Shown here piece by piece: positions 1 through 64,000 of a DNA stretch of 64,000 nucleotides. Numbering within the stretch: position 1 is the first letter of the stretch; the number at the start of each line of letters is the position of its first letter. The position numbers and the translations under genes are program-made. Source of the stretch: Acidobacteriota bacterium (GTDB taxonomy: Bacteria > Acidobacteriota > Blastocatellia > Pyrinomonadales > Pyrinomonadaceae); the NCBI GenBank assembly GCA_019639155.1, contig JAHBSJ010000002.1:124001-188000 (forward strand), in the 5' to 3' direction. A model generated the notes under the pieces. The model worked only from the letters and a program-made list of their open reading frames with translations. It was not told the origin of the DNA and made no database searches.

Positions 1-691
1 GAGAGATCGCTTCTTCGATCTGATATCGCGACGAAGCAAGCGTCTGCACTTTTGAAAGGAAAATATCGTCAAGCTGGCGGAGCCGATCCAGATTACGATC
101 GATGATCGTCACCTTTGCGCCAAGACCGACCGCCATTTTCGCGGCCTCAGTGCCCACAATTCCGCCGCCGATGATGACGACATTCGCTGCAGGAACACCC
201 GGAACACCGCCGAGCAAAATTCCCTTGCCGCCGTTCATCTTTTCCAGATACGTCGCACCGACCTGGACAGACATCCGTCCCGCAACCTCGGACATCGGCG
301 TCAGCAGCGGCAGTTTGCCATGAGCGTCCGTAATGGTCTCGTACGCCACGCCTGTCACGTTGCGCTCCATCATCTGCTTGGTCAGTTCGAATTCAGGAGC
401 AAGGTGCAGGTATGTGAAAAGCAGCTGGTTCTCACGCATACGCGGATATTCGGGAGCAATGGGCTCTTTGACCTTTACGACCATGTCGCCCGCTTCCCAA
501 ACCTCGTCGGCCGTTTCGAGCATTGTTGCGCCGGCCTTGACGTACTGCTCGTCAGTAAATCCTGAGCCTTCGCCCGCCGTTTTCTGCACGAAAACTTCGT
601 GCCCCGCATTCTCCAACGCCTGCACGCCCGCCGGCGTCAGCCCGACGCGATATTCATTGTCTTTTATCTCTTTCGGTAATCCGATCTTCAT
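1..691 (-). CDS. ald: Alanine dehydrogenase, 3' part beyond the window
   Basis: The reverse strand reads from ATG at 691 to the window edge without a stop, giving 230 codons of a family that is normally about 370. It begins [20 protein letters not shown], the typical start of NAD-dependent L-alanine dehydrogenases, which interconvert L-alanine and pyruvate plus ammonia. The substrate-site region is recognisable (VVKVKEP, then TYLHLAPE with the conserved His), and the Rossmann nucleotide-binding loop [15 protein letters not shown] follows. The remainder of the NAD domain is cut off. It is a cytoplasmic enzyme of alanine catabolism. No promoter was recognised in the ~100 bases upstream, which separate it from the co-directional gene that ends at 796. 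A related NADP transhydrogenase alpha subunit is unlikely given the close match at the N-terminus. Confidence 0.93.
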
Positions 692-795
692 TTATAAACT
701 CTCCGATAAAAAAATTGCTAACAGCCCTGCAGCAAACGTCAATTTTACGCTGTTGTCCCAAAAAACGTGAAATGCGTTAGCCGAAAACTGCTCGT

Positions 796-2103
796 TCAAT
801 TCAAAAGCAGCGGCCGCCGTTTGATCACATACGGCCGCGCGGCGACAAACACCTCACCGGCGTCGTTGAATGTGATACCAAATGCCTGGTTTGCCTGCGA
901 AGCTCCTATCTGTTTCCCTGTCGGCGTAAACACACGTATCACGCTCGTCTCCGTCACATATATGTTACCGCTCGGGTCTAGGGCAATATCGTTTGGCGAA
1001 TTCAGTTCGGCCGGAAAACGATTCAGGAATTTACCTTCCGATGAGAATTTGATGATGTCCTTGCCTCGGCGATCCAGTAAATACATCGTCCCGGCAGCAT
1101 CCGCCGTTACCGATTCAAATCCGAAGCTGGCATCGGCGGCGGCTGATGCTTCCCTGAACGTCTTGACCTCCACAAGGTCTTTGTCGAGAAAAACGATACC
1201 CTGACGCCCGACCGCGATCACGCTGCCGTCGGGTTTGACGTGGATATCACGGAGCCGCGGATCTTCGTATCGGGCTTTTTCCTCGCCGTCCAAACTCGTA
1301 TATTTTCCGATACCCTTGTTGCCGAGCACGAACAGATTTCCCGACCGATCCGGTGCCATTGCAAAGACGATGCTGGCTCCGTTTGCGGTCCATTGCCTTA
1401 AAAAATTGCCTTCCTGGTCAAATATCTGGATCCTGCCGCCATTGTAATCAGTGCTGTAAACATTCCCTTTGTTATCGACGGCGACGACGCGATTATCAGT
1501 GAACCGCCCGACGCCGGTTCCCTCGCCCCCAAAACGCATAAGTTCGCCTGACGAATCCATCTCGGCTGCCCTGATCGGCCGTTCCTCCGGCGATGCGTCA
1601 GCCGTCGAACGCGTTTTCAGCCAAGCGCCGATAATTATGGCAGCGATCACGAACACCGCAAGCCCGCCGAGGACGATGAACGTCAAAAAGTAACCACCGA
1701 CCCTTTTCGCCGCGGCAGTATCGACCTTTATCTGCGACAAAGGTTCGAAGATCTTGGTGAGAGAAATGGACTCGAACTTGATCGGCTCGCCGCGTTCGAG
1801 CCTGTCGACCGCATCCTTGGCGTCCGCCAGCCGACCGCCGAATCGCTCGTGATAAAGCTTGATCGCGTGGATCTTCTTGTTTTCGGCGATCAGCTTTTTT
1901 ATCTCAGCGAATATAAAAGCCTTTTGCGTAAGATCAGCCAGTTCATTCGGTTTCGGCTCAGAGCTGTGATCTGCGGCGGGGTCATCCGAGTAAAGATATC
2001 GCGGTACCAAGATCGTGCTGCCGCAAAATCCGCATTTCTGCGTCTTGCCGCCCTCATACTCAAGCGGCCCCGAACACGATTCGCATTTAAAGACCTGTGC
2101 CAT
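796..2103 (-). CDS. Zinc-ribbon / L7L12-like / membrane-anchored NHL beta-propeller protein
   Basis: This 435-residue protein shows four parts in order. Residues ~5-33 form a CxxC...CxxC zinc ribbon (CESC, CGFC). Residues ~65-105 contain IHAIKLYHERFGGRLADAKD, which resembles the C-terminal helical domain of ribosomal protein L7/L12. One hydrophobic segment follows at ~135-163. The rest (about 180-435) has repeated sheets with glycine turns such as DNKGNVYSTDYNGGRIQIFD and DPSGNIYVTE, typical of NHL/SMP-30 beta-propellers. With a single membrane span and no signal peptide, the ribbon is probably cytoplasmic and the propeller external; this is inferred. No enzyme active site is evident, so a sensing or scaffolding role is a guess only. 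Confidence 0.8.
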   Translation of the reverse strand: MAQVFKCESCSGPLEYEGGKTQKCGFCGSTILVPRYLYSDDPAADHSSEPKPNELADLTQKAFIFAEIKKLIAENKKIHAIKLYHERFGGRLADAKDAVDRLERGEPIKFESISLTKIFEPLSQIKVDTAAAKRVGGYFLTFIVLGGLAVFVIAAIIIGAWLKTRSTADASPEERPIRAAEMDSSGELMRFGGEGTGVGRFTDNRVVAVDNKGNVYSTDYNGGRIQIFDQEGNFLRQWTANGASIVFAMAPDRSGNLFVLGNKGIGKYTSLDGEEKARYEDPRLRDIHVKPDGSVIAVGRQGIVFLDKDLVEVKTFREASAAADASFGFESVTADAAGTMYLLDRRGKDIIKFSSEGKFLNRFPAELNSPNDIALDPSGNIYVTETSVIRVFTPTGKQIGASQANQAFGITFNDAGEVFVAARPYVIKRRPLLLN

Positions 2104-2304
2104 GAGATCTGTCTATTTTGATACCGAGGCCGCGGTGCCGACCATCGGCCCAATGAGAAATTAGATCATTATCCGATAAAACGAGGAATTTGATCATGGT
2201 CCAACAACAATATCTGCAAAAGCAGCCGATCGTAACTTCGCGATGTCAGATTTGATGATCCGGGTAAATTTCGCGAAAATCTTATTTGACCCAAATAATA
2301 CACT

Positions 2305-2853
2305 ATGACAAACGAAATTTTTGAAATACCTGTCCGAACTATCGACGGCGAGGAAACCACTCTCGCCAATTACAAAGGCAAGACGCTGCTCATCGTGAAC
2401 GTCGCGTCAAAATGCGGATTGACGCCGCAATACGAAGGCCTCGAAAAACTCTATAAAGAATACAATGACAAGGGATTTGAGATCCTCGGCTTCCCTTGCA
2501 ACGATTTCAAGGGCCAGGAACCCGGCACCGAGGAAGAGATCAAGGATTTCTGCTCGACAAATTACAACGTCACCTTCCCGCTGTTCTCAAAGGTAGGCAT
2601 CCTCGAAAACCGCCATCCGCTATACGCAAGCCTCATCGAAGCTCAGCCCGAGGCAAACGTGAACAACGGCGGCGGCATGGAAGAACGGCTTCGCAATTTC
2701 GGCCACACACGCACGGATCCGACCGACGTTCTGTGGAACTTTGAGAAATTCCTCGTCAGCAAGAACGGCGACATCGTCTCGCGTTTCGCCCCCGACGTCA
2801 CCCCCGACGACGCCCGGCTTGTCGAGAAGATCGAAGCCGATCTCGGCAGCTAG
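2305..2853 (+). CDS. Glutathione peroxidase family (thiol peroxidase)
   Basis: The 182-residue thioredoxin-fold protein matches the glutathione peroxidase family, which reduces hydrogen peroxide and organic hydroperoxides. The peroxidatic residue is Cys37 in NVASKCGLTPQY, so this is a cysteine and not a selenocysteine enzyme. The rest of the catalytic set is present: Gln71 in FPCNDFKGQEPG and Trp-Asn in VLWNFEKF near residue 147. Cys83 in the helix after the Gln motif could be the resolving cysteine of thioredoxin-dependent members. No signal peptide is visible, so it should be cytoplasmic. It stands alone between convergent and divergent neighbours, and a perfect 11-bp inverted repeat just downstream may act as its terminator. 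Bacterial members of this type usually use thioredoxin despite the name. Confidence 0.94.
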   Translation: MTNEIFEIPVRTIDGEETTLANYKGKTLLIVNVASKCGLTPQYEGLEKLYKEYNDKGFEILGFPCNDFKGQEPGTEEEIKDFCSTNYNVTFPLFSKVGILENRHPLYASLIEAQPEANVNNGGGMEERLRNFGHTRTDPTDVLWNFEKFLVSKNGDIVSRFAPDVTPDDARLVEKIEADLGS

Positions 2854-2879
2854 CCGCAACGAATGCCTTTCGACAAAGG

Positions 2880-2944
2880 AAGACCACGGAGCCTGTTCGC
2901 TGAACAACTCCGTGGTCTCTGTGGTCTCTGTGGTCTCTGTGGTG
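2880..2944. repeat. Palindromic interspersed repeat with GTGGTCTCT microrepeats
   Basis: AGACCACGGAG (2881-2891) and CTCCGTGGTCT (2909-2919) form a perfect 11-bp inverted repeat with a 17-base loop. The right arm runs into about four tandem copies of a 9-base unit, GTGGTCTCT. The end, CTCTGTGGTGAA, and the CCACGGAG core recur at 54668-54739, so this is a small repeat family. It lies between glutathione peroxidase and the convergent gene at 2954 and could terminate either transcript. Confidence 0.75.
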
Positions 2945-2953
2945 AATTGCTTT

Positions 2954-3571
2954 CTAGCTCGCGCCGTAAACGACCGCCGAATTAGAAAAGTTCGAAACCG
3001 AATTGGATGCGACGGCACGGACGCGGTATTCGCAGTACATGCCCGGTGAAACGTTCGTGTCGGTATATGACTGCCGTCGGGTGTTCGCGTAGATAGCCCA
3101 ATCGACGGTGTCGCCATGCCGGCGCCAGATCTCGTACATTACCGACCCGTTCCGGTTGTTGCCGCGGAATTTGATCACATTGACGCCATTCGAATAGCCG
3201 AAACCCGAGAGTTCGGTCGGATCCTGTGCCTGATAGGTCCCGATGGCAGGTTCGCGGTAGTCAAAACCGCAGAAATCGAACTGCTCTTTTGGTGCGACAC
3301 CCGCGATCAGCGAATTACGTACTTGTGACATCAGCTCGATTATCTGTTGACGCATCGTGTTCTTGATGCTCACCACCGCCTTGCGCTCGCCCTCTGTCGC
3401 CATCGCCGCCTGTGCCTGTACATCCAGGTCTGCGGGCAGCGTGCCAATGGCCGTTTCCAGGCTGGTGCGCACCGCCGGGTCTATCGCATCCAGCTTTGTC
3501 CCGCCCAGCAGGTCCAGCACATTCGCCGCAAAATCCGCCAGGTCATTATCCGAAAGTCTTCTGTAGTTCAT
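2954..3571 (-). CDS. Unknown protein with fibronectin-III-like C-terminal half
   Basis: The 205-residue protein is not recognised as a named family. Residues 1 to ~95 look helical and polar (MNYRRLSDNDLADFAANVLD onward, then IKNTMRQQIIELMSQVRNS). Residues ~110-205 look like a beta-sandwich with the cadence of a fibronectin type III module, ending SYTDTNVSPGMYCEYRVRAV and SNFSNSAVVYG. No signal peptide or membrane segment is visible. The segment IIELMSQVRNS faintly resembles DMIELMTKIRNA in the unknown protein at 35428-36084, so the two may share a helical domain; that comparison is by eye. A palindrome upstream at 3601-3615 may belong to its promoter. Confidence 0.72.
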   Translation of the reverse strand: MNYRRLSDNDLADFAANVLDLLGGTKLDAIDPAVRTSLETAIGTLPADLDVQAQAAMATEGERKAVVSIKNTMRQQIIELMSQVRNSLIAGVAPKEQFDFCGFDYREPAIGTYQAQDPTELSGFGYSNGVNVIKFRGNNRNGSVMYEIWRRHGDTVDWAIYANTRRQSYTDTNVSPGMYCEYRVRAVASNSVSNFSNSAVVYGAS

Positions 3572-3600
3572 ATATTTTGCATCTCCTGTATGTTTTATCT

Positions 3601-3615
3601 AATGACACAGTCATT
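3601..3615. promoter_or_regulatory. Palindrome upstream of the 2954-3571 gene
   Basis: AATGAC-ACA-GTCATT is a perfect 6-3-6 inverted repeat 30 bases upstream of the start codon of the minus-strand gene. Its size and position suit a dimeric repressor site. No partner regulator is identified. Confidence 0.4.
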
Positions 3616-3743
3616 GTGCCACAGATGCAACAATACCCCATGCCGTTTCACATGTCAAGCGTTATTTTATCGCTGAAACAGTTTTCTTTGGATCAAAGGG
3701 ATTTCGTCCCTGTCGAGTTGCCGGACCCAATCGGATTATTTTA

Positions 3744-3758
3744 GTAGGCTGCCTAGTG
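3744..3758 (+). promoter_or_regulatory. Operator-like repeat, copy 1, restriction operon
   Basis: GTAGGCTGCCTAGTG lies 11 bases upstream of the -35 box of the restriction operon. It contains the perfect palindrome TAGGC-T-GCCTA and extends to TAGTAGGC on its left side. The same sequence with three substitutions recurs at 3791-3805, exactly 47 bases on. Confidence 0.65.
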
Positions 3759-3768
3759 CACATTTTTC

Positions 3769-3797
3769 TTGACAAGTAGTTTTTATCGCCGTAGACT
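3769..3797 (+). promoter_or_regulatory. Sigma70 promoter of the restriction operon
   Basis: TTGACA (3769-3774), a 17-base spacer and TAGACT (3792-3797) make a near-consensus promoter. The first gene starts at 3814, leaving a very short leader that contains the ribosome-binding site AGGAGAGG (3805-3812). Confidence 0.75.
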
Positions 3798-3805
3798 GCC
3801 TACTA
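3791..3805 (+). promoter_or_regulatory. Operator-like repeat, copy 2, overlapping the -10 box
   Basis: GTAGACTGCCTACTA repeats copy 1 and covers the whole -10 element. A protein bound here would block RNA polymerase, so autorepression of the operon is the natural reading. The pair fits a consensus palindrome TAGTAGGC-T-GCCTACTA. No dedicated controller gene is present; the helix-turn-helix at the RhuM N-terminus is one candidate binder. Confidence 0.65.
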
Positions 3806-3813
3806 GGAGAGGA

Positions 3814-4371
3814 ATGGAGCGATTTAGACTTAACAAGATCGGAGTAATCAGAAACGGCATTTTTGCTCGCCCTTCGGCATACGGGAACGCCGCATATCTG
3901 CAATCTCGGCATTTCGGGGAATACGGAAAGATCGAGCGGCCTATTGTTTCAAATGTTGAGGTTAACCCGACGATCCAAAAGCATTTGCTCGAAAAAGGCG
4001 ATGTGCTTGTCGCAACAAAAGGCACGAATAATATTGCCGCGGTATTTGACGGATCGTTTTTGGCGGTAGCTTCGACGTCACTTTTTGTGATTCGGATCAT
4101 GGTCCCAAATATTTTGCCTGAATTTCTGGCTTTGAGCTTCAATAGCCCATTGGGCCAAAAGCGGCTGCAAAAGCTTGCTGTTGGCTCAAAGATCGTCTCC
4201 ATTCCAAAAACATTGCTCGCAACTATGGAATTCAATTTTCCGGACCTCAATGATCAAAAGCGCATACTTGAAATCGATAAACTAAGTCGGAAAGAGAAGG
4301 AACTTAGAACACAGATCGCCGATCTTCGGCGAAGCTTTGTTGAGCGTCAGGTCGCAAGGCTAATTAGATGA
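3814..4371 (+). CDS. Half-size type I specificity subunit (single-TRD HsdS-like)
   Basis: The 185-residue protein has one target-recognition-like domain and then a helical tail, instead of the two-domain plan of a full HsdS. The stretch LEKGDVLVATKGTNNIAAVF is the HsdS beta-strand signature. VSIPKTLLATMEFNFPDLND followed by QKRILEIDKLSRKEKELRTQ is the conserved turn leading into the spacer helix. The ATG at 3814 is chosen over TTG at 3769 because TTG is part of the -35 box and AGGAG sits four bases before 3814. It opens the operon and ends 10 bases before hsdM. It may dimerise into a two-half specificity subunit, pair with the full HsdS at 6963, or regulate; which is unknown. Confidence 0.8.
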   Translation: MERFRLNKIGVIRNGIFARPSAYGNAAYLQSRHFGEYGKIERPIVSNVEVNPTIQKHLLEKGDVLVATKGTNNIAAVFDGSFLAVASTSLFVIRIMVPNILPEFLALSFNSPLGQKRLQKLAVGSKIVSIPKTLLATMEFNFPDLNDQKRILEIDKLSRKEKELRTQIADLRRSFVERQVARLIR

Positions 4372-4381
4372 AAGAATTATT

Positions 4382-5947
4382 ATGTCAAAGATAACCCAAA
4401 AGCAGATCAACGATGCGGTATGGAAAGCCTGTGATGGCTTTCGCGGGAGCATTGACCCGACAGTTTATAAAGACTATGTGCTTACGATGCTCTTTATTAA
4501 GTATCTAAGCGATGTCCATGACGACAAGTTTGAGACATATCTGGAAAAGTACGGCGGGGACAAAGACCGTGCAAAGCGTGCAATGGAGCTGGAACGTTTC
4601 GTTGTGCCGGAGAATAGTCACTTTAGGTTTTTCTTTGATAACCGCAACGAAGCGAACATTGGCGAGCTGATCGATATTGGGCTTGCCGATCTGGTCGAAG
4701 CGAACCGCGAAAAGCTTTACAGCGAAGACGGCGCCGGGATATTCCAAAATATCTCATTCAACAGCAGCATCCTTGGCGATCAGCAGGACAAGAACACAAG
4801 GATAAAGAACCTTCTTCTTGGTTTCGACAAAGAAGATCTTGATCTTCGCCCGTCCCATGTCGGCGGAGCGGACATTATCGGTGACGCTTACATGTTTCTT
4901 ATTGAAAAATTCGCAAGCGATGCCGGAAAGAAAGCCGGAGAATTCTTTACGCCCGCTGGCGTATCGACGCTGATCGCAAAGCTGACAAAATCAAAACCGG
5001 GTTCGCGCATCTGTGATCCGACGTGCGGTTCTGGTTCGTTGCTCATCAAGGCCGGAATGGAAGTCGGTTCGGATAACTTTGCACTTTACGGCCAGGAATC
5101 GATGGGCAGCACTTGGGCTTTGGCGATAATGAATATGTTTCTCCACGGTATCGACAATGCAACTATCCGCTGGGGTGACACTATCCGCAATCCAAAGCTT
5201 AAAGAAGGCGATGCCCTGATGAAGTTCGACACCGTCGTGGCCAATCCGCCGTTCTCGCTCGATAAATGGGGAAAGGTTGATGACAAGGAAGATGACCGAG
5301 CGACGAAAAGCTACGATCCTGCCGAAGATCAATATAACCGCTTTTGGCGCGGTATTCCGCCAAAGAGCAAGGGCGACTGGGCATTTATCTCGCACATGAT
5401 CGAGATCGCACACGAAGGCCATGGAAAGGTTGGCGTCGTGGTTCCTCACGGCGTTTTGTTCCGCAGCCAGAGCGAAGCAAAGATCAGGCAAAAGACGATC
5501 GAAGAAAATCTGCTCGAAGCCGTTATCGGCCTTCCGGCAAATCTTTTCTTCGGCACGGGCATTCCGGCGGCGATCCTTATCTTTAACAAAGGCAAGGGCG
5601 ACAACCGCGACGTTCTTTTTATCGATGCCAGCCAGCATTTTGAAAGCGTCAAAACCCAAAATCGTCTCCGCGAATCGGACATCGAGCACATCGTTGAAAC
5701 CTATCGCAAATTCAACACCGGCGAGCTCGCCGCCGGTGTCGTCGAAGACAAATACAGCTACGTCGCAACGATTGAAGAGATCGAGGAAAACGATTTCAAC
5801 CTAAACATTCCCCGCTATGTCGATACGTTCGAGGAAGAACCGGAGGTTGATATTGCGGCAGTTCAGAAAGAGATCGCTCAATTGGAACAGGAGCTTGAGT
5901 CGGTCCAGGCGGAGTTGGGTAAGTATCTCGAAGAGCTCGGAGCGTAA
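4382..5947 (+). CDS. hsdM: Type I restriction-modification methyltransferase subunit
   Basis: The 521-residue protein is a full-length HsdM, the N6-adenine methyltransferase subunit that works with HsdS to methylate the host's recognition sites. The N-terminal helical domain (ITQKQINDAVWKACDGFRGS) leads to the SAM-binding motif DPTCGSGSLL at about residue 212. The catalytic motif NPPF lies near residue 287 (VVANPPFSLDKWG). The C-terminus ends in a coiled coil (about 485-520) expected to contact HsdS. The start is 10 bases after the half-HsdS stop, and the RhuM gene follows 8 bases later, so the genes are co-transcribed. Nothing suggests inactivation. Confidence 0.96.
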   Translation: MSKITQKQINDAVWKACDGFRGSIDPTVYKDYVLTMLFIKYLSDVHDDKFETYLEKYGGDKDRAKRAMELERFVVPENSHFRFFFDNRNEANIGELIDIGLADLVEANREKLYSEDGAGIFQNISFNSSILGDQQDKNTRIKNLLLGFDKEDLDLRPSHVGGADIIGDAYMFLIEKFASDAGKKAGEFFTPAGVSTLIAKLTKSKPGSRICDPTCGSGSLLIKAGMEVGSDNFALYGQESMGSTWALAIMNMFLHGIDNATIRWGDTIRNPKLKEGDALMKFDTVVANPPFSLDKWGKVDDKEDDRATKSYDPAEDQYNRFWRGIPPKSKGDWAFISHMIEIAHEGHGKVGVVVPHGVLFRSQSEAKIRQKTIEENLLEAVIGLPANLFFGTGIPAAILIFNKGKGDNRDVLFIDASQHFESVKTQNRLRESDIEHIVETYRKFNTGELAAGVVEDKYSYVATIEEIEENDFNLNIPRYVDTFEEEPEVDIAAVQKEIAQLEQELESVQAELGKYLEELGA

Positions 5948-5955
5948 ACACATTT

Positions 5956-6960
5956 ATGTCAGACAGCAGCATAATCATTTATCAAACAGATGATGGAGAT
6001 ACGAGGCTGGAAACACGCCTTTCGGACGAAACCGTGTGGCTGACGCAGGCACAGTTGGGCGATCTGTTTCAAAAGTCTAAAGCAACGATCAGCGAGCATA
6101 TCAGCAATGTCTTCGCGGAAGGCGAATTGGAAGAGGGATCAACTGTTCGGAAATTCCGAACAGTTCAAATTGAGGGTAATCGAGAGGTTGAGCGAAACCT
6201 CGAACATTACAACCTCGACGTTATTATCTCGGTCGGTTATCGGGTAAAGAGCCATCGCGGGACCAAGTTTCGGCAATGGGCGACAGCGAGGCTTCGCGAG
6301 TATATCGTAAAGGGATTCACGATGAATGACGACCTGCTGAAAAACGCAGGCGGCGGCAATTATTTCGAAGAGCTTCTCGAACGGATTCGTGATATTCGTT
6401 CGTCGGAAAAGGTATTTTGGCGAAAGGTGCTGGATATTTATGCGACAAGTATCGACTATGACCCGAAACACGAAATGTCCGTCAGATTCTTTCAGACGGT
6501 GCAGAACAAGATGCACTATGCCGCACATGGAAATACCGCGGCCGAGGTGATCTATAAGCGGGTTGACGCGAGCAAGCCGAATCTCGGCATGACACATATC
6601 CGAGGGATAAAGCCGACCAAACAGGAAACCGAGATCGCAAAGAACTATCTGACCGAAAGCGAACTCAATCTGCTAAACCGTATGGTCACCGCCTATCTGG
6701 AACTGGCGGAGCTGCAGGCGCTGAACCGCAAGCCGATGTATATGCAGGACTGGATCGAGCGGCTGGACGAATTTCTAAGGATGACCGGAAACCCGATCCT
6801 TGATGACGCCGGAAGCATCAGCCATAAGCAAGCGATCCGAAAGGCCGAGGCGGAATACAAACTTTATAAAGAACGGACAAAGAACGACCTGTCCGAAGCC
6901 GAGAAACACTTTATTGAGCATCTCGAAAAAGAGACGAAAAAGCTGAAAACGAAGAAATAG
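5956..6960 (+). CDS. rhuM: RhuM family protein
   Basis: The 334-residue protein matches the RhuM family, named from a Salmonella pathogenicity island and often found inside type I restriction operons. Residues ~27-55 (VWLTQAQLGDLFQKSKATIS) form a plausible helix-turn-helix. The family core follows with VISVGYRVKSHRGTKFRQWA. The C-terminal third is charged and helical, ending in lysine-rich KETKKLKTKK. Its biochemical role is not established. It sits between hsdM and hsdS with gaps of 8 and 2 bases, so it is made with the methylase complex. The N-terminal helix-turn-helix makes it a candidate binder of the operator repeats at 3744 and 3791; that is inference. Confidence 0.9.
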   Translation: MSDSSIIIYQTDDGDTRLETRLSDETVWLTQAQLGDLFQKSKATISEHISNVFAEGELEEGSTVRKFRTVQIEGNREVERNLEHYNLDVIISVGYRVKSHRGTKFRQWATARLREYIVKGFTMNDDLLKNAGGGNYFEELLERIRDIRSSEKVFWRKVLDIYATSIDYDPKHEMSVRFFQTVQNKMHYAAHGNTAAEVIYKRVDASKPNLGMTHIRGIKPTKQETEIAKNYLTESELNLLNRMVTAYLELAELQALNRKPMYMQDWIERLDEFLRMTGNPILDDAGSISHKQAIRKAEAEYKLYKERTKNDLSEAEKHFIEHLEKETKKLKTKK

Positions 6961-6962
6961 AT

Positions 6963-8219
6963 ATGGCTGGTTCAGAAAATACAAGACCATTTAGCAAGCC
7001 TTCGATTCCGAACGCGTGGGATGTTGAGAAACTGGTCGATTGTTGCTTAATTAAGGGCGAATACGGCCTCAACGCAGGTGCTGTAGAGTATTCCGAAAGT
7101 CTTCCGACTTATCTGCGAATTACTGATATCGATGATGACGGCTACTATTCGGAGGAAAAAAAGGTGTCGGTGAATGACAAACATTCAGCCAACTATGTTC
7201 TTTCAAAGGGCGACATCGTCTTCGCTCGAACTGGCGCGACCGTGGGAAAGACTTATTTGTATGACGAACGTGACGGTAATTTGGTTTTTGCTGGATTTCT
7301 GATTCGTTTTCGATCCGACTCAGCGAGGCTGTTACCAGAGTACCTCCGCTATTTCACTGATACAAAGACTTATTGGGACTGGGTGAAGACGGTTTCGATG
7401 AGGAGCGGGCAGCCTGGAATCAACGCCGAAGAATATGGCTCTTTGAAAATTCCGCTGCCGCCGTTGGCGGAGCAGAAGGCGATCGCGCATGTTTTGGGTT
7501 TGGTGGATAAGGCTATCGAACTTAACAACAAGATCATCGCCCAAAAAGAACTCCGCAAAAAATGGCTAATGCAGAACCTCCTAACCGGCAAAAAACGCCT
7601 CAAAGGCTTCACCGGCGAATGGCAAGAAGCACCTCTCAGCCAAATCGGTGAGTTCTCAAAAGGGTCGGGAATTGCGAAAGAAGACGTTACCGAAACAGGA
7701 TTGCCTTGCGTTCGGTATGGCGAGATCTACACACGACACAACGTGATAATCCAAGATTTTGCTTCATTTGTTTCAGAGGCCGTGGCGAAAGGAAGTAAAG
7801 AGATCAATAAAGGCGACATCCTTTTTGCGGGTTCGGGTGAAACCCTGGAAGAAATTGGAAAATCGGTGGCGTACCTTGGAGAAGAGGTCGCCTATGCGGG
7901 CGGAGACATTATTATTCTCTCTACTTCTGACGCTGTGTCAGCAGAATACATCGCATACTTTCTTGAATCGGATTTCTTCCAACGCCAAAAACGCCGTTAC
8001 GGTCAAGGCCAATCGGTTGTTCACATCTATCGCAGCGATCTCGCCAGGCTGACGGTGATGCTTCCAAATCAAAAAGAACAAATGGTAATCGCCAAGGTCT
8101 TTCTAGTTGCGGATGAGGAAATTCGGACGTTGAGGAAAAGATCAGATACCCTTCGATCACTCAAGAAAGGACTGATGCAGCAGCTATTGACCGGGAAAAA
8201 GAGATTAAAGATCGATTAA
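6963..8219 (+). CDS. hsdS: Type I restriction-modification specificity subunit
   Basis: The 418-residue HsdS has two target-recognition domains, each closed by the family's proline/EQ motif and a long helix. These are IPLPPLAEQKAIAHVLGLVD near residue 163 and MLPNQKEQMVIAKVF near residue 366. The repeated LLTGKKRLK (ends of both halves) marks the internal duplication. Each domain reads half of a bipartite target sequence and the helices set the spacing. The gene starts two bases after rhuM and ends two bases before the DUF3800 gene. The AT-richer, less regular domains compared with hsdM are usual for specificity subunits, which exchange readily. Confidence 0.95.
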   Translation: MAGSENTRPFSKPSIPNAWDVEKLVDCCLIKGEYGLNAGAVEYSESLPTYLRITDIDDDGYYSEEKKVSVNDKHSANYVLSKGDIVFARTGATVGKTYLYDERDGNLVFAGFLIRFRSDSARLLPEYLRYFTDTKTYWDWVKTVSMRSGQPGINAEEYGSLKIPLPPLAEQKAIAHVLGLVDKAIELNNKIIAQKELRKKWLMQNLLTGKKRLKGFTGEWQEAPLSQIGEFSKGSGIAKEDVTETGLPCVRYGEIYTRHNVIIQDFASFVSEAVAKGSKEINKGDILFAGSGETLEEIGKSVAYLGEEVAYAGGDIIILSTSDAVSAEYIAYFLESDFFQRQKRRYGQGQSVVHIYRSDLARLTVMLPNQKEQMVIAKVFLVADEEIRTLRKRSDTLRSLKKGLMQQLLTGKKRLKID

Positions 8220-8221
8220 CT

Positions 8222-9091
8222 ATGTACGCATGTTACGTTGACGAAAGTGGACACTGCGGTGAACGGTTTAACGCCGATCAGCCGGTCGAGGTGGTTTGTG
8301 GCGTTATTACGGACGTCACTAAATTGTTCAAAACGCAGCGAGATCACGGTGAAATACTGAGCTTCCTCGACAAAAACGGCATATCGATTTCCGAGCTAAA
8401 GTCGAAGGATATCTACCGCGGTAAAGATGCTTGGAGGAAGATTCCTGCTGACATTCGACATTCGATCCTAGACTTGTTGTTGAGTTGGGCCGAGGAACGC
8501 ACTTGTAAATTTATCGTATGCCCTATTGATTCGAAATCCTTTTTTGATCGTAAAGCGGGTGGATGCCCTGTTACAAATCACCTTCAGTTTCCGTACGAAG
8601 CTGGGGCGTTGAATGTAGTGCTTGCTGTTGAGCGGCTAAAGTCTGGAACCGCAAAGAACAAGGGAAAGACGTTCATCATCTTCGATGAGCAGCATAAGCA
8701 TGATGATCGGGTAGTCTCGCTTATCGACTCAGATCTTTCGTTTACCGATGGATATACCGGCTATACGGCGCCAAAAAGAAAAACAGCGCCACCACGGCTG
8801 GGCGAAGTCATTGACATACCGTTCTTCTCGAAGTCTCATCTCTCAACGCTTATTCAACTCGCCGATTTGGCTGCTTATGTCGTGAACCGATACCTGCTTT
8901 TGACGGTATACGGGAGGCCCGAGAGTTACTCCGGCGAAATCATTCAAATCACAAAGTGGTATACCACGATCCAAAAGAACGCGATCGGTCATACGCACAT
9001 TAATCCACCGACGAAGGACGAGTTATGCGATTTCTATCGGGAGATTCGACCAGCGGGATGGACGCCTAAAGCCTGGTTCGTCAATACATAA
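8222..9091 (+). CDS. DUF3800 domain protein
   Basis: The 289-residue protein has the DUF3800 signature: an N-terminal strand with an acidic residue (YACYVDESGHCGER), a central FIIFDEQHKHDD, and the C-terminal STLIQLADLAAYVVNRYLL. The family has an RNase H-like arrangement of acidic residues and is common in defence islands, but its activity is not defined. It is locked between hsdS (2-base gap) and hsdR (11-base gap), so it is a component of this operon. A nuclease or nuclease-like accessory role is possible and unproven. Confidence 0.85.
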   Translation: MYACYVDESGHCGERFNADQPVEVVCGVITDVTKLFKTQRDHGEILSFLDKNGISISELKSKDIYRGKDAWRKIPADIRHSILDLLLSWAEERTCKFIVCPIDSKSFFDRKAGGCPVTNHLQFPYEAGALNVVLAVERLKSGTAKNKGKTFIIFDEQHKHDDRVVSLIDSDLSFTDGYTGYTAPKRKTAPPRLGEVIDIPFFSKSHLSTLIQLADLAAYVVNRYLLLTVYGRPESYSGEIIQITKWYTTIQKNAIGHTHINPPTKDELCDFYREIRPAGWTPKAWFVNT

Positions 9092-9102
9092 CGACAAACA
9101 AA

Positions 9103-12100
9103 ATGGAAGTACCAAGTTTCAAAGAAGATCATATTAGCCAAATACCGGCTTTGCAGATGCTGCAGAAGTTGGGCTGGACGTATTTGAGCCCGGCCGAGGC
9201 CGAAAAGCTTCGCGGCGGTAAGACGAGCAATGTGTTGCTCGAAGACATTCTGCGCAATCAGCTCAAGGCGATCAATTCCGAGAAACGGATCAGTTCGACA
9301 AAGACCACATACATAAGCGACCAGAATATTGAGAACGGCATCCGTGTCCTGCGCGATCTGCCGATGAACGAGGGATACATTACTGCGTGCGAAACCGCAT
9401 ATAACCTGCTCACGCTCGGTAAGGCTTTTGATCAAAGTTTCGACGGACAGAAGAAAAGCATCACGCTTCAATACATTGACTGGAAAGATATCGGCAACAA
9501 CGTGTTTCACGTTGCCGAAGAGTTCAATGTGATGCGAAGCACCAGCAAGGAACATTACCGGCCCGACATTGTTCTATTCATCAACGGGATTCCCTTTTGC
9601 ATTATCGAATGCAAACGGCCGGATATGAAAGAACCGCTAAAACAGGCGATAAGCCAACATCTTCGAAGCCAACAAGAGGACGGCATACGCTCGTTATATG
9701 TTTACACTCAGCTATTGCTAAGTGTTGCGACGCAAGAAGCTGCCTACGCAACCAACGCAACGCCTGAAAAGTTCTGGTCGCAATGGCAGGAAAAGTTTTT
9801 GAGCGCCGCGGACGAGGAAAGTTACAACGCGGAGCTAGTTCGTCTAAAGAATGAACCGTTACCGAAAGAACAAACCGACAAGCTCTTTTCCGAACGCTTT
9901 CATTATGTGCGGCAATATTTCGATGCGCTTGAATCGAATGCAGTCGAAGTAACACTTCAGGACAAATATTTGTATGGCCTTTGCCGGCCTGAACGGATCT
10001 TAGATCTTGCCTTCAACTTTGTAATGTTCGATGACGGCACGAAAAAGATCGCCCGTTATCAGCAGTATTTCGCGATCAAGAAAACGATGGACAGGATCCG
10101 TCATATCGAGGGCGGAAAGCGGAAAGGCGGCGTCATCTGGCATACACAGGGCAGCGGGAAATCTTTGACGATGGTCATGCTCGCGCAAGCGATCGCAATG
10201 GAGCCGACCATACGAAACCCAAAGATCGTGCTGGTCACAGACCGAACCGATCTGGACCGTCAGATCACCGGCACATTTAGAAAGTGCGGGCATCCGGTCG
10301 AAAACGCAACGACCGGACAACGGCTTGTTGAGTTGTTGGAAAGTAAGAGCGATGCGGTTGTAACCACTATCGTCAACAAATTTGTCGCGGCTATCAAGAA
10401 GATAAAGCGGCCGCTCGAAAGTCATGACATATTTGTCCTGGTCGATGAAGGACACAGGACGCAGTACGGCACGTTCAATGTCGATATGCAGCGAACGTTG
10501 CCAAATGCCTGTTTCATAGCGATGACAGGCACACCGCTCTTTAATAAAGAGAAAAGCACTGCCGCAAAGTTTGGCGGGACGATCGATACTTACACCGTCG
10601 ATCAAGCAGTCAAAGACAAAGCCGTTGTGCCTCTGTTATACGAAGGTCGGCTGGCGAAACAAGAAGTAAATGAAAGCCCGCTCGATATGTATTTCGCCCG
10701 CATTGCTGAAGGGCTCACCCGCGAGCAAAAGGCAGACTTTAAAAAGAAGTACAGTCGGGCCGACCAGCTGAACGCCGCTGAGCAAAAGATGTATGCCATC
10801 GCTTGGGACATTAGTTTGCATTTTCGCGAGTTCTGGCAAGGCACCGGATTTAAAGCTCAGCTTGTCTGCGACAAAAAGGTGAACGCGATCAGGTACAAAG
10901 AGTTTCTCGATCAGATCGGCATTGTCAGCAGCGAGGTCCTGATCTCGTCGATAGACGAACGCGAGGGCGAAGAAACTGCATTTGAAAAATCGAGTGAAAA
11001 GGAAAACCGCTTTTGGAAACGGATGATGGACGAGCATGGCAATGCTAAAAGCTATGAAAAGAACATCATCAGCCGTTTTAAGAATCAGGATGATCCCGAA
11101 GTTATCATTGTCGTCGATAAGCTGTTGACAGGGTTCGATGCTCCGAGAAACACGATCCTGTATCTGACAAGAAACCTACAAGGCCATAAGCTGTTGCAGG
11201 CCATTGCTCGAGTTAATCGCATCTATCCCGACAAGGAGTTTGGGTACATCATTGATTTTTACGGCGTGATCGAAAATCTAGACACGGCTTTAGAGCAATA
11301 TTCAGGTGATGAAGCTCAAGACGTTGAAGGAACGTTGGTTGATATTACCGAAGAGATCAAGAAACTTCCGCAGAAATACTCCGAACTTTGGGACATTTTC
11401 AAAGCGGTCGAGAACAAACGCGATGCCGAAAGCTATCAGGTCGCACTAAAGGACGAAGATGTTCGGGTCGTCTTTTATGACAAACTCGCGGCGTTTGCAA
11501 AGGGCTTAAAACTCGCACTTTCGTCGGTGCAATTTCACAACACCACCGACGAAAAGACCATCGCACGTTACAAAGAAGATCTAACGATGTTCCTGAAGCT
11601 GCGTATCGCTGTGATGGAGCGTTATAGCGACGCTGTTGACTTCAAACAATACGAAGGACAAATTCAAAAGCTGATCGATACGCATGTAACTACCGAGAAG
11701 ATCGAGACGATTACTGAACTTGTAAACATTTTCGACAAGGAGTTGTTTCAACAAGAATTGGAGAATACGATCGGCAAAGCAGCAAAGGCCGACAAGATCG
11801 CAAGTCGAACGGCAAAGCACATCTCAGAGAAGATGGACGAGGATCCTGCGTTCTACAAGAAGTTCTCGCAAATGCTAAAAGACACGATCGCCGAGTACGA
11901 AGCAAAGCGTATCGATGAAGCTCAGTACTTGGCAAAGGTACAAGAGATCATGGATGGCGTCCTGGCTCATACAGACGGCGATATTCCGGAGAGTCTGCGA
12001 AGCATGGATGTGGCTAAAGCATTCTTTGGAATAGTAAACGAAGAGTTTGCCGATAAATTTGATGATGATGAGATCAGGAAGCGGATCGCTGCAGATTCTG

Positions 12101-12306
12101 CTTTGGCGATAGACAAAACAATCTTAGATCTGGTTCGAGTTGACTGGCAGAACAGTGTTGATATCGCAAAACGAATGATCCATCTGATCGGTGATTATTT
12201 GATCGACGAAGTTCGCGACAAATATCAGATTCCTATGACATTCGAGGAGATCGACGAGATCGCTCAACGCTGTGTTGACGTTGCAAAAATACGGTATAAG
12301 CAATGA
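9103..12306 (+). CDS. hsdR: Type I restriction endonuclease subunit R
   Basis: The 1,067-residue protein has the standard HsdR order. The N-terminal PD-(D/E)xK nuclease is seen as PDIVLFINGI with IIECKRP at about residues 153-170. The motor follows, with Walker A HTQGSGKSL near 348-355, DEGH at about 448-451 and the superfamily-2 motif AMTGTPLF. The second RecA-like lobe contains VVDKLLTGFDAPR and IARVNR. A long helical C-terminal region should bind the HsdM/S complex. It translocates DNA with ATP and cuts unmethylated DNA at a distance. All catalytic motifs are intact. The stop overlaps the next start (ATGA, 12303-12306), indicating translational coupling. Confidence 0.96.
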   Translation: MEVPSFKEDHISQIPALQMLQKLGWTYLSPAEAEKLRGGKTSNVLLEDILRNQLKAINSEKRISSTKTTYISDQNIENGIRVLRDLPMNEGYITACETAYNLLTLGKAFDQSFDGQKKSITLQYIDWKDIGNNVFHVAEEFNVMRSTSKEHYRPDIVLFINGIPFCIIECKRPDMKEPLKQAISQHLRSQQEDGIRSLYVYTQLLLSVATQEAAYATNATPEKFWSQWQEKFLSAADEESYNAELVRLKNEPLPKEQTDKLFSERFHYVRQYFDALESNAVEVTLQDKYLYGLCRPERILDLAFNFVMFDDGTKKIARYQQYFAIKKTMDRIRHIEGGKRKGGVIWHTQGSGKSLTMVMLAQAIAMEPTIRNPKIVLVTDRTDLDRQITGTFRKCGHPVENATTGQRLVELLESKSDAVVTTIVNKFVAAIKKIKRPLESHDIFVLVDEGHRTQYGTFNVDMQRTLPNACFIAMTGTPLFNKEKSTAAKFGGTIDTYTVDQAVKDKAVVPLLYEGRLAKQEVNESPLDMYFARIAEGLTREQKADFKKKYSRADQLNAAEQKMYAIAWDISLHFREFWQGTGFKAQLVCDKKVNAIRYKEFLDQIGIVSSEVLISSIDEREGEETAFEKSSEKENRFWKRMMDEHGNAKSYEKNIISRFKNQDDPEVIIVVDKLLTGFDAPRNTILYLTRNLQGHKLLQAIARVNRIYPDKEFGYIIDFYGVIENLDTALEQYSGDEAQDVEGTLVDITEEIKKLPQKYSELWDIFKAVENKRDAESYQVALKDEDVRVVFYDKLAAFAKGLKLALSSVQFHNTTDEKTIARYKEDLTMFLKLRIAVMERYSDAVDFKQYEGQIQKLIDTHVTTEKIETITELVNIFDKELFQQELENTIGKAAKADKIASRTAKHISEKMDEDPAFYKKFSQMLKDTIAEYEAKRIDEAQYLAKVQEIMDGVLAHTDGDIPESLRSMDVAKAFFGIVNEEFADKFDDDEIRKRIAADSALAIDKTILDLVRVDWQNSVDIAKRMIHLIGDYLIDEVRDKYQIPMTFEEIDEIAQRCVDVAKIRYKQ

Positions 12307-12998
12307 AGACACATATTCAATTTGGCTCAACTCTAATTGACTTTGAACTGGTGTTTTCGGAAAGAAAGACATTAGGGATCACGGTGCGTCCTGATTCAAG
12401 CGTGATCGTTGCGGCTCCAATTGGCTCTCAATTGGATGACATTAGCAGAAAGATCAGAAAGAAGGCTCCGTGGATATTGAAGCAAAGGAACTTTTTTTTG
12501 ACTTTTGAGCCGCGAACCCCGCCGAGGAGATTTGTTTCCGGCGAGACCCATTTGTACGCCGGTCGACAGTATCAGCTCCGGATTGAAAATGCCGAAAGTG
12601 ATTCCGTAAAACTGATTGGCCGGTATCTAGAAGTAAAAACGACGAACAAAAAATACGCCGAGGTTTTAGTGAGAACCTGGTATGCCGAAAAGGCTCAGCA
12701 AAAGCTGACCTCTATCGCGCTTCCTCTCATCCATAGATTTAGGAATAATGGCGTTGAACCGAAAGCTCTGATATTTAAGGAAATGCCTCAGCGTTGGGGG
12801 AGTTGTACGGCTCGTGGAAAGATCATATTAAATCCCGAACTGGTTAAGGCCCCGAAAGGTTGCATTGAATACGTCGTGATACACGAGCTTTGCCATCTCG
12901 TACATCACGATCATACGAAGAAATTCTTCGATCTACAGAAAAGAGAAATGCCCGATTGGGAAAAGTGGAAAGCAAAACTCGAAAAGATCCTAGCTTAA
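12303..12998 (+). CDS. YgjP-like zinc metallopeptidase (DUF45)
   Basis: The 231-residue protein belongs to the YgjP/DUF45 group of SprT-like metal hydrolases. The zinc motif HELCHLVHHDH lies near residues 193-203. The family block MPQRWGSCTARGKIILNPEL precedes it. It overlaps hsdR by four bases and ends the operon. DUF45 genes are repeatedly found next to hsdR in other bacteria (family knowledge), which suggests a role tied to the restriction enzyme, possibly its turnover. The substrate is not known. No signal peptide is visible, so it acts in the cytoplasm. Confidence 0.9.
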   Translation: MKTHIQFGSTLIDFELVFSERKTLGITVRPDSSVIVAAPIGSQLDDISRKIRKKAPWILKQRNFFLTFEPRTPPRRFVSGETHLYAGRQYQLRIENAESDSVKLIGRYLEVKTTNKKYAEVLVRTWYAEKAQQKLTSIALPLIHRFRNNGVEPKALIFKEMPQRWGSCTARGKIILNPELVKAPKGCIEYVVIHELCHLVHHDHTKKFFDLQKREMPDWEKWKAKLEKILA

Positions 12999-13115
12999 GT
13001 CTCTGTTGTATTGATTTCTCCGCTCACGGCAGACTGTTATGTATTGGAGCAGTTATGCGGTCATAGGATGCTTGGGAACCGCACAGGATATAGCGTATAA
13101 CTTTTGCAGGGGTTG

Positions 13116-13166
13116 GATTCGCAGCGACATAGCGGAATAGTCAATTGCTACGACATTCCGCGAATC
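13116..13166. promoter_or_regulatory. Nested inverted repeats upstream of the Mrr-like gene
   Basis: GATTCGC (13116) pairs with GCGAATC (13160), and GCGGAAT (13132) pairs with ATTCCGC (13155). The two right arms share bases, so the pairings are mutually exclusive or form one branched structure. The element ends 20 bases before the start codon at 13187. It could be an operator or a leader structure controlling a potentially toxic nuclease. Confidence 0.4.
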
Positions 13167-13186
13167 TGAGCAAAGGAGTATAAGGT

Positions 13187-14227
13187 ATGGCGATTTGGTT
13201 AGTGCGTGGCGGACGTTTCGGTGAATATGAATCAGCTTTCTTTCAAGACAACCGAGTTTATCTCACTTGGCAGGGATTGGGCTCGTACGATTTGAGCAAG
13301 GTCGAGACATCTGAAGAACTCCGTTCGATCCTTATTGAGGCGTATCCAGATGAGAAACCTGGGGCGATCCGAAATTATATCGGCCAAATAATGGGTTTCT
13401 TACGCGGTATTTCTGTTGGCGACTGGGTCGTTGTACCGCAAAAGAATAAACCCTTTATCGCGATCGGTGAAGTTATCGGTTCTATCAGATATGACAAACA
13501 GGCCACCGAACCCTTTTGGTTTTGGCATGATGTCAAATGGATCGATAAAGAGATACCCCGCTCGCGGTTTGACCAGGATCTATTGTATTCCTTTGGTGCC
13601 TTTATGACCGTGTGCAAGATCCAGCGTAATGATGCAGAAATCCGTATTCGGCAAATGGCCACCGCCGGCTGGCTATCCAATATAAGCACAAGCATTTCGT
13701 CAGGCGACTCCGAGAGCATCACCTACGAACCTGAGCAATCAAATTTAGAGGATGTCGGGATGGATCAGATCAGAAAACTGCTAGATCGCAGATTCAGAGG
13801 GCATGGGCTTGAAAGGGTCATCGACGCGATCCTTAAGGCTCAAGGTTATACGACATATCATAGTCCAAAAGGTGTCGATGGCGGCATTGATATTTTGGCA
13901 TCGCCCGGCCCACTCGGGTTTGGCTCGCCGAAACTTTGTGTTCAGGTCAAATCTCAGGATTCACCGCTCGATCGACCGACGCTCGATCAGTTGATCGGTA
14001 CGATGCAAAACGTCGGAGCCGAGCATGGTCTTCTTGTTGCTTGGAATGGTTTTAAATCATCGATAGATCAGGTGGCCGCCGCTCAGTTCTTTCGCGTCCG
14101 GCTATGGGACCAAAATGACGTTATTCGAGAACTTCTGGTGGAATACGAAAATCTAGACGAATCGCTAAAATCTGAAATACCGCTAAAGCAAATCTGGACC
14201 ATCGCTGCCGCCGAGGACGAAGAATAG
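13187..14227 (+). CDS. Mrr-type restriction endonuclease with N-terminal PUA/EVE-like domain
   Basis: The 346-residue protein has two parts. Residues 1 to ~165 resemble a PUA/EVE-like reader, beginning MAIWLVRGGRFGEYESAFFQ and containing GISVGDWVVVP. Residues ~190-320 are an Mrr catalytic domain with GVDGGID at ~229-235 and QVKSQ at ~253-257, the PD-(D/E)xK metal site. Such fusions are typical type IV enzymes that cut DNA carrying modified bases (family knowledge); the reader call is inferred from sequence cadence. It is separated from the type I operon by 188 bases and has its own leader with AAAGGAG before the start. It complements the operon by attacking modified instead of unmodified DNA. 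Confidence 0.85.
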   Translation: MAIWLVRGGRFGEYESAFFQDNRVYLTWQGLGSYDLSKVETSEELRSILIEAYPDEKPGAIRNYIGQIMGFLRGISVGDWVVVPQKNKPFIAIGEVIGSIRYDKQATEPFWFWHDVKWIDKEIPRSRFDQDLLYSFGAFMTVCKIQRNDAEIRIRQMATAGWLSNISTSISSGDSESITYEPEQSNLEDVGMDQIRKLLDRRFRGHGLERVIDAILKAQGYTTYHSPKGVDGGIDILASPGPLGFGSPKLCVQVKSQDSPLDRPTLDQLIGTMQNVGAEHGLLVAWNGFKSSIDQVAAAQFFRVRLWDQNDVIRELLVEYENLDESLKSEIPLKQIWTIAAAEDEE

Positions 14228-14364
14228 ACGAAATTGGAGTTTAGCGGTTCTTGCGTAGGCCGTCCGGAGGCGAGATTCCTCGCATTTTGTTGTAAAGACA
14301 GCAGTTAGCGTAACGCGGGACCTAAGAACAAAACCAAAAATCCAATTTTTTGTATCAAAGTCAC

Positions 14365-14532
14365 GTGACATTGGCTTATTTTCTCGTGACATTGGCCTGT
14401 TTTCTCGTGACATTGGCCTCTTTTCTCGTGACTTTGGCTTATTTTCTAGTGACATTGGCCTGTTTTCTCGTGACATTGGCTTATTTTCTCGTGACAATGG
14501 CCTGTTTTCTCGTGACAACGAGCACTTTTCTA
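14365..14532. repeat. Tandem array of eight 21-bp units
   Basis: Eight units with consensus GTGACATTGGCCTGTTTTCTC start at 14365, 14386, 14407, 14428, 14449, 14470, 14491 and 14512. Two alternative cores alternate, GGCTTATT and GGCCTGTT, and the last unit is degenerate. Units adjoin without spacers, so it is not a CRISPR array. Because 21 is a multiple of three, both strands stay open, but the translations are low-complexity heptads and no start or ribosome site supports coding. Confidence 0.92.
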
Positions 14533-14535
14533 GTG

Positions 14536-14960
14536 ATAAGTGATGAGCAGTGAGCAGTCAGCAGTCAGTAGTCAGCAGTCAGAATTCGGCAGAGGGCAGT
14601 GGGCAGTGAGCAGCAGTCAGTAGTCAGCAGCCAGAATTCGGCAATTAGCAAATAGCATTTGGCATTTGGCAGCAGTCAGTAGTCAGCAGTCAGCATTCGG
14701 CAATTAGCAATTAGCAATTAGCAATTAGCAGTTGGCAGTGGGCAGCAGTCAGTAGTCAGTAGTCAGCAGTGAGCAGTCAGCAGTCAGCATTCGGCAATTA
14801 GCAATTAGCATTTGGCAGTAGTCAGTAGTCAGTAGTCAGCAGTTGGCATTTGGCAGTGGGCAGCAGTCAGCAGTCGGCGTTCGGCAATTAGCAATTAGCA
14901 ATTAGCATTTGGCAGTGGGCAGTGAGCAGTCGGCATTCGACATTCAATATTCGACATTCA
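14536..14960. repeat. Non-coding imperfect repeats (AGTCAGCAGTCAG / CGGCAATTAGCA)
   Basis: This stretch is built from short imperfect words: GCAGTCAGTAGTCAGCAG, CATTCGGCAATTAGCAATTA, GCATTTGGCAGTGGGCAG and near the end ATTCGACATTCAA. About five higher-order copies can be traced by the words TTCGGCA at roughly 14585, 14636, 14696, 14790 and 14880. No gene, promoter or terminator is evident. With the 21-bp array it separates the defence island from the next gene. Confidence 0.85.
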
Positions 14961-14999
14961 ACGTTGGGCTTTGGGCCTTGGAATTTTGACCTTTGGGAG

Positions 15000-16778
15000 T
15001 TAGAACGGCCAGATGATCGGGATCATTATGGAGGCGAGTATCCAGAACATCAGGTTGAGCGGCGAGCCGACCTTTACAAAATCGATGAATTTGTATCGCC
15101 CGGGGCCGTAGATCATGGTGTTCGTCTGATAGCCGACGGGTGTCATAAAGCTGGCCGAGGCGGCAAATGTGATCGCCATGAGGAACGGCGTGGCGTCCAC
15201 GTCCAGAGTCTTGGCGGTCGCGATGGCAATGGGTGCGAGCAATGCGGCGGTGGCGTTGTTCGACATCGTTTCGGTCAGGATCGACGTCAGCAGGTAAAAC
15301 GCCGACACAAGTGCGATCGGCCCGAGCACGCCGATATACTTTAGCAAGTTGGACGATAGCAAAGCCGCAGCTCCGGACTGATCGAGAGCCACGCCGAGCG
15401 ACAGAACGCCGGCGAGCAGAAAGATGATCTTCCATTCTATGGCCTCGTATGCCTCCTCGATCGAGATGCAGCCGACCAATATCAGTCCGATCGCTCCGAG
15501 GATCGCCGACACGACGATCGGGGCGAGTTCGAATGTGGCCGCAAGCACCACACACGCAACGATAACGACGGCGAATGCAGCCTTGCCGCGGCGAAACTCG
15601 GTCGTCTCCATCTCCGACGTGATTATGAGATCGCCGCTGCGGCGAAAATTTGCGATACGGTCCTGACGTATCTCGACCAGCAGAACGTCGCCGGCGCTCA
15701 GCGGCGTGTCCGACAGCTTTTCGGTCACGAGCTTCCCTTTGTGACGTATCGCCAAAACTGTGGAACTGAACCTCTCACGAAAATTTGAACGCTGCAGCGT
15801 GCTGCCGACCAGCCGCGACGTCGGTAGCAGAACTGCTTCGATAAGGCGGAAATCGTCAGAGGCAATGCTCTCGTCGCCCCATTTTTGCTGAGGTTTAAAA
15901 AGCACACCTTCTTGTTCCTGCAGGGCCCGTATCTGCTCCAGATCACAACGAACAAGCAAAATATCGCCCGTTCGCAGTATCTCGTCCGGCCGCGGGACGT
16001 GGATCACGACATCGCCGCGTTCGATCTTTACGATCGACAGTTCGAGGTCCTTTACCAGCGGTGCCTCGCGAATGCGTTTTCCGACCGAGATCGAATCCGG
16101 CTGCAGGACGACCTCTGTCAGATATTCATTCAGGGCAAAATCTTCGACCAATCCTCCGCTGCCTCGACGCTCCGGGATCAGCCGAATGCCGACCACCAGC
16201 AGATACGCCGTCCCGAGCGCGAACATCAGCACCCCAAGCGGTGTGAACTCGAACATCGTAAACGCCCGAAGGCCGTTTTCCTGAGCGATCGAGCTGACAA
16301 GGATATTGGTCGATGTGCCGATCAGCGTGCATACCCCGCCGAACATCGACGCGAACGACACGGGCATCAGTATCTTTGACGCGCTTATGCCGTTCTCACG
16401 GGCCACACTGAGCAGGATCGGCAGAAAGATCGCGATAACGGGTGTGTTATTGATAAAGGCCGACAGCACGCCCACGATCAGCATCACGGTGATGATGCCG
16501 AACCAGAAACCGCTTTTGAAAACGCGGCTCGTTATCTCGCCCAGAAAGCTGACCGCGCCGGTCTTGAACAAACCGGCACTCAGGACGAACATCGCCCCGA
16601 CCGTCAGCGTTGCCGCATTGCTGAATCCGGCGAGGCCCTGCTGCGGTGTTATTATGCCGCTCAGCAGAAGCAGCCCCATTACGACCAACGCGACCAGATC
16701 GACGCGCAGCTTTTCCGTGACGAACAAAGATACCGCCAACAGAAGAACGGCGATAACTATCGCGATCTCGTAGTTCAT
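15000..16778 (-). CDS. SLC13-family anion permease with two TrkA-C domains
   Basis: The 592-residue membrane protein has hydrophobic segments in two blocks, residues ~1-205 and ~395-592. Between them lie two regulatory TrkA-C modules, about residues 215-300 ([20 protein letters not shown]) and 300-385 ([20 protein letters not shown]). The conserved SNT-type loops of the divalent anion:sodium symporter family occur as [13 protein letters not shown] and [14 protein letters not shown]. Family members carry sulfate, dicarboxylates or similar anions; the substrate cannot be read from sequence. The TrkA-C modules suggest ligand-gated control. The start [19 protein letters not shown] enters the membrane directly. 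Confidence 0.9.
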
Positions 16779-16989
16779 AATGAGGGCGTCTGAAAAGCGA
16801 TAACGACGAAAGCCGAATACCTTTTGTTCTCGGCATGCTCGGCGTAAAACTCCGAGTTTCCCGGCGTTTACGAAATATCAACGCTGAGAACGCCAAGTAT
16901 TGCTCAGAGGGCGCTGAGTTGTTGAGTACACATCTCGGGCACCCTCAAAGTTTAGATCGAATTTCCGACGCCTTTCAAAGCCGCAAGTT

Positions 16990-17037
16990 TCAGATCTCGA
17001 CCTCGTCGATCTGCGCCTTTTGCAGCTTGCCGCTGTA
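16990..17037 (-). pseudogene. Displaced 3' tail of the aldehyde dehydrogenase gene (16 codons)
   Basis: On the minus strand this encodes [15 protein letters not shown] and a TGA stop. That peptide is identical to the C-terminus of the intact aldehyde dehydrogenase, whose corresponding bases are 17678-17725. The last codons differ only synonymously (GAG GTC GAG ATC TGA here; GAA GTT GAG ATA TAA there), while 35 bases in the middle are identical. The fragment begins eight bases after the vapC stop, so vapBC lies exactly between the two copies. It cannot be expressed as a protein on its own. Confidence 0.9.
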
Positions 17038-17044
17038 GCAGTAT

Positions 17045-17461
17045 CTACTGATCAGGCACCTTTATTACAAAACCGGCCTTTTCAAAATCACTGTCGAAAG
17101 TGAGGGCTGTACTAAGCTCGTCGCGTCCCATGACAACGAACGAAATACAGTCGGTCAAAGAAAAGTTCTTGTCACTGAATTTCTTGAATGATGACCAGCC
17201 TTCAAAAAACAGATCTTCGTCGACGTGTACGAGATCGATGCGAGGGCTTAGAAGCATGCCCTCGCCTAACGACACAGCGTTCCGATGAGCACCTCTACTG
17301 TTCAGAAACGTCACAGATTCGTCCAGCACATAAGTCGTAGTTACAAAATGAGATCTGGATAGATCCAGAGAGTTCCACAATGAATGAGCGATCGCATGAT
17401 TCTGATCATCACTCAATTCGAGTGCGATCCAAAAGCTAGAATCAACAAAAAGCTTGGTCAT
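17045..17461 (-). CDS. vapC: VapC-type PIN-domain ribonuclease toxin
   Basis: The 138-residue protein is a PIN domain, the fold of VapC toxins that cut RNA (often tRNA or rRNA) in a metal-dependent way. The acidic residues fall in the expected places: Asp7 (KLFVDSSFW), Glu48 (YVLDESV), Asp104 (SLTDCISF) and Asp123/Asp125 (TFDSDF). The start overlaps the antitoxin stop by four bases (17458-17461), the standard coupling of such pairs. It is AT-richer than the aldehyde dehydrogenase upstream. The module is bracketed by a duplicated aldehyde dehydrogenase tail, evidence of acquisition. Confidence 0.92.
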   Translation of the reverse strand: MTKLFVDSSFWIALELSDDQNHAIAHSLWNSLDLSRSHFVTTTYVLDESVTFLNSRGAHRNAVSLGEGMLLSPRIDLVHVDEDLFFEGWSSFKKFSDKNFSLTDCISFVVMGRDELSTALTFDSDFEKAGFVIKVPDQ

Positions 17462-17670
17462 TTGCCAGAATATAGATACTCATCGAGATTGACAGAAGCA
17501 TCGGGCACGCCGCCCTTGACCGGCTCTTTGCCGATGCGAAATATAGGATCATCGTCGTTGACCGGGATCACAACAATATTCTTGCCTTGTTGCCTGATCT
17601 CAACCTCGACCACTCCCTCGAGCATTCCCCGAGGTATAGTGATCCCATTCTCTGTGACCTGCGTTCTCAT
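17458..17670 (-). CDS. vapB: Antitoxin of the VapBC pair
   Basis: The 70-residue protein starts MRTQVTENGITIPRGMLEGV, the look of an AbrB/SpoVT or MazE-like DNA-binding half-barrel, and ends in an acidic tail (ASVNLDEYLYSG) suited to blocking the toxin. It starts only seven bases after the aldehyde dehydrogenase stop codon, so it could be read from that transcript. The start at 17670 is chosen over an upstream one because the longer frame runs backwards into aldehyde dehydrogenase sequence. Antitoxins of this kind usually repress their own operon. Confidence 0.87.
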   Translation of the reverse strand: MRTQVTENGITIPRGMLEGVVEVEIRQQGKNIVVIPVNDDDPIFRIGKEPVKGGVPDASVNLDEYLYSGK

Positions 17671-17677
17671 AGTCCGA

Positions 17678-19216
17678 TTATATCTCAACTTCGTCGATCT
17701 GCGCCTTTTGCAGCTTGCCGCTGTAATCGACGTAAAGAGCCTTCCATTCGCTGAAGATGTCCAACACCTGCGTGCCGGCTTCGCGGTGGCCGTTGCCGGT
17801 CGCCTTCGTACCGCCGAAAGGCAGGTGGACCTCAGCACCGATTGTCGCTGAATTCACATAGCAGATGCCTGTATAAAGCTCCTGCATAGCATAGAAAGCG
17901 TTGTTCACGTCCTGCGTATAGATCGCCGACGACAGGCCGTATTTGACGCCGTTGACTATCTTGATCGCCTCGTCGAGCGTCGAGAACGGAATGACGCTGG
18001 TTACGGGGCCGAAGATCTCTTCCTGTTCGATACGCATTCCGGGTGCGACGTCCGAGAAGACCGTCGGTTCGACGAACCAGCCGTTCTTCAGATCGCCCTT
18101 CGCCGCGCGGTTTCCGCCGACGGCAAGCGTCGCTCTGTCGATCTCTTTGCCGATGTGGACGTAGCCCAGGATCTTCTGCATCGCGTCCTCGTGAATGACC
18201 GGGCCGACCTCGGTCTTCGGATCCAGGCCGTTGCCGACGCGGAGTGTTTTGACACGCTCGACCAGCTTTGCGACGAATTTCTTGTAGATCTTTTTGTGAA
18301 CGACCAGGCGTGACGAGGCCGTGCAGCGTTGGCCGCTGGTGCCGAAGGCTCCCCACAGCGAGCCGTCAACTGCGTTGTCGATGTCGGCGTCGTCCATTAC
18401 GATGATGGCGTTCTTGCCGCCCATTTCGAGCGAGACGATCTTGTTGTCGCGTGCGCACTGCTCGGCGATGATCCGCCCCGTGTTGGTCGAACCCGTGAAC
18501 GAGATCAGCCGAACGTCTTCGTGCCCGACAAGGGCCGCACCCGCATCGCCGAAACCGTTGACAAGATTGACGACGCCTTTCGGAATGCCCGCCTTTTCAC
18601 ACGCCTTGACCAGATTCAGAGCTGAAAGCGGTACGTCCTCGCCTGATTTGATGACCACGGTGTTTCCGCAGACGAGCGCCGGGATGAGTTTCCAGGACGG
18701 GATCGCCATCGGGAAATTGAACGGCGTGATCAGCCCGCATAGCCCGACAGGCTGGCGGACGCACATAGCGAATTTGTTCGGCATTTCAGCCGGCGTCGTA
18801 AAACCGTGCAAACGCCGGCCTTCGCCCGCGGTGTAATAGGTGCAGTCGATGGCTTCCTGAACGTCGCCGCCCGCTTCTTTCAGAACTTTTCCCATTTCGC
18901 GGGTCATTTCCTGCGTGTAGCGGTCCTTATTGTCACGAATGATCTCGGCCAGGTTGAACAACAGTTCTGCTCGCTTCGGTGCGGGCGTACGCCGCCAGCG
19001 GTCGGCCGCTTCCGCGGCCGATGCGACTGCAGCATCAACGTCTGCAGCGTTGGACTTCGGAAAACGCCCGACGATATCGCTTGTGTTTGCCGGATTTACG
19101 TTGTCAAACCATTCGCCCGACGAGCTTTTTACCCATTCGCCGCCGATGTAGTTGTAATACTTCGCGACCGCGGGTTTTGCGGCCTTTTTCTCTTTAGCTT
19201 GTTTTGCTTTTGCCAT
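17678..19216 (-). CDS. NAD(P)-dependent aldehyde dehydrogenase
   Basis: The 512-residue protein is a full-length aldehyde dehydrogenase, oxidising an aldehyde to its acid. Catalytic residues are Asn167 (TPFNFP), Glu264 (SLEMGGKNA) and the nucleophile Cys298 ([12 protein letters not shown]); the coenzyme loop is FTGSTNTG. The first ~18 residues are a lysine/alanine-rich extension. The substrate is unclear; semialdehyde-type members look closest. Its last 16 codons (17678-17725) are duplicated at 16990-17037 on the far side of vapBC, so the present 3' end may have arrived with that module. It is six bases downstream of the htrA-like gene and probably co-transcribed with it. Confidence 0.95.
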
Positions 19217-19222
19217 AAGTTA

Positions 19223-20713
19223 TTAACGAACTGTGAATTGTACCAGTTTGGTCTGTACCGAACGAGTTCCCGGATTGTAGAACGCTACATGCAGAACTAC
19301 AGGATCGCCGGGATTGAGTTTTGAGACAATTTCCTTGAATGCCGCCAGGGTCGCAACAGGCTTTCTGTTGATCCGCTGGATCAGGTCGCCTTCGAGCAAC
19401 GCGTCGCCGCCGCCCGAGTTTTTCACGTCGGTGATGAAACTTGCCGGACTGATCTCCTCTATCAAAAGCCCTTTCTGGCCCTGCATACGGTTTGTTGTTG
19501 CCAACGCGGGAGTTAATTCTGTCAGCGAAAGGCCGAACGGCCTCTCATCGACAATGTCGCCCTCCAAAGGCAGCCGACGCCGTTCGTTTGCTCCCGCATT
19601 GCCGCCTTGAGCCGGCCGTTCACCGAGCTTGATGTTGACGGTCTTCGAGACCAACTCGTCGCCGACCTCGCGAAGAAAGCGAAGCTCGACGCTGCGGTCG
19701 GGCGGCGTCATTGCCACCTTTGTGATCAGATCCTGAGCACCCGCGACCGGTTGGCCGTTGAACTCGACCACAATATCGCCCGCAATTATCGCCGCGGCCG
19801 CAGCCGGGCCGTCCTTGTCACGGACATCGGTGATTATTGCCCCGCCGGTCTCTTTCAGGCCGTAAACCGCAATGAATTCCGGGCGAATTGAATCCAAGAG
19901 CACCCCTAAATAGCCTCGCCGCACCTTGCCGTTCTTCAATATCTGATCATAAACATGACGAGTCTCACCGGACGGCAGAGCGAAACTCACGCCGTTGAAA
20001 TCGCCTGTTGAGGTCGCAATTTGCGAATTCACCCCGATGACCTCACCTCGCAGGTTCACTAGCGGGCCGCCGGAGTTTCCCCGATTGATCGCAGCGTCGG
20101 TCTGTATGAATCGCTGAAACGGCGTTGAAAAAGGCGTCTCCCGCCTTGTCTGCGAAATGATGCCGGCGGTGACGGTCTTTGCGAGGCCGAAGGGCGAACC
20201 GATCGCCAGCACCCAGTCGCCCACCTTTACGGATTCTGAATCGCCGAGTTTCACTGCGGGCAACGGCCCTTTCGCATCGATCTTCAGGACCGCGATGTCC
20301 GTTTCTTCATCATCCCCGAGCGATCTCGCAACATATTCCTCACCCGAGTCGAGCTTTACCAAGATTCGTGTCGCCCCCGCGACAACGTGGCGGTTCGTGA
20401 TGATGTGGCCTTCAGGGCTGATGATGAACCCGCTGCCGACGGCCTGAACGGGCCGCTGCTGCATCTGCCGACGCAGGAACTCCATCACGTCGTCGTTGTT
20501 GCCGGGCGACGGTGCGGTACGGGCCGACTGCTGCGGTACCGGGCCTTTGGCGTCGATACTGACAACAGAGGGGCCGACCAACTTCGCAATATCGGAAAAT
20601 GTCCTCGAAAGGTCCTCCGCGGACTGTGCGGGGGCCGAATACTGCAGAAACGTTAAAACCGCAAAGATGAATGCAATTCTGAAGCTCGAAATGTGATCCA
20701 AATTTCGGGGCAT
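19223..20713 (-). CDS. HtrA/DegP-family periplasmic serine protease
   Basis: The 496-residue protein begins with a signal peptide (hydrophobic ~11-25, AQSAED after it). The trypsin-like triad is His109 (ITNRHVVAGA), Asp139 (ETDIAVLKID) and Ser214 (NRGNSGGPLVN). Two PDZ domains follow, about residues 255-350 (KVRRGYLGVLLDSIRPEF) and 385-495. Such proteases degrade or refold misfolded envelope proteins. The length and two PDZ domains match DegP/DegQ-type enzymes. It is followed at six bases by the aldehyde dehydrogenase. Confidence 0.95.
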   Translation of the reverse strand: MPRNLDHISSFRIAFIFAVLTFLQYSAPAQSAEDLSRTFSDIAKLVGPSVVSIDAKGPVPQQSARTAPSPGNNDDVMEFLRRQMQQRPVQAVGSGFIISPEGHIITNRHVVAGATRILVKLDSGEEYVARSLGDDEETDIAVLKIDAKGPLPAVKLGDSESVKVGDWVLAIGSPFGLAKTVTAGIISQTRRETPFSTPFQRFIQTDAAINRGNSGGPLVNLRGEVIGVNSQIATSTGDFNGVSFALPSGETRHVYDQILKNGKVRRGYLGVLLDSIRPEFIAVYGLKETGGAIITDVRDKDGPAAAAAIIAGDIVVEFNGQPVAGAQDLITKVAMTPPDRSVELRFLREVGDELVSKTVNIKLGERPAQGGNAGANERRRLPLEGDIVDERPFGLSLTELTPALATTNRMQGQKGLLIEEISPASFITDVKNSGGGDALLEGDLIQRINRKPVATLAAFKEIVSKLNPGDPVVLHVAFYNPGTRSVQTKLVQFTVR

Positions 20714-20787
20714 AAAACCTCCCTAAAATCAAAGCCTAAAGGAGAGTCCTTCAATTATAACAAACCGGTGTTGCGGCCGTAGAAGGA

Positions 20788-21753
20788 TCATTCTGCGCTT
20801 TTCAGCAGAACTTTCAAAACACCCGGCTGTGCAGCGATCCGCATTGCCTCTACGCCGTCGGAAAGCGGCATTATGAGTGAGATCAGGCGTTCCACGGCGA
20901 CCGAGCGCGATTCGAGAAGTCCGAGTGCGGGACGAAAACGGCCGCAGCGGGAACCGACAATCGTTATTTCGTCCACAACTACCCTAGATGCTTCCCACGT
21001 CGGCGTACCGTGAAATGTCGATTTCAGTACGATCGTCCCGCGGGGCCGAACAAGGTCAAGTGCCATTGAAAAGCCGCTCTCGGAACCGCTTGCTTCAATG
21101 ACCACATCGAATGAGCTGTAATGTTCGGGCGCGATCCGCCGCCTCAGCATTGTTCTGATGCCCATATCGGCTGCTATCCATAGCTTTTGCGGATGTTTCC
21201 CGACAACGACGAGAGAAGGTGAAAGAAAATGCAGGGCCGCCGCACAAAGCAGGCCGAGCTTTCCGTCGCCGATGACCGCGACGCGGGTCTCAGCATTTAT
21301 CTTGACCGCGTCGGCAATACCAACTGCGGCAGCCAGCGGTTCCGCGAAAACTGCCTGCACATCAGATATGCTGTCGGGCAGTTCTATCAGGTTTTCCGGC
21401 GGCAGCGTCAGGTATTCCGCATGGGCACCGTTTCTTCCTGCGATGCCAAGTACGGTCCGTTCCGGACAATGACGCGGATCACCAGAAGTACAAAGATCAC
21501 ATTTTCCGCAGCCTGCGTTGATCTCGCCGACCACGCGTTTGCCTTGCAATTCCGGCCTTGCCGAACACTCCTCCACAACTCCTACGAACTCATGCCCGAT
21601 AATGCCCTCGAAGTTGGCGTAACCGCGTGCGATCTCGAGATCGGTGTTACAGATGCCCGACATGGTAACACGCACCAAAGCCTCGCCGTTCGCCATCGGA
21701 CGATCCGTCTCGGCCATTACCACTTTACCGTTGCTTATTGAAAGAGCCTTCAT
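20788..21753 (-). CDS. Zinc-dependent medium-chain alcohol dehydrogenase family
   Basis: The 321-residue protein is a zinc MDR dehydrogenase. Catalytic-zinc residues are Cys35 (SGICNTDLE), His54-Glu55 (GHEFVGVV) and probably Glu138 (AEPLAA). The structural zinc is held by Cys82, Cys85, Cys88 and Cys96. The Rossmann loop is VAVIGDGKLGLL at ~158-170. It is somewhat short for the family (usually 340-360), with a compact coenzyme domain. Substrate unknown; sorbitol/threonine-dehydrogenase-like members are nearest in motif. Gene neighbours give no pathway clue. Confidence 0.93.
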   Translation of the reverse strand: MKALSISNGKVVMAETDRPMANGEALVRVTMSGICNTDLEIARGYANFEGIIGHEFVGVVEECSARPELQGKRVVGEINAGCGKCDLCTSGDPRHCPERTVLGIAGRNGAHAEYLTLPPENLIELPDSISDVQAVFAEPLAAAVGIADAVKINAETRVAVIGDGKLGLLCAAALHFLSPSLVVVGKHPQKLWIAADMGIRTMLRRRIAPEHYSSFDVVIEASGSESGFSMALDLVRPRGTIVLKSTFHGTPTWEASRVVVDEITIVGSRCGRFRPALGLLESRSVAVERLISLIMPLSDGVEAMRIAAQPGVLKVLLKSAE

Positions 21754-21816
21754 TGATGGTCAGTTCCGGGGCCGATACTTGCCCCGCACGCGCAGCTACT
21801 ATAATCTCATTTTATT

Positions 21817-22422
21817 ATGCTTTCGGCGAAAACCCGCATTACGCCTTTGTTACGGCTGGCCATTCTCATCGCTGCACTCGGTCTTTTAGGTGTCGTTTTT
21901 TCCTGCGACACTCCAAAGGAACCCGTCACCAACGACGGGCCGAAGAACTCCAGCCCGACCGAAGCCTATAAAAATCTTTTTGATGCCGTGAAGGCAAAGG
22001 ATATCGAAGCTATAAAACGCAATCTGACAAAGAAGTCCATTGATATGGGTCAGATGATGGTCGATCGGAAGATGAAGGATACGGTGGAGGAAGCATTGGA
22101 GAACGGCCTGACCGCGACGACGCTTTCCCCGACGCTGCCGACGATCCGCGACGAAAGGGTCAAAGGGAATATGGGAGCCCTGGAAGTTTGGAATTCCAAG
22201 GACAGCAAATGGGAGGACCTGCCGTTCATGCTGGAGAACGGTTCCTGGAAACTGGCTTGGGGCGATCAGTTCGCCGGAACGTTCGTGTCGCCGGGTAAAG
22301 GCCGCGATACGATAGAGAAAGAAGCTGCGAACGCAATGTCGAATACACCGCCGGTCGCCGTAAATCCCGCCGCAACCAACTCGGCGGCGGCGAACGCAAT
22401 AAACGGCGCCGCAAATAAATGA
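21817..22422 (+). CDS. Putative lipoprotein, unknown function
   Basis: The 201-residue protein starts with a lipoprotein signal: charged N-terminus, hydrophobic LAILIAALGLLGVVFSC, and lipidated Cys at about residue 30. The body (TEAYKNLFDAVKAKDIEAIK then LENGSWKLAWGDQF) has the form of NTF2/DUF4878-like lipoproteins in which a helical pair is followed by a sheet. The C-terminal 35 residues are a low-complexity Asn/Ala/Pro tail. It shares four bases with the next gene (ATGA at 22419). Confidence 0.78.
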   Translation: MLSAKTRITPLLRLAILIAALGLLGVVFSCDTPKEPVTNDGPKNSSPTEAYKNLFDAVKAKDIEAIKRNLTKKSIDMGQMMVDRKMKDTVEEALENGLTATTLSPTLPTIRDERVKGNMGALEVWNSKDSKWEDLPFMLENGSWKLAWGDQFAGTFVSPGKGRDTIEKEAANAMSNTPPVAVNPAATNSAAANAINGAANK

Positions 22423-22757
22423 TATCTTCAGAAAGTATTTTGTCGGTGATCGCGACCTACGAGGCAAACGGCTGGGTGCTTCGCCGGTTGATAACGCTCC
22501 CGGGACGGATCGCCGAATTTGAGGCCATCGCCGGTAAATATCAACCTGCGGTCAAGGTCTTTGAAGGAAGGATGGACGCGGCTTGGTTTTCGCGTCCGCC
22601 TGTCGAAGGGCCGATCGCATGGGAACTGCGGGCTTTGGATGAGGCTCCCTATGCTTTGCTCGAGTTTTTCGACGAGTCCTCGGACGATCTCGAGGAACGC
22701 ATTTCGGAAGTTGAAAATCGGCTGGCCGAAAGTACCGTCGGGAAAGACATTGCTTGA
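22419..22757 (+). CDS. Unknown 112-residue protein
   Basis: No family is recognised. It starts MISSESILSVIATYEANGWV, contains a short hydrophilic alpha/beta body and ends with an acidic amphipathic helix (EERISEVENRLAES). It is translationally coupled to the lipoprotein gene through an ATGA overlap and is 38 bases upstream of the next co-directional gene, which supports that it is real and part of a three-gene unit. It is probably cytoplasmic. Confidence 0.65.
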   Translation: MISSESILSVIATYEANGWVLRRLITLPGRIAEFEAIAGKYQPAVKVFEGRMDAAWFSRPPVEGPIAWELRALDEAPYALLEFFDESSDDLEERISEVENRLAESTVGKDIA

Positions 22758-22795
22758 CATCGACGGTGCGTGACTGCAAACTACTTGCTTAGTAG

Positions 22796-23419
22796 ATGTC
22801 TTCCAGGCAATTTGACAGAAAAGTAGCACTCATTTGGGACGAACTCCGCCCCGTGACCCGTAAAATGCTTGCAGGAGCAATGAAGAGCGGGCCGTCTCAA
22901 CCTCTCTCTACTACCGCACCGAAATTCTTTTACGATGCAACCGCCGACTGGGAGGTCAGCCGCTTGTTGACCGCACTCGACGAGGAAGCGAAGGTTCCGG
23001 CCAATAAAAAGAACAAAAAACGACTTAATGAGATCGTAAAGCTTGCCGATGTTTGCGTCCGGGTTTTAGAAACACAGTCAGCGTCAGCAGAGGTATTCGA
23101 TCTTCTCGCTGAACGTGCCTTGAGAGATAACGATTACGACCGTCTCGAACGGCTGGCCGAGAACCTGGCCGACCGCTACTCGGCAGGCGAGATAGCCGAG
23201 ATCATCCGTCAGACCGAATATCCGCAGGTGCGTGCCATCGCTTACGAAACTCTGGCGATGCTGCCTGTCGATGTCATCGCACCGCTGCTTGATGACGGGC
23301 TCTATTTCGAAATAGCTTTGTACGCCTTGGAGCAAAAAGCATTTGAATTTGATTCCGAAGAGGCCCGGGAGCTTCTGGACCAGATGGAATTGCAGGCGCG
23401 TTTCGTCCCGCAGTCCTGA
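22796..23419 (+). CDS. Unknown alpha-helical protein
   Basis: The 207-residue soluble protein is almost entirely helical and acidic, with helix pairs such as FDLLAERALRDNDYDRLERL and EIIRQTEYPQVRAIAYETLA that recall HEAT/TPR-type solenoids. No catalytic motif or signal peptide is visible. It follows the 22419 gene at short distance and converges with the phospholipase-like gene ending at 23426. Function unknown. Confidence 0.68.
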   Translation: MSSRQFDRKVALIWDELRPVTRKMLAGAMKSGPSQPLSTTAPKFFYDATADWEVSRLLTALDEEAKVPANKKNKKRLNEIVKLADVCVRVLETQSASAEVFDLLAERALRDNDYDRLERLAENLADRYSAGEIAEIIRQTEYPQVRAIAYETLAMLPVDVIAPLLDDGLYFEIALYALEQKAFEFDSEEARELLDQMELQARFVPQS

Positions 23420-23425
23420 AAAAAA

Positions 23426-23782
23426 CTACCTTTTGGGCTGTCCAAAGCCCCAGCGAAACGGGGTCGGAAGAAAACCGACGCCCCCGATCCTCACTCCAAA
23501 ATACATCATCACGGAAATATATTTGTGCCCTTTTGCCCGAACGCATTGGCGCAATCGATTGTCCGATGCCCTTCGTTCAGCTTTTGTGCCGCCGACAAAA
23601 TAATCGCGGTCATGAGCGATGCAGCATTCTCCCCAATCGCCGTCCGGAAATAACGAACAGCCGTCAAATTTGTAATCTTCCGGCGGCTGAACCCTATCGG
23701 ATCTAACCTGAGCGATGCCGGCCGACACATTCAGCAGCGAAAGGGCCGCAGCAAAGAAAACCATCAAGCGAAAACTACGCAT
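23426..23782 (-). CDS. Secreted phospholipase A2-like CCxxHD protein
   Basis: The 118-residue protein has a signal peptide ([20 protein letters not shown]) followed by [12 protein letters not shown] and the motif [14 protein letters not shown]. CCxxHD with a paired His-Asp is the catalytic signature of phospholipase A2 folds; a third conserved segment is SDNRLRQCV. The canonical calcium loop is only weakly matched, so lipase activity is a suggestion. Its start overlaps the end of glyA by eight bases, so it is co-expressed with serine hydroxymethyltransferase, an odd pairing. Confidence 0.72.
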
Positions 23783-25070
23783 TAGCAGTACCTGTTGAAT
23801 CCGTCTTATATCGCTGCGAGTACAAAGGAAAACGTGAAGTGATCTCGGCGACCTCGCGACGGGCCTTGGACATTGCCTCCTCCGATCCGGGAGCTTGGAT
23901 GACTTCTGCGATGATCGTGCCGATCGAACGCATCTCTTCCTCTTTCATTCCTCGTGTCGTGAGAGCCGGAGTGCCGATACGAATTCCCGATGCAACAAAA
24001 GGCTTCTGCGTGTCGAAGGGGATCGTGTTCTTGTTGACCGTGATATGCACCTGCTCGAGCGCCTTTTCGGCGTCTTTGCCCGTGATGCCCTTGCCGTCCA
24101 TCCACACATCTACGAGCATCAGATGATTGTCCGTTCCGCCGGAAACGATACGCAGGCCCGCATTCGCAAGGGTTTCCGCAAGCACCTTGGCATTGGTTAC
24201 CACCTGCTGCTGATATTCCTTGAAATTCGGCTGCAGAGCCTCGCCGAATGCGACGGCTTTTGCAGCGATTATATGTATCAGCGGCCCGCCCTGAACGCCC
24301 GGGAACACGGCACGGTCAACGTCCTTCGCAAATTCCTCCTTACACAGGATCAAACCGCCGCGCGGCCCGCGAAGCGTCTTATGCGTGGTTGTAGTTACAA
24401 ATTCACAATGCGGTATCGGCGTAGGATGCAATCCCGCGGCGACAAGGCCCGCGATATGCGCGATGTCTGCCATAACCTTTGCGCCGACTGAACGTGCGAT
24501 CTCGCCGATGCGTTCAAAATCGATGATCCGCGGATAAGCCGACGCACCGCAGATCAGCAAAGCGGGACGGCTTTCTTCGGCAATACGCTGCAGCTCGTCA
24601 TAGTCGATCTGCTCCGTTTCGCGGTTAACGCCGTAGTCGGCGACCTTGAAATTGATGCCCGAAAAATTCAGCGGATGGCCGTGTGTCAAATGCCCGCCAT
24701 GCGACAGGTTCATACCCAGGATCGTGTCGCCGTGGTTGATCGCGGCCAGGAATACTGACATATTCGCCTGAGCACCGCTGTGCGGCTGAACGTTGGCGTG
24801 TTCCGCGCCAAATATCTCTTTCGCGCGGTCGATCGCGGCCTGTTCGACGACGTCCGAGAATTCGCATCCGCCGTAATAACGCTTGCCCGGATAGCCTTCG
24901 GCGTATTTATTCGTAAAAACCGTGCCCATCGTCTGCAGCACGGCCTCAGAAACGAAATTTTCTGAAGCGATCAGCTCAAGCCCATCGGCCTGCCGGCGAA
25001 CCTCGCTGTCAATTGCATTGCTGATCAACGGATCGGCATCGGAAATATTTGCGGTGAAGAAATCGGACAT
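23775..25070 (-). CDS. glyA: Serine hydroxymethyltransferase
   Basis: This PLP enzyme converts serine and tetrahydrofolate to glycine and methylene-tetrahydrofolate, feeding one-carbon metabolism. From the ATG at 25070 it is 431 residues, the usual size. Signatures include [34 protein letters not shown] and the PLP lysine in [14 protein letters not shown] near residue 230. A second in-frame ATG lies 15 bases upstream (25085); MSDFF is preferred by comparison with family length. No glycine riboswitch or other leader structure is seen in the short divergent region. Confidence 0.96.
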
Positions 25071-25143
25071 ATTAGGTATTCCCATTGTTTAACGACTGAT
25101 TGAATAACTGACCAAAATCAATAATAATCCTGCGCACCAAACT

Positions 25144-25839
25144 ATGAAAAGTGTGATCACAATTAAAACATGCGTGGCCGCATCGGCATTCGCTTGCCGC
25201 TCGTCCGCTGCAAAGGCATCGTTCAAGCGGAAGAAAGCAGGAAACCTGAGTATTGAATTTCACGTTGTGTTGTTTCTGATTGCAGCCGTCGCGGGTTTTG
25301 GCTGCTCATCGACACCGAATAAGAGCGGATACAACACTGTTGCGGCGGCGCCATCATCCGCTCGCGAGATCATTCTGGAGAACAATACGCCGACCGTCGA
25401 TATGCCAAAAGTGACGCTGATCTCGACCGAAGACATCGACCGATCGAATGATGCCGCTGCGATCATGGCAGTGAAAAGGCGTTGGCCGATGGCGATGCAA
25501 GCGCGCGATGAAAAGGAGTTTGACGCGATACTGGCAGCGGGCTTTACCTTTGGTGCAGACGCAAAGGTAATGAACCGAAAGGAATATATTGCCGACCGGA
25601 TCTCTGCAAATGATTGGCGGATCACGCACGTCGTTTATGACAATATGACGCTTCAGTTTTTCGGCGATCATGCCCTGCTGACCTATCGCAATCGCGTCAC
25701 AAACGACAACGAGAACACGAAAGAACGCGAGATCGAGGTCATCCACTGGGCAGACATTTTTGTGAGATCCGGTAGCGAATGGAAGATCGCGGCGGCTCAT
25801 GTTGTCGATTTTCGGATCGAGCCGAACAGCACGCCTTAA
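25144..25839 (+). CDS. Putative lipoprotein with SnoaL/NTF2-like (DUF4440) domain
   Basis: The reading frame has 231 codons. Residues ~37-53 are a lipoprotein signal (VVLFLIAAVAGFGCSS), and the C-terminal ~125 residues are an NTF2-like cone fold: AIMAVKRRWPMAMQARDEKE, DNMTLQFFGDHALLTYRNRV and GSEWKIAAAHV. DUF4440 members bind small molecules or are enzymes; no active site stands out. The ~35 residues before the signal are unusual, so the true start may be a non-ATG codon near 25246-25270. It is divergent from glyA. Confidence 0.78.
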   Translation: MKSVITIKTCVAASAFACRSSAAKASFKRKKAGNLSIEFHVVLFLIAAVAGFGCSSTPNKSGYNTVAAAPSSAREIILENNTPTVDMPKVTLISTEDIDRSNDAAAIMAVKRRWPMAMQARDEKEFDAILAAGFTFGADAKVMNRKEYIADRISANDWRITHVVYDNMTLQFFGDHALLTYRNRVTNDNENTKEREIEVIHWADIFVRSGSEWKIAAAHVVDFRIEPNSTP

Positions 25840-25931
25840 TTACACAAATTTTTTGAAGTTAGAGCGTATTCGAGCATCTGGTAACATTGAATGAGCGAAA
25901 CCATTGGTGTGCTCAGTCTGCGAGGCAGTTT

Positions 25932-26918
25932 ATGGCAGTGAAGGTAGTTTGTGGCGTTTTTGGGCTTTTTTTGCTGGCAATGGCCGGCGTCGCTCTGCAA
26001 TCGCGAGAGGTTATACCCGAAGGAACATTTACTTTTACCTCGCCGTCTCCGACGCCCGATCCCGGCGTGCCTCTTAATGTCCTTACTGACGTCGAGAAAC
26101 GAATTATCGTGGACAAGGGCACTGACCGCCCGTTCACGGGCGAACTTACGGACAATTTCGTGGAAGGCAGATATTACTGCCGCCAGTGCGACGCTCCGCT
26201 TTTCAATTCCAAAGATAAATTTCCTTCAAAATGCGGATGGCCGAGTTTTGATCTGGAAATACCCGGCGCAGTAACTAAACTTCCCGACCCCGACGGCGAG
26301 AGGACAGAGATAGTCTGCTCCCGCTGCAAAGGCCATCTCGGCCATGTTTTCTACGGTGAAGGCTATACCGACAAAGATACTCGGCACTGCGTTAATTCCA
26401 CATCAATGGTATTTGTCCCGCGGAAGTCCAAAGATAATGCTAATGTCGCGGTGTTCGCAGGCGGCTGCTTTTGGGGCGTGGAATACTATTTTCTGCGTGA
26501 AAAAGGCGTAAAAAGCGTGCGTTCGGGCTACACGGGCGGCAGCGTTGCAAGTCCGACATACGAGCAGGTGCTGACCAAAAAAACAGGGCATTTTGAAGCT
26601 GTTGAGGTCGTATTTGACCCCAAAGTAACCAATTACGAAACACTTGCCCGCCTGTTTTTTGAGATACACGACCCGACGCAGGCCGATGGCCAGGGAGCAG
26701 ACATCGGCCCGCAATATCTTTCCGCAGTATTCTTTCAGGACGAGGAACAGCGGCAGACCGCCGAGAAACTTATAAAAATTCTGGAAGGAAAAGGTCTGAA
26801 GGTAGCCACGCGTCTAAAACCCGCCCGCAGATTCTGGCCCGCCGAAGAATATCACCAACGCTATTACGAGAAGAACGGCGGCACGCCGTATTGCCACGTG
26901 CGCGTGAAGCGGTTTTGA
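25932..26918 (+). CDS. msrBA: Fused methionine sulfoxide reductase MsrB-MsrA, exported
   Basis: From ATG 25932 the protein is 328 residues with an N-terminal membrane/signal segment (GVFGLFLLAMAGVAL). The MsrB domain (~50-165) keeps zinc cysteines 83, 86, 129 and 132 and the catalytic Cys153 (TRHCVNSTSM). The MsrA domain (~172-328) has Cys179 in AGGCFWGVEYY and ends with the family's HQRYYEKNGG. It repairs both R- and S-methionine sulfoxide in oxidised proteins, here probably outside the cytoplasm. The B-then-A order is the less common arrangement. An earlier ATG at 25887 is rejected because the added residues are polar and spoil the signal. Confidence 0.94.
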   Translation: MAVKVVCGVFGLFLLAMAGVALQSREVIPEGTFTFTSPSPTPDPGVPLNVLTDVEKRIIVDKGTDRPFTGELTDNFVEGRYYCRQCDAPLFNSKDKFPSKCGWPSFDLEIPGAVTKLPDPDGERTEIVCSRCKGHLGHVFYGEGYTDKDTRHCVNSTSMVFVPRKSKDNANVAVFAGGCFWGVEYYFLREKGVKSVRSGYTGGSVASPTYEQVLTKKTGHFEAVEVVFDPKVTNYETLARLFFEIHDPTQADGQGADIGPQYLSAVFFQDEEQRQTAEKLIKILEGKGLKVATRLKPARRFWPAEEYHQRYYEKNGGTPYCHVRVKRF

Positions 26919-26920
26919 GA

Positions 26921-27145
26921 CTATAGGTCTTGCTCTTTCGGATCAACCGGAAGGTCAAATCCGTAGATTTCCCTGAAAACGAAACAACGTTTTTCTTCAG
27001 CGGAGAAATGTTTCGGAGCACGAGCCTCAGCGAACGACTTCGCTAGGTCATATAGATTGCCGACTCGCTGAAGGCGTTGTTCTACCGAGAGCGTATTCCA
27101 CATTACGTTCTGTTTGTTACTTATCTCTCGGATTGTGTCTTCCAC
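26921..27145 (-). CDS. Small partner protein of the nucleotidyltransferase at 27121
   Basis: The 74-residue helical protein (MEDTIREISNKQNVMWNTLS) has no recognised domain. Its start lies 25 bases inside the 3' end of the nucleotidyltransferase gene, an overlap that argues for co-translation. Small proteins paired this way with MNT/AbiEii-like nucleotidyltransferases are often toxin-antitoxin partners; the pairing here is inferred from position only. It converges with msrBA, leaving two bases between them. Confidence 0.62.
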   Translation of the reverse strand: MEDTIREISNKQNVMWNTLSVEQRLQRVGNLYDLAKSFAEARAPKHFSAEEKRCFVFREIYGFDLPVDPKEQDL

Positions 27146-27690
27146 TCCTGAAACTTCTCCCAGACTCGCAGTAAACCGTACGATTCAAGCTTAGCAAAGA
27201 ATGATCCTTCGTCGATGCCCGACTCAAATAGACGGTCAATATCTTCAAATTGCCTGCTCGAAAGGGTTTGAGATGCCCATTTCAGCTTTGAGAATATCAG
27301 ATCTTCCTTGCCGATGACCCAAAATTCGATACCGCCGACCTCTACCCTTTCTTTTCTGCTAAACTTCTCAAGCTCAAGTCGGTCGCTTTTTCTCACAATG
27401 CAATCAACTTTAATGAGTGTATTGTTGTTAATGATATTGAACATCGACCGCCGCTGCACAGCATTCCTGATCGATGAACCGTCAACGTAATATTCTCCGC
27501 TAAATCTGTCCTCTATTCGTTTCGCATCTTCCTCGCCGATCTCCATTACGATATCAACATCGTAAGTCGTTCTTGCCGGCACGTAAACGCCCATTGCGAC
27601 CGAGCCTGTGACCATGTAGTCGATCCCGAGCGAATTGAGCCGCTCGGCTACGTCCCTAATGGTGTAGAGCATTTCGTTAAACTCGATCAT
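27121..27690 (-). CDS. Nucleotidyltransferase-fold protein (AbiEii/MNT-like)
   Basis: The 189-residue protein has the minimal nucleotidyltransferase motif: GSVAMGVYVPARTTYDVDIV, where GS and the DxD acids would bind metal and NTP, and a third acid in LIKVDCIVRKS. The C-terminal helices (FSKLKWASQTLSSRQFEDID) match AbiEii/DUF6036-type proteins, some of which are toxins or antitoxins in phage-defence systems. It lies 21 bases downstream of ligA on the same strand, yet looks AT-richer than ligA. A defence or addiction role with the 26921 gene is likely but unproven. Confidence 0.82.
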   Translation of the reverse strand: MIEFNEMLYTIRDVAERLNSLGIDYMVTGSVAMGVYVPARTTYDVDIVMEIGEEDAKRIEDRFSGEYYVDGSSIRNAVQRRSMFNIINNNTLIKVDCIVRKSDRLELEKFSRKERVEVGGIEFWVIGKEDLIFSKLKWASQTLSSRQFEDIDRLFESGIDEGSFFAKLESYGLLRVWEKFQEWKTQSER

Positions 27691-27711
27691 TCAAGAAGCT
27701 CATTAGCCTGA

Positions 27712-29706
<1,995 letters not shown>

Positions 29707-30720
29707 TCAATTCATCGCATCGGCGATCATCCGATGGAAATGGTGCGTTCCCTGCTCGCGTGTCGGCGAATAACGCCCGCGGTCGTAGAATCGCGAACGC
29801 ACACCTTTCTGCACGTTTTCGACAACCGCTTCGTCTTCCATTTCGACGGTATGGAGGTCGGCTCCCGCTCCTTTTTCCAAAAGCGTTTCGTCGCGCACAA
29901 ATGTCTGAAACTCAACTATCGTCCTGTCCACCGCGACGGGCCTGACAATATTCACCGAGATGCCCCACGGATAAAAATTGAACATCAAGTTGGGAAAAAT
30001 GAACAGATACCGAGCCGCCACATCGCCGTTATCATCAAGGCCTGTTTGGATCGATGCATATTTATAGAGGTCCGTCGTGTAACTTCCATAATTGACAACC
30101 GAGTTCAATCCCTGATGCACATAAGGAATGTGAAAACCTTCGAGATAATTTTCGCAATACAATGCCCAATGAGCGTTGACCTCGTATTCCCGCGTGGCGG
30201 TCAGCCTGAGCCCTTCCGTGGTCGGCCGATCGAATAGCCACGCAATGTCGTCCGTCATTTCCCAGAATTTAACGGACGGAGAAACAGCCGCAAACAAAAA
30301 ACCTCCCATCTCGGCAAAAGGAAACTCGGGCAAATCGTCATTTTCCGACGGGAAATTCTCAACACCATCAAATTCCGGCATCGACAGCATCCTCCCGTCC
30401 AGCGAAAAACGCCTGCCATGATAGCGGCATCTGATCAGATCGCCTGAACAGGGCTCTTCGACCAGCAACATCGCACGATGTGTACAAACATTTGAAATAC
30501 ATCTGATCCCTTCCTGTGTCCGAACCAACAACGCGGGCTCGTTGAGCATTCCGGGCAATATGGTTTTCGGATGCAGCTGTTCAACTGAATCCGTGTGTCC
30601 CACAAGCTGCCAGCTTCGTGCAAATATCTTCTCGCCAGACGCTGCAAATATTTTCGCATCGGTGTAAAACTCCGATGGCAGGGTCCTCGCTTTTTTGATG
30701 TCTTTGTCGATGTCAAACAT
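29707..30720 (-). CDS. Rieske non-heme iron oxygenase, alpha-subunit type
   Basis: The 337-residue protein has an N-terminal Rieske [2Fe-2S] domain with ligands Cys79, His81, Cys98 and His101 (CTHRAM, CRYHGRRF). The catalytic domain has the mononuclear-iron motif ENYLEGFHIPYVHQG with His197 and His202. Such enzymes hydroxylate or demethylate aromatic or quaternary-amine substrates using a separate reductase. None is encoded nearby, so the electron donor is elsewhere. It is two bases after a GNAT gene and three bases before ligA. Confidence 0.93.
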   Translation of the reverse strand: MFDIDKDIKKARTLPSEFYTDAKIFAASGEKIFARSWQLVGHTDSVEQLHPKTILPGMLNEPALLVRTQEGIRCISNVCTHRAMLLVEEPCSGDLIRCRYHGRRFSLDGRMLSMPEFDGVENFPSENDDLPEFPFAEMGGFLFAAVSPSVKFWEMTDDIAWLFDRPTTEGLRLTATREYEVNAHWALYCENYLEGFHIPYVHQGLNSVVNYGSYTTDLYKYASIQTGLDDNGDVAARYLFIFPNLMFNFYPWGISVNIVRPVAVDRTIVEFQTFVRDETLLEKGAGADLHTVEMEDEAVVENVQKGVRSRFYDRGRYSPTREQGTHHFHRMIADAMN

Positions 30721-30722
30721 TT

Positions 30723-31475
30723 CTAGCCGCGGTAGAGTAAATAAGCCGGTCGGTCGCTATCACGATGAAAACCCCGTCCGATAAAACCCGCACCGAACAC
30801 TTCCTGAAATTCGGCACGAATTCTCAGCTGCTCCGCCAAAGCGGCTTTCGGATCGGCGGCGACCAGCGAATTCCAGTCATTCATTATCACGATGGCCGCC
30901 GCCGGAGAATTTGGGTTCTCGTACCTTTCACCGCGAGACAAAGCCGAAACCTTGTCGCTCTCCAGATGCCATTCGGCGAACAAACGGTCGCTGGCTAGGC
31001 CGATCTTCTCGCCGTCCGTCGCGGGCGAGGTGCCGTAATCGATGCCGTAAAAATTCTCTCGATAATCGCTGACGATCGCGCCGAGCTTCTCCAAATTGAA
31101 AAACGCATTTCTCGCTTTAACGGGCTCAAATGTCCATTTGATGTATTTAACGCCGTCAGCCAATGCCCGTTCCCGCTGTGCCCATTTTAATCGACGCCCG
31201 AGACCGAGGCTCTGAAACTCAGCGTCAACGGCGGTCATATGCGAATAGAATGCAGGCTCGCCGCGAAGGAAAGCCGGCACACTCAGGACAAACCCGACAA
31301 GACGTTCCCCCAAATACGCGCCGAGCGTAAAACCGCCCGCGTTCTTTGTCACAATAAAATGCCGAACCGGCGAAATTTCCGTCTCCGGCAACGCAAAGAC
31401 CGCTCTTTGGAGATCTACGCAGCTTCCGAGCTGATCCAGCGATTCGCACTCTCGTATCTCGATATTATCTGGCAT
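30723..31475 (-). CDS. GNAT-family N-acetyltransferase
   Basis: The 250-residue protein carries a GNAT acetyl-CoA fold. MTAVDAEFQSLGLGRRLKWA near residues 82-100 is motif A, with the pyrophosphate-binding Q/RxxGxG loop. The fold begins IEIRECESLDQLGSCVDLQR. The C-terminal third (~150-250) is an extra segment seen in a subset of predicted acyltransferases. The substrate is unknown. It heads a minus-strand group with the Rieske oxygenase and ligA. Confidence 0.86.
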   Translation of the reverse strand: MPDNIEIRECESLDQLGSCVDLQRAVFALPETEISPVRHFIVTKNAGGFTLGAYLGERLVGFVLSVPAFLRGEPAFYSHMTAVDAEFQSLGLGRRLKWAQRERALADGVKYIKWTFEPVKARNAFFNLEKLGAIVSDYRENFYGIDYGTSPATDGEKIGLASDRLFAEWHLESDKVSALSRGERYENPNSPAAAIVIMNDWNSLVAADPKAALAEQLRIRAEFQEVFGAGFIGRGFHRDSDRPAYLLYRG

Positions 31476-31604
31476 ATGCGACGAAATTGATGCTATCAGA
31501 AATATCTCGGCAACGGAAAAATACCCTTAACTTATACCCCTGCGGTCTGATAGACTAAATGGTGCCGCTATTCAGCGGCGCCTCGACTCCCTCATTCGCA
31601 TCAG

Positions 31605-33152
31605 ATGACCGTACAGAACGGCCTTGAGATCAGGGGAACGCTGTTCCGTCAGCCTTTCGCCGAATTAGCGGCGGAGATCCTTGCCGCGCGCATTTCCGGC
31701 AGCCTTCGTCTGAGCCACGGCAGCAAAAAGTGCATTGTGTACTTTAAGAACGGCAGATTGGTATTTGCCGCCTCCAACTCCAGGGAGCACAAGATCTTTA
31801 ACCTGCTGCTTTTGCGAGGCCGTATCGACCATAAGGATCTGCAGCAGGCTCCGGATTTTACCAACGACTTTGAATTCACGGCCTTCCTGGTTCGCAGCGG
31901 CTTTCTTACAAAGGAAGAAAGCGACCGCCTGTTTGCCGATCAGATCGCCGCAATAGTCACAGACGCGTTCTCATGGAAGGACGGCGACTGGACGTTCAGC
32001 CCTCTGGCACGGATCCGCGATGGGCTGGAATATGACATTCGCATCGACGAACTGCTCGCCAACTACAGCCGCTGCCTTGCTGAAAATGATGTTCTGTCGC
32101 GATTTCGCAGTCTCGACGAGCAGTTTGCACGTTCAGAGAAGGAAGACCTTAACATAGATCTCTCGCCTGAGGAGGCGTTCGTACTGTCGCGATCGCAGGA
32201 CGGTCCGTTGACCGTTGAGAGCATTCTGAATGTCGCGTCGATCTCGCAGGGCAGGGCACTCCACGTGATCTACACGCTTTGGTTGAGCGGTTTTCTGACC
32301 CGTACGGATTGGGAGAGGGTTTTTGACGAACAAGCCGTTGCCGCGATGAAGAACGTAAGACTGGAACTAAAGCGCGAAGCACGCGTCGTAACGCAAACCT
32401 TCGCCGATCAGGCCAAACCCGACGATCCCCAACCCCAACCTGTCGCCAACTCTACCCCCGAGCCGACGGTCACATTGGACGAATACCTCGACCGCGTCTT
32501 GAATGCAGTTACTTTCTACGATGTTCTCGGTGTCGATCGGGGCGTGGAAAGTGATGAACTGAAAAAAGCCTACTTCACCTCGGCAAAGCAGTTTCACCCC
32601 GACAAATACCGCTCAGAATCGCCCGAGACGCTCAAACGCATTCAGGATGCCTTCACCTCACTGTCACAGGCGCACGAAACGCTGAAAACGCCCGAACTGC
32701 GTGAGATCTACGACTACAGGATGCGTAAAGAGCTTGCCGAACGCGAAAAATCCGGAGGCGAAGCTGCCGGCAACGCGAGTCTTCAGGCTGAACAGGCCGC
32801 GGAAAATTTTGAGCGCGGCTTCTCGATGCTGATGGAAGGCGACGCCGAGAGTGCGATCCCGTTCCTTGCCCGTGCGGCTCATTACGCACCAAAGAACGCC
32901 CGCTACCGAGCGTATTACGGCAAAGCCCTCTCGTCCGACGACAAGCAGCGTCATAAGGCCGAAGCCGAAATGCAGGCAGCACTCAAACTCGACGGTTCCA
33001 ACCCGACATTCCGCCTTCTTTTGGCAGACTTTTTTGTCCAGGTCGGCCTGATGAAGCGGGCTGAGGGCGAACTTAATCGCCTGCTTGCAATGTTCCCGAG
33101 CAATCGCGAGGCACGTGAAATGCTTGACGACCTCAAGACCCGCACAAGCTGA
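31605..33152 (+). CDS. DUF4388 / DnaJ-domain / TPR protein
   Basis: The 515-residue protein has three regions. Residues ~10-105 are DUF4388 (PatA-like N-terminal): LAAEILAARISGSLRLSHGS and VYFKNGRLVFAAS. Residues ~300-370 are a J domain, FYDVLGVDRGVESDELKKAY with HPD at 331-333, so it can stimulate a DnaK ATPase. Residues ~395-510 are TPR helices (AIPFLARAAHYAPKNARYRA). This DUF4388-J-TPR design is typical of Acidobacteriota, Deltaproteobacteria and relatives. It is cytoplasmic by prediction and stands at the head of a plus-strand run with the HD-GYP gene. Confidence 0.88.
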   Translation: MTVQNGLEIRGTLFRQPFAELAAEILAARISGSLRLSHGSKKCIVYFKNGRLVFAASNSREHKIFNLLLLRGRIDHKDLQQAPDFTNDFEFTAFLVRSGFLTKEESDRLFADQIAAIVTDAFSWKDGDWTFSPLARIRDGLEYDIRIDELLANYSRCLAENDVLSRFRSLDEQFARSEKEDLNIDLSPEEAFVLSRSQDGPLTVESILNVASISQGRALHVIYTLWLSGFLTRTDWERVFDEQAVAAMKNVRLELKREARVVTQTFADQAKPDDPQPQPVANSTPEPTVTLDEYLDRVLNAVTFYDVLGVDRGVESDELKKAYFTSAKQFHPDKYRSESPETLKRIQDAFTSLSQAHETLKTPELREIYDYRMRKELAEREKSGGEAAGNASLQAEQAAENFERGFSMLMEGDAESAIPFLARAAHYAPKNARYRAYYGKALSSDDKQRHKAEAEMQAALKLDGSNPTFRLLLADFFVQVGLMKRAEGELNRLLAMFPSNREAREMLDDLKTRTS

Positions 33153-33209
33153 CATCCCGCAATTTGACCGTTCCTTGAAATTGAACCGCAAAACGACGAC
33201 ACTAGTTTC

Positions 33210-33854
33210 GTGAGCAGTATCTTTCGTGACAGCGGCAATTCGGACGAAAAGCTCCGACGCATCGCAGACCGCATCGACGTTTTCGAGCTTTACAGCGGGC
33301 CGCACAGCACGCAGGTCGCCGACCTCGCTGATAGGCTTGGCGAGGCATTCAATCTTGCCTCCCGTGACCGCAATTATTTACACAAGGCCGCCTTGCTGCA
33401 CGACATCGGCGAGCTTGCGATGAATCGCGACTACATCGCCGCTGCCCGTCCGCTTTCTGACACCGAACTCATCGATCTGCGGCGTCACCCCGTCATAGGC
33501 GAACAGGAAGCCGCCAAGCTCGATCTTCCTCGCGGCGTTCAGTTGATCATTCGCTGGCATCACGAATGGTGGAATGGCTGGGGTTATCCCGACGGCCTCT
33601 CGGGTCAGGAGATACCGCTGACGGCGCGTCTGCTTCGCGTGGCAGACGGTTTCGCTTCGCTCACGGCGAAACGCCCTTACCGCGATGCGTTTTCCATTGC
33701 CGACGCACAAAAACACCTCGCTGAAATGGCGGGCATCGAATACGACCCCGAGGCGGTTTTCACGCTGTTGAACATCTTGTCGAACGACGCCCGCATGGCG
33801 GCGGAGGCATCGGAACGTCTTTCTTTCGAACAACAAAATGCAGGGCTACAATAA
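33210..33854 (+). CDS. HD-GYP domain phosphohydrolase
   Basis: The 214-residue protein is essentially a lone HD-GYP domain. The metal residues are His64-Asp65 (LLHDIGELA), followed by RRHPVIGE and HHEWWNGWGYP with the GYP signature at 125-127. HD-GYP enzymes hydrolyse cyclic di-GMP or related nucleotides. No receiver or other sensory domain is attached. The start is GTG at 33210, 57 bases after the previous stop. Its last 17 bases overlap the following gene. Confidence 0.88.
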   Translation: MSSIFRDSGNSDEKLRRIADRIDVFELYSGPHSTQVADLADRLGEAFNLASRDRNYLHKAALLHDIGELAMNRDYIAAARPLSDTELIDLRRHPVIGEQEAAKLDLPRGVQLIIRWHHEWWNGWGYPDGLSGQEIPLTARLLRVADGFASLTAKRPYRDAFSIADAQKHLAEMAGIEYDPEAVFTLLNILSNDARMAAEASERLSFEQQNAGLQ

Positions 33855-34770
33855 GATATCTCCCAGAAGCTGGCTTGCTTTCGACCTCAACGTCCTGCGG
33901 CGCATCGAGTTCGATTCGATCGCGATACCGTTCTCAGGTTCGGGCGAATTGGGCGGTTATTTGAAACGTACCGGCGTGCGTGTTGCGGCGAACGATCCGC
34001 TGTTCTCAACGTGGGCAGATTCGTATGTACACATCGCGAACAGCCGCGAAGAGCTTTCGGCCGAAGACATCGAGACCATTTTGGAGGACGCGTACGTTCC
34101 GGACTACGAACTGAAGAATCCGACGCTCGCGAACTGGTTCTCTGAGACCGATTCGTGGTGGTTAGACAACGTCCGGCGTAATATCGACCGCCTCGCGACG
34201 ACGGGATTAAAGGCGATAGCGTCCCGGATCGCGATCGCGGCGGGCGATTACGTTTTTGCGTTCAGCGGCGAGAACCGACGGCTTCGCCAACCGCTTTCAA
34301 ATACCTTTCGCCGGCTCAGTTCGCTGCAGCCGCGGCCTTTTGACAATCGGCAAAACAACACCTGCAGCACCAAAATTCCCGACGATTTCATCGCCGAAAC
34401 GCATACGGATCTGATGTTCCTCCGCCTGCCCGCTGCACACGCTCAGCCGCTACGCACGCATCTCGGCCGTGCGGCTTGGCGCGAAGAGTGGATACGCGGC
34501 TCGTCAGGCTTTTGGGACAAACTCGAGAACGCCGCGGCTCATCGTCTGGGCGCACCGACCGAGACCAAATCGCAATACATTCAGCTCCTCGAAGAAACGC
34601 TCCAGCGTGCCTCGCACATCCCAAAATGGGCAGTCGCACACGTTGAGGACGGCTTCCTTCAAACGCAGGACATCGTCGACGCCATCGCCCGCATACGCAG
34701 AGTGGACGCGATCTATACCAAAGATTTCTCCGAACTCACCGGCACCAAAGCCGCCATCATCACCGCGTAA
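33838..34770 (+). CDS. D12-class DNA adenine methylase homologue, catalytic motif lost
   Basis: The 310-residue protein starts like a D12-class N6-adenine methyltransferase: IAIPFSGSGELGGYLKRTGV and AANDPLFSTW fit the SAM-binding and ND motifs. The C-terminus IYTKDFSELTGTKAAIITA also fits. The catalytic DPPY is absent: the expected place reads HTDLMFLRLPAAHAQ. Either it is an inactive relative with a new role or the comparison misplaces the motif. It overlaps the HD-GYP gene by 17 bases, so it is part of that unit and not of the restriction operon. Confidence 0.7.
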   Translation: MQGYNKISPRSWLAFDLNVLRRIEFDSIAIPFSGSGELGGYLKRTGVRVAANDPLFSTWADSYVHIANSREELSAEDIETILEDAYVPDYELKNPTLANWFSETDSWWLDNVRRNIDRLATTGLKAIASRIAIAAGDYVFAFSGENRRLRQPLSNTFRRLSSLQPRPFDNRQNNTCSTKIPDDFIAETHTDLMFLRLPAAHAQPLRTHLGRAAWREEWIRGSSGFWDKLENAAAHRLGAPTETKSQYIQLLEETLQRASHIPKWAVAHVEDGFLQTQDIVDAIARIRRVDAIYTKDFSELTGTKAAIITA

Positions 34771-34947
34771 AAACTGTCTTTCGCTCGCCTCGCCGGACCG
34801 TTTTTTTCGCTCGCCGAGCAGAAAAACTCTGCCTATTTGATCACTTTTCGTTCCGCTGCGTCGCGCCGTCTTGAACGTCGTCATGGCGATCTATCCTCGG
34901 TCAAATGCACCTACTCCATCACAACGCGCAACGACCGCCGTTTCACC

Positions 34948-35241
34948 GCAAACGACCAAAACGCTCCCACAATTCACCACAATACTCCGTCACTTCACCA
35001 AAACGCCATTACAATTCACCAAAACACCTCGCGCGTCGACCAAAACGCTCCGTCACCTCACCAAAAAGCCCTTACAATTCACCAAAACACCTCGCGCGTC
35101 GACCAAAACGCTCCGTCACCTCACCAAAAAGCCCTTACAATTCACCAAAACACCCCGCGCGTCGACCAAAACGCTCCGTCACCTCACCAAAAAGCCCTTA
35201 CAATTCACCAAAACATCCCGCGCATCGACCAAAACGCGCAC
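34948..35241. repeat. Fourteen-copy 21-bp tandem array with 63-bp higher-order unit
   Basis: Fourteen contiguous 21-base units share the core (C/G)ACCAAAA. From 34990 they cycle in threes. The three unit types are ACAATTCACCAAAACACCTC+G, CGCGTCGACCAAAACGCTCC+G and TCACCTCACCAAAAAGCCCT+T. This gives nearly identical 63-base blocks at 35011, 35074 and 35137. The period keeps reading frames open, but the predicted peptides (H/T-Q-N/K-rich) resemble nothing known and a separate promoter follows at 35344. Confidence 0.93.
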
Positions 35242-35343
35242 CGCCCCCGCCCCTGCCCCTGCTGCTGCTCCTGCCCCTGCTGCTGCTCCTGCCCCTGCTG
35301 CTGCTCCTGCTCCTGCTTCTGCCGCTGCCGCTGTCATTGCCGC
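35242..35343. repeat. Low-complexity CCTGCTGCTCCTGCC tract
   Basis: About 100 bases of imperfect CCCCTG/CTGCTGCTC repeats continue directly from the 21-bp array. No gene or signal is seen in it. Confidence 0.85.
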
Positions 35344-35371
35344 TTGACAAGTTCAAAATCAGGCGTATCAT
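35344..35371 (+). promoter_or_regulatory. Sigma70 promoter for the 35428 gene
   Basis: TTGACA (35344-35349), 16-base spacer, TATCAT (35366-35371). The gene starts 57 bases downstream with GGAGG at 35411. It supports placing the gene start at 35428 and treating the upstream repeats as non-coding. Confidence 0.65.
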
Positions 35372-35427
35372 TGTCTCACCGCAGAAATTTATCGGTACAA
35401 CACTTTTTTTGGAGGTTCATCATCCCT

Positions 35428-36084
35428 ATGAACGACAGAAACCGCAGGTATCTCGAATCCGGCCAGCGTTGCCGTCAGTGGATCGCAGACAATTCGGCGT
35501 TAATTCCGGCCGGCAGTTTATTCGAAACAAAGACGACGCAGTTCACGGCTTTGGTCGATGACGTCGAGAACGTCGCCGGCGAGGCCGCCGCCTTTACCGG
35601 CGAAGGCCTGTCCGCGACCGACGTCAAAGGCTCCGAACGCCTCGACATGATCGAGCTGATGACAAAGATCCGCAACGCCGCTCGCGCCGCCGAACCCGAT
35701 CATCCCGGCACACGCGACCGCTACCGTTTTTCACGCACGATGTCGCATCAGGTCCTGCTCGCCACCGGCCGCAGCTTTGCCGAAGGCGGCGTAGACGATC
35801 TGGCATTGCTCGTCAGCTACGGCGCTCCCGGCAGTTGGCCCGATCATATGACAATGGCCTGCCAGGAATACGAAGATTCTTTTGGCCAACAGGATTCCGC
35901 CGTCAGCTCTCGCATCGGTAAAAATGCCGAGCTCAGCGAAAAAATAAACCAAATGACGGCCCTAAAAGCCACCATCGGCCACCTCGTCAAAAACTACTGC
36001 GCCGGCAACACAGCCGCCCTCGCGTCCTGGACGGCCGCCGCCCACGTCGAGTCCCCACCAAAGAAAAAACCCCCGACACCATGA
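35428..36084 (+). CDS. Unknown protein with a Lys/Pro-rich tail
   Basis: The 218-residue protein (MNDRNRRYLESGQRCRQWIA) is not recognised. It is mostly helical, contains DMIELMTKIRNAARAAEP, and ends in a basic proline-rich tail (HVESPPKKKPPTP). The open frame extends far upstream through the tandem repeats, but the promoter at 35344 and GGAGG at 35411 favour 35428. Its last 18 codons (36029-36084) are duplicated at 37520-37585 beyond two inserted genes. The intact gene now lacks the terminator arm that its original 3' end carried. Confidence 0.75.
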   Translation: MNDRNRRYLESGQRCRQWIADNSALIPAGSLFETKTTQFTALVDDVENVAGEAAAFTGEGLSATDVKGSERLDMIELMTKIRNAARAAEPDHPGTRDRYRFSRTMSHQVLLATGRSFAEGGVDDLALLVSYGAPGSWPDHMTMACQEYEDSFGQQDSAVSSRIGKNAELSEKINQMTALKATIGHLVKNYCAGNTAALASWTAAAHVESPPKKKPPTP

Positions 36085-36166
36085 AACATTCTCTATTTGA
36101 AGCTTTTTGCTTATCGATGATGCCGTCTCTTTCTGACGGCATCAGCAAACTTAAAAGGAGCACGGT

Positions 36167-37111
36167 ATGAATGTAAACAGAAAAATCCATACGTTATTTG
36201 TCGCGTTGATCGCGCTCTCTATTCTTCTTTTTCCAGGATGCGATAGGAGAGAAGAAGGTAGTGCATTAGCTACGGAAGGAGCTGCAACACTTGAAAAAAT
36301 AGCTGAGTTCTACGACATGCTGATCATAAGCACTGAGGAATCGAGAGATGCGGAATCGATCTTTCGGGCATTCACCCGGATGCCATTCCCACCGGAACAG
36401 CAGGCGACATTCGACAAACAAGCCTCGAACCTTCGAAAACGGGCTCAGCTCGCTCGATCGTTTTCAGATACCTTTAAGACATTGGGCAAATTAGCAGAGT
36501 ATAATGCTTCTGCCGAAGTCAAGGAATCGACTACGAAGCTCGCCAAGGAAATTCAAACGCTCCCCAAGATGTCAGCCGACTCTATAGACCCCTCAAAGAT
36601 TTTCGGCATGATAGCAGGTGATTTAATGGCTCTGAAGCAATCGAAAGATTTGAGGCGGGGTGCGGTGTTGATCCGCGATGCATTAAGCAAATATCAGCTT
36701 CTTTTCGATAATGAGATCGAGGTTTACAAAGGAATTGCGGTTGATCGGTATAAGAAGTTCAACAATGTAGCATATTGGCTTTTCCACAAGAATCTTGTTC
36801 AAAGCTCGGGGCTCTTGAACCCTTCAGTATCAGCATTGGGTTTGTCGATCGATATGAAGAAGGCGGATGCTGATCCCGATTTGATGCGGGCCGTAGAATC
36901 AATCGCTCGGGGACGAGCAGAAAAGATGATGGCTGTCGGACAAATGGCAGCCCATACCGCTCAGCGGGATCTATCCAAACTAGCTGCAACAGTCGATAGA
37001 TTTATTGCAAAACGTCCCTTTACATTATCCGAGGGAATTCAGCTTACTGCCGAATTACAAAAATATCTTGAAGAGATTGAGAGTCTCAGGAAGGCCAAAA
37101 AGGAGGAATAG
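36167..37111 (+). CDS. Putative lipoprotein, unknown, inserted cargo
   Basis: The 314-residue protein has a lipoprotein signal (FVALIALSILLFPGCDRRE; lipidated Cys about residue 25) with ribosome-binding AAAAGGAG before the start. The remainder is helical, with ATLEKIAEFYDMLIISTEES and a C-terminal coiled coil ending LEEIESLRKAKKEE. No family is recognised. It is clearly AT-richer than the genes on both sides. With the 37118 gene it lies between two copies of the 3' end of the 35428 gene, so it is probably acquired. Confidence 0.8.
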   Translation: MNVNRKIHTLFVALIALSILLFPGCDRREEGSALATEGAATLEKIAEFYDMLIISTEESRDAESIFRAFTRMPFPPEQQATFDKQASNLRKRAQLARSFSDTFKTLGKLAEYNASAEVKESTTKLAKEIQTLPKMSADSIDPSKIFGMIAGDLMALKQSKDLRRGAVLIRDALSKYQLLFDNEIEVYKGIAVDRYKKFNNVAYWLFHKNLVQSSGLLNPSVSALGLSIDMKKADADPDLMRAVESIARGRAEKMMAVGQMAAHTAQRDLSKLAATVDRFIAKRPFTLSEGIQLTAELQKYLEEIESLRKAKKEE

Positions 37112-37117
37112 AACTAC

Positions 37118-37444
37118 ATGTCAGATACAAAGACTTTTTTAGAGATCCAAGAAACCTACTTTCTCATTGAGCAGAATTTTAACTCGCTTTTCGTGAGATG
37201 CGAGAGCGAGGCACACCGGAATGAACTTCGTTCAGCCTATCAGGTTGCGTTTATGAATTACGCTGCCGCAAAGGAAAAAATATTTCGTGACAATGAGCCG
37301 CAACTCAGATTTTTGAGAAATCATCTCGACAATACGCAAAATGAGATAAAGACGATGCTGGAGAACGAGCAAAAAATAGGTAAAACTCTCAATCTGATAA
37401 CCTCTGCGGTTCGCATTGTAAGCAGCATAATTGCACTAGCCTAG
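37118..37444 (+). CDS. Unknown 108-residue protein paired with the lipoprotein
   Basis: The protein begins MSDTKTFLEIQETYFLIEQN and is predicted all-helical and coiled-coil, with a short hydrophobic C-terminus (LITSAVRIVSSIIALA) that could anchor in or insert into a membrane. It starts six bases after the lipoprotein stop, so the two are co-translated and may act together. The combination of a surface lipoprotein and a small membrane-tipped helical protein could be an effector/immunity or envelope complex; that is speculation. Confidence 0.75.
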   Translation: MSDTKTFLEIQETYFLIEQNFNSLFVRCESEAHRNELRSAYQVAFMNYAAAKEKIFRDNEPQLRFLRNHLDNTQNEIKTMLENEQKIGKTLNLITSAVRIVSSIIALA

Positions 37445-37519
37445 AAAATGTCCCGTTGTGGTGTCTAAGAGGGTACAGCGACGAGATGAGATATCACCTA
37501 AGTCAATGATTTCCAATTT

Positions 37520-37585
37520 GGGACCGCCGCCGCCCACGTCGAGGCCCCACCAAAGAAAAAACCCCCGACACCACCCGTGCCGTAG
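37520..37585 (+). pseudogene. Displaced 3' tail of the 35428 gene (21 codons plus stop)
   Basis: It reads GTAAAHVEAPPKKKPPTPPVP then TAG. The intact gene ends WTAAAHVESPPKKKPPTP. Bases 37521-37573 match 36029-36081 with two mismatches in 53. This copy continues three codons further and contains the full terminator, so it is likely the ancestral 3' end, pushed about 1.5 kb away by the two inserted genes. Confidence 0.9.
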
Positions 37586-37594
37586 GGGTTTTTT
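37556..37594 (+). terminator. Intrinsic terminator of the displaced gene tail
   Basis: AAAAAACCCC (37556-37565) pairs with GGGGTTTTTT (37585-37594), followed by one more T. The left arm is part of the Lys-Lys-Pro-Pro codons. The intact gene at 36061-36075 has the same left arm but no matching right arm. Confidence 0.75.
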
Positions 37595-37595
37595 T

Positions 37596-37859
37596 GTCAC
37601 CATCGGTGACCAATATTATAGCGTAGGGTGATAACCCTACGTCAGCCACGAATATGATCTTGTCACCAAAGGTGACGAACACCGCAATGCAAATATCAAC
37701 GGTCGTGGTTGAATATTATCTGATCGATCGGACAACGTTCGTCCCCTCCGGGGACGGATGATAAATAATACGTTTCGTAGGGTTTCACCCTACGCTATAT
37801 TTTTTGTCTCCTTCGGAGACATTGGGAAGCACAATGCCGCGTGGGGTTACCACCCTGCG
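37596..37859. repeat. Cluster of seven small hairpins of two alternating kinds
   Basis: Type A stems: GTCACC-ATC-GGTGAC (37596), GTCACC-AAA-GGTGAC (37662), GTCTCC-TTC-GGAGAC (37806). Type B stems: CGTAGGGT-GATA-ACCCTACG (37622), CGTAGGGT-TTC-ACCCTACG (37776), CGTGGGGT-TACC-ACCCTGCG (37840). One further stem is CGTCCCC-TCC-GGGGACG (37740). Several arms differ by compensating changes, which suggests structure is conserved. No coding frame fits; it resembles an interspersed REP/MITE-like element. Confidence 0.8.
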
Positions 37860-37899
37860 TCATTTAATTTCTTTAAGTTTAAGAATAGGTACTACGCAT

Positions 37900-38628
37900 A
37901 TGCCCACGTCGAGGAAAAGGAAGCGAGCGGGAAAGGCGGTGAAGCGGCAACCGTATGAGGTGCCGAAGTTCGATCTTTCAAAGAGCTGGAGTCTGAAGAT
38001 AAAGCCGACGCAGCTCAGGTATTTGAAAGAGGATCCGGATTTTTTGACGATGGTGAAATTTGGCCGGGCGATCAATGCGATCTCGTTTGCCGCGACGGTT
38101 GTGGGCCTGGGCGTCCATCAAATGACACACACCGACAAACGACAATATCGACGCGGCCTATTTGTTCTCGCCGGATATCTTCATCAGACGATCCAGATCA
38201 TTCACGGCGTCGAAGATCGACATATCACGATGGAATCTTTTATTCCGCTCCGCACGATCGCACATGATGCCAAATACGAAAAGGTCCGCACATACGCCAA
38301 GACCATTCGCAACTACACGGCTTTTCATTTGGACGAATTCGACAAGCACGAGAACACCAAACGTTCGCTCGACATGCTCGATCCGACGATGTATGTCCTG
38401 ATGGGCGGCGACAACGACCATTTCGGTACGTTCTATTTCCAGCTTTCCGACTATCTCGATTTTCAGATCGTCGGAAAGGAATTTCAGGGTGACAGAACGC
38501 CCGAAGAAACCATCAACGACATCACGGATTCTATCATCGGTACATCATTTGAATTGCTCGACGGCCTTCACGGTTTCATCCTCGCCCTCGCCCGCAAAAT
38601 GGACCTCCACGAATATGTCTATCAGTGA
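37900..38628 (+). CDS. Unknown 242-residue protein with basic N-terminus
   Basis: The start MPTSRKRKRAGKAVKRQPYE is strongly basic, followed by a soluble helical body (LKIKPTQLRYLKEDPDFLTM, FVLAGYLHQTIQIIHGVEDR). Its spacing of histidines and tyrosines recalls helical-bundle proteins, but no family is named. The ATG at 37900 is chosen because the longer frame extends into the hairpin cluster. It converges with kup. Such proteins are often accessory genes; function unknown. Confidence 0.75.
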   Translation: MPTSRKRKRAGKAVKRQPYEVPKFDLSKSWSLKIKPTQLRYLKEDPDFLTMVKFGRAINAISFAATVVGLGVHQMTHTDKRQYRRGLFVLAGYLHQTIQIIHGVEDRHITMESFIPLRTIAHDAKYEKVRTYAKTIRNYTAFHLDEFDKHENTKRSLDMLDPTMYVLMGGDNDHFGTFYFQLSDYLDFQIVGKEFQGDRTPEETINDITDSIIGTSFELLDGLHGFILALARKMDLHEYVYQ

Positions 38629-38657
38629 TCTCGTTTCCACGCTCGAAACAATGCTGA

Positions 38658-40625
38658 TCAGATCTCTACCTGCTCGCCGAGTTCCACAACGCGGCCGGGC
38701 GGTATCTTGAAATACGAAGTTGCGCTGCGTGCGTTTCGCGACAGGAACGAGAACAGCTTCTCACGCCATTTCGCCATGCCGGGATACTTTGCCGATGCGA
38801 TTATGGTTTCCCTGCCCAGGAAGAACGTCGCTGTCGATGTGTTGAACGAATACCCCGGATATTCGACGCTTTCCAGCACCTGCGGAATGTTCGGCTTTTC
38901 CATATATCCGTAATATATGCGGATGCGTGAAAAGCCGTTGCCGAGATGTTCGAATCGATACCGCTCGTAGCTTTCTACGTACGGGATCGGCCGCGTTTTG
39001 ACCGTGACGAAGATGATCCGTTCATGCAGCACCTTGTTGTGTTCGATGTTGTGCATCAATGCGGGCGGCGTCCGCGTGGCGTTGCCGTTCATGAAGACCG
39101 CGGTGCCTTTAACGCGCTGGATCTTTTTGTGTTCGACCTCATAAAGAAACTCTTCCAGATCCTGCGTCTCTTCCTGAATACGCAGCTGCAAAATGCTGCG
39201 GCCTTTTTTCCATGTCAGCATCAACAGGAACACCGCACCCGCCAAAACCAGCGGGAACCAGCCGCCGTCGAGCACCTTGATGATGTTCGCTCCAAAGAAC
39301 GCCAGATCGATCACTAGGAACACCAGGCAAAGCAACGCCGTCGGAACAGCACCCCAATTCCAGCGTTCTCTGGCCACAAAATAGAACAATATCGTCGTTA
39401 TCACCATCGTTGACGTCACTGCGATGCCGTATGCCGACGCCAGACGGCTCGACGAACCAAAGCCAAGGACGACCGCGATGCAGCCGATCATCAGCGCCCA
39501 ATTTACGCCCGGCAGATAGATCTGGCCTATCTCTTTCGACGACGTGTGCGTGATCCTCATCCTAGGCAGCAGCCCGAGCTGCACCGCCTGCATCGTCAGC
39601 GAGAACGCCCCCGAAATGATCGCCTGCGACGCGATCACCGCCGCACACGTGGCCAACAGGATCATCGGGAAGATCGCCCATTCGGGCACAAGCTTGTAAA
39701 AAGGATTTTCGGCCGCCAGCGGGTCTTCCAAAAGCAGCGCACCCTGGCCGAAATAGTTCAGCAGCAGCCCCGGAAGTGCGACCGTGAACCACGCAAGCCG
39801 TATCGGACGCGTCCCGAAATGCCCCATGTCGGCGTAAAGCGCCTCGCCGCCGGTCACGACCAGGAACACCGAGCCCAAAATGATAAAACCGTGAAGGCCT
39901 TCGCGAACAAAGAAATCGACGGCGTTCACGGGATTGATCGCTGACAGCACCAGCGGATACTGCAATATCTGATGCATTCCCGCGATGCCCAGCACGATGA
40001 ACCACAGCAGCGTTACCGGCCCGAAGACCTTGCCGACGCCCGCAGTTCCGCGGCTCTGAAACAAGAAGAGTGCGACGAGAATTCCGATCGTGATCGGAAC
40101 GATGAAAGGTGCCAGTTCGGGCCGCGCAACGCTCAATCCCTCAGTCGCACCCAGAACTGAGATCGCCGGCGTCAGAACGCCGTCGCCGTAAAGTAGCGCA
40201 GCACCGAAAACACCAAGCGAAAGCAGAGCGATACGCTCGGTCTTGCCCGAAGGTTTGATCGGCGTAGTGAGCGCGGCGAGCGATAGAATGCCGCCTTCGC
40301 CGTGATTGTCCGCCCGAAGAACAAATACCAAATACTTGACGCAAATAACTATCACGAGCGACCAAAATATGAGCGACAGAACGCCCAATATGTTCTGCTG
40401 CGTGATCGCGATCGCATGCGGCCCGTGGAAACATTCGCGGATCGCATACAGCGGTGAAGTTCCAATATCGCCGTAAACCACACCGAGTGCCGCAAGCGAC
40501 AAGAACGCCAAATACTTGCCCTTTGGCTTTTCTTTCGGTGGTGCAATATCCGCGTATGTTGTGTGAATTTCTGAGTTTTCTGATGATTCCTGATCGGTCA
40601 TAACGATCGGCCTGAGCCGCTTCAA
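38658..40625 (-). CDS. kup: Kup potassium uptake transporter
   Basis: The 655-residue protein is a KUP/HAK/KT K+:H+ symporter. The N-terminal 35 residues are polar, then LAFLSLAALGVVYGDIGTSP, the family's diagnostic motif, begins the first membrane segment. About 12 segments follow to residue ~460, and a ~190-residue cytoplasmic C-terminal domain ends the protein. GDGVLTPAISVLGATEGLSV is also diagnostic. It is close to an orphan KdpD/KdpE-like pair, suggesting potassium-responsive control, although that pair is not in the same transcript for certain. Confidence 0.97.
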   Translation of the reverse strand: MKRLRPIVMTDQESSENSEIHTTYADIAPPKEKPKGKYLAFLSLAALGVVYGDIGTSPLYAIRECFHGPHAIAITQQNILGVLSLIFWSLVIVICVKYLVFVLRADNHGEGGILSLAALTTPIKPSGKTERIALLSLGVFGAALLYGDGVLTPAISVLGATEGLSVARPELAPFIVPITIGILVALFLFQSRGTAGVGKVFGPVTLLWFIVLGIAGMHQILQYPLVLSAINPVNAVDFFVREGLHGFIILGSVFLVVTGGEALYADMGHFGTRPIRLAWFTVALPGLLLNYFGQGALLLEDPLAAENPFYKLVPEWAIFPMILLATCAAVIASQAIISGAFSLTMQAVQLGLLPRMRITHTSSKEIGQIYLPGVNWALMIGCIAVVLGFGSSSRLASAYGIAVTSTMVITTILFYFVARERWNWGAVPTALLCLVFLVIDLAFFGANIIKVLDGGWFPLVLAGAVFLLMLTWKKGRSILQLRIQEETQDLEEFLYEVEHKKIQRVKGTAVFMNGNATRTPPALMHNIEHNKVLHERIIFVTVKTRPIPYVESYERYRFEHLGNGFSRIRIYYGYMEKPNIPQVLESVEYPGYSFNTSTATFFLGRETIIASAKYPGMAKWREKLFSFLSRNARSATSYFKIPPGRVVELGEQVEI

Positions 40626-40671
40626 CGGTCAGTGTCGCAACAAAGCCGTAAAGAATTCATAAATTTCGCCA

Positions 40672-40986
40672 TCATTTCGCTTCGCGCCGCTTTGTGTCGG
40701 CAGCGATGTCATGTTGCCGGTCGAGACAGTGTGCTCCGAAATACGCCAGCGAGATCGACGAAATAAGCAAGATCACGTCAGCGGAAGCGGAAACTGAACC
40801 GGCGGGAATTAAAGAGATCGCTGCTGCCGCCGCCATTACGGTGTCAGCCAAAAACAACACGCCTGCAGAGGCGAACGAAACGGCCGCAGCGAAACGCCAC
40901 CTGCGTATCGAACGCGACGCCCTTTCGGCCGCCGGATCAGTGCCCGCGTGCGATCCGTGTCTCACGCTTTCCGTCTCGCTTTCCAT
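40672..40986 (-). CDS. Small predicted membrane protein
   Basis: The 104-residue protein has a charged N-terminus with many Ser/Arg and two hydrophobic segments (~32-58 and ~66-86). It lies between kup and kdpE on the same strand. No family is recognised. An overlapping plus-strand frame exists but has no membrane logic or start signals, so the minus-strand reading is preferred. Modest support. Confidence 0.5.
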   Translation of the reverse strand: MESETESVRHGSHAGTDPAAERASRSIRRWRFAAAVSFASAGVLFLADTVMAAAAAISLIPAGSVSASADVILLISSISLAYFGAHCLDRQHDIAADTKRREAK

Positions 40987-41073
40987 ACTTCGGCGAAACC
41001 GCCTCAGTCGCCAGCGTAAATCGCAAGCTGTAAGTTTTCGATCAAGGTTTTATAAAGGAAAAGTAAAGACCTC

Positions 41074-41754
41074 TTATGCGACAAAACGATATCCGACCCA
41101 AGGTTCCGTCAGTATGTGCTTTGGTTTTGAAGGATCGGGTTCGATCTTTTTTCTGAGGTTTCCAACGAAGACCCGAAGATACTCGACCTGGCCGATATAT
41201 TCAGCGCCCCAAATTTTGGAAAGAAGCGTTCGGTGGGTCATGACGCGATCCTGATTCTGCGCAAATAGTGTCAACAGGTCAAACTCTTTCGGCGTCAAAT
41301 GCACTTCGGATTTGCCCGCGAATACACGGCGAGCCGAAACATCGATACGCAGGTCACCGGCTTCGATCGTACCCGCATGATTCTCATCCGGAGTTCTGCG
41401 CAGGGCGGCACGTACGCGCGCAAGCAATTCGTTCATCCCAAATGGCTTTGTGATGTAGTCGTCGGCTCCGGCGTCGAGCGCTTCCACTTTCGTGCTTTCC
41501 TGCCCTTTCACCGAAAGAACGATGATCGGAACATCTGAATGGCGTCGAAGCTCTCGGCAAACATCGATCCCGGACATCTCCGGCATCGAAAGATCGGTAA
41601 TGACCAGATCCGGCTTGAGGTCGTGAAACGTCTCCAGCCCCGATTCACCGTCCGCGGCGGTCCTGACGTCGTAGCGATTTGCCTGCAGACTTCGCTTTAG
41701 GACGCGCGTGATCTGAAATTCGTCATCGATGACAAGTATCTTTTTCGGAGGCAT
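41074..41754 (-). CDS. kdpE: OmpR-family response regulator, KdpE-like
   Basis: The 226-residue protein has a receiver domain (~1-120) with acidic pocket Asp10-Asp11, phospho-acceptor Asp54 (DLVITDLSMPEMSG) and conserved Lys (VLSVKGQ). A winged-helix DNA-binding domain (~130-226) follows, with HLTPKEFDLLTLFAQNQDRV and VGYRFVA. Sequence style matches KdpE, which activates potassium uptake genes. It is 23 bases downstream of the sensor kinase and therefore its partner. No kdpFABC genes are in the window; kup is the nearest candidate target. Confidence 0.93.
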   Translation of the reverse strand: MPPKKILVIDDEFQITRVLKRSLQANRYDVRTAADGESGLETFHDLKPDLVITDLSMPEMSGIDVCRELRRHSDVPIIVLSVKGQESTKVEALDAGADDYITKPFGMNELLARVRAALRRTPDENHAGTIEAGDLRIDVSARRVFAGKSEVHLTPKEFDLLTLFAQNQDRVMTHRTLLSKIWGAEYIGQVEYLRVFVGNLRKKIEPDPSKPKHILTEPWVGYRFVA

Positions 41755-41777
41755 ATCTAGTCTCTAGTCGGCATGAC

Positions 41778-42947
41778 CTAAACAGCTTCTGTCGGCAGTG
41801 TAACCGTAAATTTCGTTCTAAATCCATCATCACCGTCATCGACGGATATTCCGCCGCCGTGCGATTCGACAATGCCCTTAGCGATCGCCAGCCCCAGACC
41901 CAGTCCGCTCCCGGTCGTGTGGATCTCTGATTCTTTGATCCGGTAGAACTTATCAAATACCCTTTCCCTCTGCGGCCGGGGTATTCCTACGCCCTGATCT
42001 TCAACAGAAACCGCGATCCCATCTGCCATTTGTCGGGCACGGACACGTATCAATGACCCCTCTTTCGAATATTTCGCCGCATTATCCAAGAGCGTGAAAA
42101 AGACCTCGGCTATCGAGACCGGATCTACAAATACCTGCGGTAGGTCGGCCGGAATATCAGTTTCGACAAGGCGGTTTCTAAGTATCCGCGATGCTCGACT
42201 TGCAGCGATCTCGATGATCTCTTGAATGGACGATGGAGTTCGGAGCAGATCGAGGGCTCCCGACTCCACCTTTGCGATACCGACGATACCCTCGACGAAT
42301 TCGTTCAAACGGTCAGTTTCCTCGTCTATCACCTCGAGCAATTCACGCTGGCCTGCCTGATCCATCTCGCTCTTGGACGGAACATCCAGCAGCGTGGTTA
42401 CAGATGCTTTTATAGACGTCAGCGGCGTGCGAAGATCATGGGTGACGGCGTCCAACAGTGCGGTCTTCAGCATCTCACTCCGTTTTAGTGCCTCGGCCTC
42501 ACTCGCCTTGTCAAAAGCCTGACGAAGTTCATCGTAAAGCCCTTCGATCTCCCTTTTTTGCCGTTCAGACTCGGCCGCTCGACGCTTGGCATATCCTGAA
42601 AGCTGCCCTGCGACCAAAGCCGTAACGACAAACGCCGCAAAGGCCGTCCAGTTCTCGGTCCCTGTAATGGTGAACGTATGGAAAGGAGGAAGAAAGAAAA
42701 AGTTGAAGCCCAATATCCCGGCAACGGACGCGGCAAGGCCCGCTCGGCTTCCGAAAAATGTTGAGGCTAATAAAACTACCAACAGCAGAGTCAACGCCAC
42801 TTCAGTTGTGTTCAGATCCTCTTTGAATGGCAGCAGCAAAAGGAATACGCCGATCACCAATGCCGCGGATGCTGCAATTCCTCTTAACGCCCGCCTCTTG
42901 CTGGATCCTTCCGAAACCACTGACATCAGCGACAGTATATACCCCAA
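41778..42947 (-). CDS. KdpD-like sensor histidine kinase, truncated form
   Basis: The 389-residue kinase has the DUF4118 four-segment membrane region of KdpD (~25-120; GILGFNFFFLPPFHTFTITG). The HisKA helix follows with phospho-acceptor His170 (LLDAVTHDLRTPLTSIK), then an HATPase domain (DNAAKYS, DQGVGIPRPQRERVFDKFYR, GSGLGLGLAIAKGIVESHGG). The large N-terminal KdpD and Usp domains of classical KdpD (~890 residues) are missing, so potassium/ATP sensing must differ. It is paired with the downstream regulator. The displaced tail of an MFS gene ends seven bases before its start. Confidence 0.92.
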   Translation of the reverse strand: MGYILSLMSVVSEGSSKRRALRGIAASAALVIGVFLLLLPFKEDLNTTEVALTLLLVVLLASTFFGSRAGLAASVAGILGFNFFFLPPFHTFTITGTENWTAFAAFVVTALVAGQLSGYAKRRAAESERQKREIEGLYDELRQAFDKASEAEALKRSEMLKTALLDAVTHDLRTPLTSIKASVTTLLDVPSKSEMDQAGQRELLEVIDEETDRLNEFVEGIVGIAKVESGALDLLRTPSSIQEIIEIAASRASRILRNRLVETDIPADLPQVFVDPVSIAEVFFTLLDNAAKYSKEGSLIRVRARQMADGIAVSVEDQGVGIPRPQRERVFDKFYRIKESEIHTTGSGLGLGLAIAKGIVESHGGGISVDDGDDGFRTKFTVTLPTEAV

Positions 42948-42953
42948 AATAGA

Positions 42954-43076
42954 TCAGTCGTGTACATTTTCACGGCCGCGCTCGCGGATGAACCAGAACA
43001 CACCGGCGAAGGCGGACAGTATGCCGGAGAACAGCGTGAGCGTTTGGGGGGTGATGTGATACATCAGGCCGACCGC
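42954..43076 (-). pseudogene. Displaced 3' tail of the MFS transporter gene (about 41 codons)
   Basis: On the minus strand it reads AVGLMYHITPQTLTLFSGIL onward and ends WFIRERGRENVHD then TGA. The intact MFS gene reads AGGLMYYMTPQTLTLFSGIL and ends in WFIRERPGGQTGESV. Bases 42980-43071 match 43585-43676 with six mismatches in 92. The last residues differ completely. The fragment begins right after the stop of the intervening 124-residue gene and has no start of its own. Confidence 0.92.
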
Positions 43077-43082
43077 ATGAGG

Positions 43083-43457
43083 CTATTCCCCGCCATTCCT
43101 GATCTTTTCCACTAACTCGCGGATCTTCGGGGTGTTTGGGTGGTCGGGGAGTTCTTTTTCGACGTATTCGAGTACCATTTCGGCTCGTTCTTCGAGGTCG
43201 AGCATGGTCAGATCGAGGTCGTTGTTGGCGTCGACGAGCTTGACGGTCGCGGCGTACTCATCGGCAAGTGCCTTTTCCATCTTCGGGATCCTGGCTTCTA
43301 TCTCGGCTAGATCCGCCAAAAACTGGGTGAGCGGTATATTTGGCATAATGCCCGCGGCCATACTAGCTTTTGCAAATGCGAGTGCCTCTTTTGCCTCTTC
43401 GAGCTCTTTAGCGGCTTGCGTATAGCCGCTCTTGTCTAGTTGTTCTTGAAGATCCAT
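43083..43457 (-). CDS. Unknown 124-residue coiled-coil protein, inserted cargo
   Basis: The protein (MDLQEQLDKSGYTQAAKELE) is highly charged and predicted helical throughout, with heptad character in QFLADLAEIEARIPKMEKAL and LDLEERAEMVLEYVEKELPD. No family is recognised. It begins ~95 bases after the MFS stop and ends at the beginning of the displaced MFS tail, so it sits precisely between the two copies of that gene's 3' end. This marks it as an acquired cargo gene. Confidence 0.75.
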   Translation of the reverse strand: MDLQEQLDKSGYTQAAKELEEAKEALAFAKASMAAGIMPNIPLTQFLADLAEIEARIPKMEKALADEYAATVKLVDANNDLDLTMLDLEERAEMVLEYVEKELPDHPNTPKIRELVEKIRNGGE

Positions 43458-43552
43458 TGCTCCTCAAATATATTTCATGATCACCGAACTCTCTCTGCGC
43501 CCACATTATCGCCGAAACCCCGCCAAATTTTCAACAACTTAGAGTGTTCAGG

Positions 43553-44830
43553 TCAAACGCTTTCACCGGTCTGTCCGCCCGGCCGCTCGCGGATGAACCA
43601 GAGCACACCGGCGAAGGCGGACAGTATGCCGGAGAACAGCGTGAGCGTTTGGGGCGTCATGTAGTACATCAGACCGCCGGCGACGTAGCTTGAGATGCCG
43701 AATACGGCAAGTTCGGCGCCGCGGTCGATGGTGGAAATGCGTCCGCGGATCATGTCGGGCAGGCTTCGTTGGAACATCGTCTCCTGCACCGCATATTCGA
43801 CGCCTATGATCAGCCTCGATAAAAACAGCAGCACCGCAAAAAGCCATAACGTCGGCATATACGCGGCCGCCGCAAACAATAAGCCGTGAATGATCAGCGC
43901 CCAGCCGACGAACTGATAATTGCGGCCCTTGCGGTCAAGGTAAATGCTCGTGCGATGAGCCAGGAACATCCCGCCCGCCAAGCCAAAACCGGTCACGGTC
44001 CACAAAACGGCCACTGCAACGTCCGGATTCCAGCCTTCGGTCTCGGCAAAATGTACGCCGCCGAGCCGCTCAAAGATCATATTCACCGCTCCGCCGCCCG
44101 CCGCCCAGATCACGTTGAGTACGAGAATCGTCAGCGCGAAATGTTCCGTGAACGCATACTTGATGCCGTCGCGGAGCTCTTTCACGAACGGCTCGCGTGC
44201 CGTTTTGTCAGCCATACGGCCGGCCGTCGCTTCGTCGCGGGTGGCTTCTTCGGGAATCAGCCAGACCGTGTAGGCAGACGCCAAGAATGAGATCGCGTTT
44301 ATGATGAACGCCGTCTCGTATCCGAACGCCGCCGCCGCCCAACCACCCAATGCCGATCCGATCGCCATCAGTAAGAACCTGGTTGAGAACAACAGAGCCA
44401 CACCCGAAAGCAGACCTTCTTTTCCCGTCAGGTTTGGAGCCGCCGCGTTCTTTGCACCGTCAAAGAACGCACCGAAAGTATGCAGCAGCACCGTTGCTAC
44501 GTACGCGATCCAAAGATTCTCTTTACTCGTAACCAGCAGGAAAGAAAGTGCGACAGCGGCCCTCGCAATATCGGTCCAGATCATCACCTGCCGCCGCGAG
44601 AACCTATCGACGAACGTCCCCGCGATCGGCGACGCTATCGCGAACGGCAGAAGACGCGCCAAAAAGAAAAGCCCTGCCGCCATCGGCTCCGCCCCCGAGA
44701 TAAAACGCACGAGCCCCAAACCAGCGATGAAATTGAACCAATTACCGAGTTCCGAGATGAATTGCCCCGCAAGCAGATTGCGAAAGTTTCGGTTGCCGCG
44801 GATGAGTTGGCTGTATGAGAGCGACTGCAC
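43553..44830 (-). CDS. Major facilitator superfamily transporter
   Basis: The 425-residue protein has about 12 membrane segments. The MFS loop signature appears as VDRFSRRQVMIWTDIARA between segments 2 and 3. The type resembles the EntS/DHA3 group of drug or siderophore exporters, with a long central loop containing DEATAGRMADKTAREPFVKE. Substrate unknown. Its final ~31 codons are duplicated at 42954-43076 beyond the 43083 gene. The intact and displaced tails differ in amino acids, so the 3' end of the present gene may be a replacement. Confidence 0.93.
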   Translation of the reverse strand: MQSLSYSQLIRGNRNFRNLLAGQFISELGNWFNFIAGLGLVRFISGAEPMAAGLFFLARLLPFAIASPIAGTFVDRFSRRQVMIWTDIARAAVALSFLLVTSKENLWIAYVATVLLHTFGAFFDGAKNAAAPNLTGKEGLLSGVALLFSTRFLLMAIGSALGGWAAAAFGYETAFIINAISFLASAYTVWLIPEEATRDEATAGRMADKTAREPFVKELRDGIKYAFTEHFALTILVLNVIWAAGGGAVNMIFERLGGVHFAETEGWNPDVAVAVLWTVTGFGLAGGMFLAHRTSIYLDRKGRNYQFVGWALIIHGLLFAAAAYMPTLWLFAVLLFLSRLIIGVEYAVQETMFQRSLPDMIRGRISTIDRGAELAVFGISSYVAGGLMYYMTPQTLTLFSGILSAFAGVLWFIRERPGGQTGESV

Positions 44831-44875
44831 CTGATAAGAATAGCCGAGCGTAACGTAATCGCTAAGTCAGGCGGG

Positions 44876-44905
44876 AGGCACCATTGTGCGAACGGTGCCT
44901 TTTTG
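44876..44905 (+). terminator. Orphan plus-strand terminator-like hairpin
   Basis: AGGCACC (44876-44882) pairs with GGTGCCT (44894-44900), followed by a T run. No plus-strand gene ends here: the MFS gene starts at 44830 on the minus strand and the receptor gene ends at 44988 on the minus strand. It may mark a small antisense RNA or be a relic. Confidence 0.5.
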
Positions 44906-44987
44906 TGATGTTTACGGTTTTACGATTTCGATCTTGCTTCACTGGCGGGTCGTGGGATCAACGGAGGAAATTGTCTGAACCTATCGG

Positions 44988-47384
44988 CTACTTACTGAAT
45001 CGAATGTGAATGCCGACCTGGATCAGCCGCGGCGATGAAGGCAGGATTCCGCGTGTACGGTCAACAATATCCGTGCGGTTTGTCAGATTCTTTACTGTAA
45101 TGAAGAACGTCGAACGCAGCCGCTCGACGGTGTAGTTTGCCGTCGCATTCCAATAGTTCTGCGCATTGATAGGGCCGCGTTGGCCATTCGCGACGGTGGT
45201 ACTCAGATTCAGATCATCACCGAACTGCTTGCCGACGAATACATTTTCTATGAACATATCTACGCCTCTTGTATGCGAATATCCAAGGCTCGTCGTCGAA
45301 AGGAATTTGGGTGTATACGGAATACGATTGCCGGTGATCGCGATCGAAGGGTTTAGCGAGCTGAACCTCACCCCACGAAACTCTGCAGTGCCCAAATAGG
45401 TGAGCGATGCCCGCAAATAGACGTTGTGCCGCGATCCGATCCACGATCCGCTGTCCGCCTGTGCGGACGCCTCGAATCCCTGCTGCAGCGTTCGCCCCCC
45501 GTTCGTCAACGCCGCCCCTGCGCCGCCTGCAACGCTTGAGGGTACGATCTGGTTTTTATAGTCATTGCGAAACAGCGCAGCCTCTATTTTCAGTCCGCGG
45601 AATGGATCGCCGCGAAGTCCTGCCTCATAATTCCAACTTTCTTCCGGATCCAGTTCAACGACGCCGCCCGCATTCGTGATGATGTCCTCGGCTCGCGGCG
45701 GTGAAAAGCCTTTATGGATCCCTGCAAATATTGTGATCCTCGGCAACCCGGCATACGCGACACCTACGCCCGGGATCACTGCTGTTATCTTCGTCTCGCC
45801 GAATGCGGCGGGATTCGCGAGCAGATTCGTCCTGTTCACTCGAATTCGCTCAAAACGCACTCCCGGCGTGACCGCAAACCGGCCATACAGAAATCTCTGC
45901 TGAATAAATCCCGCGGTCGCAAAGTTGCTTCTAAGATTATTTTCAACAAGAACACCGCTGCGGCTCAACGGCAGATCACCGTTCTCCTGGCGGCGGCTCT
46001 GCTCTTCCCAATGGAGCCGAAATCCAGCCTGAAACTCACCGCGCATGCCGCTACCGAGTGAGAAAGTCTGAGTAAAACGCGGCTCGATGCCGTAGGTTTT
46101 GTATTTCCGCAGACGCCCCTCGTTGCCGCAGGTCGAGTTCAGATCGGCCATGCTCAGACAGTCGGGATCGACGTTCAGCCGATTAGGCCGCTGGCCGGAA
46201 TTCGAGGATTGCCGCCACCAATCGCGATTGAAATGATTGAAATAGAACGTCGTATTTAGAACCGCTGACGGCGAGATCACGGCGGTGTGTGCCGCCGAAA
46301 AGCCAAAACGGTCGCCGTAAAAGAAATCGTTCTTAAATGGATTCTGCCGCGGATCCGCCGCGTATTCTGCTTCGGTCAGACCGGAATATGTGACATTCGA
46401 ATCCTCGCCCAGGTAATTCAATTTCAAAGTCAAAGCGTTTCTGTCGTTGACGCGATGGACGGCCTTTGCCGTTAGGTCGTTGACCTTTGAATTGATGTTC
46501 TCGCGTGAGCCGTTACTCTGTTTTCGCGTGAAACCGGCAAATATCCCTGTTCTGCCGATCGTTCCGGAAGCGGTTCCGCTGCCGTTGAAAAACCCGCGGT
46601 TCCCTCCGATCATCCGCAGCGAGAAACTGGGCCTCTCGGTTGGCTGCGGTGTTATGTAATTGATAACGCCGGCGACCGTCTGCGGGCCGAACGCGATCTG
46701 CCCCGAGCCTTTCAACACTTCTATCGCCTCATAACGCTCGACCGGCGGATGATAATACGAGGCATTATCGCCATACGGCGCATAGGCTAGCGGAATACCG
46801 TCCTCAAGCAGCAGTATCTTGGTCGAACGCGTCGGATTCGTTCCGCGTATCGATATATTCGGCCGCAGGCCGAGGCCTTCCTCATCCCGGACATTCACAC
46901 CGCTAACTTTTCGCAATACTTCTGAGAAATTGGCGGCTCGCGTAGAAACAAGAGTCGTTCCATCAATGCGGCTGATCGAGCCGGGTGTCTCATCGAGGCT
47001 TTCCGGCGTTCCCGCCAGCATTGTTGTCGTCACCGCCAGGTCAACCGCGATATTCGCCGGCGTCAGAAACACCTCATAAGATCCGTTCGGCTGAGGTGTG
47101 GAAGTCATAGTAGAAGCAAAACCCTTTGCCGACACCGCAACTTCGCTGATATCCGAGGGCAGCAGAGGGGTCCGGCAAAGACCCTCCCCGTCAGCAACGC
47201 ATGTGACATCCGCCGCGTTTCCTGCTCTTTTGATCACAACCCGCGCACCGGGAATAACGTCGCCATTCGTATCGCGAATAATTATCGTCACACTTTGTGT
47301 CGTTTGAGCACCGGCGATGATGGACAACAAGAGAATTATGAAAAAGACCGGGTAAAAGTTTCGTCTGAAAGAGGAGCGTTGCAT
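44988..47384 (-). CDS. TonB-dependent siderophore/iron receptor, FecA-like
   Basis: The 798-residue outer-membrane receptor has a signal peptide (FFIILLLSIIAGAQ), then a carboxypeptidase-regulatory-like sandwich (~28-115; DTNGDVIPGARVVIKRAGNA), a plug domain (~130-245; TPGSISRIDGTTLVS, PNISIRGTNPTRSTKILLLE) and a 22-strand beta-barrel ending GIHIRFSK with the expected aromatic residue near the end. The plug is closest to FecA-type ferric-citrate receptors. A perfect palindromic Fur-like box lies 20 bases upstream, so iron-controlled expression is likely. Energised by TonB-ExbBD, which is not encoded here. Confidence 0.93.
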   Translation of the reverse strand: MQRSSFRRNFYPVFFIILLLSIIAGAQTTQSVTIIIRDTNGDVIPGARVVIKRAGNAADVTCVADGEGLCRTPLLPSDISEVAVSAKGFASTMTSTPQPNGSYEVFLTPANIAVDLAVTTTMLAGTPESLDETPGSISRIDGTTLVSTRAANFSEVLRKVSGVNVRDEEGLGLRPNISIRGTNPTRSTKILLLEDGIPLAYAPYGDNASYYHPPVERYEAIEVLKGSGQIAFGPQTVAGVINYITPQPTERPSFSLRMIGGNRGFFNGSGTASGTIGRTGIFAGFTRKQSNGSRENINSKVNDLTAKAVHRVNDRNALTLKLNYLGEDSNVTYSGLTEAEYAADPRQNPFKNDFFYGDRFGFSAAHTAVISPSAVLNTTFYFNHFNRDWWRQSSNSGQRPNRLNVDPDCLSMADLNSTCGNEGRLRKYKTYGIEPRFTQTFSLGSGMRGEFQAGFRLHWEEQSRRQENGDLPLSRSGVLVENNLRSNFATAGFIQQRFLYGRFAVTPGVRFERIRVNRTNLLANPAAFGETKITAVIPGVGVAYAGLPRITIFAGIHKGFSPPRAEDIITNAGGVVELDPEESWNYEAGLRGDPFRGLKIEAALFRNDYKNQIVPSSVAGGAGAALTNGGRTLQQGFEASAQADSGSWIGSRHNVYLRASLTYLGTAEFRGVRFSSLNPSIAITGNRIPYTPKFLSTTSLGYSHTRGVDMFIENVFVGKQFGDDLNLSTTVANGQRGPINAQNYWNATANYTVERLRSTFFITVKNLTNRTDIVDRTRGILPSSPRLIQVGIHIRFSK

Positions 47385-47403
47385 TTCGTTGATTATGTCT
47401 TAT

Positions 47404-47418
47404 TGAAAATGATTTTCA
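47404..47418. promoter_or_regulatory. Fur-box-like palindrome
   Basis: TGAAAAT-G-ATTTTCA is a perfect 7-1-7 inverted repeat 20 bases upstream of the receptor start. It matches the core of Fur sites (TGATAATNATTATCA-type). Confidence 0.75.
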
Positions 47419-47479
47419 CTTTCACTATCAGACGATACTCGCATGTCTGCTTGCTGTCAAGCCTCCTCGGCAGGCCCGC

Positions 47480-47510
47480 AAAAAAGTAAGGCCGCCATAG
47501 CGGCGGCCTT
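47480..47510 (-). terminator. Intrinsic terminator after the enoyl-CoA hydratase gene
   Basis: On the minus strand, AAGGCCGCC-GCTAT-GGCGGCCTT (nine-pair stem, 47510 to 47488) is followed by ACTTTTTT. It sits 21 bases past the gene's stop. Confidence 0.85.
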
Positions 47511-47531
47511 CAACTCAGCGATATGATGGAG

Positions 47532-48326
47532 CTATTTCCCTTGAAAATTAGGCGGGCGTTTTTCAAAGAACGCGGCGACGCCCTCCTTGAAATCATCGCT
47601 CTTCCCTGATTCGATCTGACATTCGTGTTCGAGAGCAAGCTGCGCGTCGAGCGAATTTGAAAAGGATTCGTTGAGCATTTTCTTGATGCGGCCGATCGCA
47701 CCGGTCGGGCCGGCAGCCAATCTTGAAGCAAATGCTTTCGCTTCATCTACAAGCGAATCTGCGGCAACTACCCGATTGATCATGCCGATCTCGGCCGCGC
47801 GCTGTGCGGTGACGGCGTCGCCGGTCATTAGCATCTCAGCAGCCAATTTCTCGCCGACCACACGCGGCAAAAAGAAAGTGCCGCCGCAGTCAGGCGAAAG
47901 ACCGATACGAACAAAGGCCTCTCTGAAAGAAGCGTCGTCACCGGCGAAAACTATATCGCACGCAAGTGCGAAATTGACGCCCGCACCCGCACATACGCCG
48001 TTGACAGCGGCAATAACAGGTATCGGAAGTCCACGGATCAGCCGAATAACGCGGTGCAGATTACCGAGCGGTTCTTCTAAGAAGGCCTCAATGCGGCCTT
48101 CCTGTTCCGCAAGCACCTTCATCTCCCGCAGGTCGCCGCCCGAACAAAAAGCACGGCCCGAGCCGGTGAGCACTATCGCCCTGGCCCCTTGTTCCGACGC
48201 AAAACGAAACGCCGCATCTAGGTCGGTTATAAGCTGTTGCGAAAGTGCGTTCAAAGCATCGGCACGATCCATCGTAATGGTCGCCACGCCATCGGCAAAG
48301 TCGAATTTGAGAGTTTGGAATTCCAT
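47532..48326 (-). CDS. Enoyl-CoA hydratase/isomerase family
   Basis: The 264-residue crotonase-fold protein hydrates enoyl-CoA or acts on similar thioesters. The oxyanion-hole segments are GRAFCSGGDLREMKVL and NGVCAGAGVNFALACDIVFA. The first acidic position of hydratases is Glu/Asp in EAFVRIGLSPDCGG, where Asp replaces the second usual Glu, so it may be an isomerase or a member with another substrate. It is five bases after the zinc-ribbon gene and has a strong terminator, so the two form a unit. Confidence 0.92.
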   Translation of the reverse strand: MEFQTLKFDFADGVATITMDRADALNALSQQLITDLDAAFRFASEQGARAIVLTGSGRAFCSGGDLREMKVLAEQEGRIEAFLEEPLGNLHRVIRLIRGLPIPVIAAVNGVCAGAGVNFALACDIVFAGDDASFREAFVRIGLSPDCGGTFFLPRVVGEKLAAEMLMTGDAVTAQRAAEIGMINRVVAADSLVDEAKAFASRLAAGPTGAIGRIKKMLNESFSNSLDAQLALEHECQIESGKSDDFKEGVAAFFEKRPPNFQGK

Positions 48327-48331
48327 AGATC

Positions 48332-48613
48332 TTATGCGGTTCTTGCCCGTGAACGGGTCGATTCAAAGCACTCGCGGCAAAGGACGGTGCGGCCGGTCTT
48401 TGGTTGGAACGGTACGGAATCGTGTTTGCCGCAGTTGTCGCAGATTATCTCGAAACGCTTTGGAGAGTCCTCCCGCAATACCGCTTTCTTAGAGCGGCAT
48501 TTCGGACAACGCTGCGGCGGCATCATATTCCGCTGATAAAATATCTCCTGCTCTTTTTCGCTGAAAATAAAGATCTCGCGGCACTGCACACATGGTATTT
48601 CGACATCGGGCAT
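48332..48613 (-). CDS. Small multi-CxxC zinc-ribbon protein
   Basis: The 93-residue protein has four CxxC motifs: VEIPCVQCREI, PQRCPKCRSKKAV, FEIICDNCGKHDS and RTVLCRECFESTRSRART. They can form two zinc ribbons. The second half matches the CxxC-x17-CxxC small zinc-ribbon family and the first the 'probable zinc-ribbon' domain. Function in the family is unknown; nucleic-acid binding is possible. It is cytoplasmic and coupled with enoyl-CoA hydratase by a five-base gap. Confidence 0.82.
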   Translation of the reverse strand: MPDVEIPCVQCREIFIFSEKEQEIFYQRNMMPPQRCPKCRSKKAVLREDSPKRFEIICDNCGKHDSVPFQPKTGRTVLCRECFESTRSRARTA

Positions 48614-48674
48614 TATGTCACCTCCACAAAAAAACGAGGGAATATGAATGACTGTGAGTTTAACACAACAGTTC

Positions 48675-49616
48675 TTACGAGTTGAGCACTCGAACGTGGT
48701 TTTTCACTGTCTCGCCGAGAGTTTCCAGGTTGTAACCGCCTTCGAGGCACGAAACGATACGCCCGCCGCATGCATCGTCCGCCCACTGCATCATTACACG
48801 GGTCATTGCGGCAAAATCGGGATCTTCGATCTGTAGCTGACCGAGCGGATCTGTGAGATGAGCATCAAAGCCTGCTGATATGAAGATAATGTCAGGTTTA
48901 ATTTTCGACGCTATTTCCTCGATGGCGGCTTCGAATGCATGAACCTGATCCGCGGCCTTTGTGAATGCCTTGACCGGCACGTTCAGTGTCGTGCCAAGCC
49001 CCTTTCCTTGACCTGTCTCACCACGCGACCCCGTACCGGGATACCACGGATATTGGTGCATCGAAAAGAAGAATACTGATGGATCCGAATAGAAAATGCC
49101 TTGTGTACCGTTGCCGTGATGCACGTCCCAATCGACTATTACTGCCCGCTCGACCTCTTTGTACTTATTCTGGGCATAGCGTGCGGCTACGGCGATGTTG
49201 TTGAAAAGGCAAAATCCCATCGCCCGCTCGCCGGTCGCATGGTGTCCGGGCGGGCGGGCCGCGACAAAGGCATTTCGCACTTCGCCCTGCATTACAGCGT
49301 CCACAGCGGCGATCGCTCCGCCTGCCGCAACGAGCGCAGCGTCGAAAGACCGCATCGATATGACCGTATCCGCATCGAGCCGATCCATGCCCGAAGCGAA
49401 GGCTCCTTCTACGCGTTTGAAGTGCTGCGGTGTGTGAGCCGCCTGCACAATGCCTTGTGCGGCCTTGGCGGGCGTGATCTCACGAAGGCTGCTCCAAAGC
49501 TCCGCATCATCCTGCAGGGCGCCCATCACCGCGCGATAACGCCGAGGCGCTTCGGTGTGACCGATGCCGGTATCGTGTTTCTCGTATATCGGATGATGAA
49601 CTATCGCCGTTGCCAT
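48675..49616 (-). CDS. Histone deacetylase-family amidohydrolase
   Basis: The 313-residue protein is an HDAC/AcuC/acetylpolyamine amidohydrolase homologue. The metal site is ARPPGHHATGERAMGFCLFN and DWDVHHGNGTQGIFY, with paired His-His and Asp-His ligands, and DIIFISAGFDAHLTDPLG contributes the third Asp. The transition-state Tyr is expected near the C-terminal CLEGGYN. In bacteria such enzymes remove acetyl groups from small amines or acetylated proteins. It follows the FAD oxidoreductase by 13 bases and may share its transcript. Confidence 0.93.
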   Translation of the reverse strand: MATAIVHHPIYEKHDTGIGHTEAPRRYRAVMGALQDDAELWSSLREITPAKAAQGIVQAAHTPQHFKRVEGAFASGMDRLDADTVISMRSFDAALVAAGGAIAAVDAVMQGEVRNAFVAARPPGHHATGERAMGFCLFNNIAVAARYAQNKYKEVERAVIVDWDVHHGNGTQGIFYSDPSVFFFSMHQYPWYPGTGSRGETGQGKGLGTTLNVPVKAFTKAADQVHAFEAAIEEIASKIKPDIIFISAGFDAHLTDPLGQLQIEDPDFAAMTRVMMQWADDACGGRIVSCLEGGYNLETLGETVKNHVRVLNS

Positions 49617-49629
49617 TGGATGATTGTAT

Positions 49630-50805
49630 CTAAATGAACGCCGTTTCGTGCAGCAGCTTGCCGTTTTGGAAACGATCGATGTGCAGCATTGATACGTCCA
49701 TGAACTTCGCCTCGCTGTCGAGAATGATCTCCGCCACTGCCCTGCCGGTCGCGGGCGAATGCATCACGCCATGCCCGGAAAACCCGCACGCAAGGAAAAG
49801 GCCTTCAACCTCACAGCCGCCGATCACGGCGTGATGATCGGGCGTATTCTCATAGAGCCCGGCTCGGCATTTCTCTCTTACGGGCTCACTTTCGACAAGG
49901 AACGGAGCCCGATGCCGTGCCTTCGAGTAGGCCTTTTCAATGAACGCTTCGTCAAATTCTGTGTTGAAGGAATCCGGTTCGTCCGGGTCGGGATAGGCGA
50001 AAAGCACATCGTGAGCCGAAAATGTTTTGTGGCTGCCAAAATGAAATTCCCTAGCGGGACGAAAATGAAAACCGTCACCGAGGTCGATCACCATCGGCAG
50101 CCCTTCGGGAAGCGGTTCGGAATTTTTCGCCCAAACTATCTGCCGCCGCTGCGGTGATATCGGCAGGTCGATATCGGCGGTCGCTGCCGTAGAAGCCGCC
50201 CACGGCCCGCTGCAGATCACCGCGGCATCGCACTCCAGCTTCCCTTCAGATGTATTCACACTCGATACTCGTCCGCCATTTACACCGATCGACGCAACCT
50301 CGGCCGATGTTCGAACGCGGGCACCGCTCAGAACAGCGTTCGTAATGAAGCCTTCCAGCAAAGCGAGCGGATTGATAAAACCATCGCGCAATCCGAAGCT
50401 GCCGCCGACAACGTCGTCCAAATTCAATCCGGGAACCACGGAAGCGATGTTCTCCGCATCGATCGGATAAACGTCAGAATAGCCGAGCGCACGCTGAAGC
50501 TCGATCGAGCGTGCCAGATAATTTCGGTGTTTGTCCGTCTGTGCAAGGAATAGATAGCCTTTCGGATCGTACTCGCAATCGAACGGCGCATTCTTTATGA
50601 AGTCAAGCGAATAAAGCGAAAGACGAATGTTGATCTCCGTCTCGAACTGTGCGCGAATGCCGCCCGTCGCCTTGCCCGTCGAGCCCGCACCGAGCGTGTT
50701 CTCGCGTTCGAGCAAAACGACATCTCGGCAGCCGCGTTCTGTCAGATGGTACGCGACCGAAGCACCGACAACGCCGCCGCCGATAATTACGATCCGCTGA
50801 TTCAT
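49630..50805 (-). CDS. FAD-dependent amine/amino-acid oxidoreductase (DadA-like)
   Basis: The 391-residue flavoprotein starts [20 protein letters not shown], the dinucleotide loop of the DAO family, followed by [20 protein letters not shown]. The C-terminal motif with [20 protein letters not shown] and [20 protein letters not shown] matches sarcosine/D-amino-acid oxidases. It oxidises a secondary or D-amino acid; the exact substrate is unknown. Its start overlaps the VOC gene stop by four bases, coupling the two. Confidence 0.92.
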
Positions 50806-51218
50806 TTGGCGAAGACCGTCGAAAGGTCGTTGAACCCTTTGAACTCAAGCGCGTTTCCTGCAGGATCCATAAAGAACATCGTCGCTTGTTCGCCGACCTC
50901 GCCCGCGAATCTAATCTTCGGCTCTATTACGAAATTTACTCCGTTTGCTTTGAGCCGTTCCGCCAATTGCCGCCAATCTTCCATCGGCAGAACAATGCCG
51001 AAATGCGGTATCGGCACGCTGTCTTTGTCAACGTCGTTCGCAGCTGCCTGCCGAACGTAATTTGGCGAAAGATGCGTAACGATCTGATGCCCAAAGAGAT
51101 TGAAATCTATCCAATGATCGGAACTGCGGCCTTCGTCGCATCCGAGAACGTTTCCGTAGAAATCGCGTGCGGCATCCAGATCGTCAACCGGAAAAGCAAG
51201 GTGAAAGATGTTCGTCAT
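50802..51218 (-). CDS. VOC superfamily (glyoxalase-like) protein
   Basis: The 138-residue protein has two beta-alpha-beta-beta-beta modules: [20 protein letters not shown] and [20 protein letters not shown]. The metal-binding positions fit a His in HLAF, a His in IPHFGI and Glu in [13 protein letters not shown] members include glyoxalases, dioxygenases and resistance proteins. This one resembles extradiol-dioxygenase-like small proteins of unknown substrate. It is coupled to the FAD oxidoreductase by a four-base overlap. Confidence 0.9.
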
Positions 51219-51285
51219 ATCACTTCCGATTCTATAACAACTGCGCCGCGTTTTTCAGCAGCAGGGCGAATGACGTATAAGATAA

Positions 51286-52500
51286 ATGTCGATCTTTCGA
51301 AAAAGCCGCTCACTGATGCACGAAAACATCGAAAAATTCGTCGCCGCGTTCGTCTCCTCGCTGGAAGCCCGTAGTTTCGTCCGAATGACCGTCGGCAATT
51401 ACAAGGGCGAAGAAAAAGGTCTGTCAAAGGTCCTTATACGGCCGATCCGGACCAGAAAGGGCGATAGGCTTTTGGCGGTATATAAGTATGATACGCGGGA
51501 CACAGCTAAGAACTATTCCGCCGACGAGGCCGCCGAGTTGCTGCAAAGCCTCATTTCGCAAGGGTTTAAGAGCGGCCATCTTTTTACTGCCGACAACGAC
51601 TTTCAGCTCGACATCGGCAAACGGAATTCGCGTCTTAACATCGGCAGACCGACCTTCACCGCTGCCCCGAAACTTGCACACGATCGCGAAAAGCACCGTC
51701 TGATCCGGCTCGACCGGCCGTATCTGAAAGCTCTCGGCATCACGGACGACACCGGGCGTGTTCGCGACCGCCAGCAAAATAAATGGAAGCAGATCAATAG
51801 ATTTGTCGAGATGATCGACGGTCTGATCGTAAATTCCTCGCTGAAAGACAACAAGAAATTGAACATCGTCGATATGGGCTCGGGCAAAGGCTATTTGACG
51901 TTCGCCCTTTACGATCACCTGACAACTACGCGAAATTTGAACGTCGAAATGACGGGCGTCGATACCCGCAGTGAGCTTGTCGGACTTAGCAATGACATCG
52001 CCGCGGCGTGCGGTTTCGGCGGATTGAAGTTTGTCGAGTCCGACATCGCATCGTTTGATATTGGGAAAATTGATATTTTGATCGCACTTCACGCCTGCAA
52101 TACCGCGACCGACGACGCCATTTATAAAGGCATAATGTCGAAGGCAGAGATCATCGTAACTGCTCCGTGCTGCCACCAGGAATTGCGGCCGCAGATCTCA
52201 CCGCCCGAAATTTTCCGCGACATTCTGAAACACGGCGTACTAATGGAAAGGACCGCGGAGTCACTGACGGACGGCATTCGAAGCATGCTGTTGGAATGCG
52301 AAGGTTACGAGACGAAAATGATGGAATTCGTGCCGCTCGAACACACCCCGAAGAACAATATGCTCGTCGCTATTCGCAGTAAGAAGACGGCGGACACTTC
52401 GGAACTTCGAAAGCGTCTCAGCGAATTGAGATCCGCATTCGGCATTGGTTCGCAGAGATTGGATTATCTGCTGACGGAGGCTGCCCTCGATCGGTATTGA
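51286..52500 (+). CDS. SAM-dependent methyltransferase with N-terminal extension
   Basis: The 404-residue protein has a Rossmann-type methyltransferase core at ~195-330. Motif I is NIVDMGSGKGYLTFALYDHL, motif II contains VEMTGVDTRSELVG, and IDILIALHACNTATDD and TAPCCHQELRPQ match the METTL25/GSTCD-like group (Methyltransf_32). The ~180-residue N-terminal region has no recognised domain and may bind the substrate. An alternative start at 51316 would remove ten residues. Substrate unknown; RNA or protein methylation is possible. Confidence 0.85.
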   Translation: MSIFRKSRSLMHENIEKFVAAFVSSLEARSFVRMTVGNYKGEEKGLSKVLIRPIRTRKGDRLLAVYKYDTRDTAKNYSADEAAELLQSLISQGFKSGHLFTADNDFQLDIGKRNSRLNIGRPTFTAAPKLAHDREKHRLIRLDRPYLKALGITDDTGRVRDRQQNKWKQINRFVEMIDGLIVNSSLKDNKKLNIVDMGSGKGYLTFALYDHLTTTRNLNVEMTGVDTRSELVGLSNDIAAACGFGGLKFVESDIASFDIGKIDILIALHACNTATDDAIYKGIMSKAEIIVTAPCCHQELRPQISPPEIFRDILKHGVLMERTAESLTDGIRSMLLECEGYETKMMEFVPLEHTPKNNMLVAIRSKKTADTSELRKRLSELRSAFGIGSQRLDYLLTEAALDRY

Positions 52501-52543
52501 CCCGCACCGTGAACATGCTATTATTCTTGCCCGGACATTTTCT

Positions 52544-52999
52544 ATGAGATCAGACGCAAAAACCCCTGACGAATACATCGCCTCGCTGCCCGACGACCGC
52601 CGCGAAGGCATGGCAAAACTGCGTGCGGTGATAAACGGCAATATTCCCGCAGGTTTCGAGGAGAATATGGGCTACGGAATGATGGGCTGGGAGGTGCCGC
52701 ACTCAATTTATCCTGCAGGTTATCATTGCGACCCGAAACAGCCGCTCCCGTTCATGGGAATCGCATCGCAAAAGAACAATATCGCCATCTATCACATGGG
52801 CATTTATCGTGACCAGGCTTTGTACGATTGGTTCGTCGAGCAATGGCCGAAATATTCGTCAAAGAAGCTGGATATGGGCAAGTCGTGCATCAGGATAAGA
52901 AAAGCCGATGATATCCCGTTCGAACTCATCGGAAAACTCGCAAAAAAGATGACCGTCAAGAAATGGATCAAGCTCTATGAAGAGATGATGAAACGCTGA
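52544..52999 (+). CDS. DUF1801 domain protein
   Basis: The 151-residue protein matches DUF1801 (YdhG-like): YIASLPDDRREGMAKLRAVI, ENMGYGMMGWEVP and a C-terminal RIRKADDIPFELIGKLAKKM. The fold resembles a small helical/beta cytoplasmic domain related to frataxin-like folds. No catalytic residues are known. It stands alone before the rpmE promoter. Confidence 0.9.
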   Translation: MRSDAKTPDEYIASLPDDRREGMAKLRAVINGNIPAGFEENMGYGMMGWEVPHSIYPAGYHCDPKQPLPFMGIASQKNNIAIYHMGIYRDQALYDWFVEQWPKYSSKKLDMGKSCIRIRKADDIPFELIGKLAKKMTVKKWIKLYEEMMKR

Positions 53000-53018
53000 C
53001 CGTCTCAGGGAGAAATAC

Positions 53019-53047
53019 TTGACGGAAGCGCCACATCGTCGTATCAT
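53019..53047 (+). promoter_or_regulatory. Sigma70 promoter for rpmE
   Basis: TTGACG (53019-53024), 17-base spacer, TATCAT (53042-53047). The rpmE start is 52 bases downstream, with AGAGGAAAAGG before it. Confidence 0.65.
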
Positions 53048-53099
53048 ATAAGTTTGCGTTAACCGACGCATCGCCTATATTCGGCGAGAGGAAAAGGTT

Positions 53100-53321
53100 A
53101 TGAAACAAGATATACATCCGAATTACACCGACATCACGGTGTCATGTGCCTGCGGGCACAGTTTTCAGACTCGATCGACGATGGGCGAAGAACTCCACAT
53201 CGAGATCTGTTCTGATTGCCATCCGTTCTTCACCGGCAAGCAGAAGCTCGTTGACACCGCAGGACGCGTTGACCGCTTTAACAAACGTTATCAGCGTGGC
53301 GGTGCGGCCGCCGCAAAATGA
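53100..53321 (+). CDS. rpmE: Ribosomal protein L31
   Basis: The 73-residue protein matches bacterial L31, located at the central protuberance of the large subunit. It has the MKQDIHPNY start. It is the zinc-binding form, with Cys16, Cys18, Cys37 and Cys40 (CACGH, CSDCHPF), and the family end [15 protein letters not shown]. It heads the rpmE-DUF1385-prfA order common in bacteria. A zinc-free paralogue is not in this window. Confidence 0.97.
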
Positions 53322-53511
53322 GGTTTTGACCGCTTGAAACAGACAGCGTTCAATTATTAGCAATTCAAATTCGACGCCGGCTTGCCGTCGCCGATCGCTT
53401 AAGGTGCATTTGCAGCACTTGCGAGAGGCGAAAATTGGCAGCCGGCGTTTCGCTTTCTTCTTTAAAGCAGCTGAACATCCAAATGCCATTGAAGGTCTTC
53501 TAACGATTGGT

Positions 53512-54660
53512 ATGAACCTACGCAGCAAAAAACGCATTTTTCGCTTTGTCCATTCGGTATTTGCGCTTGAGCGCGACCTGATCGTCGGCGGCCAGGCAGT
53601 GATGGAAGGCGTCATGATGCGAACGCCGTCGGCATATGCGATCGCGTGCCGCAGAAATGACGGCTCGATCGTCACGACCGCAGAAAAACTGCCGCGTTGG
53701 AGCGATAAATACAAATGGATGAATACTCCTGTTCTCCGCGGCGGAGCAACGCTGATACAGTCGCTCGCTCTTGGCATAAAGGCGTTGAATTTTTCCGCAA
53801 GGATATTCGAAGAAGACGAAAAACTGCTCAAACAAAAGGAGAAGGCCGCTGCAGGTGAGCCGGCGTTTGCGTACGTTGAAGGCACGGACGATCCGAATTT
53901 CACAAAGGCCCCGGTAAAGGTCACCATGCCTGAAAATGCCGAGAAGACTAAGCTTTCGCAATCGGCTAGTGCCGCAGGTTCGATAGCTTTCGCGTTGGCG
54001 TTCAACATCGCTCTTTTTATCGTCGCCCCGCTGCTGCTGACTAATCTGCTCTTCATTTGGCTCGGTTGGGCAGGTGCTCCGACGCTTGCTGCCGAAGCCG
54101 GCTGGTTCGAGACGGCGATGGCATACGTGTGGAAGATCAAGCTTGACACGCTCGGTGCGTGGGTCGGCTTTAATTTGATCGACGGCCTGATCCGAATGGT
54201 CTTCTTCATACTGATGATCTTCTCGATGTCGTATATCAGGGACATACGCCGGGTCTTCGAATATCACGGAGCCGAGCACAAGACCGTCTTCGCGTGGGAA
54301 AGAGGCCTCGACCTGCTGCCGGAGAACGCAGCGAAAATGCCGCGGCAGCATCCGCGTTGCGGGACGTCATTCCTGATGGTCGTAATGCTGGTCGCGATCG
54401 TGCTGTTCTCGTTCATCAATTTTGAAGCGATGTGGATGAATCTTGTCGTTCGTATCGCGCTCATGCCGCTGGTCGCGGGGCTTTCGTATGAGGTAATTCG
54501 CTACGCAGCAAGAAAAGAATCCGGGGCAATCTTCAAGCTGATGACATTGCCGGGGCTTTGGCTGCAAAACATCACGACGCAGGAGCCGGACGAAGAACAA
54601 CTCGAGGTCGCGATACGCGCATTGGACGAATCGCTGAAACTCGAACCGGCGACAACTTAA
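53512..54660 (+). CDS. DUF1385 membrane protein (YqhQ-like)
   Basis: From ATG 53512 it is 382 residues. The DUF1385 signature is LIVGGQAVMEGVMMRTPSAY near the N-terminus, then four or so membrane segments (~150-190, ~215-245, ~275-320) and EYHGAEHKTVFAWERGL with the conserved HGAEHK motif. The upstream frame from 53404 adds residues unlike the family, so 53512 is preferred. Family function is unknown. The position between rpmE and prfA is conserved in many genomes, which suggests a translation-linked or envelope role. Confidence 0.92.
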   Translation: MNLRSKKRIFRFVHSVFALERDLIVGGQAVMEGVMMRTPSAYAIACRRNDGSIVTTAEKLPRWSDKYKWMNTPVLRGGATLIQSLALGIKALNFSARIFEEDEKLLKQKEKAAAGEPAFAYVEGTDDPNFTKAPVKVTMPENAEKTKLSQSASAAGSIAFALAFNIALFIVAPLLLTNLLFIWLGWAGAPTLAAEAGWFETAMAYVWKIKLDTLGAWVGFNLIDGLIRMVFFILMIFSMSYIRDIRRVFEYHGAEHKTVFAWERGLDLLPENAAKMPRQHPRCGTSFLMVVMLVAIVLFSFINFEAMWMNLVVRIALMPLVAGLSYEVIRYAARKESGAIFKLMTLPGLWLQNITTQEPDEEQLEVAIRALDESLKLEPATT

Positions 54661-54667
54661 CAAGCGG

Positions 54668-54739
54668 CCACGGAGCACACAGAGAACGCCGAGATAAAAC
54701 GCGTTCACACTCTGCGTTCTCTGTGCTCTCTGTGGTGAA
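54668..54739. repeat. Second copy of the CCACGGAG/CTCTGTGG palindromic repeat
   Basis: CCACGGAGCACACAGAGAAC followed by GC pairs imperfectly with GCGTTCTCTGTGCTCTCTGT followed by GG. The outer words CCACGGAG and CTCTGTGGTGAA are shared with 2880-2944. It lies between the DUF1385 gene and prfA and could form a large hairpin in the transcript. Confidence 0.75.
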
Positions 54740-54747
54740 AATTCCAT

Positions 54748-55824
<1,077 letters not shown>

Positions 55825-55827
55825 CCG

Positions 55828-56487
55828 ATGCCGCCGCCGACAAGACTCTATCTGATCCGACATGGACAATCTGCCGGAAATGCCCAGGGGCGTTTTGGCG
55901 GACACGGCACAACCCCGCTTTCTGAACTCGGCGTGGCACAGGCAGAGGCGACCGCAAAAGCTCTGGCCAAAGAAAAGATCGACGCGATATTCTCGAGCGA
56001 CCTGCTCCGTGCGATACAGACCGCGGAACCGCTCGCCCGCGAGATCGGTGTTGAGGTAAGGACGTCGCCTGCATTTCGCGAGCGTCACGTCGGCGTATTG
56101 GAAGGGCTGACGTTTGACGAATCACGGGAACGTCATCCGAAAGACTACTACGCCCTTGTTAACCGCAATGTCCACCATGTGATCACCGGCGGTGAAAGCT
56201 ACCGTCAGCTGCTGCTCCGCATTACGTCCGAGCTCGATTCGATCGTGAGCGAACATCGCGGCCGGCGGATCGCAATATTTTCTCACACCGGAGCTATTTG
56301 TTTCCTCACACTTCATCTACTCGGCGCCATACACCGCAACACAAAGCAGACGCCGTGGCTCATTACGTCTAATTGCGGTATCAATCGGTTCGAGTTTCGC
56401 GGACCGCGAAATGTGCGCGTTCTGGCTCTGAACGACACACGCCATTTAAGCAGTATTACCGGCAACGACTCTTTCGCCGCTAAATAG
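55828..56487 (+). CDS. Histidine phosphatase family protein (phosphoglycerate mutase-like)
   Basis: The 219-residue protein has the RHG motif in RLYLIRHGQSAGNAQGRFGG (His about 12), ending the first strand, and the second catalytic His in IAIFSHTGAICF. The conserved acid is in AFRERHVGVLEGLTF. Such enzymes act on phosphoglycerate, cobalamin precursors, sugar phosphates or proteins; the substrate cannot be told. The start is four bases after the prfA stop, so they are co-translated. Confidence 0.92.
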   Translation: MPPPTRLYLIRHGQSAGNAQGRFGGHGTTPLSELGVAQAEATAKALAKEKIDAIFSSDLLRAIQTAEPLAREIGVEVRTSPAFRERHVGVLEGLTFDESRERHPKDYYALVNRNVHHVITGGESYRQLLLRITSELDSIVSEHRGRRIAIFSHTGAICFLTLHLLGAIHRNTKQTPWLITSNCGINRFEFRGPRNVRVLALNDTRHLSSITGNDSFAAK

Positions 56488-56559
56488 TCACTCTTGTAAA
56501 ACACAAGATTCGGGTTCATACTCATTTCTACAAGCCAATTGGCCTGCGATGAGGTGAAT

Positions 56560-57561
56560 ATGAAGTATCTTGCATTAGCGTCTATTTTTTTGCTCTCCGT
56601 AATTCTCTCCCCTACAGCTGCGAAGGCTCAGACAGATGAACTTCGTTCCGCTACGGGATTGCCGATACAGATCGGCCAGCCCGCAGTTTTCGGCCAGGTC
56701 TCGATAAAACGCTTGGCATCGGGAGAACGAAAGCCGACCATTCATGTGACGATGCTCGAAGGCGGTACCCAGATCGGGCGAGTTCAGGTGAACGATGCAG
56801 GCTATTACTATTTCCTGCAGATGCCTCGGACGACAGCCACGCTGCTTGTTGAGATAAATAACTTCGAGGTTGGACGTGCAGTGCTTGCTGTTGCGGCCGG
56901 CGCGAGCCGAAACCTTAGACAGGATTTCACCGTCGATTGGGAAGAGTTCAAGAAGGTTTCGACCCCCGGAGTGATCTCTGCCATTTACCCGCGCAGCGAG
57001 GAGGCAGAAAAGGCCTTCGAGACAGCGATGAAAAGCTCGCGTGACAAGGATAATCAGCGTGCGGTGGCTCAGTTCAACGCAATATTGGAAAAAGACCCGA
57101 AAGATTTTGTAGCCTGGACCGAACTTGGAACGGTGTTTTTCAGAATGAATTCTTTGGACAATGCTGAGGCATGCTATTTCAAAGCCATCGAGCTGAAGAA
57201 GGATTATGTCATGGCTCTATTGAATCTTGGAAAGCTGTATTTGAGCAGGCAAAAAGCTGACGAAGCCGTTCTGGTTCTGAGCAACGCGGTCTCATCTTCA
57301 CAGGCGAACGCCGATGCACGTCACTATTTGGGTGAAGCCTATCTAATGGCAAAAAAGGGCTCACTCGCCGTCCCGCAGTTAAAAGAGGCTATCAAACTCG
57401 CTCCCGATGACAAGGCCGAACTTCATTTAAGGCTTGCGGATCTTTATAACGCTGCCGGCGGCAAGAAACTCGCAGCTGAGGAATACAAACAGTTCCTCAA
57501 GAAACGTCCCGACCATCCTGACAAAGATAAGTTCGAAAAATACATTCGAGACAATCAGTAA
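56560..57561 (+). CDS. Exported TPR-repeat protein
   Basis: From ATG 56560 the protein is 333 residues with a signal peptide (YLALASIFLLSVILSPTAAK). Residues ~30-135 are a beta-rich domain (VFGQVSIKRLASGERKPTIH). Residues ~150-330 hold four to five TPR units, including QFNAILEKDPKDFVAWTELG and NAEACYFKAIELKKDYVMAL. It likely acts outside the cytoplasm as an adaptor. The upstream ATG 56539 is less likely because the GAGGTG ribosome site precedes 56560. A bidirectional terminator follows. Confidence 0.87.
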   Translation: MKYLALASIFLLSVILSPTAAKAQTDELRSATGLPIQIGQPAVFGQVSIKRLASGERKPTIHVTMLEGGTQIGRVQVNDAGYYYFLQMPRTTATLLVEINNFEVGRAVLAVAAGASRNLRQDFTVDWEEFKKVSTPGVISAIYPRSEEAEKAFETAMKSSRDKDNQRAVAQFNAILEKDPKDFVAWTELGTVFFRMNSLDNAEACYFKAIELKKDYVMALLNLGKLYLSRQKADEAVLVLSNAVSSSQANADARHYLGEAYLMAKKGSLAVPQLKEAIKLAPDDKAELHLRLADLYNAAGGKKLAAEEYKQFLKKRPDHPDKDKFEKYIRDNQ

Positions 57562-57580
57562 TATTCAAAATACAGAATTG

Positions 57581-57617
57581 AAAAAGGGCTGAGATGCAAA
57601 GCATCTCAGCCCGAAGT
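57581..57617. terminator. Bidirectional intrinsic terminator
   Basis: GGGCTGAGATGC (57586-57597), AAA, GCATCTCAGCCC (57601-57612) is a perfect 12-pair stem, flanked by AAAAA on the left and GAAGTTTTT on the right. It serves the two convergent genes on either side. Confidence 0.92.
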
Positions 57618-57637
57618 TTTTCCGATCAAACCTCTAG

Positions 57638-60600
57638 TTAGAAGTCGTAGCGAAGTGCAAACTGCATAATTCGCGGCGAGTTCACTTGCGTTGTAAATCG
57701 TCCAAAGTTTGCTGTTGGCAATGTACCTGGCAAATTGATAAGGCCAGTTGCCTGCCCACCAAAAAGCGGAGTATTAGTTACGTTAAAGGTATCCCAGCGG
57801 ATGGTTACCTTATGGGTTTCCTTCCACGGCATATCAAAGGATTTAGCAAGCCCTGCGTCTATGTTAAACTCGTTCGGAAGCCTGACTGGATTTCTTGTGC
57901 CCGTTTGACCTGGGAAGGGAGACTGGAACGAGTCCCAAGCTGCTTTTGGATCCACGAAAAGATTCGGTATGTCACATCCTGACGTACACCCAGCCGGAGC
58001 AGTGTTGAAGTTGGTTCCCGTCTTGACTGGCTTGATACGGTTCATATAGGAACGGATCTGCCAGTTAGTTTGCCATCCCATTCCATCGTACCAGCCGTCG
58101 TACGGATAGCCGCTATGCCAGCGGAAAACGCCACTTAACTGCCAACCGCCAACAATCGCATTGAGGAATTTATTCATTCCACGGCCAAAAGTACGATCAC
58201 GGCCAATGGGAATATCCCAGACGCCGTTGAAATTCATCTGGTGCCGAATATCAAAATCAGAGTTAGCTCGCTGATCTCTGAGATTAAATGCATTTAGGAC
58301 AAACGCAGATGCAAACAAACCGCCTGTTTGGAGTCCTGATGCTTCGTCAAATGACTGTGAGAACGTGTAGTTGAAATCCCACGTCAGCGATTTAAGCCTT
58401 TGACGGAACGACAATGTACCTCCGTGGTAGTCAGAAGTGCCAACGGTGCTGAAAGCAGATAGGGCGTCATACTGACCTTGGAAGAAATAACGTGTACCGC
58501 CGAACCCGTCGAGAAATTGCATAGCGTAGGTCCAATCACCAAACGAACGCTGGATTCCATAAATGGCCTGCGTGTTTGTGCAAGGATTATTCGGAGTGGA
58601 GGTTCCGGCGGGGCAACCGAAGGCACCAGCAAGCACACCCGGACCCCACATATTCTCGAAAAATCCGACAGCGGCAACGTTTGTAGCAGGGGTGCCTGCC
58701 CGAAGCTGCTGCTCAAGGATCGTGGCTGCCTGATTGTACGTGAGTCCCGAGCGAGGGTCACGAATTTCTCCCCTCAGCATCATGGCGTCGCGGCCGATCA
58801 GAAGGTTGCGTGCGAGACGTCCTACATAAGCTGCATCGACCCAAATATCCCACGGCAGACGGCGGCCATAGCTGACATTCCATGAGTAGTTGATCGGTGA
58901 AACAAGATTCTGATCGAGCGATGTCTCCACCTTACCATTTCCAGGATTGGCCGAAGGTGCCGTCTGTGGGAAAGTCAGGCCGGTCGGGATTGTCAAAAGC
59001 GGCAGGTTACGAATATTCATATTCGGACCCGTATACAGCGGCCCAGGATTCGTCGTGACGTTGAATGTGTTAACGTTAATAGACGCCTGCGAAGAAAACC
59101 CGAGATTGTTAGAGCCGTCCCAGTTCGTTGCGAGTTGCTGACCGAAATAGTCATTCGTGATCGAGAAGCCCGCACGAATTACCGAATCGGAGCCCTTACC
59201 GAATAACTTGGACCAGAATCCTTTTTCGAATTCAGGTGACCAGGCGATCGACACGCGGGGCTGCCAGTTGTTCTTATCAAGCGGATAGATGTCATCCAGG
59301 CCGTTCGACTTTCCGGCCAAACGGACCGAAAGGACATCACGGTAGTTGATTCCTTGATTCATTGCAACGGCGGTTCGCCTTAAGTATTCAGAAAGAACGA
59401 TGCTGGGGACTGTTTCAAACCCTTGGGTCTCGGTCACCGGCATGCTGAGACCGTAGCGGATACCGGCGGTCAGCGTGATGTTCGGACGGATCTTCCAAGA
59501 ATCCTGAAAGTAGAAATCATATTCATCCGTCTTGAATTCACGAAGTACCGGCGAACCTGCAGGCTGTAGCTGACCGTTCACGAGGAAGTTGAAGTTGGCT
59601 CCATAGCCATTTAACCTGCCAAATAATGCAGTAATGGCGTTCTGTACATTAAAATCCCACGTTGGAGCGACTCGAATTGCGGTGTTATTATATGCAGCCG
59701 TTCCGGTCGGGGCTTGACCAGTTGAAGTGCGAAGATATTGATCGACAACAACTCTGGTTATATTGGCAACATACGCGCTTCGATTCATCGTTGCGTTATC
59801 AAATGACCGAGCAAAGCTATTACGCGTGTTCTTGATGAAACGGAAATTCACACCGAACTGGAACGAATGGTTACCCTTGATCCAAGTGGTGTCATTCGTT
59901 ATGTTTGTCGTCGGGTTGGTTCGAGTTATCGAGCGAGCAAAAAAGCTCGGCTGAAAAATATCTCGGATCGTAATCGCGGGGTCTGTAGAATCGCCTTGAT
60001 TGCTAAATGCAATCCTTGATAAGCCATAACTAAAGCGATTAGTAAGATTGTTTCTTACAAGCCATGTGTGTGCAGCGGAAAAGCCAAGTGGATGGCTCCA
60101 CAAATTTGTAGGCAGCGTGTCTGGGAAATAGGACGTCGAGCCGGTGATATCCTGTTGATAGTTGCCACGGAAAGAAACTTGATGTTTCTGATCCCGTGTC
60201 ACAAACCAATCAAATTTAGCCGTATGAGCGTTTTGTTCAATGTTTGTAGGCGCGTTAAACCTATATCCACCGACATTTCGACCATCGCCAACTGTCGAAT
60301 CATTTACCGGGTATCGCTGAACAATCGATTGAAAAAGTGAAAGCACAGCCGGATTTACGTCAACAACAGGTCCGGATGCCGGAGCCTGTGCCCCAGTTCC
60401 AACAAAATTGAATGAGTTGATCGCAGCAATTCCGATATTCCAGTCAGTTGTTCCGAAAAACGGCGTTCCCTCTATGTTATTGATGGCCTGGAAACTCACA
60501 TTTCCTTGTGCCAGAGAGGCTGTCGGCACGAGGCGAGCAACAGATACTCCCGCCCCCTGACGCATCCCTTCATAATTATAGAAGAAGAAAAGCCTATCCT

Positions 60601-61462
60601 TAACGATCGGACCGCCAAGACGACCGCCGAAAAGATTTCTAATCAGATCCGGTCTTTCAACTCCAGAACGATTATTGAACCAGTTATTTGCGGTTGTAGC
60701 AGTATTCCTATGGTACCAATAAGCAGCTCCGCGAAATTCGTTAGTGCCACTCTTTGTGATCAACGAGATCTGAGCCCCCGAAGAGCGTCCTTTACTGGCG
60801 TCCGGGTTCGACGTGGTCACGCGGAATTCATCGACCGAGTCGGGATTGACGCGAAGAACCGTTTCGAACGCACCTGCGTTCTGCTGGTTGTTAACGTCGA
60901 TACCGTCAAGCGTGATATTCGCTTGGTCAGAACGGCCGCCCGTGACCGAGCCGTCCGGTGTAACACCGGCCTGCAGGCTCAGCAGGTTAGCGACGTTCCG
61001 TCCCAACAGGGGCAAATTAAGAATCTGACGCGAAACGAAGTTGTTACCCAAGCTGGCGTCCTGAGTGTTCACGACGCTTTCCAAGCTGGCGGCGTCAACA
61101 TTGACGACCTCGGAAACCTCTCCGAGTTCCAATCTGACGTTGATCTCGGTAGAGATATCAACGAGTGCACGGACATTGCCGACGACAGCCTTTTTGAAGC
61201 CTGCCTGCTCAACTTCGATCCTGTATGTGCCGGTCTGCGCCGAGGGGAACGAGAATACGCCGCTGTCATTTGTGACAACGGTACGCACCGCTCCTTGTAC
61301 ACTGATCAGTTTTACGGTCGCACCGGCGACTACGTTACCTTGAGGATCGGTAACGGTTCCGGTAACGGCCGAAGTTCCCACCTGTGCCGAGACAAATGCC
61401 GCGGCGAAGGCGGTGACCAGTGCAAGCTGCATGAACCTGGCGACCAATTTCCCAAATTTCAT
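57638..61462 (-). CDS. Giant TonB-dependent (Oar-like) receptor
   Basis: From ATG 61462, preceded by GGAGGAAAA, the protein is 1,274 residues. A signal peptide (LALVTAFAAAFVSAQ) is followed by a carboxypeptidase-regulatory-like sandwich (~30-115; VTGTVTDPQGNVVAGATVKL), a plug (~125-240) and a very large beta-barrel to the terminal FALRYDF. This is the OmpA-related/Oar-like receptor class expanded in Acidobacteriota, thought to import large carbohydrates or peptides. Substrate is unknown. The 16 upstream codons in the open frame lack signal character. Repeats in the barrel are not evident. Confidence 0.92.
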   Translation of the reverse strand: MKFGKLVARFMQLALVTAFAAAFVSAQVGTSAVTGTVTDPQGNVVAGATVKLISVQGAVRTVVTNDSGVFSFPSAQTGTYRIEVEQAGFKKAVVGNVRALVDISTEINVRLELGEVSEVVNVDAASLESVVNTQDASLGNNFVSRQILNLPLLGRNVANLLSLQAGVTPDGSVTGGRSDQANITLDGIDVNNQQNAGAFETVLRVNPDSVDEFRVTTSNPDASKGRSSGAQISLITKSGTNEFRGAAYWYHRNTATTANNWFNNRSGVERPDLIRNLFGGRLGGPIVKDRLFFFYNYEGMRQGAGVSVARLVPTASLAQGNVSFQAINNIEGTPFFGTTDWNIGIAAINSFNFVGTGAQAPASGPVVDVNPAVLSLFQSIVQRYPVNDSTVGDGRNVGGYRFNAPTNIEQNAHTAKFDWFVTRDQKHQVSFRGNYQQDITGSTSYFPDTLPTNLWSHPLGFSAAHTWLVRNNLTNRFSYGLSRIAFSNQGDSTDPAITIRDIFQPSFFARSITRTNPTTNITNDTTWIKGNHSFQFGVNFRFIKNTRNSFARSFDNATMNRSAYVANITRVVVDQYLRTSTGQAPTGTAAYNNTAIRVAPTWDFNVQNAITALFGRLNGYGANFNFLVNGQLQPAGSPVLREFKTDEYDFYFQDSWKIRPNITLTAGIRYGLSMPVTETQGFETVPSIVLSEYLRRTAVAMNQGINYRDVLSVRLAGKSNGLDDIYPLDKNNWQPRVSIAWSPEFEKGFWSKLFGKGSDSVIRAGFSITNDYFGQQLATNWDGSNNLGFSSQASINVNTFNVTTNPGPLYTGPNMNIRNLPLLTIPTGLTFPQTAPSANPGNGKVETSLDQNLVSPINYSWNVSYGRRLPWDIWVDAAYVGRLARNLLIGRDAMMLRGEIRDPRSGLTYNQAATILEQQLRAGTPATNVAAVGFFENMWGPGVLAGAFGCPAGTSTPNNPCTNTQAIYGIQRSFGDWTYAMQFLDGFGGTRYFFQGQYDALSAFSTVGTSDYHGGTLSFRQRLKSLTWDFNYTFSQSFDEASGLQTGGLFASAFVLNAFNLRDQRANSDFDIRHQMNFNGVWDIPIGRDRTFGRGMNKFLNAIVGGWQLSGVFRWHSGYPYDGWYDGMGWQTNWQIRSYMNRIKPVKTGTNFNTAPAGCTSGCDIPNLFVDPKAAWDSFQSPFPGQTGTRNPVRLPNEFNIDAGLAKSFDMPWKETHKVTIRWDTFNVTNTPLFGGQATGLINLPGTLPTANFGRFTTQVNSPRIMQFALRYDF

Positions 61463-61955
61463 TTTATTTTCCTCCAAAGATTTGCTCGACCAGACCCGGA
61501 AGCCTGTCAAGCAGAAATTGCCAAATTCCTATTCAGAGACCTCGACGAGGGTGACGGATGGACCCCAAATTTTTGGGACGTGACCGCCAATGGTCCGACG
61601 TTTTCGACTCGGTTCAAGGAAAAATAACAAGTGCTGTATTTTTTTACCACAATGTTAAATTGGGGACAGGGAATCTTGAAGCATAATCCGTGCCAATACT
61701 GACACTCGCGGATCAAATTTAACATCCGGCGACGGAATTCGATCAGATCAACGCAATCTACGGTGGAAACCGTTGCAAATAAAGCACTAGCAGGAGTTTT
61801 GGGATGCCTTGAATGGAAAGATCGCTGTCCTTTCGCAAGATCGACCGGAGATCGGCGACTAGTATTGCCCTGAAATTCTTTAATATCTCGTAATTATCTT
61901 CATTTTATTGGATTTACACTTATCATTTCGTTCGGAATCGACCAAACAAATCCGG
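61463..61955. other. Intergenic region upstream of the Oar-like receptor
   Basis: Nearly 500 bases contain no convincing open frame. The half nearest 61463 has T-rich runs (TTTTTTT near 61634) that on the minus strand give an A-rich leader, and the part near 61880-61930 is AT-rich. I see no clear sigma70 pair, riboswitch or small RNA. Leftmost bases hold the ribosome-binding site of the receptor. Confidence 0.6.
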
Positions 61956-62909
61956 TCAGCGGCGCCACAGATTCGGCTGTTTCGCCCTCATGTCGCGAAC
62001 CGCGGCCGATGCTGAAAATGCCGCGTTTGAAAGCGTCATCTGATCCGGATGAGCGACGTCGCCAACCGCGTAAATTCCCTCCAAGTTGGTCATACCGTTC
62101 TTATCGGTAGCGATATATCCGTCTCGATCCAGCGTTATCAGATCCGCAAATTCTTCGGAATTCGGCACCACACCGATCCGTATCAGTGATGCTTCGGCAG
62201 CGTACTGAAAACGCTCACCGGTCTCGATATCCTCGGCTTCAACGGCAGTCAGCGATGAATCGCCGATGAATCGCCTAACCCGCATATTTTCAATCAATTG
62301 CACGTTCGCCTGCCTTGCCGCGTGATCAAGGAAATCAGATCTTGCCCTGAAGTGACGGCTTCGGTTCAGGACGGTCACATGACCGGCCGTTTTCGACATC
62401 ATTGAAGCATTCTCAAGGGCTGCGTCTCCGCCGCCTATGACCACGACATTCTTTCCGGCGACACGTCCGATCTCTCTCGCCCCCGAGGACAAAATGCCGC
62501 GGCCTGCGAATTCTATTTCGCCCGGCACCTCTAACGTCCGCCTTCTGACCCCTGTCGCAATTACCAATGCGCCGAATCTTAGCTGCTCACCGCTGTTAAG
62601 TCCAACTATTCTCTTATTTAGATCGACAAAAGCAACCGAAGAACTCGTTCTGATATTTGCAGCAATGGCATTGGAATGGGAGCGTAAATGCGTCAGCATT
62701 TCCGCGCCGTTGTCCATGAGCAAGCCCGGATAATTCACTATACGATTGAACGTCCAGTTCAATTGCCCGCCAATCTCATCGTCTTTCTCCAAAACAACAT
62801 GGCTGAGGCCGAAGTCGGCGCACCAGATCGCCGCAGAGATGCCTGCCGGACCAGCACCTATGATCACCGCATCAAATGTGCTCACATCGTCAACTTGGGT
62901 CTCGTTCAT
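61956..62909 (-). CDS. Thioredoxin-reductase-like FAD/NAD(P) oxidoreductase without CxxC
   Basis: The 317-residue protein has the FAD loop IIGAGPAGISAAIWCADFG at ~15-33, GGQLNWTFNRIVNYPG, and the NADPH loop VVVIGGGDAALENASMMSKT. The fold order matches bacterial thioredoxin reductase. The redox CxxC expected after GRGI is replaced (FAGRGILSSGAREIG), so it cannot reduce thioredoxin by the usual route. It may be closer to ferredoxin/flavodoxin:NADP reductases of the TrxR-like class. EGIYAVGDVAHPDQM near the end is the FAD-binding GD motif. Single gene. Confidence 0.9.
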   Translation of the reverse strand: MNETQVDDVSTFDAVIIGAGPAGISAAIWCADFGLSHVVLEKDDEIGGQLNWTFNRIVNYPGLLMDNGAEMLTHLRSHSNAIAANIRTSSSVAFVDLNKRIVGLNSGEQLRFGALVIATGVRRRTLEVPGEIEFAGRGILSSGAREIGRVAGKNVVVIGGGDAALENASMMSKTAGHVTVLNRSRHFRARSDFLDHAARQANVQLIENMRVRRFIGDSSLTAVEAEDIETGERFQYAAEASLIRIGVVPNSEEFADLITLDRDGYIATDKNGMTNLEGIYAVGDVAHPDQMTLSNAAFSASAAVRDMRAKQPNLWRR

Positions 62910-63072
62910 CAGTCTGCAATTCTACTATTTTTGTCATCAGAATATGCCGTTTTTTGTCACAATTCTGTCTTGCGGCGGCCTCGGCTTGAGCTTCACACTT
63001 TGACAATGCCTCCTAACTAGTGTGTTTGCAGATATTTAGCATCATATGCTCTCGCTTTACGGTCGTATTTAT

Positions 63073-63093
63073 GATGGCATCAGTATTGCCATC
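63073..63093. promoter_or_regulatory. Inverted repeat upstream of the 63179 gene
   Basis: GATGGC (63073-63078) and GCCATC (63088-63093) pair across a nine-base spacer, about 85 bases before the start codon. It could be an operator; no regulator is identified. Confidence 0.35.
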
Positions 63094-63178
63094 AGAATGT
63101 GATGACTATTGCGCCGTGCGCTCCCGCAAAACCCACCGCAACGGCCCCACTAAAGCTGATCAGCAAATTGAAAAGACC

Positions 63179-64000
63179 ATGAGACTCGATATCGAATCAC
63201 CCGCCCAGTCTATTCCCTCGTCCACGGAAATTTTGCATTCTAACGGCGCTTCACCGTCTGAAAAGGCCCAGGTCCTGCTCGATAACGGCATCGCCGCCGC
63301 ACAAAAAGGCGACCGCCGCTCGGCCCGTCTGCTCCTGGACCTCGCCGTCGAGGCCGAGCCGCATCTTGTCGACGGCTGGATGTGGCTTGCATCCATAAGC
63401 GAGTATCCTGAGGAACTGCTGTCGTATCTGGACAAGATCCTGGAGATCGACCCTCAAAATCAAAAAGCGATCGACTGGCAGATATCGACCCGCTCCCTAA
63501 TGGCAAAGACGCTTGTTCAGAAGGCGGTCGAAACAGATCGGAACGGTGAGCGTGAGGGAGCTGTGTCGCTTCTCGACCAAGCACTCGAATACGACGAAAA
63601 ATGTATCGTGGCCTGGTCGTGGAAAGCAACGCTCGAAGAAGATAATGATAAAAAGATAGAACTTCTGTCGAAGGTCATCGAGATCGATCCCGAAAACAGC
63701 GAAGCCGCGGCTGCGATCGAGTCGATCAATAAAGAAAAGATACACCGAAAACGCAGCGAAGCAGGTCAGGCCTTTATTAACGGATCTGTGGAAGAGGCAC
63801 TTGGTCTTTTCGAAGAGCTTTCCGAGATCGAAGAATATCGGTTCGAATCCTTACTTGTGGCCGGGTTCTTCGCGGAATCGCTTGAATCAAAACTCGAAGC
63901 ATTCAGAAGCGCCGCTTCGATGGCAGGCGAAGATTCGATGTCTGCCCTCGCTGTCAACTTCCTCGAGAGGCTGAGTAACCCCGAAACCGAGCCTTTCGCC
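63179..64000 (+). CDS. TPR-repeat protein, 3' end beyond the window
   Basis: The frame from ATG 63179 stays open for 274 codons to the window edge. It contains TPR-like units: AQVLLDNGIAAAQKGDRRSA, YLDKILEIDPQNQKAIDWQI and LLSKVIEIDPENSEAAAAIE. The phrase VDGWMWLASISEYPEE is typical of TPR proteins. No signal peptide is visible, so it appears cytoplasmic. The start is the first good ATG; there is no strong ribosome site before it, so an upstream start is possible. Function unknown. Confidence 0.8.
   Translation, partial: MRLDIESPAQSIPSSTEILHSNGASPSEKAQVLLDNGIAAAQKGDRRSARLLLDLAVEAEPHLVDGWMWLASISEYPEELLSYLDKILEIDPQNQKAIDWQISTRSLMAKTLVQKAVETDRNGEREGAVSLLDQALEYDEKCIVAWSWKATLEEDNDKKIELLSKVIEIDPENSEAAAAIESINKEKIHRKRSEAGQAFINGSVEEALGLFEELSEIEEYRFESLLVAGFFAESLESKLEAFRSAASMAGEDSMSALAVNFLERLSNPETEPFA

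Follow-up and report, generated by a model that had tools for sequence, protein, structure and literature searches.

A gene for a 124-residue protein lies, in the 64,000-nucleotide stretch analysed here (the window, bases 124001-188000 of contig C12), between an MFS transporter gene and a second, diverged copy of that gene's own 3' end. Four congeners have an empty site at the same place, a second MFS tail is absent from all congeners compared, and a similar arrangement recurs at another gene of the genus, encoding an aldehyde dehydrogenase (ALDH). As the best reading of the MFS insertion we lean, by a slight balance of probability, towards homology-facilitated illegitimate recombination (HFIR), for which we infer a donor, a direction and a recombination route.

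The MFS gene end and its empty sites

The source genome (G000) consists of 3.2 Mb in 25 contigs and is 95% complete, and it was compared with a sample of one genome per species. On the minus strand, the 124-residue ORF comes after the MFS gene; beyond it lie the duplicated MFS 3' end and the genes for a sensor kinase and a response regulator:

41074..41754, minus strand: response regulator of the MFS-kinase synteny block (PF00072, PF00486)
41778..42947, minus strand: sensor kinase (PF13493, PF00512, PF02518), directly after MFS in four congeners by synteny
42979..43076, minus strand: MFS 3' segment, displaced copy, defined by the repeat match and reading on to a TGA at 42954-42952
43083..43457, minus strand: cargo gene, 124 residues, charged (ORF list and family searches)
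43584..43681, minus strand: MFS 3' segment, upstream copy, 90/98 identical to the displaced copy
43553..44830, minus strand: intact MFS transporter with the upstream tail copy (PF07690, 8.2e-28), a single-copy orthologue in nearly all congeners

A repeat search of the window delimited the two segments as a 98-base direct repeat (42979-43076 against 43584-43681) with a spacing of 605. The sequence-only reading had described a 92-column repeat at this place, and a new count over those columns gave the same 6 differences; it had also rightly placed the 124-residue gene between both tails and the displaced tail in frame to its own stop. The displaced tail translates as AVGLMYHITPQTLTLFSGILSAFAGVFWFIRERGRENVHD up to its TGA, and the intact MFS protein ends in ...AGGLMYYMTPQTLTLFSGILSAFAGVLWFIRERPGGQTGESV and a stop. 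Only 6 bases separate the stop of the cargo ORF from the displaced copy, and 4 bases lie between the end of the displaced tail and the kinase ORF. Chance is ruled out in practice as the source of the match, since self-comparison of the 346 kb contig gave the tail pair an E value of 1e-35, and a search downstream of MFS gives a best 60-base match of 59/60 here versus 28-34/60 in 29 congeners.

In G035, G012, G019 and G009, the kinase starts 8-57 bases after the MFS stop and is followed by the response regulator, while in most other congeners a gene on the opposite strand comes after MFS. Because the kinase adjoins MFS directly in these four genomes, the displaced tail occupies the position of their MFS end, and the event was an insertion at the MFS 3' end. 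No second MFS tail was present downstream of MFS in 34 congeners (the 29 above plus G023, G031, G036, G010 and G033). The same 34 were searched for a decayed full-length second MFS gene, which the sequence-only reading had named as evidence against itself, and none was seen. This bears on a tandem duplication of MFS and cargo followed by deletion of the second MFS save its end, which would indeed leave a tail fragment beside the kinase; we consider it quite improbable, as the congeners examined hold neither a second MFS nor a longer remnant and the deletion would have had to end 6 bases after the cargo stop.

The cargo protein is probably helical. Searches of Pfam, NCBIfam, PHROGs and PADLOC gave it no family match above cut-off, and no relative or donor was found in 119 genomes of the order, in a GTDB contig scan, or among plasmids, phages and viral contigs; RNA families were likewise absent from 41000-45500. 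Duplication of gene 3' ends is common among islands that carry a recombinase, and a site-specific recombinase acting from elsewhere could in principle have integrated the insert at this one. We regard such an origin as very improbable: the insert is a single 124-residue gene without a family match, no integrase lies in it and no recombinase in or near it, and the repeats described here and below vary in length (44, 53, 98) and position, one of them, in G023, being internal to its gene.

Similar scars at other gene ends

A repeat scan of contig C12, whose scope is this contig and which gives no genome-wide rate, recovered three non-tandem gene-end pairs (MFS, ALDH and 36029/37521) together with some closely spaced or repeat-rich ones. 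The two further pairs are arranged as follows:

16994..17037, minus strand: ALDH 3' end, displaced copy (44 nt, 95%; 35/36 versus a shuffled maximum of 23)
17045..17673, minus strand: VapBC-like toxin-antitoxin pair, cargo (PIN domain PF01850, 6.8e-12; weak VapB match)
17682..17725, minus strand: ALDH 3' end, upstream copy (44 nt, 95%)
17678..19216, minus strand: ALDH, target of the parallel case (congener orthologues at 82-90% identity)
36029..36081, plus strand: 3' end of ORF 34837-36084, upstream copy of the third pair (53 nt, 96%)
37521..37573, plus strand: displaced copy of the third pair, behind two uncharacterised genes (36167-37111 and 37118-37444), matching residues 203-220 of ORF 34837-36084

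When the last 150 bases of the ALDH gene were compared with the 1.5 kb behind it at 34 loci (G000 included), a tail copy rose above shuffled controls only in G000, G005, G023 and G036. G005 carries a two-gene module behind ALDH, together with an ALDH end that has diverged and closes with a TAG of its own. In G023 the same module is followed by a piece of ALDH, internal to the gene, and then by VapBC. Unguided self-comparison also recovered the repeats of G005 and G023, and detected no ALDH repeats in G027, G035, G020 and G012. The first gene of the module encodes a DUF6932 protein with a nucleotidyltransferase-like match below cut-off, and we infer that the module is toxin-antitoxin-like. Similar scars recur in the genus, and behind one metabolic gene two of them hold toxin-antitoxin-like genes.

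Within locus L122 of G023 (539-1911), two small modules are stacked after one ALDH gene with the ALDH piece between them. In locus L148 of G036, a decayed ALDH 3' piece lies about 60-175 bases after the ALDH stop with no gene before it, perhaps a scar left after cargo loss.

An assembly artefact, with the region stitched together from the versions of two strains in a metagenome-like assembly, is improbable. A repeat of just this kind would result from a mixed join at homologous sequence, and the genome is in 25 contigs; against this, the independent assemblies G005 and G023 share the anatomy at ALDH, and at the MFS locus the kinase comes next as in congeners.

Divergence of the copies

In a codon alignment, the MFS tails share 90/99 positions with each other, and either tail shares at most 73/99 with any relative. 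Seven of the nine differences fall in the first 9 of the 33 aligned codons, and the next 51 bases are identical. Tail affinity was judged by tabulating shared states rather than from a tree, 33 codons with 9 differences being too few to resolve one. At some of the differing sites the displaced copy agrees with G027, the nearest relative by MFS (TAT CAC ATC), and at others its state is private; the upstream copy likewise combines states common to relatives with private ones, so that neither of the two stands out simply as the one in decay. The sequence-only reading had expected the tails to group apart, one with the host lineage and one with the donor, and had held that recent sisterhood of the two would refute it. 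The tabulated states appear to lack any such clean split, and both tails are mutually nearest, which taken literally is the refuting outcome, yet a donor of the same or a sister species would fit as well. No sampled species comes as near to either tail as the other tail does; a donor, if there was one, would therefore be closer than all of these species.

Neutral decay after duplication should place about one third of the differences at third codon positions, an expectation that purifying selection on the intact copy pushes up. Pooled over four pairs (MFS in G000, and ALDH in G000, G005 and G023), which were picked because they had been found and leave out those of G036 and 36029/37521, the differences number 4/2/19 at codon positions 1/2/3. 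This third-position excess (19/25) gives P = 1.6e-5 if one third is expected, 0.007 if one half and 0.07 if 0.6; the MFS pair by itself is weak (6/9 at third positions). Because the pooled differences are mostly at third positions, the comparison favours, without proving it, divergence between alleles that were still coding over decay of one copy.

These data bear most directly on the main rival, an insertion with long target duplication, in which the process that brought in the cargo also copied the end of the resident gene, with divergence of the copies afterwards. The locus does combine the two marks of such an event, an empty site in relatives and a long direct repeat around the insert, and its anatomy is the one named by Nobusato et al. 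(2000), as far as PMC1643837 describes it; the mutual nearness of the MFS tails also fits. The third-position excess and the mixture of shared and private states in both copies, neither simply decaying, weigh against it, and we consider it possible but unlikely. The proposal of the sequence-only reading, that a foreign tail arrived with the cargo, gains from the insertion into an ancestral MFS-kinase junction (four empty sites) and from the coding-like divergence of the copies; its other element, a donor of the 124-residue gene, did not emerge from the searches.

Proposed route and comparison with known systems

Under HFIR, a piece of DNA from a close relative, bearing its own MFS gene end and the cargo gene, would have entered the cell. 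One end of this piece would have recombined homologously inside the resident MFS gene, and the other would have been joined imprecisely within that gene's final 98 bases. This would leave, in order, an MFS gene that now finishes with the incoming end, the cargo, and the former end of the resident gene, which has kept its place beside the kinase. The MFS and ALDH frames are intact into the insert side, and no affinity switch or mosaic signal is visible along MFS. In G005 and G023 alike, the near junction of the DUF6932 module lies a few bases at most from the ALDH stop, and its far junction differs; a near junction alike in two species with a different far one is what the HFIR model predicts. 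The far junctions at ALDH in fact differ among G000, G005 and G023, which is the variable position looked for under HFIR. In G003, VapBC lies directly behind ALDH without a tail copy, and this, like the near-stop joins in G005 and G023, is a donor-like arrangement.

The DNA-uptake gene ComEC was present in 38/41 genomes searched in the genus, which speaks for HFIR. Several points count against it. ComEC (PF03772) was not found in G000, which may reflect loss, an assembly gap in this 95% complete genome or another entry route. The cargo donor was not among the sequences searched, MFS shows no affinity switch, its third-position excess by itself is weak, and the mutually nearest MFS tails would also be expected from self-duplication. 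A search for the Ku end-joining protein was negative.

HFIR has been modelled for the T6SS immunity arrays of V. cholerae (PMC5361080), which share with our loci one homologous anchor, one illegitimate join, an added module and an old gene end moved downstream. Our insertions, in contrast, hit ordinary genes (MFS, ALDH), with toxin-antitoxin-like or unfamilied cargo in place of effector-immunity pairs. Insertion with long target duplication in H. pylori, frequently of restriction-modification genes according to the account of Nobusato et al. (2000) in PMC1643837, likewise sets a small gene set within a long direct repeat of its target; relative to the case as outlined there, the copy differences here suggest two alleles. 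A homology-assisted model was also given (Figure 7 legend) for small variable segments arising by illegitimate recombination (PMC2884548), which are short as well and strain-specific there; their repeats are mostly below 30 bp, whereas ours span 44-98 bases at gene ends.

The kind of scar is already known, and the place is new. It is conceivable, although we hold this only tentatively and think it rather doubtful, that small modules without a recombinase, frequently toxin-antitoxin-like, dock repeatedly at the 3' ends of genes in this genus, each bringing along an end piece of the neighbouring gene as homology anchor, the 124-residue gene being a further such module. At defined sites, the loci carry what look like dated scars of gene gain, and related species show both the empty and the filled version, so that the spread of small modules such as toxin-antitoxin pairs that lack their own recombinase can be studied by comparison.

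The window holds other repeats. A dense array of 14- and 21-base repeats (CTCGTGACATTGGC...) occupies 14340-14948, beside an ORF (13187-14227) that by eye appears restriction-endonuclease-like. Tandem repeats of 63 bases (NTPRVDQNAPSPHQKALTIHQ) lie within an ORF at 34913-35290, and a 42-base inverted repeat (37595-37636 / 37780-37821, 76% complementary) is intergenic behind the third repeat pair.
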